Source of the DNA: Maridesulfovibrio sp.
GTDB taxonomy: Bacteria; Desulfobacterota; Desulfovibrionia; Desulfovibrionales; Desulfovibrionaceae
Length of the DNA stretch: 64,000 nt
Reading direction: 5' to 3'
NCBI RefSeq assembly: GCF_963677005.1
Contig: NZ_OY781616.1
Span: 2,799,001-2,863,000 of the forward strand
The notes beneath the pieces are model-generated. The model saw only the letters and a list, made by a program, of their open reading frames with translations. It did not search any database and was not told the origin of the DNA. The position numbers were made by a program, and so were the translations under genes. Every line of letters begins with the position of its first letter. Position 1 is the first letter of the stretch. Shown piece after piece: positions 1 to 64,000 of the stretch.

Positions 1-750
1 AATTTCAAGGACGAGAAGGACGTTGAAGTATTGCGCGCGCTTGCGCCGGACTTTCTGGTAGTGGCCGCATACGGACTCATTCTTCCGCAGTCCGTGCTTG
101 ATGTTCCGGCCATCATGCCTCTTAACGTGCATGCCTCCCTGCTCCCGAAATACCGGGGAGCGGCCCCCATCCACCGGGCGGTGGCAAACGGGGAACACGC
201 AACCGGCATAACCATCATGAAGATGGAAGCCGGGCTTGATACAGGTCCTATCCTTGTTCAGCAGGCTCTCGGCATCGCCTGGGACGACTACACCGGCAAA
301 ATCCACGATGAACTCGCGGCCATGGGCGGCCCGTTGGTCATGGAAACCCTGCTCCGCTACGAAAACAAGCACCTCATCATCATGGAACAGGATGATGAGA
401 TAGCAACGTATGCCTCCAAACTTTCCAAGGAAGAAGGTTTGATAGACTGGACCAAGGACGCCAAGGCCGTCCATAACCAGATCAGGGGCATGCACCCGTG
501 GCCCGGTGCTTATTTTTTCTGGACTCCGGAAGAGGGCAAGGATCCGATCAGACTGGTCCTTACCCCGGGCAAGCCCGGAGACATGGAGTCCGGCGACAAC
601 GCTCCCGGAACCATTGTCGGTGAATTTGAAGGAATGCTGGGCATCGCCTGCGCGGACAAACTCTACCTCGCATCCGGTGTTAAACCGGCAGGTAAGAAGG
701 AAATGGACGGCAAGGCATTCATATGCGGATATATGGGCAGATGCTCATAA
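1..750 (+). CDS. fmt: Methionyl-tRNA formyltransferase, 3' part (5' end outside window)
   Basis: Transfers a formyl group from 10-formyl-THF to the initiator Met-tRNA in the cytoplasm. The reading frame is open from base 1, so about 249 residues of a roughly 320-residue enzyme are present; the apparent TTG start at 31 is internal. Visible family motifs are the formyltransferase core with NVHASLLPKYRGAAPI (the Asn and His of the catalytic site), then GITIMKMEAGLDTGPIL, followed by the C-terminal tRNA-binding domain (WTKDAKAVHNQIRGMHPWPGA). It heads a run of genes reading rightward (DUF116 protein, RsmB-like methyltransferase), an order common in Desulfovibrio, where def usually lies upstream. 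Confidence 0.96.
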   Translation, partial: NFKDEKDVEVLRALAPDFLVVAAYGLILPQSVLDVPAIMPLNVHASLLPKYRGAAPIHRAVANGEHATGITIMKMEAGLDTGPILVQQALGIAWDDYTGKIHDELAAMGGPLVMETLLRYENKHLIIMEQDDEIATYASKLSKEEGLIDWTKDAKAVHNQIRGMHPWPGAYFFWTPEEGKDPIRLVLTPGKPGDMESGDNAPGTIVGEFEGMLGIACADKLYLASGVKPAGKKEMDGKAFICGYMGRCS

Positions 751-777
751 ACTTCCTGCGGAAAACACCATGCGTCC

Positions 778-799
778 GCGGCTTTGCTGCCGCTTTTTA
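778..799 (+). terminator. Weak terminator-like hairpin after fmt
   Basis: A 5-bp stem (GCGGC at 778-782, GCCGC at 789-793) with a 6-base loop is followed directly by TTTTTA. It is short, so it may only attenuate readthrough into the DUF116 gene. Confidence 0.35.
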
Positions 800-856
800 T
801 TGAAGGGGACACTCCCTTGCTTCGGCCAAGCGACTTAATCTGATTCAGGAACAAAC

Positions 857-1675
857 GTGAGCATAGAAAAAGATTCCAAAAAACGCCTTTTCATCGGTCT
901 GATAACAGGAACCTGCGCCCTGCTCTGCTTTTTTCTGGGCCTGCTCTGGTACGTCCCCTATGTGGGACTGGATTCTTTCGGGAGCTGGGCAACATGGGTA
1001 TGGGGAATTATCATCTTCATGCTCATCATGCTTGTCGGCTGGGCCTATGCAGGACTGCTGGCAAACGTCGTGCTTGGCCGGACCTTTCCTTTTTCCAAAA
1101 AGGCACGCGGTCTGACCGTAAAGCTCTTCCTGCCGCTGATGACTATTCTGGGACGCATATTCGGCCTTTCCAAACGGAAAATCCGGTCCTCTTTCATCAA
1201 GGTCAACAACGAGCTGGTGCTTTCGGAAGCAGGCCACTTTGACCCGGACAAGATCATGATCCTGACCCCGCACTGCCTGCAATCCAGCCGCTGCGACATG
1301 CGCCTGACCTACGATGTGGACAACTGCAAACGCTGCGGACTGTGCACAATCAAGGGATTGCTGGACCTGCGGGACAAATACGGCGTGCATTTCGCTGTTG
1401 CCACCGGCGGCACCATTGCCAGACGTCTGGTTGTCCAGAAACGTCCGCGCATGATCATAGCCATTGCCTGTGAGCGCGATCTCTCAAGCGGTATTCAGGA
1501 TACCTACCCGCTCCCGGTTTACGGCGTGCTCAACGAACGGCCCAACGGTCCCTGCCTCGATACCATGGTATCCCTTGCGGCAGTTGAAGATGCCCTGCGC
1601 CGGTTCATAAAAGAAGACAAACTTCCGGCCGACGTTGACAAGAACGTGGCCCTTACACCCATTACCGGACGCTAG
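857..1675 (+). CDS. DUF116 family membrane protein
   Basis: Function is not established. The 272-residue protein has two N-terminal membrane segments (about residues 11-32 and 45-70), a basic linker, and a cytoplasmic C-terminal half with a cysteine cluster: C in PHCLQSSRC, then CKRCGLC around residues 155-162, which could bind a metal or Fe-S cluster (inference). It then has the conserved ATGGTIARR and AIACERDLSSGI motifs typical of DUF116. The start is GTG at 857, supported by AGGA at 847-850. It lies between fmt and the RsmB-like gene with a 14-base gap to the latter, so these are probably co-transcribed and may share a translation-related role. Confidence 0.85.
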   Translation: MSIEKDSKKRLFIGLITGTCALLCFFLGLLWYVPYVGLDSFGSWATWVWGIIIFMLIMLVGWAYAGLLANVVLGRTFPFSKKARGLTVKLFLPLMTILGRIFGLSKRKIRSSFIKVNNELVLSEAGHFDPDKIMILTPHCLQSSRCDMRLTYDVDNCKRCGLCTIKGLLDLRDKYGVHFAVATGGTIARRLVVQKRPRMIIAIACERDLSSGIQDTYPLPVYGVLNERPNGPCLDTMVSLAAVEDALRRFIKEDKLPADVDKNVALTPITGR

Positions 1676-1689
1676 AGAAAACATATCCG

Positions 1690-2973
1690 ATGAAGAAGCC
1701 GACCCTGCCCGGAACACGGGGACTCGCCTTTGAGTGTATAACCCGCACTCTGGATGGCAATGCCGATGCGCAGTCTGTGCTGGACAATATCCTGTCTGCC
1801 GCCGGACCGGACCAGCGAGACCGAGGCTTCATAACGGAAATATTTTACGGCTACCTGCGCACGCGCATCCGCCTGCTCTCCGTACTGAAATGTTTTCTTT
1901 CAAGACCGGAAGGACTTCCGGAACCGGTACTGAGGGTCCTGGGCATGGCCGCATATGAAATTCTGCATATGGATGTTCCGGCATACGCATCAGTAGACTG
2001 GGGCGTGGACTCTGCCAAAAGACTTTCCCGCGGAAAGCTCGGCGGGCTGGCAAACGCAGTGCTGCGCAAGGTTGCCAGGCTGGCCGATGACGGAGTTGAC
2101 GAGGAGTTCTTCCGCCGCAATACGAAAACCGAGGCTGAGTTTCTCTCGGCCCGATACTCCTGTCCGGAATGGATCGTTGACCTGTGGGTAAAGGCTTATG
2201 GTCAGGAACAGGCAGAAATGTACCTCGAAGCACAGACTCTCCCGCCGGCAGCAGGATTCGTTCTGGATACCGGAGACAAGAAAGCAGCAGCAGTGGCCGC
2301 TTTGCTCATGAAAGAACAGGATTTCATTGAGACAGACGGACAGGCTTTCGCCTTTCCCTCCGGGCAGTTTCCGGAAGCGTTCAAAACCCTGAACAGGGGG
2401 ACCCTGTTCCGCAGGAGCTATGCGGCAAGACAGGCGCTGGCTGCGCTTTCCCCGAAGGAATGGCCGGTTCCTGTATGGGACGGATGTTCGGGCCGCGGAG
2501 GCAAATCAAAATTTCTGGTTTCACAAGGGATTGCACCGGTCTTCGCCAGCGACCCGCACAAGGGCAGGATTTCGGCCCTGAAAAAGGACCTTGCGGATTT
2601 CCCGGCTTTCCGGGCATCCGCAATTGCGTCGCCACTAGCGAACAATTCGCTGGGAACAGCCCTGCTGGATGTTCCGTGCTCAGGACTCGGAGTTCTTGCC
2701 AGAAGGCCGGACACCAAATTCCGGCGCACTCCCGACGACCTTGCCTCTCTGGTTGTCCTGCAGTCACGCATTCTTGAAAACAGCTGGCGGACAGTTCGCA
2801 CAAACGGACGGCTGGCCTATATAACCTGCACCCTGAACCCGGATGAAAATGAACGGCAGATAGCAACCTTTTTGCATCGACACAAAGACGCAAGACTGCT
2901 CAAGGAATGGACCACACCTCCGGATTCGGAACTGCGCGAGTTTTTCTACGCCGCCCTCATTGAAAAGATCTGA
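1690..2973 (+). CDS. rsmB: RsmB-like 16S rRNA (cytosine-5) methyltransferase
   Basis: SAM-dependent m5C methyltransferase, probably acting on 16S rRNA C967. The 427-residue protein has an N-terminal NusB-like helical domain (about 1-150) and a C-terminal Nol1/Nop2/Sun domain (about 230-427). The motif IV cysteine is in LLDVPCSGLGVLARRPD and the catalytic motif VI cysteine is in YITCTLNPDENE. The SAM-binding loop reads DGCSGRGGKSKF rather than the usual DxCAAPGGKT, a noticeable departure. Length fits the family. It follows the DUF116 gene closely. Target-site assignment is by family; a related RsmF-type specificity cannot be excluded. Confidence 0.88.
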   Translation: MKKPTLPGTRGLAFECITRTLDGNADAQSVLDNILSAAGPDQRDRGFITEIFYGYLRTRIRLLSVLKCFLSRPEGLPEPVLRVLGMAAYEILHMDVPAYASVDWGVDSAKRLSRGKLGGLANAVLRKVARLADDGVDEEFFRRNTKTEAEFLSARYSCPEWIVDLWVKAYGQEQAEMYLEAQTLPPAAGFVLDTGDKKAAAVAALLMKEQDFIETDGQAFAFPSGQFPEAFKTLNRGTLFRRSYAARQALAALSPKEWPVPVWDGCSGRGGKSKFLVSQGIAPVFASDPHKGRISALKKDLADFPAFRASAIASPLANNSLGTALLDVPCSGLGVLARRPDTKFRRTPDDLASLVVLQSRILENSWRTVRTNGRLAYITCTLNPDENERQIATFLHRHKDARLLKEWTTPPDSELREFFYAALIEKI

Positions 2974-3041
2974 TGTCCTTTTAATTCCGGAACTGATAAG
3001 GCGCTATCCTGAGCGCAAATTCTGGAGAAGGAAGATACGGA

Positions 3042-3797
3042 CTACTGACCCTGAAGCTGCTTTTTCACGAAATCAAAAAATTTCTGAGCTTCCACATGAT
3101 CCTTATTCAGGGACAGAGCCTTGGTCAGGTGATCGGCGCATTTTTCCAACATCCCTTTCTCAAAATAAGCTCTGGCGATATTGTAATGCAGGTTCTCATC
3201 CTGTGAACTCATCTGAAGAGCCCGCTGGTAATATTCTATGGCCTGGTCCTGCATGCCGCTCTTGCGCAGGTTTATACCGAATTCATTGAAAAGGTGCTTG
3301 TGCTCGGTCTGAAAGGCGGCGTCAAGATTTACAAGACGTTCAAAAATATCATTCGCCTTGGTGTTCTCACCACGCTCCATGTATGTAAGCCCCAGCCCGA
3401 AATTCGCCTTGACGTTCTCCTCGTCAACGTCCAGGGCATTCTGAAATTCAAATTCGGCGCTGTAGGTTGCCCCGGCCTGCCTTGCTTTTTCACCACGCTC
3501 AATGGAAGAACCCAACTCCTTGATCTTCGGATATACCGTTGAGACATAAAATTCCGGTTCCGGCGAATACTTGGAAAGGAACTCCTCCATATCCACAGCC
3601 GACTTGGGGCCTGCGGGAACATAACTTTTATTAAGGGCCTGCACTTCCACACTGCCGTCATCCAGTTCACGGACCATCCAGTACATTTTACTGATAGTCC
3701 TGCGCACAGTTGTGCCTGTGCCGATCTTCTGGACACTCTGGCTTGAAAAAACTCCCTGAATCTTCTCTCTGCCACTTACATTTTCTGCTGAAGCCAT
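3042..3797 (-). CDS. Tetratricopeptide repeat protein
   Basis: A 251-residue protein without signal peptide or membrane segment. After an N-terminal region rich in Ser/Thr (SSQSVQKIGTGTTVRRTI), there are three to four TPR units in the C-terminal 150 residues, recognisable as ANFGLGLTYMERGENTKAND, EFGINLRKSGMQDQAIEYYQ and HYNIARAYFEKGMLEKCADH. TPRs are protein-binding scaffolds; partner and pathway are unknown. The ATG at 3797 is preferred over an upstream TTG because AAGGAT lies just ahead of it. It is transcribed divergently from the XRE-cupin gene at 4112 across a 314-bp region that carries two palindromes. Confidence 0.85.
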   Translation of the reverse strand: MASAENVSGREKIQGVFSSQSVQKIGTGTTVRRTISKMYWMVRELDDGSVEVQALNKSYVPAGPKSAVDMEEFLSKYSPEPEFYVSTVYPKIKELGSSIERGEKARQAGATYSAEFEFQNALDVDEENVKANFGLGLTYMERGENTKANDIFERLVNLDAAFQTEHKHLFNEFGINLRKSGMQDQAIEYYQRALQMSSQDENLHYNIARAYFEKGMLEKCADHLTKALSLNKDHVEAQKFFDFVKKQLQGQ

Positions 3798-3967
3798 TTG
3801 CAATCCTTATCTTGATTACCGTAATTGAGCGACTATAGATAAATTTCTACTGAAACGCCAACAGCAAAATCAGGTTGCTGGATGACCGTTCCTCCCAGAC
3901 AGCAACAGCAAAGTACATTTTCCAATTTTGTCCTTCATTTTTGTCGCACGAAGTTTTATCTTGGCTG

Positions 3968-3983
3968 TCTGCTGTACAGCAGA
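3968..3983. promoter_or_regulatory. 16-bp perfect palindrome in a divergent promoter region
   Basis: TCTGCTGTACAGCAGA reads identically on both strands. It lies between the divergent TPR and XRE-cupin genes, a position suited to an operator. It does not fit the CTGT-N8-ACAG LexA pattern. No regulator can be assigned. Confidence 0.45.
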
Positions 3984-4014
3984 TGAATAAGAGCTGACAT
4001 GACAGTGAATAGTG

Positions 4015-4061
4015 ACAAAAAAACGTTATTATTGTAAGCACTCATTTCTAACGTTTTTTGT
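4015..4061. promoter_or_regulatory. Inverted repeat upstream of XRE-cupin gene
   Basis: ACAAAAAAACGTTA (4015-4028) is mirrored by TAACGTTTTTTGT (4049-4061) across a 20-base spacer, with one extra A in the left arm. It ends 51 bases before the start of the XRE-cupin gene. It could be an operator for that regulator (autoregulation is common for XRE proteins); this is inference. Confidence 0.45.
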
Positions 4062-4111
4062 AAATTCATACCAGAATGCCGTGGAAACGGGTCAGACCAG
4101 ACGAGGGAAAA

Positions 4112-4675
4112 ATGAACAAGACAAAAGTTGGGCAGCGCATCAAAACCTTCAGGGAAAAACAGGGACTCAGTATTGAGGATTTTTCGGAACGAACCGGACT
4201 GGGGCTGGAATTCCTTGGTGCGGTTGAAGAAAAGGACATGTATCCCTCGCTGGGCCCCCTGCTTAAAATTGCCAGGGCACTTGGTGTCCGCCTTGGAACT
4301 TTTCTGGACGACCATGTCAGCAAGGACCCGATCATCATAAAATTAGATGAGCGTGAAGAAGAATTTTCCATGCATTCCGATATGGAACACACGGCTTCCA
4401 TGAAATATTTCTCTCTTGGAAAAGGGAAAAGCGACCGCCATATGGAACCGTTCTTCATTGAAATAGAGCCGGAAGATACGGAACCGAAACTCACCTCCCA
4501 CGAAGGAGAGGAATTCATCATCGTTGTTTCGGGAAAACTCAAGGTGGTATACGGAAAAGAGGAAAGCGTGCTCCAGGCCGGAGACAGCGTTTACTTTAAT
4601 TCCGTTGTTCCGCACTACGTAGCCGCACACGGCGAAAAGTGCGACATTTACGCAGTCCTCTACTTCCCGGAATAG
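4112..4675 (+). CDS. XRE-family regulator with C-terminal cupin domain (first of two)
   Basis: A likely DNA-binding regulator with a small-molecule-sensing cupin. In 187 residues it has an XRE helix-turn-helix at about 5-60 ([25 protein letters not shown]) and a cupin_2 barrel at about 105-185 ([34 protein letters not shown]). The ATG at 4112 has GAGGGA ahead of it; an upstream in-frame ATG at 4076 lacks a ribosome site. The downstream acyl-CoA ligase starts 13 bases after its stop, so the pair is almost certainly one operon, and the same pairing recurs at 6410-8749. The ligand may be an acid or CoA ester handled by the ligase (inference). Confidence 0.88.
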
Positions 4676-4688
4676 GAAAGGCGGTTCC

Positions 4689-6335
4689 ATGGAAAAATCA
4701 CACCTCAGGGAGATTACTCTCGGCACACTGCTGGACGAGATAGTGGAAAACTATCCTGACAACGAAGCAGTTGTTTACGTTGACCGCGATTTCCGCCTCA
4801 CCTACCGCGAATTCGGTGAACTTGTGGATGAACTGGCCATGGGACTCATGGCTCTGGGCATAAAGAAGGGCGAAAAGGTCGCAATCTGGGCAACCAACGT
4901 GCCTTACTGGGTTGCCCTGCAGTTTGCCACGGCCAAAATCGGGGCTATCCTGCTGACCGTAAACACCTTTTACCGCACTACCGAACTGGAATACCTGCTC
5001 AAACAGTCCGAATGCGAAAACCTGGTCATCATCGATGGCTTCCGGGAAATAGATTACCTTGAAACCGTGTATGATCTGGTCCCGGAACTGAAAACACAGG
5101 AACGCGGCTACCTGAAAAGCGCCAGATTTCCGGATCTCAAAAGAGTTTTCTTTCTGGGACAGGAAAAACACCGCGGAATGTATTCCATGGCCGAGGTCAT
5201 CAACCTTTCCGCAGTTGTATCGGAAGAGGAATACCAGACCCGCCAGGACTCCCTTGATCCCCATGATGTGGTAAACATGCAGTACACTTCGGGAACAACA
5301 GGATTCCCCAAAGGTGTGCAGCTGACCCATTACAACATCGGAAACAACGGATTCTGGATCGGCGAAAACCAGGGTTTCCGACCGGGTGACCGGCTCTGTC
5401 TGCCTGTTCCCCTGTTTCACTGTTTCGGCTGTGTACTCGGAGTACTTGCCGCCATCAACCATGCCGCAACGCTGGTCATTCTCGAAGGATTCGACCCGCT
5501 GCTGGTCATGGCTTCCGTGGATCAGGAAAAATGCACCGCTGTTTACGGCGTTCCGACCATGTTCATCGCCATTCTCGACCACAAGATGTTCAACAGATTC
5601 GACTACTCTTCTCTGCGTACCGGAATCATGGCGGGCTCTCCGTGCCCGGTGGAAGTCATGAAGAAAGTCATGGACAAAATGAACATGAAGGACATCACTA
5701 TCTGCTACGGGCTGACCGAGGGTTCCCCGGTGATGACCCAGACCAGAATGGAAGACGACATCAGACGCCGGACCGAAAGCGTGGGCCGGGCAATGCCGGA
5801 AATCGAAGTGGCCATATTCAACCCGGAAACGGGCAAGGAGTGTGAACACGGCGAAACAGGCGAAATCTGCTGCCGCGGCTACAACGTGATGAAAGGCTAC
5901 TACAAGAACGATGAAGCCACGGCAACGGCCATCGACATAGACGGATGGCTCCATTCCGGCGACCTCGGAACCATGGACGAAGAAGGCTATGTAGAAGTAA
6001 CCGGAAGGCTGAAAGACATGATAATTCGCGGGGGAGAAAATATTTATCCTCGTGAAATAGAAGAATTCCTTTACACCATGGATGGAATTCTAGATGTTCA
6101 GGTTGCCGGCGTTCCGAGCAAGAAATTCGGTGAGCAGGTGGGAGCGTTCATCATATTGAAAGACGGCGTTGAAATGGATCAGCAGGATGTTGTGGACTTC
6201 TGCCGGGGCAAGATATCCCGATACAAAATTCCAAAATACGTCACTTTCATAGATTCTTATCCGATGACGGCGAGTGGTAAAATTCAGAAATACAAATTAA
6301 GGGAAATGGCCGCAGAGCTGTACCCCGATGCATAG
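4689..6335 (+). CDS. AMP-forming acyl-CoA ligase (FadD-like)
   Basis: Activates a carboxylic acid with ATP to an acyl-adenylate and then an acyl-CoA. The 548 residues show the full ANL-family motif set: P-loop [22 protein letters not shown], the hinge region [21 protein letters not shown] and [20 protein letters not shown], and the C-terminal catalytic lysine in [13 protein letters not shown]. Sequence style is that of medium/long-chain fatty acyl-CoA synthetases; the actual substrate cannot be read from sequence. The gene sits 13 bases behind its XRE-cupin partner. The second ligase at 7106 is of a different subfamily, so the two modules probably handle different acids. Confidence 0.9.
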
Positions 6336-6409
6336 GAAAAAAGACATTTCTTTGAACAGAAAATGATTCACGGTGCATCCAATAAAAGCAACCGCATCAG
6401 GGAGGCGGT

Positions 6410-6967
6410 ATGAGCAACAACCAGGCATACAAGGAAATTGCGCCCAGGCTTCAGGGCCTGCGGGACGCAATGGACATGACACTTGAGGAACTGGCCGAAA
6501 AAACCGGAGTAACGGTAGAAAAAGCCGCTCAGTATGAATCCGGGACCATGGAAATCCCCGTGAGCTACCTTATGGATGTGGCGCACATCTGCGGGGTAGG
6601 CCTTACGGTTCTTATCTCCGGTTCCGAAGCGCACCTGACCAACTACGCCCTTGTGCGCAAAGGCAAAGGGCTGGTCGTGGACCGCCGCAAGGACTACGAC
6701 TACAAGAATCTGGCCTCCACTTTCGTGGGCAGACGCATGGAGCCTTTCATGGTCGAGGTGCCGTCCAAGGACGTGACGGAAATGAACTTCACCACCCACC
6801 GGGGACAGGAATTCATCTACGTGCTTGAGGGACGCCTTGAACTCAGGCTCGGCGACTCCGTCCTTGAACTTGATGAAGGCGATTCTCTGTACTTTGATTC
6901 CAACACCCCGCACGCCCTGCGAGGCCTTGGCGGCAGATCTGCACGCATGCTGGACGTCATTCTCTAG
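6410..6967 (+). CDS. XRE-family regulator with C-terminal cupin domain (second of two)
   Basis: 185 residues with the same architecture as the protein at 4112: helix-turn-helix at about 10-65 (LRDAMDMTLEELAEKTGVTVEKAAQYESG) and cupin at about 110-185 (HRGQEFIYVLEGRLELRLGD, DEGDSLYFDSNTPHAL). It starts at the ATG at 6410 behind GGGAGG. It lies 74 bases after the first ligase and 138 bases before the second, so all four genes may be transcribed together, or the second pair may have its own promoter. Its cupin differs clearly from the first, consistent with an old duplication and a different ligand. Confidence 0.88.
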   Translation: MSNNQAYKEIAPRLQGLRDAMDMTLEELAEKTGVTVEKAAQYESGTMEIPVSYLMDVAHICGVGLTVLISGSEAHLTNYALVRKGKGLVVDRRKDYDYKNLASTFVGRRMEPFMVEVPSKDVTEMNFTTHRGQEFIYVLEGRLELRLGDSVLELDEGDSLYFDSNTPHALRGLGGRSARMLDVIL

Positions 6968-7105
6968 CAGGCCGTATCCGGTAGCGTCCGCCTGCGGCGA
7001 ACGCACCTGCGGTCTGCGGTAAAAATCCGACTTTACTTTTGAGAACCGAACGTCAACCAACAGCAATTATCGGGATGGAATCAGACATCCCTGTGGAGAT
7101 ATGAA

Positions 7106-8749
7106 ATGCAGAAGCAGAAATACACGTCATACGAAGACTTCCGTGCAGGATATAAAGCCGAGGTGCCCGACAACTACAATTTCGCTTTCGACTGTGTGGA
7201 CAGATACGCCGCCGAAGATCCGTCCAGACCTGCGATGATCCACATCGGCCCGGACGGCACGCGCAGGGAAATGGATTTCGGATTCTTTTCCAAAAAATCA
7301 GCACGGCTGGCCAATGCCCTGACCAAGGCAGGAGTGGGCAAAGGTGATCGGATCATGATCATCCTCTATCGCCGCATAGACTGGTGGATATCCATGCTGG
7401 CCTGCCACAAGATCGGGGCTGTCCCTGTTCCTTCCCCCAACCTGCTGACCACCAAGGACATCGAATTCAGGGTCAATTTTGCAAAGATCAAGGGAATCAT
7501 TGCCGAAGACTCGGTTGCAGATCGGGTTGAGGCCGCAAGAAAGGACTGCCCGACCCTTGAAATACTTGTTCAGGCAGGAGAAGCGGAGACTCACGAGGGA
7601 TGGCTGGATTTCGAAACCATCTGCGAGGAATCATCCGATTCCTTCCCCCGGCCGGACGACTGCGCCTGCGGAGATGATTCCCTGCTCATATTCTTTTCCT
7701 CCGGCACCACCGGACCGCCGAAAATGGTCGAGCACACCCACAATTATCCGCTGGGTCACTACACCACAGGAGCCTACTGGCACGATCTGGAACCGGGCGA
7801 TATCCATCTTACTCTGGCCGATACCGGCTGGGGCAAAGCCGTCTGGGGCAAATACTACGGCCAGTGGATGGCCGGGGCCGTGGTCTTCGTATGGGATTTC
7901 CGCGGAAAATTCGTACCTTCAGAGCTGCTTCAGATCATTTCCGAACACAAGGTCACGACCTTCTGCGCTCCGCCGACAGTCTTCCGTTTCATGATTCGCG
8001 AAGACCTTTCCAAGTACGACCTGTCCGCACTCAGGCACTGCACCACTGCCGGGGAACTGCTCAACGCTTCCGTTTTCGAAGCCTGGCAGGAAGCAACCGG
8101 TCTGCCCCTGTACGAAGGCTACGGACAGACGGAATCCGTACTGCAGATCGCAACTTTCCCGCACATGACACCCAAACCGGGGTCCATCGGCAAACCGTGT
8201 CCGGGATGGGACATCGCGCTTTTCGATGCTGAAGGCAACCGCTGTGCCCCCGGTGAAGAAGGACAGATCTGTGTAAAGCTCGACCCGCGCCCGGTGGGAC
8301 TTTTCACCGGCTATCTGGACGAGCCTGAAAAGACCGCCAATGTCATGGTCAACGGCTACTACCAGACCGGCGACAAAGCCTGGATGGATGAAGACGGCTA
8401 CTTCTGGTTTCTGGGCAGGACCGATGATCTGATCAAGAGTTCCGGATACCGCATAGGACCCTTTGAAGTGGAATCCGCGCTGATAACACACGACGCGGTA
8501 GTCGAAGCAGCCGTTACCGGCGTTCCCGACCCGGTCCGCGGACAGGCCGTAAAGGCGACTATCGTGCTGGCTGCCGGTTACGAAGGCAGCGCCGAACTGA
8601 CCAAAGAGCTTCAGGATCACGTCAAGAAAGTAACTGCCCCGTACAAATACCCCAGAGTGATAGACTACGTTGACGAACTGCCCAAGACCATCAGCGGAAA
8701 AATCAAACGGGCCGAAATCCGGGCAAAAGACGAGGCCGAGGCAAAATAA
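7106..8749 (+). CDS. AMP-forming acyl-CoA synthetase (ACSM / benzoate-CoA ligase-like)
   Basis: 547-residue ANL-family ligase. Motifs: FFSSGTTGPPKMVEHTHNY, LADTGWGKAVWGKYYG (a sequence typical of medium-chain ACSM and aryl-CoA ligases), GYGQTES, TGDKAWMDEDGYFWFLGR followed by DDLIKSSGYRIGPFEVE, and the catalytic lysine in LPKTISGKIKRAEIR. The ATG at 7106 has GGAG upstream. It is the ligase half of the second regulator/ligase pair. Likely substrates are medium-chain, branched or aromatic acids; this is by family only. A strong bidirectional terminator follows at 8787. Confidence 0.88.
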   Translation: MQKQKYTSYEDFRAGYKAEVPDNYNFAFDCVDRYAAEDPSRPAMIHIGPDGTRREMDFGFFSKKSARLANALTKAGVGKGDRIMIILYRRIDWWISMLACHKIGAVPVPSPNLLTTKDIEFRVNFAKIKGIIAEDSVADRVEAARKDCPTLEILVQAGEAETHEGWLDFETICEESSDSFPRPDDCACGDDSLLIFFSSGTTGPPKMVEHTHNYPLGHYTTGAYWHDLEPGDIHLTLADTGWGKAVWGKYYGQWMAGAVVFVWDFRGKFVPSELLQIISEHKVTTFCAPPTVFRFMIREDLSKYDLSALRHCTTAGELLNASVFEAWQEATGLPLYEGYGQTESVLQIATFPHMTPKPGSIGKPCPGWDIALFDAEGNRCAPGEEGQICVKLDPRPVGLFTGYLDEPEKTANVMVNGYYQTGDKAWMDEDGYFWFLGRTDDLIKSSGYRIGPFEVESALITHDAVVEAAVTGVPDPVRGQAVKATIVLAAGYEGSAELTKELQDHVKKVTAPYKYPRVIDYVDELPKTISGKIKRAEIRAKDEAEAK

Positions 8750-8786
8750 CCTCTGCCCCTCCAGAATAGACCGGGATACAGAAACA

Positions 8787-8827
8787 AACGCCCTGCCGAC
8801 ATATATCGGCAGGGCGTTCTCTTTTTT
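8787..8827. terminator. Bidirectional rho-independent terminator
   Basis: Perfect 13-bp arms (8787-8799 and 8806-8818) with a 6-base loop, followed by CTCTTTTTT. It separates the rightward acyl-CoA synthetase gene from the leftward cysE operon end. Confidence 0.92.
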
Positions 8828-8851
8828 AACACAACAATCCCCAATGTCCGG

Positions 8852-9736
8852 CTACCGCTGCAGCAAACGTTCTCCGGCCTCCACTGAACGTGTCACCCAG
8901 ACGTTGCCGCCAATGACCGCGCCCTGCCCTATGGTAACCCTTCCGAGGATTGTGGCCCCGGAATAGACTATGACATCATCCTCCACTATGGGATGGCGGG
9001 GTATGCCTTTGATCAGGTTGCCGGAATCGTCCTGCGGGAAGCTCTTGGCGCCGAGGGTGACACCCTGATAGAGGCGAACATTACGGCCGATGATACAGGT
9101 TTCACCTATAACCGTACCGGTCCCGTGGTCGATGAAGAAATGCTCCCCGATCCTTGCTCCGGGATGGATATCGATACCGGTCTTGGAGTGGGCCATCTCG
9201 CCGATGATGCGGGGGATGAGGTCCACTTCCAGCTTGTAAAGCTCGTGAGCAATACGATGATGAGTAAGGGCGGTTATGCTGGGGTAGCAAAAAATAGTCT
9301 CGCCGGGACTCTTTGAAGCCGGGTCGCCTATGTAGGCGGCCTGAACATCGGTAGCAAGCAGCCTGCGGATTTCCGGCAGTCTGGACATGAACTCGGAAGC
9401 AATGCGCTTTGCGTCTGCCTCGCAATCCATGCAGCGGAGTTCGTCAGCCTTGCAGAAAAAACAGTGCCCGCGCAGAACCTGCTCCACCAGAATGCGGTAG
9501 GCCACATCCAGATTTCCGCCGATGTGGTAGCGCATGGTTTCGGGCCGGATTTCGGAATCACCGAAATATCCCGGAAAAAGAACCGCCTGCAGCCTTCCCA
9601 CCAACTCTCCGAGAGCCTCCAGAGAAGGCATGGGCCGGTCGTGTTCCGGCATGTGATAGACGGATTCGTATGAGTTTTCCTCGCAAAGGGCCTCGACCAC
9701 ATCCGTCAAAAGGGGATTCCCGATCTTGCTGACCAT
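8852..9736 (-). CDS. cysE: Serine O-acetyltransferase
   Basis: Makes O-acetylserine from serine and acetyl-CoA, the first step of cysteine synthesis. The 294-residue protein has an N-terminal helical domain (about 1-160) and a left-handed beta-helix with hexapeptide repeats. Active-site motifs are DIHPGARIGEHFFIDHGTGT, VIGETCIIGRNVRLYQGVTLG and, near the C-terminus, AVIGGNVWVTRSV. A cysteine-rich stretch, GHCFFCKADELRCMDCEAD at about 90-108, is an addition not found in enteric CysE but common in the longer EpsC-like forms. It is the last gene of the leftward nifU-nifS-cysK-cysE block, 12 bases after cysK. Confidence 0.93.
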   Translation of the reverse strand: MVSKIGNPLLTDVVEALCEENSYESVYHMPEHDRPMPSLEALGELVGRLQAVLFPGYFGDSEIRPETMRYHIGGNLDVAYRILVEQVLRGHCFFCKADELRCMDCEADAKRIASEFMSRLPEIRRLLATDVQAAYIGDPASKSPGETIFCYPSITALTHHRIAHELYKLEVDLIPRIIGEMAHSKTGIDIHPGARIGEHFFIDHGTGTVIGETCIIGRNVRLYQGVTLGAKSFPQDDSGNLIKGIPRHPIVEDDVIVYSGATILGRVTIGQGAVIGGNVWVTRSVEAGERLLQR

Positions 9737-9748
9737 TGTTAGCGCACC

Positions 9749-10672
9749 TTAGTCCTTGAACAGCACAGTGCTCAGATAACGTTCCCCGGTATCGGGAACG
9801 ATGAACACCACCAGCTTGTCTCTGTTTTCTTCCCTTTTCGCAATTTCAACAGCGGCATAAGCAGCCGCACCGGCTGAAATTCCGCACAGTATGCCTTCTT
9901 CCCGGATAAGACGCCTTGCAGTGTTCACGGCGTCATTATCCGCAACACGCACGATCTCGTCGATGATATCGGTATCCAGAACTTCAGGGACAAAACCGGC
10001 CCCGATGCCCTGAATGGCGTGGGGTCCGGGCTTTCCTCCGGACAGGACCGGAGAGCTCTCCGGCTCCACAGCAACAATCTTGATCGCAGGATTGCGCTTT
10101 TTGAGTTCCGCGCCGATACCGGTCAATGTTCCACCGGTTCCGACTCCGGCAACAAAAATATCTATTCTGCCGTCCGTATCATCCCATATTTCGTTAACGG
10201 TAATGGTTCTGTGCGCCAACGGGTTGTCAGGATTTGCAAACTGCATCGGCAGAAAGGCTTTCGGGTCCGCCCCGGCAAGCTCCTCGGCCTTTCGGACAGC
10301 ACCGGCCATACCCTCCGCTGCCGGGGTGAGCACAAGCTCTGCGCCGAACCCCTTAAGCAGGTCCTTGCGTTCACGGCTCATGGATTCAGGCATGGTCAGG
10401 ACCAGCTTATAGCCCTTTGCGGCGCATACAAAGGCCAGCCCGACACCGGTATTCCCGCTCGTGGGCTCTACAACCGTGGCACCGGGCTTAAGTTCTCCGC
10501 GTTTTTCGGCTTCCTCGATCATGGAAAGCCCTATGCGGTCCTTGACCGATGAGCAGGGATTGAAAAATTCCAGTTTGGCGACCACCTGTGCGGCACAGCC
10601 TTCGGTCACCTTGTTCAACCTCACCAGCGGGGTGTTCCCCACCAGCGACAGCATTGAATCATGTATATTCAT
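9749..10672 (-). CDS. cysK: Cysteine synthase A (O-acetylserine sulfhydrylase)
   Basis: PLP enzyme that replaces the acetyl group of O-acetylserine with sulfide to give cysteine, fitting a sulfidogenic organism. The 307 residues include the PLP lysine in [15 protein letters not shown], the substrate loop [14 protein letters not shown] and the phosphate-binding [12 protein letters not shown]. The start at 10672 has CCGGAGG upstream on the minus strand. It shares an operon with cysE; a 214-base gap with a hairpin lies between it and nifS, so it may also have its own promoter. Confidence 0.96.
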
Positions 10673-10835
10673 CTGTTTGCCTCCGGAAGATTCGTTTTAC
10701 ACATAAAAAGTATCATTAAATTTCGTTTTCCGAATCTACCTCAATCATTTATCAGCAAAAATACTTAATTAGCAACCGCTCATCCACGCGGCACCGGCCA
10801 GGACAGCTTTCTGCTTCTGAAATAATCCGGAGAGA

Positions 10836-10877
10836 TTCCTCCATGCCTCCGGTCAGCTATCCGAAGACATGGAGGAA
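10836..10877 (-). other. Hairpin between nifS and cysK
   Basis: TTCCTCCATG (10836-10845) pairs perfectly with CATGGAGGAA (10868-10877) around a 22-base loop, 10 bases past the nifS stop. No T-run follows on the minus strand, so it is a poor terminator; it may be an RNA-processing or attenuation structure. Both arms contain an AGGAGG-complementary or AGGAGG-like core. Confidence 0.35.
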
Positions 10878-10886
10878 CTGTAAGAC

Positions 10887-12080
10887 TTAATGCTCGTGGG
10901 CATCAACCCAATCCAGACCCTCGTCACCCTTGCGGAAAGGAGACATCTCGCGCAGCCTGCTGATGATGGGCGGCAGTTCCCTGAGTACGAGGTCAATGTC
11001 CTCATCCGTATTGTAGATGGACAGGGAGAAACGCAGCGACCCGTGAGCAAAGGTGAACGGAACTCCCATGGCCCGCAGGACATGGGAAGGTTCGAGCGAG
11101 CCTGACGTGCAGGCGGAACCGGAACTTGCACAGATGCCGAACTGGTCGAGCATGAGCAGCATGGCCTCGCCTTCGATATACTTGAAGGCGATGGAAAGCG
11201 TATTGGGCAGCCGGATTTCGGGGTCGCCGTTGATAATGGATTCAGGAATGGAGGCAAGCAGTCCCTTTTCAAGCCTGTCGCGAAGGGCACGCACTCTGGT
11301 ATTTTCTTCCCCGATATGCGCTGCCGCCAACTCCATGGCCGTTCCGAGCCCGACGATGCCGGGCAGGTTTTCCGTTCCGCCACGGCGTCCGTGCTCCTGA
11401 TGCCCGCCCATCATGAATGGGCGGAAAGGAGTGTTCCGCCGCAGAAAGAGGACACCTACCCCCTTGGGGGCGTGAATCTTGTGACCGGACAGGGCCAGAT
11501 AATCCACAGGCAGCTTCCCGAGGTCGATGGGAATCTTGCCTACGGCCTGCACGGCATCGGTGTGGAAAAGAACTCCCTTTTCCTTTGCAATGGTCACCAT
11601 CTCTTCAATGGGAGAAATTACACCGGATTCATTGTTGGCGTACATGACCGAAACCAGAGCCGTATCCGGGCGTATGGCCGCGCGATAGGCGTCCAGATCG
11701 AAACTGCCCCCGGAATCAACTCCCAGATAGGTGACATCGTAGCCCTTGCGCTCATAGTGCCGGGCAACGTTCAGCACGGCAGGGTGCTCCACACGGGTGG
11801 TAATGATGTGCCGCTTTTCCGGCTGTGATTCCAGAGCGGAAAAGACCGCAGTATTGTCGCCCTCGGTGCCGCAGGAAGTGAAAATGATTTCGTCCGGATC
11901 GCAGTTGAGCGTGGCCGCGACCTTTTCGCGGGCCTGGGACAGCAGCAGGCCGGACCTTCCGCCCAGCCCGTGCATGGATGACGGGTTTCCGTATTCCTCG
12001 CCCAGCAGCGGCAGGATGGCCTCGCGCACTTCGGGGGCAACCATGGTGGTGGCATTGTTATCGAGATATACCGAACACAT
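10887..12080 (-). CDS. nifS: Cysteine desulfurase (NifS type)
   Basis: PLP enzyme that removes sulfur from cysteine as an enzyme persulfide and passes it to the scaffold for Fe-S clusters. The 397 residues start with the typical YLDNNATTMVAPEV. They contain the PLP lysine in LSGHKIHAPKGVGVLFLR and the persulfide cysteine in SSGSACTSGSLEPSHVLRAMG. The gene is 2 bases downstream of nifU and upstream of cysK-cysE, so cysteine synthesis and its use for clusters are coupled in one block. IscS is the alternative name; adjacency to a three-domain NifU favours NifS. Confidence 0.94.
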   Translation of the reverse strand: MCSVYLDNNATTMVAPEVREAILPLLGEEYGNPSSMHGLGGRSGLLLSQAREKVAATLNCDPDEIIFTSCGTEGDNTAVFSALESQPEKRHIITTRVEHPAVLNVARHYERKGYDVTYLGVDSGGSFDLDAYRAAIRPDTALVSVMYANNESGVISPIEEMVTIAKEKGVLFHTDAVQAVGKIPIDLGKLPVDYLALSGHKIHAPKGVGVLFLRRNTPFRPFMMGGHQEHGRRGGTENLPGIVGLGTAMELAAAHIGEENTRVRALRDRLEKGLLASIPESIINGDPEIRLPNTLSIAFKYIEGEAMLLMLDQFGICASSGSACTSGSLEPSHVLRAMGVPFTFAHGSLRFSLSIYNTDEDIDLVLRELPPIISRLREMSPFRKGDEGLDWVDAHEH

Positions 12081-12082
12081 AT

Positions 12083-12922
12083 CTACGCCTCCTTCACGGT
12101 TATTTCAGGTTCCACGGTCTCCCTGAGCCGACGCTCCACAAATCCCTTGAGGGTGTTGCCGCTGGAAGGACAACCCACGCAGGAACCTCGGAGCGAAACA
12201 ATAACCTCATGGCCGTCAATGTCGATCAGCTCGATATCACCGCCGTCCTTCTTCAGGGCAGGACGGATTTCTTCATCGATAGTCCGGGTGACGAGCTGAA
12301 ATCTCCTGATGTTGGTCATGGCTGCCGGAGCGCTCGCCTCGGCAACAGGTTCAGCAGCCTTTCCGCTCAGGGTTTCGGTGATGATCTCCTGAATGCGTCC
12401 GTGACATTCCTCGCAACCGCCTCCGGCCTTGGTGAAGTTGGTCACTTCCTCAATGGAGGTCAGCCCGTTTTCCAGCACCGCACGCCGAATCTGCAGATCG
12501 GTGACGCCGAAGCACTTGCAGACAATCTCACCTTCAGGAGCAGGAGCGGCACCGAGTCCCCGGTACTTGCGGATTGCATCTTCAAGGGCTTCCTGACCCA
12601 TGACCGAGCAATGCATCTTTTCCTTGGGCAGTCCGCCAAGGGCCTCGGCAATTTCCTTGTTGGAAACCTGTGCAGCCTCATCCAGAGTCATGCCCTTGAT
12701 GAGCTCGGTAAGAATCGAGCTGGACGCAATGGCGCTGGCGCAGCCGAAAGTCTGAAACTTGGCGTCCTGTATACGGCCTTCCGCATCCACCTTGAGAAAC
12801 AGACGAAGCGCATCTCCGCAGGAAAGGGAGCCTACTTCACCTATTGCATCCGCATCCTCAATCGTTCCGACATTTCTCGGATTCAAGAAATGTTCTCTGA
12901 CCTTATCTGTATATTCCCACAT
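12083..12922 (-). CDS. nifU: Fe-S cluster scaffold NifU (three-domain)
   Basis: Scaffold on which NifS-derived sulfur and iron are assembled. In 279 residues there are an IscU-like N-terminal domain with cysteines in LSCGDALRLFLKV, FGCASAIASSS and MHCSVMGQEAL; a central 2Fe-2S (BFD-like) domain with CKCFGVTD and GGGCEECHGRI; and a C-terminal Nfu domain with the cysteine pair in RGSCVGCPSSGNTLKGF. The ATG at 12922 is chosen over the upstream in-frame ATG at 12937 because CGGAGG precedes it with good spacing. It is the first gene of the block; two palindromes lie upstream at 13036-13075. Confidence 0.95.
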   Translation of the reverse strand: MWEYTDKVREHFLNPRNVGTIEDADAIGEVGSLSCGDALRLFLKVDAEGRIQDAKFQTFGCASAIASSSILTELIKGMTLDEAAQVSNKEIAEALGGLPKEKMHCSVMGQEALEDAIRKYRGLGAAPAPEGEIVCKCFGVTDLQIRRAVLENGLTSIEEVTNFTKAGGGCEECHGRIQEIITETLSGKAAEPVAEASAPAAMTNIRRFQLVTRTIDEEIRPALKKDGGDIELIDIDGHEVIVSLRGSCVGCPSSGNTLKGFVERRLRETVEPEITVKEA

Positions 12923-13035
12923 AGGAATCCTCCGCATCCCCGTTCCGGGGGTGAATCTGAGTTATCGGCGTTTCAAAGAGTCTTTTCATTATACACTTTT
13001 CCGCATTTTCTGCGATACAAATCCGCGCCTGTTAT

Positions 13036-13075
13036 GCCGAATTTTCGGCCTCAATAATTTATACTATTTTAGTAT
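13036..13075 (-). promoter_or_regulatory. Two palindromes upstream of nifU
   Basis: GCCGAATTTTCGGC (13036-13049, 6-bp arms, 2-base loop) and ATACTATTTTAGTAT (13061-13075, 6-bp arms, 3-base centre) lie 114-153 bases ahead of the nifU start. The second is in AT-rich sequence that could contain the promoter. An Rrf2/IscR-type regulator is the obvious candidate binder, by analogy only. Confidence 0.4.
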
Positions 13076-13228
13076 GGTTTAATGGTACGCCTTACCAACT
13101 TCATATGCAAGTAAGACGGATCACCTTTTCTAAAGATAGGTTCGAACTAACGAAACACAAGGGCTCGGACCGGATTTAGTTCATTCAGTCATAAGAGAAT
13201 ACAATCAGGAAAGGATTTTCGGGGGGAT

Positions 13229-14323
13229 TTACATATCCGCAGGGTATACCTGTGCCTCCAATTCTCCGCGAAGAACAGCAAGGCCGCCCATACCCATCAC
13301 TTCCATTTCCTCCAGCCCGGTGACCGCATGAACCGGAGCAATGAAGTCCACAACACTTTCAATGGCGGAGACCAGTTTTTTACTGCGGGCCAGCCCGCCG
13401 GTGAGGATGATCGCGCTGACGGGTTCGCGGTCCGCATCGTTCCGCATGAGTGCCGGGAGAAATGAACAGATATGCTTGCAGATGTTGTATACGAGGGCTT
13501 CGAAAACCAGCTTCGCGTCTTCGCGCCCTTCACTGATCATGGCTTCTACTTCACGAAGATCGTTGGTGCCGGTATGAGCCAGCATCCCGCAGCCGGAAGT
13601 CACGGTCGTACGCATTTCCGAAAAAGAATACCGCCCGGATTCCACCAGTTCCAGAACCGGAAGCACCGGCAATGTACCGGAACGCTCCGGGCTGAAAGGG
13701 CCTTCACCGTCAAGAGCGTTGTTCACATCGACTATCCTGCCGTTGCGATGCGCACCGATGGAAATGCCTCCGCCCATATGTGCGACTATGAATTTGGACC
13801 GGGAATAATCCAGCCCCATTTCGGCGGCAACGGACCAGGCCGCTCCGCGCTGGCTGAGGGCGTGAAAAACGCTGCGCCGGGTAATTTCCGGCAGGCCGGT
13901 CATACGGGCAACAGGGTCCATCTCATCGGTAACTACCGGGTCCATGATCATGGACGGAACGCCCCATTTGTCGGCCAGTTCACGAGCCATGATCGCACCT
14001 AGGTTGCAGGGATGAACTCCGTACCGTCCGCTTTCGAGATCGGCTATCATGCCGTCGCCGATTGTATACGGCCCGCCGGGAATCGGCCGGAGCAGCCCTC
14101 CCCGTCCAACCACCATATCCGGGAGTCCGTCCGACAACTCATCTTCAATCAGTTCCAGAACGGAAGCGGTTCTGAATTCCTTTTGCGCGATAACGGATGG
14201 GAAGTGGCTCATGCTTTCGCGTGTATATCTCACTTCGGCATCAAAACTGACTTCTTTGTCGCGAAAGACGGCCACTTTGGTGGACGTTGAACCGGGGTTG
14301 ATAACCAATATTTTTGCGGGCAT
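13229..14323 (-). CDS. buk: Butyrate kinase
   Basis: Interconverts butyryl phosphate and butyrate with ADP/ATP. The 364 residues belong to the acetokinase (ASKHA) family: N-terminal ILVINPGSTSTKVAVF (phosphate 1), GRGGLLRPIPGG, AHMGGGISIGAHRNGRIVDVNNALDGEGPFSPERSG (central motifs, read in order) and ILTGGLARS near the C-terminus. This pattern separates butyrate or branched-chain kinases from acetate kinase. No phosphotransbutyrylase gene is adjacent, so the source of acyl phosphate is not shown here. It is a single gene on the minus strand, with a long non-coding region upstream. Confidence 0.92.
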   Translation of the reverse strand: MPAKILVINPGSTSTKVAVFRDKEVSFDAEVRYTRESMSHFPSVIAQKEFRTASVLELIEDELSDGLPDMVVGRGGLLRPIPGGPYTIGDGMIADLESGRYGVHPCNLGAIMARELADKWGVPSMIMDPVVTDEMDPVARMTGLPEITRRSVFHALSQRGAAWSVAAEMGLDYSRSKFIVAHMGGGISIGAHRNGRIVDVNNALDGEGPFSPERSGTLPVLPVLELVESGRYSFSEMRTTVTSGCGMLAHTGTNDLREVEAMISEGREDAKLVFEALVYNICKHICSFLPALMRNDADREPVSAIILTGGLARSKKLVSAIESVVDFIAPVHAVTGLEEMEVMGMGGLAVLRGELEAQVYPADM

Positions 14324-14751
14324 TCATTATCTCCATGAATATAGTAAGGAATCAGCGATGCATTATGTGATAAAACATGAAAAAACAAAAGCTGTTCCTT
14401 TCGGCGCACCTGTACCACATTCAGACAGGCAGGGCTGAACTTGACTTAAAACCTGCAGGTATTACATTCCTTTACTACGTCAAAAGGTATTCAAGAGATT
14501 AAATTTGATGCGCTTCGCGCTTTTAATAATATGATTTCGCTTCCGGCGGCCAAAGGGGATAATCCATCTCTGCTCTCCACATCCCTAAGACTCGAAGCGA
14601 AGCTTCTCGCCTAAGGGCTGATGGGCCTTTGGAAACCCTAGTAGATTAATGCTGTTAACTTGAGAGTAATCATTTTGATCAAAAATTTTGCTGAACTGAG
14701 ACGATAACCTCGGTTTTTAAGACACCTTCACCCTCCACAAAGGAAGACCTC
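14324..14751. repeat. 428-bp intergenic region with a repeat-like structured element (about 14500-14652)
   Basis: No coding frame is convincing here. From about 14500 the sequence holds a small hairpin (GCGCTTCGCGC), then CTTCCGGCGGCCAAAGG. The CCAAAGG and CCATC elements are mirrored by GATGG and CCTTTGG about 60 bases later, making a long imperfect stem that ends near ATTAATGC at 14652. The style resembles intergenic repeats scattered in Desulfovibrio genomes; only one copy is in this window, so repeat status is inferred. Confidence 0.45.
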
Positions 14752-15381
14752 GTGACTCTGAAAGTTGTTCCCATCAACACCATCACGGCCACACGCAGGA
14801 AAATTCTACTCGCCGCATACAGATGCGCAGCAGAAAAAGGATTCACCAAGCTTGATGTGGATGAAATTGTCCAGCGGGCCGGGGTGTCCCGCAAGATCTT
14901 GTACAGCTACTTCAACGGACTGGAAAATCTTCTGACAGAACTTGGAGCATCGGGCATATACTGGCCGACCACGGAAGAGCTTTTGTCCAACGCCCCGTCA
15001 AGATACCCTGACCTCCCGCCGGAAGAACAGATCGGAGCATTTTTCACAGCACTCAGGCGCACGCTTGAAACACGGCCGGACACATTGAAACTGCTGGCCT
15101 GGGAAATGGTGGAAAGAACACCGCTTTCGGAAATACTGGAAGATATACGTGTAAGGACCGCCCTTGAATTCTACGAACATCTCAAGCAGGACGTTCCTGA
15201 CGATGTGGATCTGCCCGCAGCAGTAGCCCTGCTGGGCGGAGGGATATCCTACCTGGCCGTTCGTTCCCTGACCTCCAAAAGCTATGGGGGGGTAAGCCTG
15301 CAGGAAGAAATAGGATGGGAGCGCATGGAGCAGGCCATGCACAAGATGCTCCGGGGGCTGCTGTTTCCCTGTGCGAAATGA
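14752..15381 (+). CDS. TetR/AcrR family transcriptional regulator
   Basis: 209 residues. The N-terminal helix-turn-helix (about 10-58) reads TRRKILLAAYRCAAEKGF then LDVDEIVQRAGVSRKILYSY, the TetR signature; the C-terminal ligand domain is not recognisable to a specific class. GTG start at 14752 behind AAAGGAAG. It is convergent with the small membrane protein gene at 15385, separated by three bases, and divergent from butyrate kinase across the 428-bp region, which it might control (inference). Confidence 0.88.
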   Translation: MTLKVVPINTITATRRKILLAAYRCAAEKGFTKLDVDEIVQRAGVSRKILYSYFNGLENLLTELGASGIYWPTTEELLSNAPSRYPDLPPEEQIGAFFTALRRTLETRPDTLKLLAWEMVERTPLSEILEDIRVRTALEFYEHLKQDVPDDVDLPAAVALLGGGISYLAVRSLTSKSYGGVSLQEEIGWERMEQAMHKMLRGLLFPCAK

Positions 15382-15384
15382 GTG

Positions 15385-15684
15385 TTATCTGCGCATTCTG
15401 AAGTACATGACAAGCGGAGACGCGATCATCATCACGATCATGGCCGAGGACGGGTCCAGAAGCTGCTGAGCGGCAACACAGATACCCAGAACAATAAGAA
15501 ACCAGCCGATCCATCCGGCAACATAGACCTGCCCCAGCGGACCGAAAAGAACAGTCAGAACCAGCCCGATCCAGAGCACTCCGGGCCTGCTTTTCCGCAG
15601 CCGAAATCCCAGCCAGAGAGGCAGAATCACCGCACACACGGCAAGAGCCAGAAGCATGAGGCCGTTGAGATCAATTCCGGTCAT
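15385..15684 (-). CDS. Small membrane protein of unknown function
   Basis: 99 residues with about four hydrophobic segments (LMLLALAVCAVILPLWLGF; VLWIGLVLTVLFGPLGQVYV; GWFLIVLGICVAAQQLL; IVMMIASPLVMYFRM). Short basic loops favour an integral inner-membrane protein. I do not recognise the family. It abuts the TetR gene tail to tail. Confidence 0.65.
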   Translation of the reverse strand: MTGIDLNGLMLLALAVCAVILPLWLGFRLRKSRPGVLWIGLVLTVLFGPLGQVYVAGWIGWFLIVLGICVAAQQLLDPSSAMIVMMIASPLVMYFRMRR

Positions 15685-15784
15685 AAACTTATTCCTCCTG
15701 TCCGTTCGCGGATACCGCGCACAGGCATGTCCAATATTAGTTTCACGAAAGCCGCCTGTCTCTACAGGCTGGAAAGCCTAAACT

Positions 15785-17991
15785 TCACTCTATGCCGTAT
15801 TCGGGCAAATCATCGAAAAACACGGTCGTGTTACGGCCATTATGCTTTGCGAAATAAAGCGCCCGGTCCGCCTGCTTCAACAATCCTTCCAGATTTTCCG
15901 GACAGTCGGCTGAATACATGCAAAAACCGAAACTGCAGGTTATATGCAACGGGATGTCCCTATAGCTGAAATTAAACTGCTCCACGGACATACGCAGCCG
16001 TTCAAGGAGAATCCCGGCACCGTGCACATCGGTGTTGGTCAGGATAAGCGAGAATTCTTCCCCGCCGATGCGCCCGAAAATGTCAATATCGCGTATACCG
16101 TTTTTCACAAGGGTGGAGAATTCCTTCAGGACATAATCCCCGCAATCATGACCGTAAGTATCGTTTACCCTCTTGAAGTGGTCAATATCAAGAAAAACAA
16201 GACACATGGCACTTTCGTTCCGGACTGTCCTGCTCATTTCTATTGCGGCGAGTTCCATGAAATGCCGCCTGTTATTCAACCCGGTCAACTCATCAATCAT
16301 GGCCAGGCGTTCAAGTTCGGCCTCCTTGTTCTTAAGCTCCGTCAAATCCTCCTGAATGCCTACATAATTGGTTACCTTGCCGTAACCATCCAATACCGGA
16401 GAAATGGAAAGACGGCACCAGTAGGTCTCTCCTCCTTTTGTCCGGTTGGTCAGTTCCCCTCTCCAGACATTGCCGGCCGTAATCGTCACCCATAAATCAT
16501 GATAGATATCGTCCTGCTCGGCACTGGACTTAACAAGTTCTGACGGATTCCTACCCCTTGCTTCTTCAATACAATAGCCGGTGATCTCCTCAAATCCCCG
16601 GTTCACATATTCTATGGCCCCTGTCGGATCTGTAATGACTACCGCAGAAGGACTGCTTTCCACCGCCAATGACAATTTGAGGATCTCGATTTCGATCTTC
16701 TTTTTCTGGGTGATATCTGTATTGGTCCCGATCATCCGCTCCGGCTTACCGAACCTGTCCCTGGCATAGACCCGCCCGCGGGCCAGCACCCATTTGTAGG
16801 AGCCATCCCGACAGCGCATCCGGTACTCACCCTCGTAAAAATCTGTTTCATCATTAAGATGTTTCTGAAGCAGTTCCCGCGCCACCTGAGAATCATCAGG
16901 ATGTATACGGGACTGCCACTCGGTTACGCTTGAGCATATTTCATCATCTTTATAACCCAGCATCTCTTTCCAGCGCGGGGAAAAATAAACCTCAGACTTA
17001 CTGATATTCCAATCCCATACACCGTCCCTGTTCCCCTCAAAAGCAAGCACAAGACGCTTTTCGCTGTCTTTTATCCTCTGCTCCGCCCAGCGCAGGAAAA
17101 GAGTATAGATGACCAGCAGGATAAGAACGACCAGCACCCCGTGGGAAAACAGATGGATATATCTTGATTCGGCCACGGTCCCGGCAATAATGGAATCCGG
17201 AACGGCAATACCGACCACGTACTTCTGCTGTCCGATTCTTGCGGCGTGCCAACTGAGCAGTTTTCTGACCTTCTTGCCGGTCATCCGGTCTATAAACCGA
17301 AATTCTGCCCGCCCTTCAGGCTCGTTAACCATTCTCCGGTCAAGAGCAATGACCTCAGGAAACTCTTCATGCAGCCCCTGAAAAACATTTTTACCGATTA
17401 TACCTGCATCACTGTCGTAGACAACCACTCCCCTGCCGGAAAGCATGAAGCTGGCACAGCAATCACCGTAACGGACCGGCACAAAATACAGTTCGAACAA
17501 CGGCTTAAGATTGATGACCTGAATCACCGTTCCCCTCGGTCCTTTTCCGTTACGTACAGGAAAGGCAAAGGCGAGCAATTGTTCCGCGCTGTTAACATAG
17601 GTGAATGTAAGATATGGAGCTGAACCGGTCTTTCGGAATTCTTTTCTGGCAATACGGAGAAAGGAACTGCCAACCTTATGCATGATTTCGGTTGTGGAGG
17701 GATCGCGGCCGACTTCCACCTGCACCTTACCGGCCCCGTCGTAGTAGAGGTATCCGTTAATCACCTCGTGCTTACGGATCTGATTCTTAAGATAATTTCG
17801 AACTTCCGAAACATCTGCAGATCCATCCGCCATTTCGGAGAAAAGAGTTCCTGCCAGCACCTCGGTGGTGGAAGCCAACCCGCCCATTTCCCTTGTCAGG
17901 GCCTCTGCAATTATTCGAGTCTGTACAAACTGGTTTTCGTTGAAAAGGTGTTCATTCTTTTTGATGGCATTTTCCATGAGCACCTGATTGG
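15785..17991 (-). pseudogene. Sensor diguanylate cyclase, main fragment, 5' end cut off by IS insertion
   Basis: 732 codons remain of a gene that makes cyclic-di-GMP from GTP. In order: a Cache-like extracytoplasmic sensor (about 1-265), a membrane segment (GVLVVLILLVIYTLFL, about 278-293), two PAS domains with PAC motifs (about 310-560), and a GGDEF domain with GGEEF near residue 640. An RDID inhibitory site sits exactly five residues before GGEEF, so the enzyme was product-inhibited. The first membrane segment is missing: it lies beyond the insertion, at 19354-19434. Removing the IS and one copy of the 8-bp duplication restores an in-frame 759-residue protein. The fragment has no good ribosome site of its own. 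Confidence 0.92.
17984..17991. repeat. Target-site duplication, left copy
   Basis: CTGATTGG, repeated exactly at 19354-19361, flanks the insertion sequence. Eight bases is the usual duplication length for ISL3-family elements. Confidence 0.93.
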
Positions 17992-19353
17992 GGCTCTACC
18001 TCAAAGAAAGGGGCGATGACTTAATCCGATAAAAAGAAAGGCATACCGAACCGACTCGATATGCCCTATAAATTGATCAAATTTCCGACCAAAGAAAGGA
18101 GATCAATTTATGGATCGAATCTTAATCGGCCTGCCCGATTTTGCAATCAAAAATGTGGTGTCGTATTTTCCGATAATTCTTGAGGTAGAGTGGACAGGCA
18201 AGCCAATTTGTCCTCGGTGCCGAAGTTCTTCATTTCGGATCAAGGATACGTTCAGGCGATTTATCAAGAGCATTCCGCATAACGGGCGCGCATCGATTTT
18301 GCGGGTAAAGTGCCACAAGTATCACTGCAAGGATTGTGGTCGATATTTCAACACCCGTATGGACGGGATTAAGAAGTGGAGCCGCTCTACCGAAATTTTA
18401 AAGCGCGAAGTTTTTCGGCAGTACAACAACGGATCATGTAACAAGACCATTGCCAGTGAAAACGGAATCGGAGTTTCCAGCGTGGAGCGATTTTATCATC
18501 AGGTCATCAATCTAAAAGTCCGACAGCGCAGCAACTGGAAGTGTCCTCGGTATCTCGGAATTGATGAGCATCGTTTCACACGCAAAGTGGGGTTTGCAAC
18601 CACGTTTTGCGACCTTGCAAACAATAAAATTTTTGACATAGCCATGGGCCGCAGTGCCGCTGAATTACTTCCCTTTCTCAGGACTCTTAAAGGGCGGAGT
18701 AAGGTAAAAGTAGTTTGTATAGATATGAATTCTGCTTATAGGCATATGGTCAAAACCTGGTTTCCGAACGCCCGGATTGTTTCGGATCGCTTTCACGTAA
18801 TTCGGCTGGTGAACCAGCATTTCAGCAAGACCTGCAAGCTGATCGATGAAGAAAATATTTCGTATGGTCGGGGTGGAATTTTGCGGGCCATGCTGTGTCG
18901 GCAGGACCGTTTGTCAGACAAAAGGAAAGAGCTTTTATCTAAATATTTTGAGGCGCAACCGGCAATCGAAAGTCTTTACCACTTCTGCCATGAACTGAAC
19001 GATCTGCTCAGAGTTAGGGCACAAAATGGCCGTAGCTGCAAAAAATACATTTTCGAACTGCTTGATAAAATCAAGCAACTTCAGCAGAGTCCTTTTGCTC
19101 CGCTTCGAACGCTGGGCAGAACTCTGAATAGCTGGAAAGAGGAAGTGGCCCGGATGTTTCGTTACGGTAAAAGCAACGGAACAACCGAAGGATTTCATCG
19201 GAAGATGAAACTTATCCAGAGGCGGGCATACGGATTTAGAAATTTCGAAAACTATCGGCTGCGTGTACGGGTTTTGTGCGGGTAGTCGAGAAGAAAATCA
19301 ACGGTTGGAAATTTGATCATTCGGGCTTGTGCCCCTTTCTTTGGTGTAGACCC
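17992..19353 (+). mobile_element. ISL3-family insertion sequence, complete
   Basis: 1362 bp with 23-bp imperfect terminal inverted repeats (17992-18014 and 19331-19353, 20 of 23 matching; the shared inner part is CAAAGAAAGGGGC). It encodes one intact transposase and is bounded by an exact 8-bp direct repeat. Intact ends, intact transposase and identical flanks point to a recent insertion. It interrupts a diguanylate cyclase gene between codons 27 and 28, immediately after the first membrane anchor. Confidence 0.95.
18110..19285 (+). CDS. ISL3-family transposase
   Basis: 391 residues, intact. An N-terminal zinc-ribbon region has CPRC at about 34-37 and CHKYHCKDCGRYF near 70. The DDE catalytic triad is seen as D in YLGIDEHRF (about 151), D in VVCIDMNSAY (about 204) and E in NGTTEGFHRKMK (about 359), followed by the family-typical RRAYGFRNFENYRLRV. 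ATG at 18110 with AAAGGAG upstream. Length is normal for the family. Confidence 0.95.
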   Translation: MDRILIGLPDFAIKNVVSYFPIILEVEWTGKPICPRCRSSSFRIKDTFRRFIKSIPHNGRASILRVKCHKYHCKDCGRYFNTRMDGIKKWSRSTEILKREVFRQYNNGSCNKTIASENGIGVSSVERFYHQVINLKVRQRSNWKCPRYLGIDEHRFTRKVGFATTFCDLANNKIFDIAMGRSAAELLPFLRTLKGRSKVKVVCIDMNSAYRHMVKTWFPNARIVSDRFHVIRLVNQHFSKTCKLIDEENISYGRGGILRAMLCRQDRLSDKRKELLSKYFEAQPAIESLYHFCHELNDLLRVRAQNGRSCKKYIFELLDKIKQLQQSPFAPLRTLGRTLNSWKEEVARMFRYGKSNGTTEGFHRKMKLIQRRAYGFRNFENYRLRVRVLCG

Positions 19354-19361
19354 CTGATTGG
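19354..19361. repeat. Target-site duplication, right copy
   Basis: CTGATTGG, identical to 17984-17991. Confidence 0.93.
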
Positions 19362-19434
19362 CGACAAAAACCAAAACAAGAAGACCGGCCAGAATAACCG
19401 CCGTCAACGCCATACCGCCATTCATTAGTTTCAT
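19354..19434 (-). pseudogene. Sensor diguanylate cyclase, N-terminal fragment with signal anchor
   Basis: Codons 1-27 of the split gene: a short polar start and the membrane anchor MALTAVILAGLLVLVFVANQ. Translation would now run into the IS and stop after about 60 residues. Joined to GTGCTCATGG at 17983 it continues as VANQ-VLMENAIKK in frame. GGTGG lies just ahead of the ATG at 19434. Confidence 0.88.
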
Positions 19435-19534
19435 CTACCACCGACCCTGGATCCCATGAAAATGACACTACCCCACGATACTACCGGTAAGCATACTACA
19501 TAAATCATCTCATGAGCTATTATTTAAATAAGAA

Positions 19535-19566
19535 AACCCCGGACAGAGATTAATCCTGCCCGGGGT
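19535..19566 (-). terminator. Terminator of the rlmN operon
   Basis: Stem of CCCCGGGCAG and CTGTCCGGGG (minus strand, one G-T pair) around a 9-base loop, followed by TTTTCTTATTT on the minus strand, 25 bases past the rlmN stop. Confidence 0.85.
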
Positions 19567-19590
19567 CGAATTTTCATTTATTTATACTGA

Positions 19591-20628
19591 TCAGTCTTTC
19601 TGCTGATCCGCCTTCAACTGCCCGCAGGCAGCCTTGATATCCTGTCCCATGGATCGGCGTATGGTAGCGGTGACCTTTTTCTTCCAGAGATATTTTTCAA
19701 ACGCCAGCACAGTCGCTTCGGACGGAGCGTCGTAAAGCGGACGGTCGCCGGGATTGTAAGCAATGAGGTTGACCTTGCATTTGCGATGTCCGAGCAGGCG
19801 GACCAGCTGCGCAGCGTGTTCAAGGGAATCATTCACCCCGCCAAGCAGGAGATATTCGTACGTTACCCGTTCCCTCGGCCTGAGCGGATAACGATCCATG
19901 GCCGCCAGCAGATCATCAATATGTGTTCCGGCAGCCTTGGGCATAATCTTCGCCCGCAACTCCTGAGTGGGAGCATGCAGGGAGATGGCGGGCAGAGTCA
20001 AATCTTCCCGACCGAGAATTTCCAACTGGCTTAAAAAGCCTACAGATGAAACAGTAATTCTCCGGCGCGAAAAATTCAGCCCATCCGGATTGTTGAGCGT
20101 CTTCAGAGACCGAATCAGATTGTCAAGATTGAGCAGAGGTTCTCCCATGCCCATGAAAACCAGATTCTTCAGCGGAGGGAATCCGTTGCGCAGCAGGTAG
20201 CCTCGTCCGGCCAGCACCTGCCCTAAAATCTCGGACATGGTCATGTTGCGCTCGAAGCCCATCAGCCCCGTATTGCAGAAAGTACACCCCATGGCGCAGC
20301 CGACCTGCGTGGAAAGACACTGTGTGTAATAGCCGTCCATGGGAATAAGTACCGTTTCCACCAATGCACCGTCATCCAGACGAAGCAGAAGCTTGACCGT
20401 GCCGTCCCTGCTGGTCTGGACAACATCCACCTGCGGATGCCTGATAACAGCCCGGCTCTTCAATTCTTCACGAAGATTTTTGGCAAGGTTGGTCATCAAG
20501 TCGAAATCATCCACGCCTTTCTGCCAGAGCCACTGCCAAATCTGAGCGGTCCGGAAACGCGGTATACCCATTTCCCCGACCACGAAGCTTTCAAGCGCAT
20601 CGTATTCCAAATCAAGGATATCTATCAT
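19591..20628 (-). CDS. rlmN: Dual-specificity 23S rRNA / tRNA methyltransferase RlmN
   Basis: Radical SAM enzyme that makes 2-methyladenosine at 23S rRNA A2503 and tRNA A37. 345 residues. The 4Fe-4S motif is CAMGCTFCNTG (CxxxCxxC). The RlmN N-terminal helical domain begins at about residue 5, and the C-terminal catalytic cysteine is in GQDIKAACGQL. Length and order match the family. It starts 3 bases after the stop of the upstream ArnT-like glycosyltransferase gene, so the two are co-transcribed leftward. Confidence 0.96.
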   Translation of the reverse strand: MIDILDLEYDALESFVVGEMGIPRFRTAQIWQWLWQKGVDDFDLMTNLAKNLREELKSRAVIRHPQVDVVQTSRDGTVKLLLRLDDGALVETVLIPMDGYYTQCLSTQVGCAMGCTFCNTGLMGFERNMTMSEILGQVLAGRGYLLRNGFPPLKNLVFMGMGEPLLNLDNLIRSLKTLNNPDGLNFSRRRITVSSVGFLSQLEILGREDLTLPAISLHAPTQELRAKIMPKAAGTHIDDLLAAMDRYPLRPRERVTYEYLLLGGVNDSLEHAAQLVRLLGHRKCKVNLIAYNPGDRPLYDAPSEATVLAFEKYLWKKKVTATIRRSMGQDIKAACGQLKADQQKD

Positions 20629-20631
20629 CTC

Positions 20632-22563
20632 TTATATTTTCTCCGGGTTTATCCGCACGATGTAAACTCTCTGCTTCACCCATTTCACGGTTAACACATC
20701 AAACTCGTCTATCTTGATAATACTGCGGACTCTCTGCGGCAGCGCCCTGAAAAGTTTGAGAAATCCCGCATAATCATCGCTGGTAAGAAGAAGGACGGCG
20801 TTTCGGAATTCAGTCCTGCTGAAATACTCATATGCCGGAAATCTTTCCGCATCATTATGCTCACGCCTGAAAAGTTCCGCGGCCATTGACGGCTTTACCA
20901 TGGCCTGCAATATCTGCTCAGGAGGAGCTTCGGAACCGAGCGAGTACATGCACTTCGCCCCGGCATCAAGCTTTTTAAGGAAATAGACAACGTCAGGGTA
21001 GGTCTTGATAAAAAACGGCCGGTGAATGACCAGAGTATCCGAATTCGCAAAGGGCTTCATCCTGTCGGTAACGGACTGGCCCATTATCGGCAGCGGTCTG
21101 CTGTCCGCAACCGAGGCATAGGAAGGCAGCGCATTATAGTAAAACGGCATTACCGCTGCAATTGCCAGCGCTCCCAAAACTATGTGCAGGGCCGGGAACT
21201 CATGCTGCTTTATGCTTGCAAAAAGGAGTACCAGAAAGAAAATGCCCAACGCGATGAAAAAAGGAAGCATCAGATCCATATACTGCCCGACCGGCACACC
21301 GTCGGCAAGGTTGACACTGACATTTCCACTCCGAAAGGAGCGGTAACCGAGCATAGCTGCCATGGAGCACAGCCAGATGAAGCCCATCTCGAACATGGTT
21401 TTGTAGCTTTTATCCCGACTTGCGTTCATGAGCCAATCGCAGATCATCACCGAAAGCAGAGGGAGGACCGGCAGCATGTAGCGGTTGGACTTGAGCTTGA
21501 AAAGCAGGGTGAAGACCAGCAGGTAGACCAGAAACGAACAGGCCAGGAAAACATATTTCTCGTTGAATCTCTCCCGAAGACTCTTCCAGACTGCATACAC
21601 CGTTCCGAAGACATAGCCGCCCCAAGGGAAAAAAATGACGGTCAGGGTATCGAAATACGGATCAAGACGTGCAAACTTTGCGATGGCCTTGCTCTCGCTG
21701 GTGGAGGTGTTCAAAAAGAACTGCCCGATAAGCCCGGCAGTATAATCAAATCCGCTGGTGAGCCACGCTCCCCACAGCCAGAGGAAAAAAGGTATACATC
21801 CGGCAGCAAACCACAGCAGCAGAATTCCGCGATCCTTCCATGCGGCAGCAAATACACCACGGGGTCCGAGAGAAGAAAGGAATGTCACCATCTTACCGGA
21901 TTCATGCATTTTTCCAACATTGAAGCGAATCCCTTCCGCCAGGACAAGACCGGCCAGCGGTAAAAAGGCAAAAGGACCTTTGGCAAGAACCCCAAGAGCG
22001 GTCAGTACCGCCCCGCCGAGAGCTGTTCTGCGACTCCTCTCACCCAGATAATACAGCAGATAGAAATAGGAAGCCCAGGTGACGCAACAGGCGAAAACAA
22101 CATCGACCTTTATCATCACCGCCATGAATTTGAAGAGTACGGAACTCTGGAGAACAGCCCCGGACAAAAGCCCGGTGGCCGGCCCGAAAAGCCTGCGTCC
22201 GATCATGACAGTACCAAGCACCATGAGCATGGAACAGATCACGGTAGGCATGCGCATCAGGAAAAGTCCGCTTGCCCCGAGGTCAACATGGGAGGCCAGC
22301 CAGGCAAAGGGGAACATGGTCCAGTATACCAGCGGCGGCTTTTCCATACGCGGCATTCCGTCGAACATGGGAGCCAGAAAGTTGCCGTGGGCCACCATTT
22401 CGTAAGCAGCCCGGGCATATTTCGGTTCATCAATATCGTAAAAGTAATTCAGCCAGGTGCCGTAACCCGACACCAGAGCAGAAAAAACAAGCAGCAGAAC
22501 CAGAAGTAAGGTCCAGTGCCTGCTGCAGAATCCATCCATTTCTGATTCTATTTGCTCGGTCAT
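20632..22563 (-). CDS. ArnT-like glycosyltransferase (GT39/GT83, polytopic membrane)
   Basis: 643 residues with about 11-12 membrane segments. The first periplasmic loop has DIDEPKYARAAYEMVAHGNF followed by GMPRMEKPPLVYW, the signature of ArnT/PMT-type transferases that use polyprenyl-linked sugars to modify lipid A, other glycans or proteins. The Asp-Glu pair is the catalytic acid region. A soluble periplasmic C-terminal domain follows (about 480-643). Sugar and acceptor are unknown. It is divergent from the POTRA-like exported protein gene at 22719. Confidence 0.85.
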   Translation of the reverse strand: MTEQIESEMDGFCSRHWTLLLVLLLVFSALVSGYGTWLNYFYDIDEPKYARAAYEMVAHGNFLAPMFDGMPRMEKPPLVYWTMFPFAWLASHVDLGASGLFLMRMPTVICSMLMVLGTVMIGRRLFGPATGLLSGAVLQSSVLFKFMAVMIKVDVVFACCVTWASYFYLLYYLGERSRRTALGGAVLTALGVLAKGPFAFLPLAGLVLAEGIRFNVGKMHESGKMVTFLSSLGPRGVFAAAWKDRGILLLWFAAGCIPFFLWLWGAWLTSGFDYTAGLIGQFFLNTSTSESKAIAKFARLDPYFDTLTVIFFPWGGYVFGTVYAVWKSLRERFNEKYVFLACSFLVYLLVFTLLFKLKSNRYMLPVLPLLSVMICDWLMNASRDKSYKTMFEMGFIWLCSMAAMLGYRSFRSGNVSVNLADGVPVGQYMDLMLPFFIALGIFFLVLLFASIKQHEFPALHIVLGALAIAAVMPFYYNALPSYASVADSRPLPIMGQSVTDRMKPFANSDTLVIHRPFFIKTYPDVVYFLKKLDAGAKCMYSLGSEAPPEQILQAMVKPSMAAELFRREHNDAERFPAYEYFSRTEFRNAVLLLTSDDYAGFLKLFRALPQRVRSIIKIDEFDVLTVKWVKQRVYIVRINPEKI

Positions 22564-22718
22564 TAATTATATCCTGATTATTTTTGGCGGAGCGCCCTTG
22601 GGCTGTCCCGTTCTAGCAAAGTTTTCCCGACAAGTCGAAAGCCGCGGGACTGGATTAAATGGGGCTGATGGGTTACCGGTTAATACAGAACTTTTCACGT
22701 TATATCAAAGAGGCCGGC

Positions 22719-25457
22719 ATGCGTTCCTGTTTTTATTCAAACCTTATCATCCTGTTGTTGGCGATGGGCCTTTGCCCAGCCGCAGTGTCCGCCGCTCCCC
22801 TGCTCTCCATAGGCGACTTTCAATACCAGAACGGAACAGCCGCACCGGAATTCACCGAATTCCTGCATGCAGCTGTGTGCAGCGAGGGCCTGAACTGCGC
22901 CAACAGCACCGCCGTACCGAAAAACGCCCGATACACGATTTCCGGAATATTGAATACAGGCCGCAAAGGAACATCCTATTCCGCCATGCTTACCGACACC
23001 TTCCATCTTGAACCGGATGTATTTATCAACGGAAAACAGGTCGGAGGTAAAACGTCCGCTCCAGCGGCGAAAAAACTGGCCAAATCCATTTACGGACTCC
23101 TTTCCGTTCAGAAAGTAAGCTCCGTTGATATCAGCGGAAACGTAATGATGGCACCGGGGGCAATCATGGCCCTTTCCGGAATTTTTCCGGGGGAAGAGGC
23201 AACTCCGCAAAAAGTCATCGCCGCACGCATAATACTTGAAGACTGCGGCCTGTTTGAACAGGTCAGAATTTTCCTCATTCCCGGAGCAGACGGCCGCAAA
23301 GTCAAAATTTCCGTCAAGGAAAACCTCATGCTCTCAGCCTCCGGGATGCCCGGACCCGGCAGGGATGTACTCACAAACATCCTGGGGGCCCCTGAAAACG
23401 AACTCCCTGAATTCCCGGACAGCTTAGCAACAGAGCTTGCTTTTCCTCATCCGGAAAAAATAAGCGGGGAAATGCTGGCATACCGGGCCGAAAAAATACT
23501 CGAACAGATTTCCATGCAGGGAGAAAAGGACTCCCCGGAAGCAATGGAGGAACTGATCGAAGTGGCGGCTGCAATCCGCAACCGGATATATGTTTATGAC
23601 AGTTCCTGCCGGAATATGTGCATCATCCTGCTCAAACTGTGTTCTGTTCTAGACCGGCGTACAGTACAGAATCTTACGGACAGGCTGCAGCGGGAACCGG
23701 CTTCCGGGCCGGAAGACCGATCCTTCAGCCGCAAACTGGCCCGCATAGAATTTCTCGGTAAAGCGCAGGCGGCCGCACAGGATGCCATGACAATTCTGGC
23801 CGCCCGCATATATTCGGACCATCCGCACTCCCCGGCTCTGCCCTGGGTGCTGTTTGCCCTCGGAAAACAGGCTGTAAGTTCAGAAGACCTGACCAGAGCC
23901 GCTCCTCTGCTGGCTGCGGCAACAGCGTACTCCTCGCTACCGGTCAGCCCGGAAATGCTCATAACAGCTGCAAAAGCGCAGTACAGCAACCTGGACAGCA
24001 AAGGAGGAGATGCGGCCTCCGGCATGCTCAAATCAATGCTGGAAGACCCGGAACTGCCATCCGGGCTGCGCAGAAAAATCAATAGTCTCGAACACTGGAA
24101 CGCCCTGTGTAAAACCGCCCTGTCGATAACAGACGGTGACAGCTTCGATCAGAAACTCCGCAAGGGGAACGCCCTCATCCTGCTTGATCGCCCGGACCTT
24201 GCAGAACCGCTATTCCACGAGCTCCACAGCGCCCATCCGGATGATGCCCGGCCCTTCACCGGGTTTGCACGGCTTGCATTTCAGCGCACCGGAAATCTGC
24301 TTTCCGTAAGGCCCTATATTGAACGGGCGGCCCGCCTTTCTGGGAAAGACCGGTTTTTCTACGAATTGTCGCTTGCATACACCCTTGAAAGGATCACAGA
24401 AGAAGCACTGCCGACAATCCGCAGAGACGGCCGCGATTCCGAGGAAGCAGCCGCTACTCGGTTCCTGCTGCCCAGGGCGGAACAGTGCGCTGTCGGGTAC
24501 GAAAGATTCAACCGGCCCCGTGCATTGCTGCTGAAAAACGGAATCGAGGTACTTGATCACTGGCTGGCCTATCCGAAAATGACCGACACTCAGGCGCTGG
24601 ATGCAATGTACAACAGGACTGTGCTGTTATCCGGGCAGGAACCGGACGACCAGCTGATAAAATCTGCCGAATATTATTTTTCAACAAGCTCTCCGGACAG
24701 GACAGCAGTACGCCAGATGCTTTGCGAACCCCTTGCTTTTTCCGCTGCAGCGGAAACAAGATTCCTGCAACTGAACCTTCTGATACGGGAAATGGCTGTT
24801 TCTCCCGCGGAAGAAATCGCCGCGGCACTGGAGCGGGCGGACAGGGCCACATTTTCCAACGATCTGAACCGCAACCGGGCAGTGGCCATTCAGGCCGATA
24901 CCCATGCCCTGCTCGGACTATACCGCCACTCCGTCCCGGAACTGGAACGGGCCAGATCTCTCTACGCCCTGGCAGTAACCCTGAACAGTTCCACGGAGCA
25001 TGCGCGGCTGCTTAACAACCAGGCAGCGGTAAACCTTGCTCTGGACAGAAAAGAGGAAGCAGACGACCTCTACGATGAAGCCGCAGACAACCCTGTACAG
25101 GTTCCGGAGGCAATCGAACTGGGTAAAATATTCACAGCCCTCCCGGCAGAGGAACAGGACGGAAAACTGTGTGATCTGGCAGAAAGGACGCAAAACCCAA
25201 AGGTTCGCGCGGCAGCACGAAAGCATATGCATATGAAAAACAGTGGAATGGACGAAAAAAATGAAACCGTAAAAACGACTAACGGAACGGAGGCGGTGCC
25301 CCCTGCAAACTTGGCTTCGGGCATGCCTGAAGTACTGCTGCAGGAAGAATACGGCATGGGCGGGGACTACGACAACTACAACGGACTGCAACTCTTTTTC
25401 AGGTATGAAAGCAGCCCCTGGCTGATCCCGGGAACTTCAGAGATAACCGGGGGATAA
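22719..25457 (+). CDS. Exported protein with POTRA-like segment and helical-repeat body
   Basis: 912 residues from the ATG at 22719, chosen for AAAGAGG upstream and because it opens a clean signal peptide (SNLIILLLAMGLCPAAVSAAP). The first 110 mature residues look like a small periplasmic domain (LLSIGDFQYQNGT, RYTISGILNTG). Then comes a segment that reads like a BamA POTRA repeat: VSSVDISGNV, ALSGIFPGEEATPQKV, ILEDCGLFEQVRIFL, VKISVKEN. The remaining 650 residues are Ala/Leu/Glu-rich helices resembling a TPR-like solenoid. No C-terminal beta-barrel is present. It probably sits in the periplasm or at the outer membrane; function unknown. Confidence 0.72.
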   Translation: MRSCFYSNLIILLLAMGLCPAAVSAAPLLSIGDFQYQNGTAAPEFTEFLHAAVCSEGLNCANSTAVPKNARYTISGILNTGRKGTSYSAMLTDTFHLEPDVFINGKQVGGKTSAPAAKKLAKSIYGLLSVQKVSSVDISGNVMMAPGAIMALSGIFPGEEATPQKVIAARIILEDCGLFEQVRIFLIPGADGRKVKISVKENLMLSASGMPGPGRDVLTNILGAPENELPEFPDSLATELAFPHPEKISGEMLAYRAEKILEQISMQGEKDSPEAMEELIEVAAAIRNRIYVYDSSCRNMCIILLKLCSVLDRRTVQNLTDRLQREPASGPEDRSFSRKLARIEFLGKAQAAAQDAMTILAARIYSDHPHSPALPWVLFALGKQAVSSEDLTRAAPLLAAATAYSSLPVSPEMLITAAKAQYSNLDSKGGDAASGMLKSMLEDPELPSGLRRKINSLEHWNALCKTALSITDGDSFDQKLRKGNALILLDRPDLAEPLFHELHSAHPDDARPFTGFARLAFQRTGNLLSVRPYIERAARLSGKDRFFYELSLAYTLERITEEALPTIRRDGRDSEEAAATRFLLPRAEQCAVGYERFNRPRALLLKNGIEVLDHWLAYPKMTDTQALDAMYNRTVLLSGQEPDDQLIKSAEYYFSTSSPDRTAVRQMLCEPLAFSAAAETRFLQLNLLIREMAVSPAEEIAAALERADRATFSNDLNRNRAVAIQADTHALLGLYRHSVPELERARSLYALAVTLNSSTEHARLLNNQAAVNLALDRKEEADDLYDEAADNPVQVPEAIELGKIFTALPAEEQDGKLCDLAERTQNPKVRAAARKHMHMKNSGMDEKNETVKTTNGTEAVPPANLASGMPEVLLQEEYGMGGDYDNYNGLQLFFRYESSPWLIPGTSEITGG

Positions 25458-25474
25458 CAGTTCATTTTTTCAGA

Positions 25475-25717
25475 TTATTCTGATGATTCTATCATGTAAT
25501 CAAGCTCTTCGGCCATAAGCCTCAGCGGTTCAACCCCGCCGGTGATTCTCATGATTTCCACAAGAGTCTCGGCTCCAAGCTTAGCTTTCTTATCATCAGG
25601 ATTCACTTCGCGAACAAGTGTTTTGACCGTCTTGCCAAGCTTGTCGGCAAGCTCCTCCAACGGGACAGGACCGTTCATCACAAGATCCTGAATTGCTTTA
25701 TCTATCTTATCCGTCAT
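25475..25717 (-). CDS. Small CII/CP76-like regulatory protein
   Basis: 80 residues from the ATG at 25717 (AAAGGA 9 bases ahead; an upstream TTG at 25726 is possible). The pattern VPLEELADKLGKTVKTLVREVNPDD, then AKLGAETLVEIMRITGGVEPLRLMAEEL, resembles phage CII / CP76 type regulators, which bind DNA through a helix-turn-helix. No other phage gene is near, so it is likely a domesticated chromosomal regulator. It is divergent from the histidine kinase gene across 363 bp. Confidence 0.65.
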   Translation of the reverse strand: MTDKIDKAIQDLVMNGPVPLEELADKLGKTVKTLVREVNPDDKKAKLGAETLVEIMRITGGVEPLRLMAEELDYMIESSE

Positions 25718-25875
25718 CACTTTCAATCCTTTAATTTAACTACTGCCGAAGCACCAAACCTTTAACCCAAAAGGTTGAAACCCACAACCGGTGAAGTCAT
25801 GCACCGGCCATCCGCCATCACTTCCCCCGCTCATATTTTACGCTCAAGACGGCAAGCAGTGCTGACAAAACTCAA

Positions 25876-25895
25876 TTGTCACTGTATTGTAACAA
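25876..25895 (+). promoter_or_regulatory. Pho-box-like direct repeat 1
   Basis: TTGTCAC at 25876 and TTGTAAC at 25887 are direct repeats spaced 11 bp, the geometry of PhoB boxes (TGTCA-type half-sites every 11 bp with an AT-rich spacer). It lies about 190 bases upstream of the PhoR-like kinase gene. No good -10 hexamer is seen at the expected distance. Confidence 0.5.
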
Positions 25896-25970
25896 ATGCG
25901 CCGAAGGACCGGAAGATCAATCCCACAAACAAAAAATAATATTTCAATAAGTTACACATAAAAAAGCCTT

Positions 25971-25979
25971 TTGTAACAA
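25971..25979. promoter_or_regulatory. TTGTAACAA element
   Basis: One of four TTGT-R-ACAA elements in this intergenic region; here the symmetry extends to TTTTGTAACAAAA at 25969-25981. Confidence 0.4.
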
Positions 25980-26005
25980 AACTTGACCTAACTTTTTTTA
26001 CATGC

Positions 26006-26025
26006 TTGTTACTCGTTTGTGACAA
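26006..26025 (+). promoter_or_regulatory. Pho-box-like direct repeat 2
   Basis: TTGTTAC at 26006 and TTGTGAC at 26017, again spaced 11 bp, ending 55 bases before the kinase start. This is the better placed of the two candidates for control of the kinase-pit-DUF47 operon by a PhoB-type response regulator. Confidence 0.52.
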
Positions 26026-26048
26026 GTTCGGAGACACAAGGTCAGCTG

Positions 26049-26057
26049 TTGTAACAA
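26049..26057. promoter_or_regulatory. TTGTAACAA element next to the ribosome site
   Basis: GTTGTAACAAC (26048-26058) is a perfect 5-1-5 inverted repeat ten bases before the GGAGG of the kinase gene, where a bound protein would block transcription or the transcript could form a small structure. Confidence 0.4.
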
Positions 26058-26080
26058 CGGAACGGTGGAGGATTCTCTTT

Positions 26081-27856
26081 TTGCCGAATAAATCTCTGCA
26101 CATGAAAATTCTGCTCTGGGGCTGGGGAGTAATGCTCTGCGCCCTGATGCTGACTTTCTGGTCCTATTACGAGACCGTTTCCGATGAACTTACCGGCTAC
26201 AGCAGACAGAACACCACCAGACTCATGCATTTTGTGCGCTGGAAAGTGAGTCACAGCCCTGAAACGCCCGGAACTTCTGCGTACCAGAATGAAATAACCG
26301 CCTTAGGCCAGAATCTGGGTATAAGAATCACCTATATAAGAAAAGGTAAGGTTCTGGCGGACTCCAACGTAGATGAGAACAGACTTTCCGAACTTGACGA
26401 CCATTCAAGACGCCCGGAAGTAATCGCAGCTGAAGCATCTGGAACAGGTAAAAACATACGCTACAGCAATACCCTGAAAAAACGCATGCTCTACGTTGCC
26501 CAGAGTATGGAAAGGGAAGGTGATTTTCTCCGTGTGGCCATGCCCTACTCTGTTATCGGCGAGCGTCTGGAAAGAATCAAAATCCATTTCACCCTGCTTC
26601 TGCTTGTTATAGCGGCAAGCGGAGCACTCAGCCTCAAATTCATCGGGTCGCGGACCAACACTGCGGTAAAAGAAGTTTCCGACACGGCCAGAGCCATCGG
26701 GGAAGGAGACTACGGAAAGCGCATACGGATCATTCCCGGCGGTGAATTCCAGATGATGGCAGATTCCATCAACACCATGGCCCGGAAAATTCAGGGACAT
26801 ATCCGCATCATCGAAGACCAGAAGAACCAGCTGGACGCCATGTTCAGAAACATGAAGGAAGGCATCATGGTTCTTGATCCTCAGGGACGGATAGAGGCCG
26901 TGAACAATTCCATGCAGGAAATCGCCCCGCAGAGCAGGGACATGATCGGCAGGATGCCCCTTGAGGTCCTGACCAGACACGAAATTCAGGATTCTGTAGA
27001 CCGCATACTGCAGCCGGACAACGATGCCGCTTCCGACTCCCTGATTATCGAACTTCCGGACGGGCGGTCCATGAACGTGACCGTGTGTTCTTACGAGGAT
27101 TACAAGGGCCGCCGCAAACTGATCCTTGTTTTCCACGACATAAGCGAGGTCCGGCGCATTGAAAGAATCCTGCGGGACTTTGTTTCCAATGCCTCTCACC
27201 AGCTCCGCACCCCGCTTACAAGCATCAAGGGCTATGCCGAGACCCTGATCGACAATCCTCCCGAAGACCGCAGGATACTCGCCAAATTTCTGGGGACCAT
27301 ACTGGACAACGCCAACCACATGTCCAAGGTCATAACCAGCATGTTCACCCTTACACGCAGTGAATATTCGGGCAAAAAGCTGCGTACCAGACCGACTGAC
27401 CTTCCCGGAAGCATTGAGCACAGCGTGAACAACCTGATCCCCCTTGCTGCGGGCAAGAATATCACCATCGAAAAAGGCGAGATTCCCGATGTCCATGTCT
27501 GCGGCACGGACGAGGGACTGGTCCAGATTTTCGACAATCTGATCGAAAACGGCGTCAAATACGCCCCGGCAGACAGCCGCATCCGCGTCGAAGCCCGGGT
27601 GGAAGAGGGATATGTGATCTGCAGGGTTGTTGATGAAGGTCCGGGAATAGCTTCGGACCACCGCGAAAAAATTTTCGAACGATTCTTCAAATTGGATGAA
27701 AACGCTGTGGGCAACGGCAGTTCCGGACTGGGACTGGCCCTCTGCCGCAGCCTGGTTCGCAATTTCAACGGCGACATATGGGTGGAAAGCCCGGTTGACG
27801 CCAAAACAGGGACCGGCTCTTCATTCTGTGTGAAGCTCCCGGTAACTGACGGCTGA
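26081..27856 (+). CDS. PhoR-like membrane histidine kinase
   Basis: 591 residues from a TTG at 26081, chosen because GGAGG lies at 26067-26071; an ATG at 26102 is the alternative. Order: membrane segment (about 10-30), extracytoplasmic loop, second membrane segment (about 175-195), HAMP (about 200-250), PAS (about 265-355), HisKA with NASHQLRTPLTSIKGYAE (phosphorylated His about 373), and HATPase with DNLIENGVKYAP, DEGPGIASDHREKIFERFFK and GSSGLGLALCRSL. This is the PhoR layout. No response regulator gene is adjacent. It is followed by phosphate permease and DUF47 genes, so sensing phosphate is likely. Confidence 0.85.
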   Translation: MPNKSLHMKILLWGWGVMLCALMLTFWSYYETVSDELTGYSRQNTTRLMHFVRWKVSHSPETPGTSAYQNEITALGQNLGIRITYIRKGKVLADSNVDENRLSELDDHSRRPEVIAAEASGTGKNIRYSNTLKKRMLYVAQSMEREGDFLRVAMPYSVIGERLERIKIHFTLLLLVIAASGALSLKFIGSRTNTAVKEVSDTARAIGEGDYGKRIRIIPGGEFQMMADSINTMARKIQGHIRIIEDQKNQLDAMFRNMKEGIMVLDPQGRIEAVNNSMQEIAPQSRDMIGRMPLEVLTRHEIQDSVDRILQPDNDAASDSLIIELPDGRSMNVTVCSYEDYKGRRKLILVFHDISEVRRIERILRDFVSNASHQLRTPLTSIKGYAETLIDNPPEDRRILAKFLGTILDNANHMSKVITSMFTLTRSEYSGKKLRTRPTDLPGSIEHSVNNLIPLAAGKNITIEKGEIPDVHVCGTDEGLVQIFDNLIENGVKYAPADSRIRVEARVEEGYVICRVVDEGPGIASDHREKIFERFFKLDENAVGNGSSGLGLALCRSLVRNFNGDIWVESPVDAKTGTGSSFCVKLPVTDG

Positions 27857-27902
27857 AAGGCCGTGAATCATCACATGGTTCTCAACAAGGGGAATATCTC
27901 TC

Positions 27903-29138
27903 ATGGATATCTATGATCTGTTCTTTTACATGTCCCTGTTTGCAGGGTTCATGATGGCATTCAACCTCGGCGCAAACGACGTGGCCAACTCCATGGCCTC
28001 GGCTGTGGGCGCCAAGGCAATATCCATCAAACAGGCCGTGCTTATAGCAGGAACACTGAACTTTGTGGGAGCGGTATTTCTGGGCTCCCACGTTACCGCA
28101 ACAGTAAGCAAGGGCATAATAAACCCTGCTGCCATCGCCGATCCCAAAATAATCATGATCGGCATGTTCTCATCCCTGATTGCTGCCGGAGTATGGGTGC
28201 TCATATCTACAATGACGGCTCTGCCGGTCTCTTCGACCCACTCCATTGTCGGCAGTATTCTGGGCTTCGGTCTGGTTGCAGGCGGCCCGGACGTAGTCAA
28301 CTGGCTTAAAATGGGCGGCATTGTCATGTCGTGGATTATTTCACCATTTTTTGCCGCGACCATTGCCTACGCCATTTTCACCCACATCAGGAAAACCATT
28401 CTCTTCAAAAAAGACTTCATCCACCAGGCCAAAAAATGGGCTCCCATCTGGATGGGGCTGACGGTTCTGCTCATTGCGCTTTCGTTCCTCTACAAAACAC
28501 CGGTCGGCAAAGGACTCAAACTCCCGTTCCTGGGCTCGCTGGCACTGGCTTTTGCCATTGCCGCCGTTGTCTGGTTTGCCGGCAGACTTACCGTAAATAA
28601 ACTTGTCGGAGACCCGGAAGAAGGTGCCGAAGCAGTGGAATCCACATTTCGCAGACTTCAGGTCGGGACATCCTGTTACGTGGCCCTTTCGCAGGGCGCA
28701 AACGATGTTGCCAACGCAATCGGACCGGTTGCCGCCATCTACCTGATCGCAAAGGAGCATGTTCTGCTTGCCAAAGCGGATGTTCCCGTGGGATTGCTTG
28801 TTATGGGTGGACTTGGAATTGCCATCGGTATTGCACTGCTGGGTCACAAGGTTATGGCAACCGTGGGCAGCAAAATAACTGTGCTGACCAACACAAGAGG
28901 ATTTGCGGTTGACTTCGGAGCGGCTTCCACAGTATTGGCCGCTTCCAATATGGGGCTCCCGGTTTCTTCCACCCATGCGGCAGTCGGCGCAGTTGTAGGA
29001 GTAGGGCTGGCCAGAGGATTTTCGGCGGTCAACTTCAGCATTCTCGGCAGGATAGTTCTGTACTGGGTGCTGACAGTACCTATTGCCGCAATTACAAGCA
29101 TAACGATATTCAGCCTGTTGAAATGGGCTTTCATCTAG
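27903..29138 (+). CDS. pit: Inorganic phosphate transporter, Pit family
   Basis: Low-affinity, ion-coupled phosphate uptake across the inner membrane. 411 residues with about ten membrane segments and the duplicated PHO4-family signature: GANDVANSMASAVGAKAIS near residue 20 and GANDVANAIGPVAAIY near 265, each followed by a SSTHS/SSTHA motif (LPVSSTHSIVG, LPVSSTHAAVG). It follows the histidine kinase by 46 bases and precedes the DUF47 gene by 19, so one operon. Confidence 0.94.
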   Translation: MDIYDLFFYMSLFAGFMMAFNLGANDVANSMASAVGAKAISIKQAVLIAGTLNFVGAVFLGSHVTATVSKGIINPAAIADPKIIMIGMFSSLIAAGVWVLISTMTALPVSSTHSIVGSILGFGLVAGGPDVVNWLKMGGIVMSWIISPFFAATIAYAIFTHIRKTILFKKDFIHQAKKWAPIWMGLTVLLIALSFLYKTPVGKGLKLPFLGSLALAFAIAAVVWFAGRLTVNKLVGDPEEGAEAVESTFRRLQVGTSCYVALSQGANDVANAIGPVAAIYLIAKEHVLLAKADVPVGLLVMGGLGIAIGIALLGHKVMATVGSKITVLTNTRGFAVDFGAASTVLAASNMGLPVSSTHAAVGAVVGVGLARGFSAVNFSILGRIVLYWVLTVPIAAITSITIFSLLKWAFI

Positions 29139-29157
29139 ATAACACAAGGAGAACACT

Positions 29158-29835
29158 ATGCACTTTCGTCTTCCTTTCTTAGGTATTATCGTCAACAAGA
29201 ACCCTATGGACGGGCTGGTCAAGCATTACAAAAAAATCGCCGAGTGCATTCATATCATAAATGACTCGGTGGAATGCTATGTCGCCGGGAACGACACCTG
29301 CCGCGACTTTGATGAACTCATCCAGCAGATAGACACGGTCGAGGGACAGGCTGACAAAATAAAACGCTCCATACGCAACCATCTGCCGCATTCAATGTTC
29401 ATGTCCGTGGATAAGACCCTGTTCTTCAACTACACACGCAGCCAGGATAACGTTCTGGACAATGCACAGGAAGCTCTGCACTGGCTGGCAATGCGCAAGG
29501 TGGCCATCCCGTCGGAATATCAGAAGGACCTGATCCTGCTGCTTTCGGAAGTCAACGATACCACAACAAGCCTCGGCCCTGCGCTTAAGGCCACTATAGA
29601 ACTGGTGGACGGCAAATCGATAGACCGCGAAAGCACCAAGAACAAATTCCGCAGAGTGCGCAAACACTGCGCACGGGCAGTTGAACTGCGCAAGGCCCTG
29701 ACCAACCGCATCTACAATTCCGATATGGATTTCAAGGATATTTACCAGCTCATGCACTTTGTCGACTGCCTGAACGAAATGGCTCATCAGGCAGAAGGAT
29801 GCGCCGATATTCTCAGAGCCATGGTTGCCCGCTAG
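29158..29835 (+). CDS. DUF47 / PhoU-like protein (TIGR00153 family)
   Basis: 225 residues, all-helical, soluble. The start MHFRLPFLGIIVNKNPMDGLVKHY and a PhoU-like alternation of helices with acidic positions (DFDELIQQIDTVEGQADKIKR) match the DUF47 family, whose genes nearly always sit beside pit and are thought to regulate the transporter. ATG at 29158 behind AAGGAG. It is the last gene of the phosphate operon, followed by a perfect terminator palindrome. Confidence 0.88.
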   Translation: MHFRLPFLGIIVNKNPMDGLVKHYKKIAECIHIINDSVECYVAGNDTCRDFDELIQQIDTVEGQADKIKRSIRNHLPHSMFMSVDKTLFFNYTRSQDNVLDNAQEALHWLAMRKVAIPSEYQKDLILLLSEVNDTTTSLGPALKATIELVDGKSIDRESTKNKFRRVRKHCARAVELRKALTNRIYNSDMDFKDIYQLMHFVDCLNEMAHQAEGCADILRAMVAR

Positions 29836-29860
29836 CCATAGCTGACCATATATAAAAAAG

Positions 29861-29898
29861 AAAAACCTCCGCAGATCAGCTGATCTGCGGAGGTTTTT
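29861..29898. terminator. Bidirectional terminator, perfect 38-bp palindrome
   Basis: Two 19-bp arms meet with no spacer (29861-29879 and 29880-29898), with A5 on the left and T5 on the right. It serves the phosphate operon on the plus strand and the HD-HAD gene on the minus strand. Confidence 0.95.
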
Positions 29899-29921
29899 CG
29901 GTCTTGAACAGACAGAACAAA

Positions 29922-31397
29922 TTAATAATCAACAAGCCAGTTCGCGGGGATGGACCACTGTCCGTCCTTTGCGGAATCAAGCAGTGCGTCCAGCAGTCTG
30001 GCGACCCCGCATTCGCGGCAGGACGGAATATGCAGGTCCGCAGCGGGCAGCACTTCGGGAGCGGCATTTGCCACCGCAGCGCTCAGCCCGGCACGGGCGA
30101 ACAGAGAGAGATCATTCTCGCTGTCACCGATTGCGATTGAGTTGAGATCCGGCCACCCTGCTTCCTTCATGATCTGCATAGCGGCGGAATGCTTGCCGTG
30201 CCCGGCAGGCCCTATTTCCAGAAACTCCTCACCGGTGCGCACGCAGTTCAGACCGAATTCAGCGGCAAGCGCACGGACGAACTCGCATTGTTTGCGCTGG
30301 CTGCGATGGGAAAAAGTCAGAATCTTGATGACCCCGTTCGCCAACGGGGTGGGACCGGATTGCGGCAGAACCTCGCCGACCATGGCAAAAGCATTGATCT
30401 GCTCGGCGCTGAGGTCGGAACGGCTCCAGATGCCGTCGGTTACGTACGTTGCGTAGTTTATGTTTTCCCGGAGCAGAATATTTTCGATCTCTTCGCAGGG
30501 CTCCACGGTTTCCCCGAACAGGCTTATCCTGCCGTCACGGATGATGACGGACCCGTTGACCCCGGCATGGGGGTTATGGCTGCCCACGCTTTGTATGAGC
30601 TCCGGCACGCTGATCATATGCTTGCCGGTAACAAGGGAAAACCTGCCGCCCGCAGTTGTGTAGCGGTTGATCGCGGCAAGCGACCGCCGGTCCAGAGACT
30701 GACCCGGTTCAATGAGAGTCCCGTCAATGTCGCAGAAAATCCATGGGAGATTTCTGTGCTGCTGTCCGGCAATTTCCCTGGAGTACATGTTCTGCACCCT
30801 GCGGGCTTCGGGAAGAAGCCTGCGTGCGGTCTGCGGAGGAATGGAACCGAGTCCGAACCGGCCCTCAAGCTCCACAATACGCTGCCCGAAGGAAAAAGGT
30901 TCCCCCACCGGGGAAGTCCTGAAATCGCAATACCGCACAGCGGAATGAACCGGACCACGCAGGTCCGGGCGCGGCAGCCGGTCATATATTTCCTTTATTT
31001 CCGGCTTGTATTCAATATCCACCGGAGTACTGGAATGCCAGAGAACCGCTTCGACAATATCTTCCGGCGCATCGCAATGCGCAAGATAGACAGCTCCGTC
31101 CAACGGATGAAATCCGGTTCTGCTGAGCTTCTCGGAATAGCCGATGTCGTGAAACAGGGCTGCCGTGGTGATCTTCCCGGCCAGTTCTCCTTCGCAGCCT
31201 GTCTGGGAAACAATCCTCTGCGCAGTGCTGCAGGCCTGGCGCATATGGGCCAGCCGGGTTGAATCTTCGGGATAGAATGATGCGGCAAGGGCATCATCAA
31301 GAGTTCCGGCTGTGGGAGCCAGAGGATCGGGAAATATTTCCTTAAGTATATCGGACGATTTAACGGAGCTACCCGTCTGGACTATTTTTTTATTCAT
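29922..31397 (-). CDS. HD-domain and HAD-phosphatase fusion protein
   Basis: 491 residues combining two phosphohydrolase folds. The N-terminal half (about 30-190) is an HD domain with AALFHDIGYSEKLSRTGFHPLDGA, the HD pair binding metal. The C-terminal half (about 215-465) is a Cof/MPGP-type HAD phosphatase: nucleophile motif FCDIDGTLIEPG, motif II SLVTGK, motif IV AIGDSENDLSLFARAG, with GKHSAAMQIM before it. HD domains often cut nucleotides, HAD Cof proteins sugar phosphates or nucleotide cofactors. The natural substrate is unknown. It stands alone between two terminator-bounded regions; ATG at 31397 has only a weak ribosome site. Confidence 0.85.
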   Translation of the reverse strand: MNKKIVQTGSSVKSSDILKEIFPDPLAPTAGTLDDALAASFYPEDSTRLAHMRQACSTAQRIVSQTGCEGELAGKITTAALFHDIGYSEKLSRTGFHPLDGAVYLAHCDAPEDIVEAVLWHSSTPVDIEYKPEIKEIYDRLPRPDLRGPVHSAVRYCDFRTSPVGEPFSFGQRIVELEGRFGLGSIPPQTARRLLPEARRVQNMYSREIAGQQHRNLPWIFCDIDGTLIEPGQSLDRRSLAAINRYTTAGGRFSLVTGKHMISVPELIQSVGSHNPHAGVNGSVIIRDGRISLFGETVEPCEEIENILLRENINYATYVTDGIWSRSDLSAEQINAFAMVGEVLPQSGPTPLANGVIKILTFSHRSQRKQCEFVRALAAEFGLNCVRTGEEFLEIGPAGHGKHSAAMQIMKEAGWPDLNSIAIGDSENDLSLFARAGLSAAVANAAPEVLPAADLHIPSCRECGVARLLDALLDSAKDGQWSIPANWLVDY

Positions 31398-31687
31398 TTT
31401 AAATCCGGCATGTTATCCGGCGGGGCTGGAGTGAACTCTGGACAGAAACATCCGCACAGCGCGGCCATTAAGCATGAAAAAATCTGCCCTCAGAAAAATA
31501 AGGCGGGAATCTTACTTGGCAAGGACCGTCCGGCAACCGTTGTGTTACAGAGAATCGATCCTTGCCTTTGCCAAAATAAAGTTCATACCCCGCCCGGTTC
31601 ATATATCAGGATATTTCGTCACAAACGACTTTCATACACCCCGTTAGTGTATCCGCAATATTTTTTAGTGCGGCAGCTCAGACCGAA

Positions 31688-32359
31688 TCAGGATTTCCTT
31701 TTTTCAACTTCCGCGACCAATCTTTCGAACACGCCCTCAATATCGAGACTGGTGGTGTCGACAAGAATTGCGTCTTCCGCCGGTTTCAACGGTGCTACCT
31801 TGCGGTTGCGGTCCTGATCATCGCGAGCGCCGATCTGTTCAACGAGTTCTTCCATATCCGCCGGACGCCCCATTTCCTGCAGTTGCAGAAAACGTCTGCG
31901 GGCTCTTTCACGAAGATCGGCATCAAGAAAAAACTTGCAGGGAGCCTGCGGGAAAATAACCGTTCCCATGTCGCGCCCTTCGGCAATGAGGGAAGTCGTG
32001 GCCCCGATGCTGCGCTGGGCATCCTTCTGGCAGGTCCGTACAGCCGGAATTCTGGCCATGTTGGAGGCCCACATGCCTACTGTTTCAGTACGGATTTCAT
32101 CAGTCAGGGGCACTCCGTTCAGGCTCAGTACGGAGCCTGCACCGCATCCGGAGAGAGAGAATTCCAATTCTTTCAGGGCGGTCTCCATTCTCAACGCCTC
32201 CCATTCCCAGGCCCCTTCGCCCAGCTTCCAGGCCGTAGCCCGGAACATGGCTCCGGTATCCAGATAGGCGATGCCGAACCGGTCGGCAAGGCGCTTGGCA
32301 AGAGACGATTTCCCTACCCCGGCAGGACCGTCGAGTGTGATGATGAACGGTCCCGTCAT
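31688..32359 (-). CDS. cmk: Cytidylate kinase
   Basis: Phosphorylates CMP and dCMP with ATP. 223 residues; P-loop LDGPAGVGKSSLAKRLAD at the N-terminus, then YLDTGAMFRA, the CMP-binding IRTETVGMWAS region, RDMGTVIFPQA and RARRRFLQLQEMG. Length is normal. Its ATG overlaps the hisC stop by one base (TAATG), so translation is coupled. Confidence 0.95.
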   Translation of the reverse strand: MTGPFIITLDGPAGVGKSSLAKRLADRFGIAYLDTGAMFRATAWKLGEGAWEWEALRMETALKELEFSLSGCGAGSVLSLNGVPLTDEIRTETVGMWASNMARIPAVRTCQKDAQRSIGATTSLIAEGRDMGTVIFPQAPCKFFLDADLRERARRRFLQLQEMGRPADMEELVEQIGARDDQDRNRKVAPLKPAEDAILVDTTSLDIEGVFERLVAEVEKRKS

Positions 32360-33453
32360 TAAAGAATCTCCTTCAGGGTTTTGAGAAAAACGGCGTTTTC
32401 ATGATCAGTGCCCATGTTCACCCGGATATATTCCGGCAGACCGAAGCTCTTCAGAGGGCGCACAATTATTCCGCGCTTGAGAAGTTCCTCAAAGACCTCC
32501 CCGGCATCACGCGTGGGTTTGAACATGACAAAATTGGCCTGTGAATCAAGCACCTCACAGCCCATGGCCCGCAATTCCTCGGTAAACAGTTTCCTGCCCC
32601 GGTGAACCACGTCCAAGGTGGTCTGATAGAAAGCGTTGTCTCCAAGAACGGCGATTGCAGCTTCCTCGGCCAGAAGATTCACGGTGAAAGGAGCACGGGC
32701 GCGATTGATGAAATCGGCCAGTTGCGAACTCATTATGCCGAACCCGACCCGCAAGCCGGCAAGGCCGTAAGCCTTGGAGAAAGTTCTGGTCAGGACCACA
32801 TTCGGAAACCGTTCAAGCAGGCCGCGCATGTCGTAGGTCTCTGCCGGAGTTGCAAAATCCACGTAGGCTTCATCAACTACAAGAAGAGTTTCCTCCGGTA
32901 TGGATTCGGCTACTTCACTCATTTCCTGCACGGTCACGGCCAGGCCTGTGGGATTGTCCGGGCTGGTAATGAACACGACTGCCGTTCTTTCGGTAACGGC
33001 CGCAGCAAGCTCCTTAAGGGGCTGCTTGTGTCCTGCGGCGCGCGGAATCTGACGAAATTTTATGCCGCAGAGTTTGGACATGAGCCTGTACATGCTGAAA
33101 CAGGATTCATAGGTAAGCACTTCATCCTGACCCGGACGGGCCTTGATGCGCACCAGCAGGTCGATGACCTCGTCGGACCCGTTACCGCTCAGAATCAGAT
33201 CTTCACGCACACCGACCCGTTCCGCAATGGCCCGGTTCAGCCGGGGGTTGCCGTTATGCGGATATCTGAAAACATAAGGGGCATGTTTTATAATGCTCTT
33301 CTGCGCTATGGGAGAAGCACCCAGCGGATTTTCGTTGCTGGCGAGTTTGATGACTGTATCCAGACCGTATTTTTCCTTGATTTCCTCAATGGTCAGACCT
33401 GGAGCATAGGCTTTTGAATCCATCATATCTGGACGGACTTGAATGGTGGACAT
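32359..33453 (-). CDS. hisC: Histidinol-phosphate aminotransferase
   Basis: PLP aminotransferase of histidine synthesis, 364 residues. The N-terminal KLASNENPLGASP, SPDNPTGLAVTV, DEAYVDFA and the PLP lysine in TRTFSKAYGLAGLRVGF, and the C-terminal RPLKSFGLPEYIRVNMGT are all typical of class I/II HisC. It is the first gene of a two-gene operon with cmk, away from other his genes, as is common in this group. Some HisC homologues act on aromatic amino acids; sequence alone does not exclude this. Confidence 0.93.
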   Translation of the reverse strand: MSTIQVRPDMMDSKAYAPGLTIEEIKEKYGLDTVIKLASNENPLGASPIAQKSIIKHAPYVFRYPHNGNPRLNRAIAERVGVREDLILSGNGSDEVIDLLVRIKARPGQDEVLTYESCFSMYRLMSKLCGIKFRQIPRAAGHKQPLKELAAAVTERTAVVFITSPDNPTGLAVTVQEMSEVAESIPEETLLVVDEAYVDFATPAETYDMRGLLERFPNVVLTRTFSKAYGLAGLRVGFGIMSSQLADFINRARAPFTVNLLAEEAAIAVLGDNAFYQTTLDVVHRGRKLFTEELRAMGCEVLDSQANFVMFKPTRDAGEVFEELLKRGIIVRPLKSFGLPEYIRVNMGTDHENAVFLKTLKEIL

Positions 33454-33731
33454 GCAGGAATCCTCTCAAGATGGTAAATTTCCCCGAAAGAAGCGAAAAA
33501 AACGGCGCGTTCTTCGTACCGGTTGCCGCATATGAACCGGCCCGGCAGACACTGACAAAACGATCATAACAGGACATGGCTGAAGCCGTTTCTTCAACGC
33601 AGGGACAAGGCCCTTTGCAGGCACAGGCCGGGTTGCCTCGGCAAGATCGGGGTTGATGGGACTTTAGTAGTTTGGAACGCCTGATTTGTCAAAAAAAGCT
33701 GCGCCGGAATTCGAGCAGAAAAAAGCGGAAG

Positions 33732-33758
33732 CCCCCTGTCCGAAAACCGGGCAGGGGA
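33732..33758 (-). terminator. Terminator of uspA
   Basis: A 10-bp stem (33733-33742 with 33748-33757, including one G-T pair) with a 5-base loop, followed on the minus strand by TTCCGCTTTTTT. The rest of the 430-bp gap between hisC and uspA (33454-33883) shows no gene. Confidence 0.8.
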
Positions 33759-33883
33759 CTTTGGGGTTAGGAGGCCAGACCGAGGAAAACGGGGCAAATC
33801 CGCCCCCGATCTGATTGAGATTGTCTATAACCTAAAGTTAATCCTCAACCTACCGATGTCAATAGAACTCTATCAAGTAATGG

Positions 33884-34324
33884 TTATGCAGGCCTTACGG
33901 TCAGCACCGGGCACTTTGAGGACTTAACGACCTTTTCAGCCACGGAACCGAACAGGATGCGATCAATACCGGCCCGACCATGGGTACCCATGACAACGAG
34001 GTCGGCAGCTTCGCTCGCTGCGAAACTCAGAATTTCTTCAGCGGCGTAACCGGTTACAACCTTGCCGTTAACGGTTACATCCTTGAAGTTTTCCTCGATA
34101 AAAGTTTCCATGGTGGAATCCGCCCCGGTGACGATTTCTCCGACAAAGTTCTCGATGGAACTCGGCGGAACATGGAAGCCCACGTACTGGTCCAGCGAAG
34201 GAGCCACGTACAGGCACAGGATTTCCGCGCCCATAGTCTTTGCCAAGGTGCTCGCGTAGTCAGCTACAACAGGGCTGTGTTCGGAAAAGTCCACTGCGCA
34301 CAAAATCTTCTTGATAGTTACCAT
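33884..34324 (-). CDS. Universal stress protein (UspA family)
   Basis: 146 residues. It begins TIKKILCAVDFSEHS and ends with the ATP-binding motif GTHGRAGIDRILFGSVAEKVV (G-x2-G-x9-G-S), so it belongs to the nucleotide-binding class. Stress-related role by family. The ATG at 34324 has AGGGAGG on the minus strand. Single-gene transcription unit with its own terminator. Confidence 0.93.
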   Translation of the reverse strand: MVTIKKILCAVDFSEHSPVVADYASTLAKTMGAEILCLYVAPSLDQYVGFHVPPSSIENFVGEIVTGADSTMETFIEENFKDVTVNGKVVTGYAAEEILSFAASEAADLVVMGTHGRAGIDRILFGSVAEKVVKSSKCPVLTVRPA

Positions 34325-34554
34325 ATTAATCCTCCCTGTTATTCATTTGGGAAATGGAAAAAAGTGCAATACAAAATTTCCTACCTAAAGATTAACGGAA
34401 ATGACAAGACATGGACAAGCATTTTCTTGTGATTTACAATTTAGATGGAAAAAATGTCTTGCCTAAACTTTTATAAACTTGTCTCAGGAAATTTTTGCCG
34501 AGACATACAAATATCAAATCTAATAAAATCAATATCTTGTCAAAACTCTAGACT

Positions 34555-34572
34555 TTGGCAAGCTCATTGCAT
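34555..34572 (+). promoter_or_regulatory. Sigma-54 promoter
   Basis: TTGGCAAGCTCATTGCAT carries the invariant GG and GC with exactly 10 bases between (consensus TGGCAC-N5-TTGC). Transcription would start near 34582, leaving a leader of about 29 bases with AGGAG at 34597-34601 before the ATG at 34611. Confidence 0.82.
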
Positions 34573-34610
34573 AGTAAAAAACGAAACCAAAGGCTGAGGA
34601 GTAGAAAATT

Positions 34611-35087
34611 ATGAAGATAAGTCCTGAACAGATTGAAGCCTTACAGCAGCAACAGCAGCAGACCAATAAGGCCAAGAAGGTGGACGGGGCGGCTTTCGGG
34701 GAATTCCTGAATCAGGAAGTGCAGCAGGGCGAAACCCGCCAGACTGCAACTATTCCCACAGTGCCGGGTCTTCAAGCCATGAATCCTCTTCTGCAGGTGC
34801 AGCAGACAGCCCCTGTAGAATCTTCACAGGTAAGTGAAGGGGAATTCGTGGGCAAGGTGGAAGAACTTTTCGGCAAGCTGGAAAACTATGCGCAGCAGCT
34901 CGGGTCTGAAGACGGGCTGAAGCAGGCTTACAGTACTCTTGAAGGGATTCAGGGTGGAGTTGAATCGCTCAAGAAGGACTGGCCCGGAGTTGCCAGCGAA
35001 AACCCCGAACTCGGTTCCATTGTCTCCGAACTGGAAGTAATGACCGCAACCGAACAGATCAAATTTAACCGAGGAGATTACGTGTAG
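34611..35087 (+). CDS. Q-rich protein of unknown function under sigma-54 control
   Basis: 158 residues, no signal peptide or membrane segment. The N-terminus is glutamine-rich (EQIEALQQQQQQTNKAKK), then a polar linker with scattered Pro/Thr/Gln and a helical C-terminal half (GKVEELFGKLENYAQQLGSED). I do not recognise the family; the look is of a flagellar or secretion-associated adaptor, which would suit the sigma-54 promoter at 34555, but this is inference. It forms a single-gene unit. Confidence 0.7.
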   Translation: MKISPEQIEALQQQQQQTNKAKKVDGAAFGEFLNQEVQQGETRQTATIPTVPGLQAMNPLLQVQQTAPVESSQVSEGEFVGKVEELFGKLENYAQQLGSEDGLKQAYSTLEGIQGGVESLKKDWPGVASENPELGSIVSELEVMTATEQIKFNRGDYV

Positions 35088-35257
35088 CCCCTGGCCGCAC
35101 TGTCTCCTGCGCAGCCGGGCTGCGTGAGAAAACCGCGACATCCTTTACGGGTGGCGCGGTTTCTTTTTTCAGCGCCTGTTTCCTGGCGTTCCAATCCATG
35201 AATTCGAACCGTTAAATCTCCCGGATAATTTTCATCAAAAAAATGCACTGTGCGTTG

Positions 35258-35285
35258 TTGACAAGAACATTTGAGTGTATATTTC
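35258..35285 (+). promoter_or_regulatory. Possible promoter of the hsp20 pair
   Basis: TTGACA at 35258-35263 and TATTTC at 35280-35285 with a 16-base spacer, 32 bases before the ATG. A better -10 (TATATT at 35278) has only 14 bases of spacing, so this is uncertain; no clear sigma-32 pattern was seen. Confidence 0.3.
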
Positions 35286-35316
35286 TTGAACAAGCGACAA
35301 TTACAGGAGGTTTCAT

Positions 35317-35730
35317 ATGGTTATCGACTTTGGTTCATTCTATAATTTTCCGTATGAGTTCGACAAAATATTCAATGACGTCTTAAATCCTCACCATTAC
35401 AGAAGGAGAAGAGCTTCATACCCTCCTTTGAACATTACCGAGGATGAAAACAACATATACGTTCATGCGGAAGTACCCGGCGTTGCAATTGAAGACGTCG
35501 AAATAACAGTTACAGCCAAGGATCTTGTGATCAAGGGAGAGCGCAAGCTGCCTGAAGGAAGATACTTTCGTCAGGAAAGGCCTTCCGGAGTCTTTCAGCG
35601 GATAGTTTCCATAAATACGAACATAGATACGGATAACGTATCGGCATCCATGAAGGACGGAATTCTGAACATTGCGCTGCCCAAGGCAACTGCTTCCGCA
35701 CCGCGCAAGGTCGACATCGCAGTGGAATAA
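35317..35730 (+). CDS. Small heat-shock protein (Hsp20) 1
   Basis: ATP-independent chaperone that holds unfolding proteins. 137 residues with an alpha-crystallin domain (about 40-130): PPLNITEDENNIYVHAEVPGV, VIKGERKLPEG, FQRIVSINTNIDTDNVSASM, GILNIALPKA. ATG at 35317 behind AGGAGG. It is followed 12 bases later by a second Hsp20 gene; such tandem pairs can form mixed oligomers. Confidence 0.94.
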   Translation: MVIDFGSFYNFPYEFDKIFNDVLNPHHYRRRRASYPPLNITEDENNIYVHAEVPGVAIEDVEITVTAKDLVIKGERKLPEGRYFRQERPSGVFQRIVSINTNIDTDNVSASMKDGILNIALPKATASAPRKVDIAVE

Positions 35731-35742
35731 GGGAGGTTTGTT

Positions 35743-36093
35743 ATGAGCACAGAAGCAAAGATTGAAAAATTCAGCCCGGCAACGGACATTGTGGAAAGTG
35801 AACAGGGTTTTTACATGTATATGGACCTGCCCGGCGTAAGCCGCGAGAATCTCGAAATAGACCTTGAAGAGAATTCGCTGGTAGTTACAGGCAGGACGGC
35901 ATACGCAACCGCTGAAAATGAAAAATTCCTGGACCGCGAATTCTCCGGCGGAGAATACGTCCGCAGATTCACGGTTGCGGATATTGTGGACCGCAAGAAC
36001 ATCAAGGCCAACCTCAAAAACGGGGTGCTTGAACTCTTCCTGCCGAAAATCCCTGAAGTTCAGCCCCGCAAGATTCAGATATCGGCTGAATAA
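35743..36093 (+). CDS. Small heat-shock protein (Hsp20) 2
   Basis: 116 residues; alpha-crystallin domain covers nearly the whole protein (ESEQGFYMYMDLPGVSREN, LVVTGRTAYA, FLDREFSGGEYVRRFTVAD, GVLELFLPKIPEV). It has a shorter N-terminal arm than the upstream paralogue, which usually means smaller oligomers. ATG at 35743 with GGGAGG. Same operon as the first copy; terminator follows. Confidence 0.94.
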   Translation: MSTEAKIEKFSPATDIVESEQGFYMYMDLPGVSRENLEIDLEENSLVVTGRTAYATAENEKFLDREFSGGEYVRRFTVADIVDRKNIKANLKNGVLELFLPKIPEVQPRKIQISAE

Positions 36094-36111
36094 AGACCAA
36101 CCAAAAGTAAA

Positions 36112-36139
36112 GGGCCCGGAAAACCGGGTCCTTTTTTTT
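36112..36139 (+). terminator. Terminator of the hsp20 operon
   Basis: 8-bp stem GGGCCCGG / CCGGGTCC with one G-T pair, AAAA loop, then eight T. Confidence 0.93.
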
Positions 36140-36259
36140 AGCCGATCGAAAGCCTCCATGCCCCCACACCCGAGTCCCCACACCCGATAAATCTGGTTTG
36201 CCCGCCACTTTGCTTTCTGGTAAACGGCAGGAAACCCTTACAGAGAAGGAGCATTTATA

Positions 36260-36844
36260 ATGAAGCTTGTCAGAATTTTATTGATATCCGTTCTTTTCAG
36301 CCTGCTTCTGATGTCCGGACATGCCTTTGCCGCCGGTTCCAAAGTATTTGTCCAGTTGCAGACCAGCATGGGCAACATTGTTCTTGAGCTTGACCGGGAC
36401 AAGGCACCGAAGACCGTTGAAAACTTTCTCAGATACGTGAAGGAAGGACATTACGACGGAACCATTTTTCACCGCGTTATTTCGGGATTCATGATTCAGG
36501 GCGGCGGTATGGATAAGAATATGGAAGAGCGCCCCACCCACGCTCCCATTGAAAACGAGGCCCGCAACGGCCTTTACAACGACAAGTATACCGTGGCCAT
36601 GGCCAGAACCAACGACCCGCATTCGGCAACAGCCCAGTTCTTTATCAACGTTGCCGACAACAACTTCCTAAACTTCAAATCCGCCAGCGGTTCCGGCTGG
36701 GGCTATGCGGTCTTCGGCAAAGTTTTAGGTGGAAAAAAAGTGGTCGATAAAATTGCAGGCGTCGTTACCTACAGCAAGGGCCACTACGATGATGTTCCGG
36801 TTAAACCCGTAACGATTATCAAGGCTGAAGTGCTGGACCAGTAA
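36260..36844 (+). CDS. Exported cyclophilin-type peptidyl-prolyl isomerase
   Basis: 194 residues. Signal peptide [20 protein letters not shown] followed by HAFAAGS, so a periplasmic folding helper like PpiA. The cyclophilin core includes [31 protein letters not shown] (the catalytic Arg in FHR), [14 protein letters not shown] and [15 protein letters not shown]. Single gene with its own terminator. Confidence 0.94.
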
Positions 36845-36872
36845 CGCCTGATCCAACCCTGTTTTCTTCAAG

Positions 36873-36900
36873 CCCCGGAACCCCGGTTCCGGGGTTTTTT
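36873..36900 (+). terminator. Terminator of the cyclophilin gene
   Basis: 8-bp stem CCCCGGAA / TTCCGGGG (36873-36880, 36887-36894) with a 6-base loop and six T. Confidence 0.93.
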
Positions 36901-37003
36901 GTTGCACATCCAAACCCCGGGAGATTTGACCCCATTGGTAAAGAAGACTAAAACAAGCCCAAGCGAGCAAACATATAACCTTAAACTGTGCCAGCGAGGG
37001 GCC

Positions 37004-37588
37004 ATGAAAGGTAAAAACAAAAAAGACGCGATCTTATACGCCGCGCAGGAAACATTCGGGAGATACGGTTACGCAGGAACAACAGTAAAAATGATTTCCG
37101 AACGCGCGGGAGTGGCCTTCGGGCTTGTATCCCACTACTTCGGAACAAAGGAGGAGCTCTTTGTTACGGCCGGAGTAGCGCTTGTAGAAGACCTTATGGA
37201 GTACCTTACAAGTGAAATGCGCAAGGCCCGGTCCGGCATAGAAGGCATACAGCTTTTCATGAACAGCTACCTGAGCTACACATTGCAGCACCGCAACACC
37301 TTCCCTGTGCTGCTGCGCTGCTCTCCCTTTTCCGATGTCCAGATAGATATGGACAGAACCCGCATTTCCATCAAGTTTCAGCAGCTTCTGAACTTAATCA
37401 GGGAATGCGTGGAGCGGGGCATGGAGGACGGATCAATCAGGTCCCTGTCCGTTGATGATACCACTACAATAGTCTACTCAAACATCGTCGGCACGGTCAG
37501 AACCAGATTTCTGTCTCCGTACGACCTGCCGAACCTGTATGAAGAAACAACCGAATTTGTTGTCCGCAGCATGAAATCAAGGGACTGA
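37004..37588 (+). CDS. TetR/AcrR family transcriptional regulator
   Basis: 194 residues from the ATG at 37004, preferred because GAGGGG precedes it and because the N-terminal 35 residues of the longer frame are not TetR-like. HTH: KDAILYAAQETFGRYGYAGT, MISERAGVAFGLVSHYFGTKEEL. The C-terminal domain is of the TetR_C type with SLSVDDTTTIVYSNIVG. It precedes the DUF1007 and NicO genes by 94 bases on the same strand and is a natural candidate to control them. Confidence 0.87.
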   Translation: MKGKNKKDAILYAAQETFGRYGYAGTTVKMISERAGVAFGLVSHYFGTKEELFVTAGVALVEDLMEYLTSEMRKARSGIEGIQLFMNSYLSYTLQHRNTFPVLLRCSPFSDVQIDMDRTRISIKFQQLLNLIRECVERGMEDGSIRSLSVDDTTTIVYSNIVGTVRTRFLSPYDLPNLYEETTEFVVRSMKSRD

Positions 37589-37682
37589 TCACATTTCGCA
37601 GGATGAAATGCCGTGCAGGCAGAAACGGCATTTCATCCATGCCGGGCTTGACAGCAGCAAGGACCTCTTTCATGGTCTGCGC

Positions 37683-38318
37683 ATGATAAATAAAGCTGCG
37701 CCCCACAGGATTATCAAAGAATGCAGACCGCTAATGCTGCTGGCTGCATTTTTTCTGATCTCTGTTTTTGCCGCCCCAAACAGGGTAGATGCCCATCCGC
37801 ATGTATTTGTGGATTGTTCACTGACGTTTGAATTCGATGAAAGCGGCCTTAAAGGTATCCGCCAGAAATGGTGGTTCGACAAAATGTTCGCGGCCATGAT
37901 TCTCGGAGACTACGACAAGGACCGCAACAACATAATCAGCGAAGAAGAGGCAAAAGAAATAGAATCCGGGGCCTTTATCAACCTCCGGAATTTCAATTAC
38001 TTCACCAGCATATCCGTTGACGGGAACCGCGTCTCCTCGATAACTGCGACCGAGTTCAAACCACTTGTGGAAGACTCCACGCTTGTCTATACCTTTTTCG
38101 TCCCTTTGCATCTTGCTGCTGATTCAGCGCATACCGTAAAAGTCGCTGTGTATGACGAAAGTTTTTATACCGCCATACAGATGGATCCCCAAAACAAAAT
38201 CAGCTCCACTCCTTCGAACATGCAGGTTAATCTTACTTTGGAACAGGAACCGGAAATGGCTTATTTTTACGGGCAGATGGTGCCTGATGCCGCAGTCCTT
38301 ACAATCGTTGCCCGCTGA
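37683..38318 (+). CDS. DUF1007 periplasmic protein with EF-hand-like loop
   Basis: 211 residues from the ATG at 37683. After a signal anchor (LMLLAAFFLISVFAAPNRVDA) the mature protein begins HPHVFVDCSLTFEF, a His-rich start typical of DUF1007. Residues 78-89 read DKDRNNIISEEE, a good EF-hand calcium loop (D1, D3, N5, I8, S9, E12). DUF1007 genes usually sit beside NicO/RcnA Ni/Co transporters, as here (stop and start overlap as TGATG), suggesting a periplasmic metal-handling partner. Start choice is weak; no good ribosome site is seen. Confidence 0.78.
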   Translation: MINKAAPHRIIKECRPLMLLAAFFLISVFAAPNRVDAHPHVFVDCSLTFEFDESGLKGIRQKWWFDKMFAAMILGDYDKDRNNIISEEEAKEIESGAFINLRNFNYFTSISVDGNRVSSITATEFKPLVEDSTLVYTFFVPLHLAADSAHTVKVAVYDESFYTAIQMDPQNKISSTPSNMQVNLTLEQEPEMAYFYGQMVPDAAVLTIVAR

Positions 38319-39273
38319 TGAATAAAATCTTACCCTCCATCCTGCTGTCTGTGGCTGTACTGCTCCTTCTTTTATCGGGTTTGGCGTACGCCGGGGGCGA
38401 CTCCAACCCTTTCCTGACGCCCAAAAAAGAGACCTCGGCTTCAGCCGGAACCGGTGACAGAGCCGGTAATTCCGAAATACGGGTAAATATCCGGACAGAA
38501 ACGGCCGGATCATTCTATACCGCACTCATGACCCGGATCACCATGGCCCAGAAAGAAATCAGGGACCGGTTGACAGGATTCTCGACTGAAATAAGGAAAA
38601 ACCATTTCGGCAAATCATTCTGGCTGTTTCTGGCCTTTACCTTTGCATACGGAGCGGTGCACGCGCTGGGGCCCGGCCACGGCAAATCGGTAGTCTGTGC
38701 TTATTTCATTTCCCGCCCCGGTTCCATTCTCACTGCCGCGTTCATGTCCTGGCTTATCTCCGTTGTTCATGTGGGATCGGCAACGGTCACAGTCTGTCTG
38801 GCCTATCTCCTGCTGAAAAACGGCATGTCCGGGTTTGAGAATTTCAACAACCACATGCAGACGGCAAGTTTCCTCCTGATTGCCGCCATCGGTCTCTGGA
38901 TGACCGTAGAAGCCGTGTTTTCCTTCCGGGGACGGAATTGCAACTGCTCGAATGCTCGCGGGGCAACTCTGAAAGAAACAGCCGCAGTGGCTTTCGTGAC
39001 CGGCATCATCCCTTGTCCCGGCGCGGCTATCATCCTCGTGTATACACTCTCCGCAGGGATACTCCGGCCGGACTTGCGGCAATGGTCTGCATGGCAGCCG
39101 GGATGGGCATTACCACATCCCTTTTTGCCATCGCGGCAACCGGCACCCGCCGGACAATGGAGCGAGCAGACTTTTCCGGTAAAATCAAAAACTCTTATTC
39201 GATCCTGTCCCTGTTCGGCGGACTGGTGATACTGGGCTTCGGCACCATGATGCTGGCAGCCCGCCTAGGATAA
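38318..39273 (+). pseudogene. NicO/RcnA-like nickel/cobalt transporter, frameshifted
   Basis: The first frame (38318 to about 39064) gives a signal anchor, then the transporter core with the metal-site motif GAVHALGPGHGKSVVCAYF and TGIIPCPGAAIILVYTLSAG. It then goes out of frame and ends at 39229. The next frame from about 39068 continues correctly with GLAAMVCMAAGMGITTSLFA and a last membrane segment ending LAARLG at 39273. One base is missing in or near CCGGCCGG at 39065-39072; adding one G would give a 318-residue protein. It may be a true mutation or a sequencing error. It overlaps the DUF1007 stop. Confidence 0.85.
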
Positions 39274-39364
39274 GCCCGGAACGGCCCTCTCTTGCCAACT
39301 CTTTTCATGACAGATCCTCTCTTTGCTGATATTATTCCTATAAGTTCCGTTATCTCATCGTAAA

Positions 39365-39391
39365 ACCGCCGGGGCCGGTCTCCCCGGCGGT
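39365..39391. other. GC-rich hairpin upstream of the giant sensor gene
   Basis: Perfect 10-bp arms ACCGCCGGGG / CCCCGGCGGT with a 7-base loop, 46 bases before the sensor ATG. No T-run, so not a standard terminator on either strand. Confidence 0.4.
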
Positions 39392-39436
39392 GGACGGCGT
39401 CACGATACGCCAAAGCAGCAAAGAGGAAAGCCGCGC

Positions 39437-42400
39437 ATGATCAATCTGACCGGCTACGAAAACATCAGTCTCATGCTGGAAGGGACAGACATCAGCCTCT
39501 GGCGCGCCGTGCGGGAGGATGACGGACATCCTGTGCTGATAAAATCACCCAGCTCGGACACCCCCTCCCCCAGAATTCTGGCCGGGCTTAAAAATGAATA
39601 CTCCATCATGGAGGAAATCGGTTTTTCGGGAGTATTTCCGACTGTAACACTTTTCACCACCGACAATTCTCTCGCCCTGGTGCTGGAAGACCGGGGATAC
39701 ACGATGCTCGACACTCTGATCAGCGAGAACCGGATCGGCGTTGCGGACAGGGTTAAAATCGCATTGAATGCGGCGAAGGCGGTAAGCAAGATTCACTCAA
39801 AGGGATTTCTGCACAGGAACATTCAACCTTCAAGCATAGCGGTTGCCGATGATTTGAGTGACTCGCTTTTGCTCAACCTGCAGTACGGAATAAGAATTTC
39901 CGACAACTCTCATGGCCCAGCTACGGGAATTATACCGGATGAAAACCTGCCGTACATTTCCCCGGAGCAGACCGGAAGAATCAGAAACGGTCTGGATCGC
40001 CGTTCGGACTTTTACTCTCTGGGTGCAACTCTTTATGAACTGTTTACCGGGACCAGACCTTTCACATCCGCGGACCCGCTTGAACTGATCCACAGTCATC
40101 TGGCCAAAATGCCGCAGTCACCCGCTGTAATAAATCCAGAAATTCCGGAACCGGTTTCCGAAATTATTCTCAAGCTCATGGCCAAAAGTCCCGATGACCG
40201 TTACCAGTCGGACCACGGCATCATTCAGGACCTCAAAGCCTGCCTCAGGATACTTCGCGACCGGGATTCATACGACTTTTTTGCTGTCGGCAGCCAGGAT
40301 ATCTCCGACACATTCATGCTGCCCGAAAGACTTTTCGGGCGGACGGAAGAAACAAAACAGCTTCTCGCTGCATACAGCAGGGCCGCACTAGGCAGTTCTG
40401 AACTGGTGATTGTACGCGGTGAGCCGGGATGCGGCAAAACAGCCCTTATCAAATCTCTCAAGCGACACGTCCTGAAAGAAAGAGGCGAATATATACGCGG
40501 CAAATTCGACCAGTTCCGCGGAAATCGTCCATACAGCGCGATAGTCCGGGCATTCCAGAATCTGCTCCGTAAAAAACTGAACAGCCCCGCCCCGGTTATG
40601 GAGGCCTGGAAAAAACGCATTACCGGTGTGCTGGGAGCCAATGCAGGAGCCATAACGGATGTCATCCCCGAACTGGAACAGCTGATCGGCAAACAGCCGT
40701 TGCCTCCGGAACTGCCTTCCGCGGAGGACCGCAACAGGTTCAACAGGACGTTCAAGGATTTCATCAGGGTCTTTCCAAGCATGGAGACACCTCTGTTACT
40801 TTTTCTGGATGATCTGCAGTGGGCGGACACCTCTTCTCTGCAACTGATCAGAAAACTGCTTGATGACGAGGAAACATCCTACCTTATAATCGTGGGAGCA
40901 TACCGCACCGGCCTGCCGCTCAATGAAAACATACTGACGGAACTGACCGGGCTTGAAGAACTTGACCCGAACGTTGAAACCATAACCCTTGAACGGCTGG
41001 GCCTGCGCCACGTGCAGGCATTCATATGCCGCACCCTGTGTGCCGATAAGGATCAGACAGATGGTCTTGCCAGACTCGTCTTCAACCGCACCGGAGGCAA
41101 CCCGCTCTTTGTCCATGAATACATGCGCAATCTCCACCGGGGGGGCATGATCGAGTTCAACAAGCTGGAAAACAAATGGGAATGGGACCTGCAGGGCATA
41201 CGGAACCTGTCCATGGACGGCAATATAGTGGAAATGATGATCGACAAGATCAAATCCCACCCTCCGGAAGGACAGGAAATCCTGAAAACGGCCGCATGTA
41301 TCGGAGAGCTTTTTGATCTGGATACGCTCACCTCGGTTCTGGATACTCCTGAAGATGTAATCTCCGATTATCTTGCCATCGCCATCCGGGAAGGTCTGAT
41401 TGTCCCCGAGGAAGACCGACTTATCACACACCCCATCCCCGGCAAAACAGAACCTCCGCGTTTTTTTTCATTCATGCACGACAGAGTGCAACAGGCGGCC
41501 TATTCCATGCTGGACAGCCGGGAAAAGACAGACCTGCACCTGAAAATAGGAAGAATCATGCTTAAAAGGTTCAAGGAATCATCCATGCCGGACGATGTCT
41601 TTGAAACAGCCGCACAGTTCAGTCTGTGCCTGCATGGAGTGACTTCAAAAGATGAGCAGGCGGATGTTGCACGCATATTTCTTCTCTCCGGCAGCAAGGC
41701 CATGCACAGTTCCGCCTTTGAACCTGCGGCCGAATATATTTCCACCGCTGTAAGGCTGTTTGGTGCAGATGGCTGGGAAAACAACTACCGGGATACATTC
41801 GACATGTATCTTGACTGGTTCGAATGTGTTTTCCTTGGCGGAGCCGCTAAACAGGCCGAAAAAATATTCCGTACAATCCTGGAGCATTCCGCCGCCAAGG
41901 AAGATCTGGCGAAGGCGAACATCGCCAAAATACAACTGTACTTCGATAAAAGCCGCTATCAGGAAGCAGTCGGCATCGGACTGGAAATGCTTGAGCTGTA
42001 CGGGATCAGAATACCGTCCAAGCCCGGAAAAACTGATCTGGCTCTGGAACTGTTCAAAACCAGAATGTGCCTGCGCAAACGCTCGGCAGAATCAATCCTG
42101 AACATGCCGGAAATGAAAGACCGTGAAAAACGGCAGACCATGCGGCTTCTGATGTACACAGTTGCCCCGGCATTCATGTTCAACAAAAAACTGGTACTGT
42201 TCATTGTGCTCAGAATGGTCCGCCTTTCGCTCAGACATGGCAACGCCCCCTCCTCCGCCTATGGCTATATGTTTTATGCCATGTTCATTGCAGCAAGATT
42301 TTCTGATTTCAACCGATCCGGTAAATTTGCCGAACTGGCCGAAAAACTGAACAAACGATTCGACAATACCGAACTGGAAGCCAAGATAGCCATGCTTCGC

Positions 42401-45400
42401 GGTGCCATGCACGATCATTGGCTTGCTCCCCTGTCCTTGAGCATCAGTACACTTGAAAGCGCGTATCAGAGCGGACTGCGCCACGGAGACAATGCCTATG
42501 CCCGCTACTGCGCTTACTTTATTGTGTATTACAGATTCCTGCTTTGGGAATCCATAGACGATGTTTACAACTCCTCAATGAAATACTCGCCGTTTATACG
42601 CAAAAACAACAACTCCCTGGGCAACGGCGTACTAGACCTGGCCATACAGATGGGCAAAAGCCTGCAGGGCAGGACCTTCACCCCCGGCTACCTGGATGAC
42701 GAGGGATTCAGGGAAGTCATGCTTATCAACATGTCCAGAAGCAGCGGTTCGGAAGTTACCGAACACTGGACCGGCATCTCCAAAATCATAACCCTCACCT
42801 TTTTCGGTTGTCACTCCAAGGCTCTGGAGTACATTGAACGTATGTACGACAGGGTTGAACAGACCATGTTCGGTATGTTCATCGTGCCGGTTTTCCATCT
42901 GTTCAGCATAATCAACATGGCCGAAGTCCACCGGGACTCTCCCCCGGACATCAGCAGAAAATACCTCGGCAGAATCGGCAAATCCGTGGACAGACTAGGA
43001 CGATGGGAGAAGTCCTGCCCGGACAATTTCAGGCCTATGTACAGTCTGGCCAGGGCCGAACAATCCAGACTTAAGGGCGAAAACAGCAAAGCTCTGCGGT
43101 TTTATGAAGAGGCGATTCTAAGCGCCCAGAAAACAGGGGCAAACGGTTTTTCAGGTCTGGCCTGTGAACGCGCAGCCTACTTCCATTTTTCCATAGGAGG
43201 AAAAATATCCGGGCTGGCGCTGCTCTCCGAGGCATGCGGACACTACGGGAAATGGGGCGCAACGGCCAAAGTAAAGACTCTCCTGCGGGACAACAGACAG
43301 CTCCTGAATTCGCCGGGTCAGTTGTTGATGGAGAACCAGTTGCAGGACAAAATTCAGCAGCCCCATTCAGTTGATATTTCGGCAGTTATCAGGGCATCAC
43401 AGGCCATTTCCGGCGAAATCGTACTGGACAGGCTGCTGGATAAACTGATCCGCATCGTTACGGAAAACGCCGGAGCGCAGAAAGCCTCTCTGCTGCTGAT
43501 CAATAACAACAACCTCGAACTTGCAGCCCATGCTTTTGTCTCTGAAACAGGCATCACCACCATAATCAATCCTGATCAGGACAGGGAACTTTATTGCAAA
43601 AGCATAGTAAATTACGTCCTGCGCTCAAGGGACAACATTGTCCTGCGTGATGCCGGAGCTCAGGGACCGTTTACCATAGACAGTTACGTCATCCGCACAA
43701 GACCGAAATCCATACTGGCCATGCCCGTGCTCAACCAGCGCATTATGCGCGGAGTGCTGTACCTGGAAAACAATCTGACCTCCGGGGTATTTACCGAAGA
43801 CCGGCTGCAAGTGCTGAATCTGCTTTGTTCACAGGCAGCCATAGCCATTCAGAACGCCCGGCTGTACTCCGAACTGCGCGAATCCGAGACTCAGCACCGG
43901 ACCCTTCTGGAAAGCATCAACGTGGGTGCTTTTCGCGCGGAAGCTGTCCGGGAAGGCAGACTTGTGAAGGCTAACAGGGCTCTTTCAGAAATATTCGGAT
44001 ACCGGGACTGGACGGAATTCCGGAGAATCCCCCTGAGATCGTTTTTCATCGATCCGCAAATGCACGACAGGATACTAGAAGAACTGCTGGACGAAATGAT
44101 TGTCCGGGACAGGGAAGTGAACATGCGCCGCAAGGACGGCACTCCCGTATGGATAAACATGACCGTAACGCTGCACCGAAACGGTAAAAACATGGAAAAC
44201 TGCATCGAGGGAGTGCTGGAGGACATCACCGAAAAAAGAAAAGCGCGGGAACTGGAAAAGGAAAAGGTAGCCGCCGATGCGGCAAACAAGGCCAAGAGCG
44301 ACTTTCTGGCCAGCATGAGCCACGAGATACGCACACCCATGAACGCCATTCTGGGCATGGCCGACATGCTCTGGGAATCCCGACTGAACAAGATTCAGCG
44401 TAATTACGTGAAAATTTTCAGGAACGCAGGGGAAAACCTGCTCCTGCTTATAAACGACATCCTTGACCTCTCTAAAATTGAAGCGGGCCAGATCAATCTC
44501 GAAGAAATAGATTTCAACATTGAAGAAATGTTCGAGGACATAGGCTCCATTTTCGGACTGCGTGCCCAGGCCAAAGAGATTGATTTCTGCTGGTACATTC
44601 ATCCGGACGTACCGAGAATAATCACCGGGGACCCGACACGGATCAGGCAGATAATCGTAAACCTTGTGGGGAATGCTCTTAAATTCACCGAAAACGGAAT
44701 CATAACCTTCGAAGCGTCAATTACATATGAAGGACTGCTGCGCGTTCTCATCACCGACTCCGGAATAGGTATACCGCAGGACAAGCTGCATTTCATATTC
44801 GAAACATTCTCCCAGGCGGACTCATCCACCACCCGCAACTTCGGCGGCACCGGGCTGGGGTTGTCTATCTGCACCCGCATGGTGGAAAGCATGCACGGAG
44901 GACTTTTTGTCAGCAGCGAAGAGGGAAAAGGGTCCACCTTCGCGTTCGTAATTCCGGTGGGATTCCCGGTTCAGCCGGAAATACCGCCGCCTCTCGCAGA
45001 CACCATCATACTTGTGGTGGACAAAAACTCGGCCTGCAGGGAATTTCTCTGCCGGGGCCTTACTGATATCGGAGCGGAAACCGTCACAGCAGACAGTCTG
45101 GGCGAAATCTCGTCAAAGGCTGCGGAAATCTCCCTTTCCAGATTCGAGGAAAAGGTCATTATCATCGGTCACCCGGATTGGACGGATGACCGTTTCGCCA
45201 TAGCCAGGACACTTAAGAACGGGCCTTGCAGGGACTGGAAACTTATCATAATCATGGATTCAAAACCGCAATCCAGAGAAACTTCCAGAGCAAGACAACT
45301 CGGAGCAGGCTGGATTCATCGGCCGGCACATCCGGCAGCGGTGGTGGATGACATAAAATTCTCCAACGCATACTGCATGCTCCCCGGAGAAACGGATGAC

Positions 45401-45853
45401 GGACAGCCCTCGCAGACTGCCGCACACCACGCTAAACAGGATACAAAAGGCGAAATGACGGAACTGCACAAAACGAATTCCATCCTTCTGGTCGAAGACT
45501 CGGAAGACAACAGGATGGTTATTGATCTTTTCCTGCAAAAAACACCCTACACGATAACATATGCCGTAAACGGACAGGAAGGGGTTGAAGAATACATGAA
45601 TGGAAACTTCGACATTGTTCTCATGGATATCCAGATGCCGGTTATGGACGGCTACGAAGCCACAAAGGCCATACGAGCATACGAAAGGGACAACGGACTG
45701 GCGCAGACCCCCATTCTGGCCCTGACCGCAAACGCCTTCCGCGAAGATGAGCAGAGATGTCTGGACTGCGGATGCACAGCCCACATGGGAAAACCGGTCA
45801 AAAAGAAGGAACTGCTCCGGTTTCTGGAAGATCTCCTCGGACCGGCCGAATAA
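39437..45853 (+). CDS. Giant hybrid sensor: pseudokinase, STAND-type ATPase, GAF, PAS, histidine kinase, two receivers
   Basis: 2138 residues, no membrane segment, so cytoplasmic. Order: protein-kinase-like domain (about 1-275), predicted ATPase with Walker [13 protein letters not shown] (Lys334) and Walker [16 protein letters not shown] (about 453-465), a long helical region (about 650-1300), GAF (about 1315-1478), PAS (about 1481-1604), HisKA with [16 protein letters not shown] (His1629), HATPase with [13 protein letters not shown] and [13 protein letters not shown], a degenerate receiver (about 1855-1975, no clear phosphoacceptor Asp) and a complete receiver (about 2013-2136, Asp2064 in [11 protein letters not shown]). 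The kinase domain keeps the ATP lysine (HPVLIKS) but HRD is HRN, its later Asn is Ser and DFG is QYG, so it is a pseudokinase. ATG at 39437 follows GAGGAAAG. Single gene. Confidence 0.9.
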
Positions 45854-45860
45854 CCTCCTG

Positions 45861-46835
45861 TCACCAGCGGCGGGTAAGCACGGTCTTCCAACTATCCGGA
45901 ATAAATTCCAGATATGAACTGCCGACTTCATCCATCGGGACCATAAAACCGGAAAGACTGATTGCGTAAGGCTTCATAAGCCTGAGCGGGTAGCCCTCAG
46001 CACTAAGCTGGAACCCCCCGGAACTGTCCAGAACGGTCAGCATCTCTGAAGGACTGCGGCCCACAAGCACGGCTTCCGGGAAAAAACCGGCCTGCGCAAC
46101 CTGTTCCGGGAAAGCATCGAACAAGGTCCTGTTTATGAAAATGAAGTCCTCTTTCCAGAGGCTGCGGTTCACGCTCGGCAGTGTTTCATTGCTGATAAAA
46201 TGCAGTCGGCGGTCTCCAAGAAAGCCATAGCTCTCAACCTTTTTTGCATCAGCCACAATCACGTTGCCCAGCCCCAGACGGCCCAGAACCTCGTTGGTGC
46301 GCTCGGCCACAATCTGATTGCGCTCCATACCTACAAGAGAAACCCCTGCAAAACCGTTTCTGCGGGCCTGCACACTCATGGCCAGCATAAGCACCCCGGT
46401 TCCCGAACCGATGTCCAGCCCGGTAAAAACGTCTCCTTCCAGCACCGGATCGGCTTCTGCAATGGCCTTGAAAATATGCGCGCTTTTAGGCAGATCAGCC
46501 AGCATGCACAGGGCAAACCCGTAAGACAGCAGTTCCCGGCGCAATGGAAGACAGTTCTCAAGCACGTCACTTCCGAGCCTGCGGTGCACAAAACGATCGA
46601 AAAGCAGAGAAACCTCTCCGAGGTCGAGAACATTTTCATGCGATCCGGGATAAACATAGGCGTGAAAGAACTTAACCAGGATGTTCATGAGCAGCGAACC
46701 GTCAAGCTCACTGCCCGGCCTGCCCGCCTCATCAATATCCTCGGCCAGAGAAGTCCTGCGGTATACAGTCTCCGCCAAAATATTCTCCGGCATGGCCGGA
46801 CGCTGCAACAGCCTTAAACTGGCTTTCTTTATCAT
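45861..46835 (-). CDS. SAM-dependent methyltransferase-like protein
   Basis: 324 residues. The central Rossmann core has the SAM motif FTGLDIGSGTGVLMLAMS at about 138-155 and the acidic VGMERNQIVAERTNEVLG after it. N-terminal 100 residues are helical and the C-terminus (SAEGYPLRLMKPYAISLSGF) is not recognised. Substrate unknown. Its stop lies 8 bases from the stop of the giant sensor gene (convergent, no obvious terminator between). The start at 46835 has only a weak ribosome site. Confidence 0.65.
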   Translation of the reverse strand: MIKKASLRLLQRPAMPENILAETVYRRTSLAEDIDEAGRPGSELDGSLLMNILVKFFHAYVYPGSHENVLDLGEVSLLFDRFVHRRLGSDVLENCLPLRRELLSYGFALCMLADLPKSAHIFKAIAEADPVLEGDVFTGLDIGSGTGVLMLAMSVQARRNGFAGVSLVGMERNQIVAERTNEVLGRLGLGNVIVADAKKVESYGFLGDRRLHFISNETLPSVNRSLWKEDFIFINRTLFDAFPEQVAQAGFFPEAVLVGRSPSEMLTVLDSSGGFQLSAEGYPLRLMKPYAISLSGFMVPMDEVGSSYLEFIPDSWKTVLTRRW

Positions 46836-47243
46836 TTATATACCCGCCTTTATTCTTTCAACGTGCATAATATTCCGGAAAATTTACTTTTTATGCGGTA
46901 TCTCTTAAGTGTGCAGGACTCCGAAAGTTGCAATCCGACCTGAAACATCCGGTCCGTCTGTGTATACAATACAGATATGCCCTGCCGAAAATTAATCAAA
47001 CAGCCGCCGAAGAAAAAGCATACCTTTTTTTCCGATCCATTTCCACAAAAGCACACCCGCAATCCACATCCATGCAAAACTAGCTCTTGACCTTTGCGCC
47101 AATCCTGATACGGACAATCCAGCACTTGCGGTGAACGACCCTGAATATGAAATTCGCAACGCACGGCCGACCGAGCCGATGCGCGTCAGGATACTACAAC
47201 AGTTCACCCGGCCCGATAAAAATCAAGATACAGGAAATATATC
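46836..47243. other. 408-bp divergent intergenic region
   Basis: Lies between the leftward methyltransferase gene and rightward prfC. No tRNA, terminator or strong repeat seen. A 71-codon minus-strand frame (46992-47207) with a hydrophobic tail has no ribosome site and is not called. TTGACC near 47090 with TACGGA 16 bases later might be the prfC promoter, at low confidence. Confidence 0.4.
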
Positions 47244-48842
47244 ATGTCCCGGAATATAGATACCGCACTGAAAAAGGAAGTTGAACGCAGAAGAACCTTC
47301 GGCATCATCAGCCACCCTGACGCCGGTAAAACCACACTGACCGAAAAACTTCTCCTCTACGGGGGAGCAATCCAGATGGCGGGAACGGTCAAGTCCCGCA
47401 AGGCCAACCGCCATGCCACATCCGACTGGATGGCCATGGAGCAGGAGCGCGGAATCTCCGTAACCACCTCGGTTATGAAATTCAACTACCGCGACTACGA
47501 AATAAACCTGCTGGACACTCCCGGTCACCAGGACTTTTCCGAAGACACCTACCGGGTGCTCACCGCTGTGGACTCCGCGCTGATGGTCATCGACTGCGCC
47601 AAAGGGGTCGAAATGCAGACCAAGAAGCTCATGGAAGTCTGCCGCATGCGCGATACCCCGATCATCACCTTCATCAACAAGATGGACCGTGAAGGCATAG
47701 ACCCCTTCGACCTGCTCCAGGATATCGAGGACACGCTCAAAATTGAATGCGCCCCCTTAAGCTGGCCCATCGGAATGGGTTCCGACTTCAAGGGAACATA
47801 CAATATCCACAAAGGCGAACTGCACCTTTTTTCTGCCGTACACGGCGGAGGAATCCAGAAAGGCGAAGTCATCAAGGACCTGTCCAGCCCCCGGCTGGAC
47901 GAACTTCTGGGAGATCAGGCCGACCAGTTGCGCGAAGAGCTGGAACTGCTTGAAGGAGCCGGATACCCCTTTGACAAGGAGCGCTACCTGGCAGGAAAAC
48001 AGACCCCCGTCTTTTTCGGCAGTGCCATCAACAACTTCGGGGTGCAGGAAATGCTCGACTCGTTTGTGGAACTTGCTCCGCATCCCCGGCCTCGTGCAAC
48101 AACCACCCGCGAAGTTTCTCCATTTGAAAATGAATTTTCCGCAGTAGCATTCAAAATCCAGGCAAACATGGACCCGGCACACCGGGACCGCATTGCCTTC
48201 ATGCGCATCTGTTCCGGAAAATTCACCCGCGGCATGAAGGTAAGGCACCACCGCATCGGTAAGGAAGTTCAGATCGCCAATGCCACAATTTTCATGGCTC
48301 AGGACCGTACCGGCGTCGAGGAGGCTTTTCCCGGCGACATCATAGGGGTCCACAACCACGGAACAATAAAAATCGGCGACACCTTCACCTCGAAGGAAGA
48401 ACTCAAATTTACCGGAATTCCGAACTTTGCCCCCGAACACTTCCGCAGGGTCATCCTCAAGGACCCGCTCAAGAGCAAACAGCTTAACAAGGGACTGCAC
48501 CAACTGGCCGAAGAAGGTGCGGTGCAGCTCTTCAAGCCCCTCGGCAACAACGACAATATCCTCGGTGCAGTCGGGCTGCTCCAGTTCGATGTCATCATGT
48601 CCCGCCTTAAGAACGAGTATGGTGTCTCCGCACTATACGAACCGGTTGAATACCACACTGCCCGCTGGATAAGCAGTGAAGACAGCCGGGAACTTGACGG
48701 GATCAAAAAACGCTATCCCCGCTTTGTGGCTCTGGACGGAGATGAAAACCTGACCTTTCTCGCTCCCAGCCAGTGGCGTCTGCAGCAGGCTGAAGAAGAA
48801 TGGCCTAAAATAACATTTCATAAAACCAGAGAACATCAGTAA
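47244..48842 (+). CDS. prfC: Peptide chain release factor 3
   Basis: Translational GTPase that recycles RF1/RF2. 532 residues: G1 [15 protein letters not shown], switch region [17 protein letters not shown]3 [17 protein letters not shown]4 FINKMDREG, then EF-Tu-like domain II and the RF3-specific C-terminal domain ([20 protein letters not shown]). The ATG at 47244 has CAGGA upstream. Length is standard (about 529). Single gene. Confidence 0.97.
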
Positions 48843-48886
48843 ACATCTCCACAGTCTTCTCGGAGACGAACTCCTGATAAAACTGT

Positions 48887-48921
48887 GCAACCGGCTTATT
48901 TCACACGACATAAGCCGGTTG
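48887..48921 (+). terminator. Hairpin after prfC
   Basis: Arms of 11-12 bp (AACCGGCTTAT / ATAAGCCGGTT) with a 10-base loop, 45 bases past prfC. The following GTGCTGCTTTG is T-poor, so termination is only probable. The rest of 48843-49240 shows no gene. Confidence 0.55.
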
Positions 48922-49240
48922 TGCTGCTTTGTGGTCTGTTGCACATGAAAACAGAGAGGACGTTACGAGCAGACGGGGGGTTGACGAACTCCTGATAGCT
49001 TAATATCCAAAAGCAGGACAGTTACAACTTTACGGTACGGTCTCTCGAAATATAAATTTCCTGCGCCGCGGTTATTCTTCAAGGGCTGTGCCTTTTGTTG
49101 TACGGGTGAAAAGCCAGACCAGCATCCTGCCCGCCCGTGATTTTTCAGATTTATCTGAGACATCACGGGCCGGTAGGAAGGATTCGGCACGCATTGCGTC
49201 CGAATATTTTCAATTAATACCGGAACAGATTTCAATTTTT

Positions 49241-49837
49241 ATGCAGATACCTGAAAAATATAAAAGAAAATTCAGTAAAGACGAAATAAACGAACTGCCC
49301 CTGCAGCAATATGACGGCCCCATCAGGCTGATTGACTCCGAAGAGGATGTTCCTGCGGCAATAGAGGAAATAAGCCGCTGTGGACTGCTGGGCTTCGATA
49401 CCGAAACAAGGCCGGTTTTCAGGAAGGGAGTATCCTACCCTCCTTCACTCATACAGCTTGCCACAGACAGCTGCGTATACCTGCTGCATCTCAACCACAT
49501 CCCCCTGTCGGAATGCATAAAAACGCTGCTTTCCTCAGCAGATATAATAAAAACCGGTGTGGCGGTCATAAACGATGTCAAAGAACTGCGGGAAGTTTCT
49601 TCTTTCGAAGGCAGAGGCTTTGTAGACCTCGGAGACCTTGCCAGATCACTTGAAATGCAGACCAACGGCCTGCGCAATCTGGCTGCCAACCTGCTTGGAT
49701 TCCGCATATCCAAAGGGGTGCAGTGTTCAAACTGGGGACGCAAGGAATTGACCCCGCAGCAGATTACCTACGCGGCCACAGACGCATGGGTCAGCAGGGA
49801 GATATATCTCAAATTCAAGGAACTCGGCGTACTTTGA
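49241..49837 (+). CDS. RNase D-like 3'-5' exonuclease
   Basis: 198 residues from the ATG at 49241; the frame opens earlier at 49088 but the extra residues are not family-like. DEDDy motifs: GFDTETRPVF (Asp, Glu), GVAVINDVKEL (Asp) and YAATDAWVSREIY (Tyr, Asp). It is an exonuclease domain alone, without the HRDC domains of full RNase D. Probably acts on RNA ends; some such proteins act on DNA. The secreted protein gene starts 56 bases later. Confidence 0.85.
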   Translation: MQIPEKYKRKFSKDEINELPLQQYDGPIRLIDSEEDVPAAIEEISRCGLLGFDTETRPVFRKGVSYPPSLIQLATDSCVYLLHLNHIPLSECIKTLLSSADIIKTGVAVINDVKELREVSSFEGRGFVDLGDLARSLEMQTNGLRNLAANLLGFRISKGVQCSNWGRKELTPQQITYAATDAWVSREIYLKFKELGVL

Positions 49838-49893
49838 CCTGCTGCCGGAACGTAATCCGGAACCCACCACCCGCAGATATAAAAGAGGACCCC

Positions 49894-51051
49894 ATGAAAA
49901 CCAGACTGATCCTGTTAGCAATTCTCGCTATTCTTTCAACCGCACAGCCTCTCTTTGCACAGCAGGACTGTCCCGCTGTTTTTTCGGAACGACTCGAAAA
50001 AATTTCAGGGATCAAGGCTGTGGAACAAAGTGATACGGGCTTCCTCGCCATACTGGACTCAGATAGCCGGACAACAAGCATAAAAATAATCTCGCAAATC
50101 AAGGCCTTAAGAAAAAAAGACTCCGGAAAATGCGATTTTTCAGGAACTTCGGTCTGTATGATGGATAAAGATTTCAACATGATCAAAGGCGGTATGGACT
50201 CCGGCCTGAAAAGAAAAGATATTGCCGGGCTCCTCTACAAATACGTATATGCACTGAACCCCGCTGAAGCCGAGGAAAACCTGAGAGGCTATGAAAAACT
50301 CTGCGAACTTGCACCGGCCAATGCCTACTATGCAGCCCGCAGGGAACACTACGGCAAGAGGGTCCGGCTTATAAAGGACCGAAGTGAATTCATAGCCGCA
50401 TGCCAAAAAATGGCCCGTGCGGACAAAAAAATTCTGGACCTGAAAATAAACAGAGATTTCTACCTGTTCATCACCTCCACGGAAACCCCGCTGGCCACGG
50501 CCGAACAATTTCTCGAAAAAGTGGCAAAAACCACACCGAGACCGGACAAGAAAGTATGTGTGATCGCTTATAATTCCGATATGGATAAAAGGGAAAGCGC
50601 TTGTCCGGCAGAGTACTCCGCGGCTCTCGCAGGAATGGAGGAAGAACTGCTCATCAGCCATGTCCGCCATCTGCCCGGATACATGATCCTGAAGAACGTC
50701 AACGGCTATGCGGCACTGCAGAAACTCAACCCGACTTTTAAGTTCTACGCCCAGAAGCATGCTTTTTACTCGGCCAAAAGGGACGGCCTTGAAAAATTCG
50801 GCAACCTGAACACCGCGACAGGAAGCAGTCTCTTTACCCGGACATCATCCCGTGGGGACACCTTTTTTGCCACGGTAAACCCGGCTGCGATCAAAGGCCG
50901 CTCACAATCAGCCAATATGCAGCTGTACAAAACCCTCGCCGATTATTTCCAGCACTGCGGCAGCCCGCTTTCAAAATGTGTGCTCAAAGATCCTGCAGGA
51001 AACACTCTGGGAACAATTCACTGCGGAAAGAACGGCTGTTCCTTCAGGTAA
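49894..51051 (+). CDS. Exported protein of unknown function
   Basis: 385 residues with a clear signal peptide (MKTRLILLAILAILSTAQPL then FAQQDCP). ATG at 49894 with AAAGAGGA. The mature part is basic and Lys-rich, with several Cys that could form periplasmic disulfides (QQDCPAVF, GKCDFSGTSVCMMD, KLCELAPAN, CVLKDPAGN and a final CGKNGCSFR). I recognise no domain. It lies downstream of the exonuclease and upstream of the small gene at 51211. Confidence 0.7.
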   Translation: MKTRLILLAILAILSTAQPLFAQQDCPAVFSERLEKISGIKAVEQSDTGFLAILDSDSRTTSIKIISQIKALRKKDSGKCDFSGTSVCMMDKDFNMIKGGMDSGLKRKDIAGLLYKYVYALNPAEAEENLRGYEKLCELAPANAYYAARREHYGKRVRLIKDRSEFIAACQKMARADKKILDLKINRDFYLFITSTETPLATAEQFLEKVAKTTPRPDKKVCVIAYNSDMDKRESACPAEYSAALAGMEEELLISHVRHLPGYMILKNVNGYAALQKLNPTFKFYAQKHAFYSAKRDGLEKFGNLNTATGSSLFTRTSSRGDTFFATVNPAAIKGRSQSANMQLYKTLADYFQHCGSPLSKCVLKDPAGNTLGTIHCGKNGCSFR

Positions 51052-51210
51052 AGCCGGGCAATACATCCTGCAGCTTCAGGTATACCTGTGGACTGACTGA
51101 ATACGAGCATTTTGAAAAGCAACAGCTTAAACCTTTGAAGGTATTTTTAGCTGGTACTCGCAACTGTTCGGGTATATCTTTCTGCAGCCTGAAAAAATAC
51201 GGAGGACCAA

Positions 51211-51486
51211 ATGCCCACTACCATATTTGATCTCGGACTTTCAGTTGAAGCCGTTTCCCTTTTTCTGCTCATCGAGGGGCTGGAAGGAAACAGGATAGAC
51301 CCGGACAAAAACTGCACAGCCAGACCCCAGCCCATTACTGTTGAAAGCTGCCTTGCCAAATGGAGTGGCGGCGAAGCGGACTTCAAGGCCGCACTTACCG
51401 AACTGACCGCTATCGGCGCACTTAAAAACGAGCATTCGCAACTGAGTATAACCAAAGCGGATACATGGAAAACAAAGCAGGTTTAG
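51211..51486 (+). CDS. Small conserved-looking protein of unknown function
   Basis: 91 residues, acidic to neutral, no membrane segment. ATG at 51211 behind CGGAGG, a strong ribosome site. The C-terminal half (LAKWSGGEADFKAALTELTA, IGALKNEHSQLSIT) could be a small winged-helix-like fold, but this is a guess. Its stop TAG is directly followed by the TTG start of the next gene, so the two are translationally coupled. Confidence 0.65.
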   Translation: MPTTIFDLGLSVEAVSLFLLIEGLEGNRIDPDKNCTARPQPITVESCLAKWSGGEADFKAALTELTAIGALKNEHSQLSITKADTWKTKQV

Positions 51487-52452
51487 TTGACTCTTTCCCC
51501 CGAAATTCTCTGGAACGGGCTGGGATGGCCGCTTATACGGCTGATCCTGTTCATAAGCCTGGGACTGCTGGTAGGTAATATTGTTGAAGGATTGCGCTGG
51601 ACAAGGGCCATGGGCCGTCTGGCTACTCCACTTATCCACGCAGGAAGACTCAAGGACATCAGCGGAGCGAGTTTCGCCATGGCCTTCTTTTCCGGAGTCG
51701 CGGCCAACTCCATGTTGTCCGAGGCATACGAAAAGGGGGATATCTCCGACCGGGAACTATTGATCTCCAACCTTTTCAACAGCCTGCCTACATACTTCCT
51801 GCACATGCCCACTGTTTTCTTCATCGCCGCCCCTTTCATCGGCAGCGTGGCCTTTGTTTATGTGGGACTGACCTTCATCGCGGCAATCCTACGCACCGGG
51901 GCCATTGTTCTCTGGGGCAGGATGACCCTGCCCCCGATAGAATGCTGCTCCGATGTGATGGGCAGGCTCAAGGAACAGGAACCGGGCTCATTTTCCGCAA
52001 TCATCACAAAGGCTGTCAAAAGACTCAAAAAAAGACTGCCTCGCGTTGTATTCATCACAGTTCCCATCTATGTCGCTTTCTTCTTTCTGCGCCGCTACGG
52101 AGTGTTCACCGACTTCCAATCCTGGCTGAGCGGCCACCTGTCTTTCCTGTCCTGGCTCAATCCGCAGATCTTCGGGATAATCGCTTTCAGCCTTGCTGCT
52201 GAATTTACGGCCGGACTGGCCGCAGCAGGTTCACTGCTAAGCGCAGGCACACTTGAACCGCACAGCATCGTCCTTGCCCTGATGGCCGGTAATATCCTCT
52301 CGACTCCCATGCGGGCCCTGCGTCACCAGTTGCCTTATTACGCCGGCATATTCAGGGGAAAAATCGCCCTCAAACTAATCCTCTGCAACCAGCTGCTGCG
52401 CACGACAAGTCTGCTTCTTATCGGGATTGTGTATTACATTCTCACCTTTTAA
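51487..52452 (+). CDS. Nucleoside-recognition (Gate) domain membrane protein
   Basis: 321 residues with about eight membrane segments. The region FAMAFFSGVAANSMLSEAYEKG, LISNLFNSLPTYFLHMPTVFF fits the Gate/nucleoside-recognition fold also found in SpmA/SpmB and FeoB; transported or sensed substrate is unknown. The TTG start at 51487 touches the preceding stop (TAGTTG), and no other start has a better ribosome site. Read with the 91-residue gene as a two-gene unit. Confidence 0.78.
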   Translation: MTLSPEILWNGLGWPLIRLILFISLGLLVGNIVEGLRWTRAMGRLATPLIHAGRLKDISGASFAMAFFSGVAANSMLSEAYEKGDISDRELLISNLFNSLPTYFLHMPTVFFIAAPFIGSVAFVYVGLTFIAAILRTGAIVLWGRMTLPPIECCSDVMGRLKEQEPGSFSAIITKAVKRLKKRLPRVVFITVPIYVAFFFLRRYGVFTDFQSWLSGHLSFLSWLNPQIFGIIAFSLAAEFTAGLAAAGSLLSAGTLEPHSIVLALMAGNILSTPMRALRHQLPYYAGIFRGKIALKLILCNQLLRTTSLLLIGIVYYILTF

Positions 52453-52511
52453 ACTCTGTCGCTGCCCGGTCGGGCCAACCTGTTTTGTTTTACTGGTTGT
52501 TTACTCCTTTT

Positions 52512-52526
52512 TGGGCTAATCTGCGC
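52512..52526 (+). promoter_or_regulatory. Weak sigma-54-like promoter upstream of fliN
   Basis: TGGGCTAATCTGCGC has GG and GC 10 bases apart, but the TT of the -12 element is missing. Transcription would begin near 52537, just ahead of GCGGAG at 52546-52551. Confidence 0.35.
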
Positions 52527-52557
52527 ATAAGTAAACAATTTGATAGCGGAGAAATTC

Positions 52558-52830
52558 ATGGCAGCCGACAACAGTTTGAAACGGATTCTGGACATCCCCC
52601 TTGAAATCAAGGTCGAGATGGGCCGCACCAAACTCCTGGTCAACGAAATAATACAGTTTGGACAGGGAACGGTTATCGAACTGCACAAACTGGCCGGAGA
52701 ACCTCTGGACATGTACGTTGAGGGACGCCTCGTTGCGCGGGGTGAACTTGTTGTCATCAACGAAAATTTCGGATTCCGGGTCACGGAAATAATCAAGCCG
52801 GAGGACCGGATCAAAAGTCTGGGACTATAA
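52558..52830 (+). CDS. fliN: Flagellar motor switch protein FliN
   Basis: 90 residues covering the SpoA/FliN C-terminal domain: ILDIPLEIKVEMGRTKLLVN, FGQGTVIELHKLAGEPLDMY, VEGRLVARGELVVINENFGF, RVTEII. It builds the cytoplasmic C-ring that sets rotation direction. The ATG at 52558 has GCGGAG six bases upstream; an in-frame TTG at 52540 is less likely. It lies alone, away from any other flagellar gene in the window. YscQ/HrcQ-type secretion proteins share the domain, but the sequence is FliN-like. Confidence 0.93.
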   Translation: MAADNSLKRILDIPLEIKVEMGRTKLLVNEIIQFGQGTVIELHKLAGEPLDMYVEGRLVARGELVVINENFGFRVTEIIKPEDRIKSLGL

Positions 52831-52856
52831 GAACCGCTGCAGACTGAAGTTATCAG

Positions 52857-52882
52857 ACCCCCGCATTACGGGGGTTTCTTTT
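52857..52882 (+). terminator. Terminator of fliN
   Basis: 7-bp stem ACCCCCG / CGGGGGT, 5-base loop, then TTTCTTTTT. Confidence 0.92.
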
Positions 52883-53164
52883 TGGCAAGGAGCCGCACTT
52901 TCTAGGCCGGATGTTTCTGACAGGTTCAACACATACCTGATCATCGCTGCCGATGTCGTGCTATAGAAATTTTGCAGCACTGTAGAATTTGATGCCCCGG
53001 ATTCTTTCTGGTAAACGCATTCTTCTTCGGCAGGCCGATTTCTTTTTCGAAACCGGTGCCGCATTTTAATCAGCTTAACTTCAAATTTATATACAACCGT
53101 CACGGAAAAGGCATACATGAGAAGTATGCAGGCCGTTGTTTGCAGCGCAGGAGGTTGCGTCAAA
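52883..53164. other. Intergenic region before the GT39 gene
   Basis: No gene seen. It ends in AGGAGG (53149-53154), which places the downstream start at the GTG at 53165. Confidence 0.5.
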
Positions 53165-54757
53165 GTGTCATCCCTATCCGAATCATTTTCCCGAAAGCCG
53201 GTATTGTGGGCTGTGGGCATAATCTTTTTCACAACCTTCGCCAGAATATGGTTTCTGGCAACCGGGCAGCTCAATCTGGTACAGGACGAAGCCCAGTACT
53301 GGGACTGGACCCGGCACATGCAGTTGACCTATTATTCCAAAGGTCCGCTCATTGCCGTAATTATTTCAACGTTTACATCCATTTTCGGCAACACCGAATT
53401 CGGAGTGCGCTTCGGGTCCGTCGTAGGGTCATTCATAACCCAGTTTGTACTTTTCTTCGGCATGGCGAAGATGTGGAAAAAACCTGCGGCAGCAATCTGG
53501 ACACTGATCATCTACAATTCCATGCCGGTCTTCCTTGCCCTCGGGATAATGATGACCACCGACAACCCGTTCATTCTCTGCTGGTCATGCGCTCTTTTTG
53601 CGCTGTATGATGCTTCCATCCCCTACCCTCCGGGCATAGACCGCGACTCCAATCAATCGCGAACCAGACCGTTTCTGCTGATTTCGTTCTTTCTGGCCCT
53701 GGGAATTCTTGCAAAATATACCATGCTCGGATTCATCGGCCTCTCAGTGATGTACGGTCTGCTGCTGATGCGCCGGGAAAAGCTTCCCAAAGGATTCTGG
53801 TTCAAACTTTTCGCGGCCCTCGCAGCCGGTGTTTTCCTTGGATTTCTACCGACCCTGATCTGGAATATACAAAACGGATTTGTCGGCTACAAACATGTCC
53901 TCTACCTGATCGGCGCATCCGGAAAGGAAGCTTCGCAACTGATCCGCTTTGACCGCTTTCTGCCCTTCCTCGGGGAGCAGATCGGAATGGCTTCACCGTG
54001 GTGGATGGTCTTCATGTTCATCGGCGGGATTACGGCCCTGCGCTTCATACTCGGCAGCAGGAATGACAACAGACTGGGGCTGAACAACAGGCAATCCGCA
54101 CTGCTGGCGGTTTTTTTCCTGCCGGTCTGGGCGTTCTTCTTTGTCTGGAGTTTTCACGCCAAGGTTCTGGGCAACTGGGCGGTAATCTCTTATGTCGGCG
54201 GAGTCATGCTGGCAGGCATAGCCTTTGAACACTTCTGGACAGCACGGGGCAGGTTCCGTTCCCTGTGGGTCTTCCTCAGTGTCTTGATCTTCCTGATTCT
54301 GCATTTCCAGAATCTGGTGCCGTTGCCGGACAACCTGAATCCCACTCACAGACTCAAGGGCTGGACCGATCTGGGACAGCAGGTCGCGGAGCTGGAAAAA
54401 AGCCAGTTCAAGGATCCGGACAAAGTCTTTGTAATGAGCGAATTATACGACATGACCGCCGCTCTGGCTTTCTATGTACCCGGTCAGCCGCGTACCTACT
54501 GCGCATGGATAGACCGGCGCATGAACCAGTACGACCTCTGGCCCGGCCCAGTAGACAAAACAGGCTGGGACTGCGTGTACGTGCTCAAGAACTTCAAGGG
54601 AGAACCGGACCGGGAGTTGGTAAAGATGTTCAAGCGCATAAGCCCGCCAATACACATCCAGACCACCTTCCGCGGAAAACCGGCCCGCAAGTTCACAATC
54701 TATCTGTGTTACGGTTACAACGGATACTGGCCCAAAGACCACAAACTTCGTTTTTAA
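53165..54757 (+). CDS. GT39/PMT-family membrane glycosyltransferase
   Basis: 530 residues from the GTG at 53165, chosen because AGGAGG lies 10 bases ahead; an ATG at 53117 is further upstream without a ribosome site. Ten or more membrane segments. The first periplasmic loop has LVQDEAQYWDWTRHMQLTYY followed by SKGPLIA, the PMT_2/ArnT-type acidic motif. A short soluble C-terminal domain follows (KAWT-like GWTDLGQQVAELEKSQ to the end). It transfers a sugar from a lipid carrier outside the membrane; donor and acceptor unknown. It is a different subfamily from the enzyme at 20632. Confidence 0.85.
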   Translation: MSSLSESFSRKPVLWAVGIIFFTTFARIWFLATGQLNLVQDEAQYWDWTRHMQLTYYSKGPLIAVIISTFTSIFGNTEFGVRFGSVVGSFITQFVLFFGMAKMWKKPAAAIWTLIIYNSMPVFLALGIMMTTDNPFILCWSCALFALYDASIPYPPGIDRDSNQSRTRPFLLISFFLALGILAKYTMLGFIGLSVMYGLLLMRREKLPKGFWFKLFAALAAGVFLGFLPTLIWNIQNGFVGYKHVLYLIGASGKEASQLIRFDRFLPFLGEQIGMASPWWMVFMFIGGITALRFILGSRNDNRLGLNNRQSALLAVFFLPVWAFFFVWSFHAKVLGNWAVISYVGGVMLAGIAFEHFWTARGRFRSLWVFLSVLIFLILHFQNLVPLPDNLNPTHRLKGWTDLGQQVAELEKSQFKDPDKVFVMSELYDMTAALAFYVPGQPRTYCAWIDRRMNQYDLWPGPVDKTGWDCVYVLKNFKGEPDRELVKMFKRISPPIHIQTTFRGKPARKFTIYLCYGYNGYWPKDHKLRF

Positions 54758-54770
54758 GACATCCATAATA

Positions 54771-54816
54771 AACACGGCGTTCTCATCCATTACCGGATAA
54801 GAATGCCGTGTTTTCC
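54771..54816 (+). terminator. Terminator of the GT39 gene
   Basis: 13-bp arms (AACACGGCGTTCT and AGAATGCCGTGTT, one G-T pair) with an inner ATCC/GGAT stem, ending in TTTTCCTTTC. Confidence 0.88.
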
Positions 54817-54973
54817 TTTCACGGTTCATCAAAAATCCATTTTTTTTAATTTTTTTTCTGCACCGCCCTTGCAGTCCGTACCGGCTTTCGGGGTGGTGCG
54901 GGCCTATTTTCATTATGATTCCACATAATTTGATGCTTGTTGTAGTATTGTGGCAGAAAGTTGTGCGCAGGGA

Positions 54974-55008
54974 TGTCATTCTTTGACATTTTTTGACAAA
55001 TAATGTCA
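54974..55008 (+). promoter_or_regulatory. Operator-like array of four TGTCA/TGACA half-sites, 10 bp apart
   Basis: TGTCA (54974), TGACA (54984), TGACA (54994) and TGTCA (55004) start at exactly 10-bp intervals with 5-base AT-rich spacers. The first two form the inverted repeat ATGTCA-TTCTT-TGACAT, the last two TGACA-AATAA-TGTCA. All sites lie on one face of the helix, just ahead of AAGGAG at 55010-55015 and the HTH gene. The regulator is unknown. Confidence 0.65.
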
Positions 55009-55032
55009 TAAGGAGTACATCGTAGTGTAATT

Positions 55033-55293
55033 TTGAAAAATCAGGACAAGTCTTTGACTCCCTCGCCTACACTCTACACGGTGCGTGAGATCGCTGACAC
55101 GCTGAGAATCCATCCCAGAACCGCCTACCGGCTGATTCAGGAGGGACGGATTCGAGGTATCAAGGTCGGCAGCCAGTGGCGTGTTCCGGAAAGTTCGTTG
55201 CTGGAATACATAGAAAACGGACTCACGGTACCGAAGAAGAAAAAGTCTGGAGATGACAAGAAAGGCCCTGAACAACTGAAACTGCCCATTTGA
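55033..55293 (+). CDS. Excisionase-type helix-turn-helix protein
   Basis: 86 residues. The winged HTH reads TLYTVREIADTLRIHPRTAYRLIQ, then EGRIRGIKVGSQWRVPESSLLEYI, the MerR/excisionase-like HTH_17 pattern, followed by a Lys-rich tail. The start is uncertain: TTG at 55033 is the only usual start codon near the array, but AAGGAG is 17 bases ahead of it, longer than ideal. Ten bases separate its stop from the next gene, so the two form an operon. DNA-binding regulator by family; autoregulation through the upstream array is plausible. Confidence 0.78.
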   Translation: MKNQDKSLTPSPTLYTVREIADTLRIHPRTAYRLIQEGRIRGIKVGSQWRVPESSLLEYIENGLTVPKKKKSGDDKKGPEQLKLPI

Positions 55294-55302
55294 GAAACAT
55301 CG

Positions 55303-55698
55303 GTGGACAAAATCATGAAAAAGAAGGCTGCCCTGCGTAGGGTGACTCTGGAAAATGATTTCGGAGGAGCAATTTCCTTTACCGGGAAATTGGAAAATGA
55401 ATCCCTGCATTTCAATGAAAATACAGGAGAACTTGTCTCGGAAAAAATCTACAGCACAGAGCAGGGAAGAACCGGCTACAGCGTAGTTAACGGAGACGGC
55501 ATCAAGAGGGAAAGAAGGGCCTACCTGCTGGAAGATCAGGGTGAAGTCTGCATGGTTTCAAACGGCTCCATCCTGCTTGGGCTGGAAACTGAAAACATGC
55601 TTACTTTCTTTGCTCAGGCACTGGCGGAAGAGGCGGAACTCTACTCCGAAGATGAAATGGAGACCCTCCAGAAACATCTGGACGCGGTAAACGAATAA
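55303..55698 (+). CDS. Protein of unknown function, co-transcribed with HTH gene
   Basis: 131 residues from a GTG at 55303; ATG at 55315 (GGTGG ahead) is equally possible. No signal peptide or membrane segment. The N-terminal half is strand-rich (LRRVTLENDFGGAISFTGKL, GRTGYSVVNGDGIKRERRAY), the C-terminal part is an acidic helix (ALAEEAELYSEDEMETLQKH). I do not recognise the family. Terminator follows at 55741. Confidence 0.68.
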   Translation: MDKIMKKKAALRRVTLENDFGGAISFTGKLENESLHFNENTGELVSEKIYSTEQGRTGYSVVNGDGIKRERRAYLLEDQGEVCMVSNGSILLGLETENMLTFFAQALAEEAELYSEDEMETLQKHLDAVNE

Positions 55699-55740
55699 TT
55701 TTCTTTTTACACGAAGTACAAAGCGTCGGTACACAAGAAG

Positions 55741-55772
55741 GCCCCGAGATTCTTCCGAATCTCGGGGCTTTT
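55741..55772. terminator. Bidirectional terminator
   Basis: Perfect 12-bp arms (55741-55752, 55757-55768) with TTCC loop, then TTTT. It ends the HTH operon and is also placed to stop the leftward methyltransferase transcript. Confidence 0.92.
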
Positions 55773-55813
55773 GCATGTCTTGCAGCTACTATGGGTAACC
55801 ATGGAGGAATAGC

Positions 55814-56608
55814 TCAACCCTGTTCCGAATCGTGAAAGCATTCAGGCTTCAGCTGCTTGCTTTTTGCCATGGTTGCTACCGGAGGGATATGCTTCCAGGC
55901 GTGCAAAGGATTCATGGGCCTGCGGTTGCTGAAATCAACCCGGCAGGCGGTGAATGCTCCGAAATACGGGGGATAGATTATCCCGTTCAACTGTTTCCAG
56001 GGAGTTCTGTCTTTCCAGCTCCACATCGGTCCGGGCAGTACCGAGCGGATTGCAGCCGGACTGTAGCCGCTGCCGTCCTTGATCATCCTGCGCATTTCAG
56101 ATGGAGAATACCAGTGTGCCGAACGAAGTGTGCTGGGAGATGCCCATGCCCACATCCTGCCGTGAGTGAAAAAATAGATGGAATGCCTGTTCAGGAACCC
56201 CACAAGCAGCCCCCCGGCGGAAACCCTCGCTGCTTCCGAAAGCATTGCCACGGGATCGGAGCAGAATTCCAGAACGGTCCAGAGCAGGGTAAAATCGAAT
56301 TCATTGTCGTCGAAAGGCAGGCTCTCGCCGTTGCACAGGTGCAGGGAGGCCCGGTTGCCAAGTCTTTTCCGCGCAGCCTCAAGCATTACGGGAGAACGAT
56401 CAACACCGGTGATATCAAAACCGCACCGATAAAGATGGTCGAGGAAAAGCCCCGTACCGCAGCCGATTTCAAGAAGCTTACGCTTGCGCCGGGGCCATGC
56501 GGAAATAAGGCTGTCCATGATCAGGACTTCCTGCTCCAGAGCAAAACCGCCCTCGGGAGTCTTGAACCAGGTATCGAATTTTTCAGCGTCCACGCCGTTC
56601 CAGACCAT
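55814..56608 (-). CDS. Class I SAM-dependent methyltransferase
   Basis: 264 residues from the ATG at 56608, where AAGGTGGA gives a ribosome site; 28 further codons upstream are open but not family-like. Motifs: LLEIGCGTGLFLDHLYRCGF (SAM site, about 45-64), GVDRSPVMLEAARKRLG, LPFDDNEFDFTLLWTVLEF and EAARVSAGGLLVGFLNR, as in ubiquinone/menaquinone-type Methyltransf_11 enzymes. The C-terminal region has WYSPSEMRRM and several aromatic residues. Substrate unknown. Confidence 0.85.
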   Translation of the reverse strand: MVWNGVDAEKFDTWFKTPEGGFALEQEVLIMDSLISAWPRRKRKLLEIGCGTGLFLDHLYRCGFDITGVDRSPVMLEAARKRLGNRASLHLCNGESLPFDDNEFDFTLLWTVLEFCSDPVAMLSEAARVSAGGLLVGFLNRHSIYFFTHGRMWAWASPSTLRSAHWYSPSEMRRMIKDGSGYSPAAIRSVLPGPMWSWKDRTPWKQLNGIIYPPYFGAFTACRVDFSNRRPMNPLHAWKHIPPVATMAKSKQLKPECFHDSEQG

Positions 56609-56738
56609 AACTTCCACCTTTGCATATGTTAAATCAGACACGCAGAGCAAAGCCCTATCCTTGTAGATAATCAGCATATGGCGACCGGTCAAACACTAAC
56701 CGCGTGAAACGGAATGTAACTGTCGACAAAAAACAAGT

Positions 56739-56768
56739 CCGCCCGGAACATCGGGATGTTCCGGGCGG
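56739..56768 (-). terminator. Terminator of ahpC
   Basis: Perfect 14-bp arms (56739-56752, 56755-56768); on the minus strand it is followed by ACTTGTTTTTTG, 86 bases past the peroxiredoxin stop. Confidence 0.88.
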
Positions 56769-56854
56769 GCTGCTGGGGTTAACGAGGAGAGGAGGTGTAG
56801 TTATCTAACGCGCCGACTGTGGGGTAGACTGTAATGGTCAACGCTTTTAAGGAG

Positions 56855-57484
56855 TTAATCTCCGTTAAGTTCTTCGTATACCTTTCCGACCAGCTTTTCG
56901 CTGGGGGTCAGAGTCTTGTCGCCGGGGGTCCAGCGTGCCGGGCAGGCTTCTGCCGGGTGATCCTTGAGGTAGACATTTGCTTCTACCTTGCGAACGAGTT
57001 CTTCGGCATTGCGGCCGACATTGTAGTAGTTGACTTCGGATGACACCAGAACCCCGTCAGGATTCACGATAAAGGTTCCTCTGAGAGCCTGCCCTGTGGT
57101 GTGGTCGTAGACACTGAAGAAGTCGGAAACTTCGCCAGTGGGGTCAGCAGCCATCTTGAACTTTACGTCCTTGAGCAACCGCTCGTCGTTCTTCCAGGCG
57201 AGATGTACGAACTTGGTATCCGTGGATACGGAAACCACTTCGCAACCGAGTTTCTGCAGTTCGGCATGCTTATTTGCAAGGTCGGCCAGTTCCGTCGGGC
57301 AGACAAAGGTGAAGTCTGCGGGGTAGAAGAACAGGACCAGCCACTTTCCGGCTTTCCTGATTTCTTCAAAGCTGACTTCGCAGAAGCCGCAATCTTCAGG
57401 GTCGTATGCTTCTACTGTGAAATCGGGAACTTTTTCTCCGATAGCAGCCTGTGTAATAACTTCTTCATAATTTTCACAACTCAT
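56855..57484 (-). CDS. ahpC: 2-Cys peroxiredoxin (AhpC/Prx1 type)
   Basis: Reduces peroxides. 209 residues: peroxidatic Cys62 in PADFTFVCPTELADLA, the catalytic Arg region, and resolving Cys in EACPARWTPG about residue 180. It carries an extra CGFC pair at residues 32-35 (YDPEDCGFCEVSF), which ordinary AhpC proteins lack. ATG at 57484 follows ACAGGAG. It has its own promoter and terminator. The AhpF-like reductase at 60735 is the likely electron donor. Confidence 0.93.
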   Translation of the reverse strand: MSCENYEEVITQAAIGEKVPDFTVEAYDPEDCGFCEVSFEEIRKAGKWLVLFFYPADFTFVCPTELADLANKHAELQKLGCEVVSVSTDTKFVHLAWKNDERLLKDVKFKMAADPTGEVSDFFSVYDHTTGQALRGTFIVNPDGVLVSSEVNYYNVGRNAEELVRKVEANVYLKDHPAEACPARWTPGDKTLTPSEKLVGKVYEELNGD

Positions 57485-57556
57485 TTTTTATCTCCTGTAG
57501 GTTTGAAATCTTTATTTCAATTTTCTTAATAGTAATGCTTCTCATTCGTTGATTTG

Positions 57557-57598
57557 ACACTAGGCAAATTTGATTCCCGTGTCAACGATAATCGTAAT
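57557..57598 (-). promoter_or_regulatory. ahpC promoter with Fur/PerR-like site
   Basis: On the minus strand TTGACA (57580-57585) and TAGTGT (57557-57562) have the ideal 17-base spacing. Immediately upstream, GATTACGATTATCG (about 57585-57598) resembles the NATWAT-type half-sites of Fur-family proteins, fitting control by PerR. TTGACAC at 57554 and GTGTCAA at 57579 also form an inverted repeat across the promoter. Confidence 0.55.
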
Positions 57599-57727
57599 CT
57601 TTCTCGATAATTTTTTAAATATTTAATATTTTAAACTTTATTATAAAGAGAGCATATAAAGAGAATATTGCCTTTGATGTTTTATTTGGTTAATTTGCTT
57701 TGATCACAAACATAATGGAGTTCCTGA

Positions 57728-60613
57728 ATGAGCAAAACGCATGGCTTTAAAGAAATATCACGCGAATACGTAGCCGAACTGAACGGCGAGGCCGTTATAT
57801 ATGAACATGAGAAGACCGGCGGAAGAGTTCTGTCGGTAATCAACAATGACGAGAACAAAACGTTCGGAATAAGCTTCCGCACCCCGCCTGCCAACAGCAC
57901 CGGCCTGCCGCATATTCTTGAACATTCCGTACTTTGCGGATCGGAAAAATACCCGGTCAAGGAACCGTTCGTCGAGCTGCTCAAGTGCTCGCTGCAGACA
58001 TTCCTGAACGCCATGACCTATCCGGACAAGACCGTATATCCGGTCGCAAGTCCCAATGAACAGGATTTCCGAAACCTTGTGGGGGTATATCTGGACGCGG
58101 TCTTCTTCCCGAACCTGACACCCAACACCCTCATGCAGGAAGGCTGGCACTACGTTCCTGAAAAAGACGGTTCCTTAAGCTACAAGGGAGTTGTTTTCAA
58201 TGAAATGAAAGGGGCGTACTCCTCACCGGACAGTCTGCTCTATGAACACTCGCAGCATTCCCTGTTTCCGGACACCACCTACGGACTTGATTCCGGCGGC
58301 GATCCGGAAGTCATCCCGGAACTGACCTTTGAGGAATTTATCGAATTTCACGGCAAATACTATCATCCTTCCAACGCATACGCCTTTTTCTACGGTGACG
58401 ACGACCCGGAACACCGTCTGGTGATGCTGGAAGAATACTTTTCCCGCTATGATCGGATTGATCCCCATTCCGAAATCAGCATGCAGACTCCTTTCAAGGA
58501 ACCGGTCTCGGTTGTAAAAAAATACGCCGCTTCCGACGATGATGCCCAGAAAGCCATGTTCACCATGAACTTCGGTATTTCACGCGGACGCGAGGCAATG
58601 GCTGATCTTGAATTGAGCGTGCTGGAGGAAATCCTCATCGGTCTCCCCTCCTCGCCTCTGCGCAAGGCCCTCAATGATTCCGGTCTTGGCGAAGATCTCG
58701 CCGGGGCGGGGCTTGAAAACGAACTGCGGCAGCTTTATTTTTCTACCGGTCTCAAAGGCATCAAGGCCGAAGACGGACCGAAGGTCGAAGAAATAATCTT
58801 CGCAACGCTCCGGGACATTGTGAAAAACGGAGTTGAAAAGGACGACATAGAAGCGGCGCTCAACACCATTGAATTTCAGTTGCGCGAAAACAATACCGGC
58901 TCCTACCCCCGCGGACTGTCGGTCATGATCACCGCCATGACTTCCTGGCTCTACGATGGACACCCGCTTGAATACGTCCGCTACGAACAGCCGCTGGCGG
59001 AACTGAAAGCACGTCTGGAAAATGGCGAAAACGTTTTCGAGCCGCTGATCAGCGAGATTTTTCTCAACAACAGCTATCGTTCCAGCGTTCTCATGATACC
59101 GGACAGCGAAGTCGGCCCGAAACGGGAAGCCGATGAAAAAGCAAGGCTGGACAAGGCTCGCTCAGCCATGGATGAAAGCGAATACCAGTCCGTGCTCAAG
59201 AAGGCCGCGGAACTGCAGGCGGAACAGGAAGCCGAGGACTCTCCCGAAGCTCTGGCGACAATCCCCAGACTCACCATTGCCGATATTGAAAAGGAAGGCC
59301 GGGAAATCGTCTGCGACCAAAAGGGCGACACCCTCTTTCACGATCTGGACACCAACGGGATCATGTACCTCGATCTGGCCTTTGATTTTTCCGGACTGGA
59401 AGACAGGCTTGTCCCTTACCTCCCGATTTTCGGTCGGGCTCTGCTCCAGACTGGAACCAGATCCACCGATTTTGTAACCATGACCAGACGCATGGCCGCC
59501 AAGACCGGGGGCATACATCACGCCGCCATCGTGACCCCCATTCACATGACCGATGATACCTGCTCCCGCTTTGTACTGCGGGCAAAGGCCACGACAGAGC
59601 GGACTGATGATCTGCTGGAAATCCTCTCGGAACTGCTGCGCGAAGCATCCCTTGATAACCGGGACCGCATCCGCCAGATAGTGCTTGAATCCAAGGCCCG
59701 TAAGGAACAATCCCTTGTGCCCTCCGGACACATCATGGCCGCGACCCGCATGAAAGCCCGTTTCAATGAAGCAGGCCTGATCAACGAGCTTATGAACGGC
59801 ATCTCCGGGCTGGAATTTCTGCGCAAACTGGCAGAACGGGTTGAAAACGATTTCGATTCCGTGGCCGCAGACCTCGAAGCTGTACGGACCGCAATCATCA
59901 GCAAGAGCACCCTGCTGTCCAACATCACCATGGATGGGAAATCATTCAAAGATGTTGAAGCTGATATTGCCTCCATGGTCGGACAGCTTCCCGCAGGAAA
60001 CAGCACCAAAGCACAACGGACTATGCTGAAATTTCCCGCAGCGGAAGGACTGTGCATTCCCGCTCAGGTCAACTATGTTGCCAAGGGAGCCAAAGTATCC
60101 GAGTACGGCTATGAATATACGGGAGCGGCCCATGTTGTCAGCCGCTATCTGCGCACCGGTTATCTCTGGGACAAAGTGCGTGTGCAGGGCGGAGCTTACG
60201 GCTCCTTCTCCATGCTCGACCGCACTTCCGGCAGCCTGAGCTTTGTCTCATACCGCGACCCGAACCTGACCCGCACCCTCGACACCTATGATGCCGTGGC
60301 CGACTATCTGTCCGACCTCAAGCTGAACAGCGATGAGCTGGAAAAAGCAGTGCTCGGCGGCATAGGCGAAATAGACAACTACATGCTGCCGGATGCCAAG
60401 GGCTATACCTCCATGGTCCGCCATCTCTGCCGCGAAGACGCAGCCTTCAGGCAGTCCATACGCGAACAGGTGCTGGGATGCAGTGCGCAGGATTTCCGTA
60501 ATTTTGCCAAAGCCGCCAAAGCCGTGGCCGAACACGGAGATGTAGTTGTGCTCGGAGGCAAAAAAGCCATGCAGGATTCAGGGCTCGCCCTTGAACTGAA
60601 GGATGTGCTCTAG
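57728..60613 (+). CDS. M16C metallopeptidase (presequence-protease-like)
   Basis: 961 residues, one chain holding two M16 halves as in plant/mitochondrial PreP. The inverted zinc motif HILEH is at residues 62-66, with the second zinc-ligand Glu downstream near EMKGAYSSPDSLLYEH (about 155-165). The family-typical HSVLCGSEKYPVKEPFVELL follows HILEH. The C-terminal half has RVQGGAYGSFSMLDRTSG, the substrate-binding Arg/Tyr motif of the second half. Degrades peptides of up to about 70 residues in related enzymes. Cytoplasmic: no signal peptide. ATG at 57728, single gene, with a strong terminator. Confidence 0.92.
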   Translation: MSKTHGFKEISREYVAELNGEAVIYEHEKTGGRVLSVINNDENKTFGISFRTPPANSTGLPHILEHSVLCGSEKYPVKEPFVELLKCSLQTFLNAMTYPDKTVYPVASPNEQDFRNLVGVYLDAVFFPNLTPNTLMQEGWHYVPEKDGSLSYKGVVFNEMKGAYSSPDSLLYEHSQHSLFPDTTYGLDSGGDPEVIPELTFEEFIEFHGKYYHPSNAYAFFYGDDDPEHRLVMLEEYFSRYDRIDPHSEISMQTPFKEPVSVVKKYAASDDDAQKAMFTMNFGISRGREAMADLELSVLEEILIGLPSSPLRKALNDSGLGEDLAGAGLENELRQLYFSTGLKGIKAEDGPKVEEIIFATLRDIVKNGVEKDDIEAALNTIEFQLRENNTGSYPRGLSVMITAMTSWLYDGHPLEYVRYEQPLAELKARLENGENVFEPLISEIFLNNSYRSSVLMIPDSEVGPKREADEKARLDKARSAMDESEYQSVLKKAAELQAEQEAEDSPEALATIPRLTIADIEKEGREIVCDQKGDTLFHDLDTNGIMYLDLAFDFSGLEDRLVPYLPIFGRALLQTGTRSTDFVTMTRRMAAKTGGIHHAAIVTPIHMTDDTCSRFVLRAKATTERTDDLLEILSELLREASLDNRDRIRQIVLESKARKEQSLVPSGHIMAATRMKARFNEAGLINELMNGISGLEFLRKLAERVENDFDSVAADLEAVRTAIISKSTLLSNITMDGKSFKDVEADIASMVGQLPAGNSTKAQRTMLKFPAAEGLCIPAQVNYVAKGAKVSEYGYEYTGAAHVVSRYLRTGYLWDKVRVQGGAYGSFSMLDRTSGSLSFVSYRDPNLTRTLDTYDAVADYLSDLKLNSDELEKAVLGGIGEIDNYMLPDAKGYTSMVRHLCREDAAFRQSIREQVLGCSAQDFRNFAKAAKAVAEHGDVVVLGGKKAMQDSGLALELKDVL

Positions 60614-60641
60614 CCGGGAGCCAGAACAACAGTAATAAAGA

Positions 60642-60687
60642 AAAGACCTCTCGCCAACTGCCCGGCGGCATTTGGCGAGAGGTCTTT
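60642..60687. terminator. Bidirectional terminator
   Basis: Perfect 16-bp arms (60642-60657, 60672-60687) around a 14-base GC-rich loop, between the converging M16C and reductase genes. Confidence 0.93.
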
Positions 60688-60734
60688 ATTATCTTGAATA
60701 CAGGCCTGAAAATCCGTCTGATGCCTCAACAGGC

Positions 60735-62402
60735 TCACCAGATATTTACGGGCATTTTCTTTTCTTCCGAAAAAGTCCGGGCAAAATCATCGAACGCGGT
60801 GAGCGCCGCAGCGGCCCCCTGCCCGGTGGCGATTATGATCTGCCGCACTCCGCCGGTGACATCTCCGGCAGCGTAAACCCGTTCGACGCTGGTACGCTGT
60901 CCGGCATCAACCTTGATGAAACCGTCTTCACGCAGTTCCACCCCAAGTTTTTGCGCAAGGGATGTGTTGGCGGTATGTCCGATGGCGACAAAGACAACGT
61001 CGGTATCAAGCGTTGTTTCACTTCCGTCTTCATTATTCTTCACCCGCACGGACTCAACCTGCTTATCACCGATTATCTCGGTAACCTCGCTATTCCAGAT
61101 CACCTTGATTCCTTCGCGCTCAACTGAATCCTGCAGCACCTTCTCAGCCCTGAATCTGTCGCGGCGATGGATGATGGTCGTTTCCACTCCAAGATGCTTC
61201 AAGTGCAGGGCATCGGTCAGGGCCGTGTTTCCACCGCCGACCACCACAGCCTTACCGCCTCGGTAGAAATTGCCGTCACAGGTGGCGCAGTAGCTTACCC
61301 CGTGGCCGTAGAATTTATCTTCACCCGGCACGCCCAGCATGCGCACATTCACACCGGTTGCCAGCAGAATCCCCTTGGCCCGGTAGACCGTGTCATCAGT
61401 CGCAATCTCGAAACGCTCTCCCGCCTTGATGTCCCGGACCTCTACGAATTGATTGATCCGGGTATATTCACGGGCATGGGCACCTAAAATTTCCACGAGT
61501 TCAAAACCCTGAATGTGCGTGAACCCCGGATAATTCTCCACCTTCGGAGTCAGGGCCACCTGACCACCGACACCCTGCTTTTCAAGAATAACGCAACTAA
61601 GGCCGCTGCGCTTCGCATATATTCCGGCACTCATACCGGCGGGTCCTCCGCCGATGATCACCAGATCGACATCTTCGTATTCCTTTTCTTCCTGCTGCTC
61701 CGGTTCCTTGCGATTCTCTTCCATAATCTCCTTGAGCGGCTTCATGTACAGAAGCTGGATCATGAACTGGTCTTCCGGCTCCAGCCCCTTGAACGTGGCG
61801 GTATCATTTATATCGGTATGCGGAACTGATCCTACGTTATACTGGCGGGCCATATTCTCATTATCGAGAGTTGAAATGCACCAGGCCGAAACCTTATCCG
61901 GCCTGCCCACAGCAGCCTTGAAAGCGTTGATGGCCTGGCCGGGGCAATACGGGCAGGACGGGCTGGAAAAAATCTTTACCAGCCTGTTTCCCTTGAGTTT
62001 GCCGAGAATTTCCATTGCGCTTTCGGAAATCCCCTCCTCACCCTTGGAAGCAAGGTTCAAGGCCTCGACCAGAGCACGGCCTTCTTCACCGGCAGGAGCA
62101 CCCAGAAAACGTATATCGTACTTGTCCGGCGCAATGAGGATTGTCGGGGAAGCAATTATTTTGCGCTCACGCCCCTCCTCGCTATCCATCGCAAACTCCC
62201 TGAGCTCGATTTTGTCACTCATGACATTCAGGGCCCGACAGAGCTTAAGGGAAAATTCATTATATTCGTTGTGCAACCCTTCTTTGGTATAAATCTCAAT
62301 GGCGACATTGCGCTTGAAACCGGCGAACATTTTTTCAAGATACTGCCGACTCTCGTCCGGGATGAAATTGCGATACCGATCTTCTGCACTGAGTGAACTC
62401 AT
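60735..62402 (-). CDS. AhpF-like / thioredoxin-reductase-like flavoprotein with N-terminal thioredoxin folds
   Basis: 555 residues from the ATG at 62402 (AAGGAG upstream; a further in-frame ATG at 62432 is less likely). The first 210 residues are two thioredoxin-like folds, only the second with a redox pair (CPYC, residues 150-153), as in AhpF. After an acidic linker, the FAD domain begins LVIIGGGPAGMSAGIYAKRS; the reductase active site is CATC (372-375). The NADPH site reads VVVGGGNTALTDALHL followed by HRRDRFRAEK, so NADPH is probable. It should reduce the AhpC at 56855 or other thiol proteins. A thioredoxin reductase-glutaredoxin hybrid is the alternative. Confidence 0.88.
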   Translation of the reverse strand: MSSLSAEDRYRNFIPDESRQYLEKMFAGFKRNVAIEIYTKEGLHNEYNEFSLKLCRALNVMSDKIELREFAMDSEEGRERKIIASPTILIAPDKYDIRFLGAPAGEEGRALVEALNLASKGEEGISESAMEILGKLKGNRLVKIFSSPSCPYCPGQAINAFKAAVGRPDKVSAWCISTLDNENMARQYNVGSVPHTDINDTATFKGLEPEDQFMIQLLYMKPLKEIMEENRKEPEQQEEKEYEDVDLVIIGGGPAGMSAGIYAKRSGLSCVILEKQGVGGQVALTPKVENYPGFTHIQGFELVEILGAHAREYTRINQFVEVRDIKAGERFEIATDDTVYRAKGILLATGVNVRMLGVPGEDKFYGHGVSYCATCDGNFYRGGKAVVVGGGNTALTDALHLKHLGVETTIIHRRDRFRAEKVLQDSVEREGIKVIWNSEVTEIIGDKQVESVRVKNNEDGSETTLDTDVVFVAIGHTANTSLAQKLGVELREDGFIKVDAGQRTSVERVYAAGDVTGGVRQIIIATGQGAAAALTAFDDFARTFSEEKKMPVNIW

Positions 62403-62623
62403 ACGACTGGTCTCCTTGGTCGCCTGCCGCACCGCTTTCGGGAATACAGCGGCTTAAAAACCGTGGCAGGGCTGATTAATCTATATGGTGCTGTTATCAA
62501 TATGACCTATTTTGCCTGTTCCGGGAAGGGACCCCGGCATAAACGGCAGATGTTTTTCACAGACACCAAGTATTATCAGGAATATTTACTAAAAGAAACA
62601 CAATTCGTTGTATAAATTGGTGT

Positions 62624-63670
62624 TTAAAATTCCAAAATAAACTCATCAGTATTTTTGAAGACCACGTTCTCCGGGGATAATCCCAGACCGGCATACAATT
62701 CCCTGAGATTTCCCTTATGACCCCAGAATTCTCCGGAATACCTGGCCGGAACGCTGAGACGGGCAGGGCCGGATTTGTATTGCGCGAGCTTTGAGCCGAG
62801 AAAAAGATACAAGGCCCTTGAACGGGCCGCCTGTCCAAGGGCGGGATGGAACGGACCGGCCACAATGCTTTCAGCAAGCCCCTCTTCATGCGCAACGCCG
62901 ATGCGGATAACATGAATTCCGGCCGGCCAGAGCTGCATAAGTCCATGCGCAAGTTCAATCTCCGTCTGCTCCAGGGTCCATGGACGGTATTTCCCCGCCC
63001 TGTAGAGACGCTCCAAAACAGTCCCGGCAACGGTCAGACAGGGATAAAGCCTTACCGCGTCCGGACCGAGTTTCACTGTTTGCGCCACATCCCTCTGGAA
63101 CTCCCCTTCCTGCGATCCCGGAAGCCCCGGAAGCAGTTGGATGACCAGAGACAGCCCCGCAGTTTTAACAGTACGGCAGGCGGCTATAGCAGTTTCGGGG
63201 GTATAATTTCTGGCCGAGCGCCTAAGGGTCAGCGCGGAAAAGCTCTGGATGCCCAGTTCGACAATGTCCAGCCCGGCTTCCTTGAGCTTCTCAAGCCGGT
63301 TCGCATCAATGCAGTCCGGCCGGGTTGAAAAACGCACCGCAGTGATAAACCCTTCCCGCTTGAATCTCTCGGCCAGTCCGATGAATCTCATCTGCCATTC
63401 AAAAGGCAGTGCGGTAAAAGTTCCTCCAAAAAAAGCCAGCTCCATGGGGTCGCGTTCACCGGTCTTGAAAAACTCTGGAATTTCTCTTTCAATATCTTGA
63501 TATATATCGTTTAAAGAGCGCAGACCGGTACCGGTCTGCCTCTCCTGTGAACAATAGACACACCGGGACGGACATCCTAAAAAAGGCATGAATACCGGCC
63601 AGATACGCTTTTTTACATGCTTCGGCTCAGGGTGTTTGAAGGTTGTCTGGCTCATTATGGGATGGCTCAT
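62624..63670 (-). CDS. Radical SAM protein (Elp3/HemN-like)
   Basis: 348 residues. 4Fe-4S motif CPSRCVYCSQ (CxxxCxxC) at about residues 33-42, then AFFGGTFTALP (the GGT/GGE motif), STRPDCID, ELGIQSFSALTLRRSARNYT and QLLPGLPGS, the series seen in Elp3-like and YtqA-type radical SAM enzymes. No HAT domain is present, so not full Elp3. Substrate unknown; a tRNA- or oxygen-independent-coproporphyrinogen-like role is possible. The start is 63670 or 63655 (MSQTTFKHP); neither has a strong ribosome site. Confidence 0.82.
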   Translation of the reverse strand: MSHPIMSQTTFKHPEPKHVKKRIWPVFMPFLGCPSRCVYCSQERQTGTGLRSLNDIYQDIEREIPEFFKTGERDPMELAFFGGTFTALPFEWQMRFIGLAERFKREGFITAVRFSTRPDCIDANRLEKLKEAGLDIVELGIQSFSALTLRRSARNYTPETAIAACRTVKTAGLSLVIQLLPGLPGSQEGEFQRDVAQTVKLGPDAVRLYPCLTVAGTVLERLYRAGKYRPWTLEQTEIELAHGLMQLWPAGIHVIRIGVAHEEGLAESIVAGPFHPALGQAARSRALYLFLGSKLAQYKSGPARLSVPARYSGEFWGHKGNLRELYAGLGLSPENVVFKNTDEFILEF

Positions 63671-63834
63671 ATGCGGAAAAAGACGATAGATTTAAATCTT
63701 TATTTAATAAATTAGCTTGATTAAAAAAAAATGGTCGGTTAAATATAACGTTAAAATATCTTTTGCGGTCATCTGTGATCCGTTTAAGAAGAATTGTCAT
63801 AACATGCAACAAAAGAATTACGACCGAATATACC

Positions 63835-64000
63835 ATGAGTAATCAGGACTGCATATTCTGCAAGATAGTAGCCGGAGAAATACCGTGTTTCAAAATATAC
63901 GAAACGGACCGGCTGTTGAGCTTTCTGGACATAGGCCCGGTACACAAGGGACATGCTCTTGTAATACCCAAAGAGCATTACCGTGACATATGGGACCTCC
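63835..64000 (+). CDS. HIT-family protein, 5' part (runs off the window)
   Basis: 55 codons are visible from the ATG at 63835. The sequence begins MSNQDCIFCKIVAGEIPCFK and continues IYETDRLLSFLDIGPVHKGH, ending with ALVIPKEHYRDIWDL, the classical N-terminal part of HINT-like nucleotide hydrolases with the CxxC zinc pair. The HxHxH triad lies beyond the right edge. Ribosome site not clear. Confidence 0.9.
   Translation, partial: MSNQDCIFCKIVAGEIPCFKIYETDRLLSFLDIGPVHKGHALVIPKEHYRDIWDL

Follow-up and report, generated by a model that had tools for sequence, protein, structure and literature searches.

The 64-kb window, by which we mean the whole stretch of Maridesulfovibrio DNA analysed, carries four half-sites, TGTCA, TGACA, TGACA and TGTCA, starting at 54974, 54984, 54994 and 55004 upstream of a small HTH gene. 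We lean towards reading this array as the operator over the promoter of a self-regulating operon. The HTH protein would bind it head to tail and would itself be modulated by the product of the adjoining gene, here termed the partner. All four half-sites occupy the positions of the original prediction, at exact 10-bp steps and with 0 mismatches. The full pattern occurs once in the window, likewise without mismatch, and 100 shuffles of the window yielded zero matches with up to 3 mismatches permitted; the array is far beyond chance in the window. At the level of sequence, comparison with related genomes adds the conservation of the spacing, the near-confinement of the array to one operon, its association with the HTH gene, a conserved tail on the HTH protein and the adjacent partner gene.

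Half-sites and the probable promoter in the genus

The four sites, all given for the plus strand, are kept to different degrees in the 16 genus genomes aligned. Site 1 (54974 to 54978) is not conserved, with TGTCA in 1 genome, TGACA in 8 and other letters in 7. Site 2 (TTGACA, 54983 to 54988) reads TGACA in 15 of the 16 and TGACT in 1, site 3 (TTGACA, 54993 to 54998) reads TGACA in all 16, and site 4 (TGTCA, 55004 to 55008) is TGTCA in 15 and TGACA in 1. No indel falls between the sites, and sites 2, 3 and 4 are kept at 10-bp steps. Of these, site 3 is the strongest candidate for a half-site of the HTH protein. The predicted spacing is thus conserved in relatives, both within the genus and, as described below, beyond it. 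The arrangement of the sites as two inverted repeats did not withstand the same comparison, since site 1 varies across the 16 genomes and site 2 probably serves as the -35 element. A further block in the alignment, TGTTG-GT-TTGT-GCAGA (54938 to 54957, plus strand), is conserved upstream of the array.

To place the leader in the context of the bacterial family, 111 loci with a partner gene were compared, which had been chosen by hand to cover the genera, not at random, and were assigned to genera by hand. They comprise 61 loci with an HTH gene of type A, 16 of type B, 5 with a ribbon-helix-helix gene and 29 in which no such gene was recognised. The A and B labels follow a text pattern, and seven loci counted as A (L112, L179-L182, L184, L206) are members of type B or look like it; pooled counts are unaffected. 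Loci L135-L139 were left out because their genomes had already been counted. L113, which has the partner gene twice in tandem, was excluded from subsequent counts, which cover 110 loci, 28 of them without a recognised DNA-binding gene.

Sites 2 and 4 probably correspond to the -35 element and the -10 region of a promoter that the family has retained. An exact TTGACA or TTTACA with TG 15 bp further on was found in 95 of the 110 partner loci (54/61 of type A, 11/16 of type B, 5/5 with a ribbon-helix-helix gene and 25/28 others), compared to about 0.01 per locus in mononucleotide shuffles. As most partner loci have TTGACA whatever DNA-binding gene adjoins, site 2 is probably the -35 hexamer. The place of site 4 (55004 to 55008, plus strand) aligns in the other locus types with TGGTAAT, TGCTAG and similar sequences, that is, with the TGnTA of a probable extended -10 element. 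In type A loci a -10 element at site 4 is a poor fit, and two further candidates lie on the plus strand at 55016 to 55021 and 55026 to 55031. The first, TACATC, is a weak match read by eye, 17 bp after the TTGACA of site 3. The second, TGTAAT, would have site 4 as its -35 element; TGTAA is present in 16/16 genus leaders, and by eye TGTAAT is not consistently found in the leaders of other genera. A strict sigma-70 scan of the leader at this locus returned 0 promoters, with 1.2 in shuffles.

Distribution of the array across the family

The step of 10 bp stands out among partner loci with an HTH gene. When TTGAC or TTGAT (at least 4 of 5 letters) was sought at offsets of 5 to 30 after TTGACA (at least 5 of 6 letters), a half-site lay exactly 10 bp after the hexamer in 68/77 HTH loci versus 1/33 loci without HTH. 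An offset of 20 bp occurred in 37/77 HTH loci and every other offset in at most 18/77. The array was found in the majority of loci in 12/16 HTH genera versus 0/10 others, and in at least one locus in 14/16 versus 1/10, with 0.00-0.09 per locus in mononucleotide shuffles. HTH loci without the array belong to genera g31 (4/4), g35 (1/1), g46 (3/4) and g15 (1/2), and the single passing locus without HTH to g54. Mapped on a partner tree, the HTH state switches only 3 times, which leaves 2 independent pairs; the association between HTH gene and array is therefore not significant after allowing for descent and may owe much to it. The half-site also differs with the type of HTH protein, the promoter-anchored copy being TTGAC in 40/61 type A loci and TTGAT in 10/16 type B loci. 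In genus g5 (L102-L105), the HTH reading frame extends up into site 4 with a peptide that by eye is similar among the four species, and the HTH start may lie inside the array there.

These counts bear on the simplest alternative, namely that the repeats are promoter and nothing else, with tandem TTGACA hexamers as alternative -35 elements 10 bp apart and no dedicated regulator. Since TTGACA is also the -35 consensus, part of the periodicity is possibly promoter sequence. The occurrence of TTGACA/TTTACA-15 bp-TG in all locus types assigns the hexamer to the promoter, and candidate -10 elements exist at three places. However, loci without HTH keep the promoter and have the spacer half-site in only 1/33 cases, type B loci mostly carry TTGAT, a poorer -35 element, in the spacer, and site 3 is invariant in the 16 genus genomes. 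We consider a promoter without a regulator unlikely.

Within its own genome of 4.26 Mb, the three-site core TTGACA-N4-TTGACA-N5-TGTCA has one exact match, the array itself. The search gave 5 matches in total versus 7 for a control pattern; of the other four, two overlap the array and two lie elsewhere with 3 mismatches. A regulon reading was rejected, as the genome is without a second good copy. The pair TGTCA-N5-TGACA, for which a genome-wide search had been suggested, is not special as a motif, with 3 places in the genome and 3 for the control.

Across the family, two exact array patterns, one for each HTH type, were searched in 149 genomes. Both derive from loci seen beforehand and are strict; the versions in most HTH loci are looser. 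The type A pattern occurs at 21 places (control 0), in 19 cases with the partner gene 0.3-0.4 kb downstream, and the type B pattern at 16 places (control 0), 16/16 within 0.9 kb upstream of the partner gene, as judged by comparing positions by eye. Together, 35 of the 37 places lie just upstream of the partner gene and 2 elsewhere (L224 and L240). Because the patterns came from chosen loci, the matches before the operon arise partly by construction. The informative part is the rarity of matches elsewhere: as sequence patterns, exact array copies are almost confined to the operon promoter.

Each of the two outlying places has its own setting. At approx. 1501-1526 in L224, three TTGACA hexamers at exact 10-bp steps precede another small gene, whose match to HTH_17 is weak (E 0.00048) and falls short of the cut-off; this is possibly the same style of control at another locus. 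At approx. 1501 in L240, an array resembling TTGACA-N4-TTGACA-N4-TGTGACA precedes a gene for a small membrane-like protein, and an integrase-like reading frame was noticed nearby by eye.

The same data speak to the possibility that another regulator, for instance an OmpR/PhoB-like response regulator on tandem repeats, acts through the array. TGTCA-type tandem half-sites beside a -35 element resemble the sites of OmpR/PhoB-like proteins. Yet PhoB boxes are TGTCA direct repeats with a period of 11 bp, whereas the period here is 10 bp with mixed orientation, and an offset of 11 was found in 3/77 HTH loci, in line with the earlier attribution of the array to a protein other than PhoB. Moreover, the array accompanies the HTH gene, its own genome holds no second good copy, and exact copies are nearly confined to the operon, unlike a regulon. 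An unrelated regulator of this kind appears quite improbable. Binding by the HTH protein itself, as originally proposed, fits the array better because exact copies are almost confined to the promoter next to the HTH gene, and the comparison supports it in that the spacing is conserved and goes with this gene, though through few independent changes.

The HTH protein, the partner and their possible interplay

The HTH gene probably starts at TTG 55054 and not at 55033, which shortens the predicted protein from 86 to 79 residues (55054 to 55293, plus strand). The later start is more likely because 6 of the 15 same-genus relatives with the HTH gene have an in-frame TAG opposite the stretch after 55033, which appears in the leader alignment as AATTAGGA or ACTTAGGA just after the 55033 start. 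TTG 55054 is open in all 16 genus leaders and is preceded by a likely ribosome-binding site, AGGA (55043 to 55046, plus strand; AGGA in 15/16 leaders, AGGG in 1). The gene was found in 15/16 same-genus relatives searched, the exception being an 84%-complete genome. Its product contains an HTH_17 or excisionase-type DNA-binding domain above the curated cut-offs of PF12728 (E 9.8e-17; 61.4 bits, cut-off 27) and of TIGR01764 'excise' (54.7, cut-off 28.8). Weak HTH matches to the MAD1 and MamR models fell below cut-offs and were not taken as membership. It ends in the tail GPEQLKLPI (55264 to 55290, plus strand), identified by alignment and by a loose tail motif, which we propose as the partner-binding peptide. 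Two further HTH_17 matches exist in the same genome and could in principle bind the array.

Against solved structures, the single HTH sequence gave no match at E 0.01. A profile matched 4j2n (E 9e-5) better than 6amk (E 0.002) and 6ama (E 0.005), the first being Pukovnik Xis and the other two BldC (PMC11963761).

The designation excisionase-like reflects the name of the domain (TIGR01764) and nothing more; the two genes are widespread in the genus and across most of the family. The protein could be an excisionase left behind by a mobile element, with the array as its excision site, and the 'excise' and PHROG excisionase matches together with the profile match to 4j2n point in that direction. 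The presence of the gene in 15/16 same-genus relatives, beside a family-wide partner, argues against such a remnant, and by eye neither signs of a mobile element at the locus nor an integrase among the open reading frames from 50000 to 60000 were noticed. We regard an excision function as extremely unlikely. A gene annotated as 'excisionase family', Dde_4057, which may or may not be the HTH gene treated here, is described as changing strongly between copper conditions (PMC10533852).

The partner gene probably starts at ATG 55318, a start shared by its relatives, and would encode 126 residues (55318 to 55698, plus strand) instead of the 131 first assumed. It is followed by an inverted repeat (55741 to 55768), a likely terminator between the operon and a convergent methyltransferase gene, which is terminator-like on the minus strand (12 pairs) and partly on the plus strand (6 pairs). 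The terminator scan found 4 such elements in the region versus 1.2 in shuffles. The gene upstream of the HTH gene encodes a glycosyltransferase (53117 to 54757); its peptide RRMNQYDLW recurs in frames of L119, L121 and L122, just upstream in three other genera, so that by eye the upstream gene order is partly conserved. In L052, L055, L057 and L058, a small downstream protein resembles by eye a stand-alone glycogen-binding domain.

The partner is nearly always present in single copy. Of 149 genomes of the family, 115 contain it. A single-sequence search of genomes from other families of the order found it in 0/24, and a draw across the class found it in 172 of 247, every listed match coming from the same family. 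Among the matches listed, only one genome (G032) has two copies, in tandem at 4412-4708 and 4902-5366 of L113, and the interval between the two contains a short reading frame with the tail (seen in L061). Pfam, NCBIfam, PHROG and PADLOC gave no match to the partner. By these sequence searches it is matched in one bacterial family only, without recognised homologues. Two AlphaFold2 models (pLDDT 82.7 and 84.5) predict a mostly beta domain followed by a C-terminal helical part of lower confidence. For these models, neither Foldseek (threshold E 0.001) nor VIA-align (threshold Z 8) returned a match. A PUR-like arrangement of the modelled fold is only a lead: Borrelia Pur-alpha (3nm7) was matched by Foldseek with E 0.57 and TM 0.34/0.50 and by VIA with Z 4.9, rmsd 3.5 and 71 aligned residues, and unrelated folds score as high. 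Several candidates were set aside, namely Pur-alpha, lipocalin-like and DUF1849 rows for the fold, which are weak and not clearly apart, a best match to solved structures at E 0.17, which is chance level, and isolated matches among 19 partner relatives, one to Pallilysin (E 0.019) and one to RsgI_N (E 0.093), which were not taken as signal.

How the operon might be controlled can be sketched from these elements. HTH_17 monomers would line up head to tail on TTGAC half-sites along a single helix face, one monomer for every 10 bp. Site 3, between the -35 and -10 elements, would anchor them, with sites 2 and 4 on either side. Because site 2 coincides with the probable -35 hexamer and site 4 overlies the -10 region, the bound protein would exclude RNA polymerase and keep operon expression at a set level. 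Translated from the same mRNA, the partner would bind the GPxQLxLP tail and change the oligomerisation or release of the HTH protein, and the pair would thus form a split regulator. Several steps of this sketch go beyond the comparison and are inferred, namely that the HTH protein binds at the array, that it represses its own operon, that tail and partner make contact, that both genes share one mRNA, and any signal. The role of the partner is suggested by its adjacency and by the shared tail; the proposal that it modulates the HTH protein is plausible to this extent, as its gene adjoins and the DNA-binding proteins have the conserved tail in common.

Similar arrangements have been described in other bacteria. 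BldC of Streptomyces binds head to tail on direct repeats of 9 bp, and steric exclusion of RNA polymerase is put forward in that study as one obvious route to repression (PMC5859096). Like the HTH protein here, whose profile matches it weakly, BldC is small and without an effector domain, and direct repeats about one turn apart cover the promoter in both cases, head-to-tail binding being a proposal for the array (PMC5859096). The two differ in that BldC recognises 9-bp AATTxxxxC repeats at several targets, whereas the array has 10-bp TTGAC repeats at one known target (PMC5859096). A conserved tail and a neighbouring partner gene set the HTH protein apart from BldC. RdfS and phage Xis share the group 17 HTH domain and a filament-like mode of DNA binding, here proposed, but they direct the excision of mobile elements (PMC11963761). 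Nothing seen at this locus suggests recombination. In layout, WhiJ9/BldB9 of Streptomyces comes close: a DNA-binding protein binds direct repeats next to its own gene, with indications of autorepression, and a partner gene adjoins (PMC10294661). The likeness is one of layout, and BldB has ten paralogues in S. venezuelae (PMC10294661), in contrast to the nearly always single-copy partner. None of the open-licence PubMed Central titles and abstract starts listed described the pair studied here.

DNA-binding parts and the shared tail

In four genera (g3, g39, g48 and g56; 5 loci), the position of the HTH gene is taken by a gene for a ribbon-helix-helix protein. One of these proteins matches HicB above and Arc and ParD below the cut-offs, a second has no Pfam match, and the rest were recognised by likeness to these two. 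On the partner tree, the 5 loci fall on one side of a branch with a support of 88, below the starred level. None of them (0/5) has the 10-bp array; instead, a palindrome near AGACAGCTTAGCTGTCT immediately precedes the TTTACA of the -35 element in 5/5, imperfect in L134.

The tail is common to both kinds of DNA-binding protein. GPxQLxLP is conserved at the C terminus of the HTH protein and also occurs on the ribbon-helix-helix protein, and QLxLP is invariant in 11 rows of the HTH alignment A2. The loose motif, Q followed by L, F, Y, H or C, up to one residue, L or I, and P or F, occurs in 80 of the 82 loci that have a DNA-binding gene, 5/5 ribbon-helix-helix loci among them, the two misses being genus g15. 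As a control, 18 genomes were chosen, 9 with the partner and without an adjacent HTH gene, 3 with a ribbon-helix-helix gene and 6 without the partner. They held 13 HTH matches in 7/18 genomes, and the motif was seen in 0/7 frames picked at these control HTH loci, a weak control in which two frames are the same and two are maybe not HTH.

Type II toxin-antitoxin operons encode autoregulated pairs of a DNA-binding domain with a partner-binding tail and its partner, and they do so with differing folds. Two small adjoining genes, repeats over the promoter, a conserved tail and the occurrence of HTH and ribbon-helix-helix versions, one of them matching HicB, beside one and the same partner could all be accommodated by such a module, with a DNA-binding antitoxin and the partner as toxin. 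Unlike these operons, however, several genera keep the partner without a recognised adjacent DNA-binding gene; this applies to 28 of the 110 loci, where an antitoxin of another type or one encoded elsewhere is possible. The partner is also nearly always single copy in the 115 of 149 family genomes that have it, and it matched no toxin family in the libraries searched. A toxin-antitoxin function is very unlikely in our view.

Tentatively, and with the balance tipping slightly to the other side, the locus may be one instance of a family module in which promoter and partner are fixed and the DNA-binding part has been exchanged. The part next to the partner would be either of two HTH_17 proteins, a ribbon-helix-helix protein or absent, with a matching operator for each, and GPxQLxLP would be the shared plug coupling any DNA-binding fold to the partner. 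To us, this wider pattern is of the greater interest. The array, for its part, offers a small and defined test of BldC-like head-to-tail binding on 10-bp TTGAC repeats. If the family module is real, it would be a natural record of a regulatory circuit that changed its DNA-binding fold and its operator and kept its promoter and partner, and it would provide a lead to the function of a protein that 115 of the 149 family genomes searched encode.
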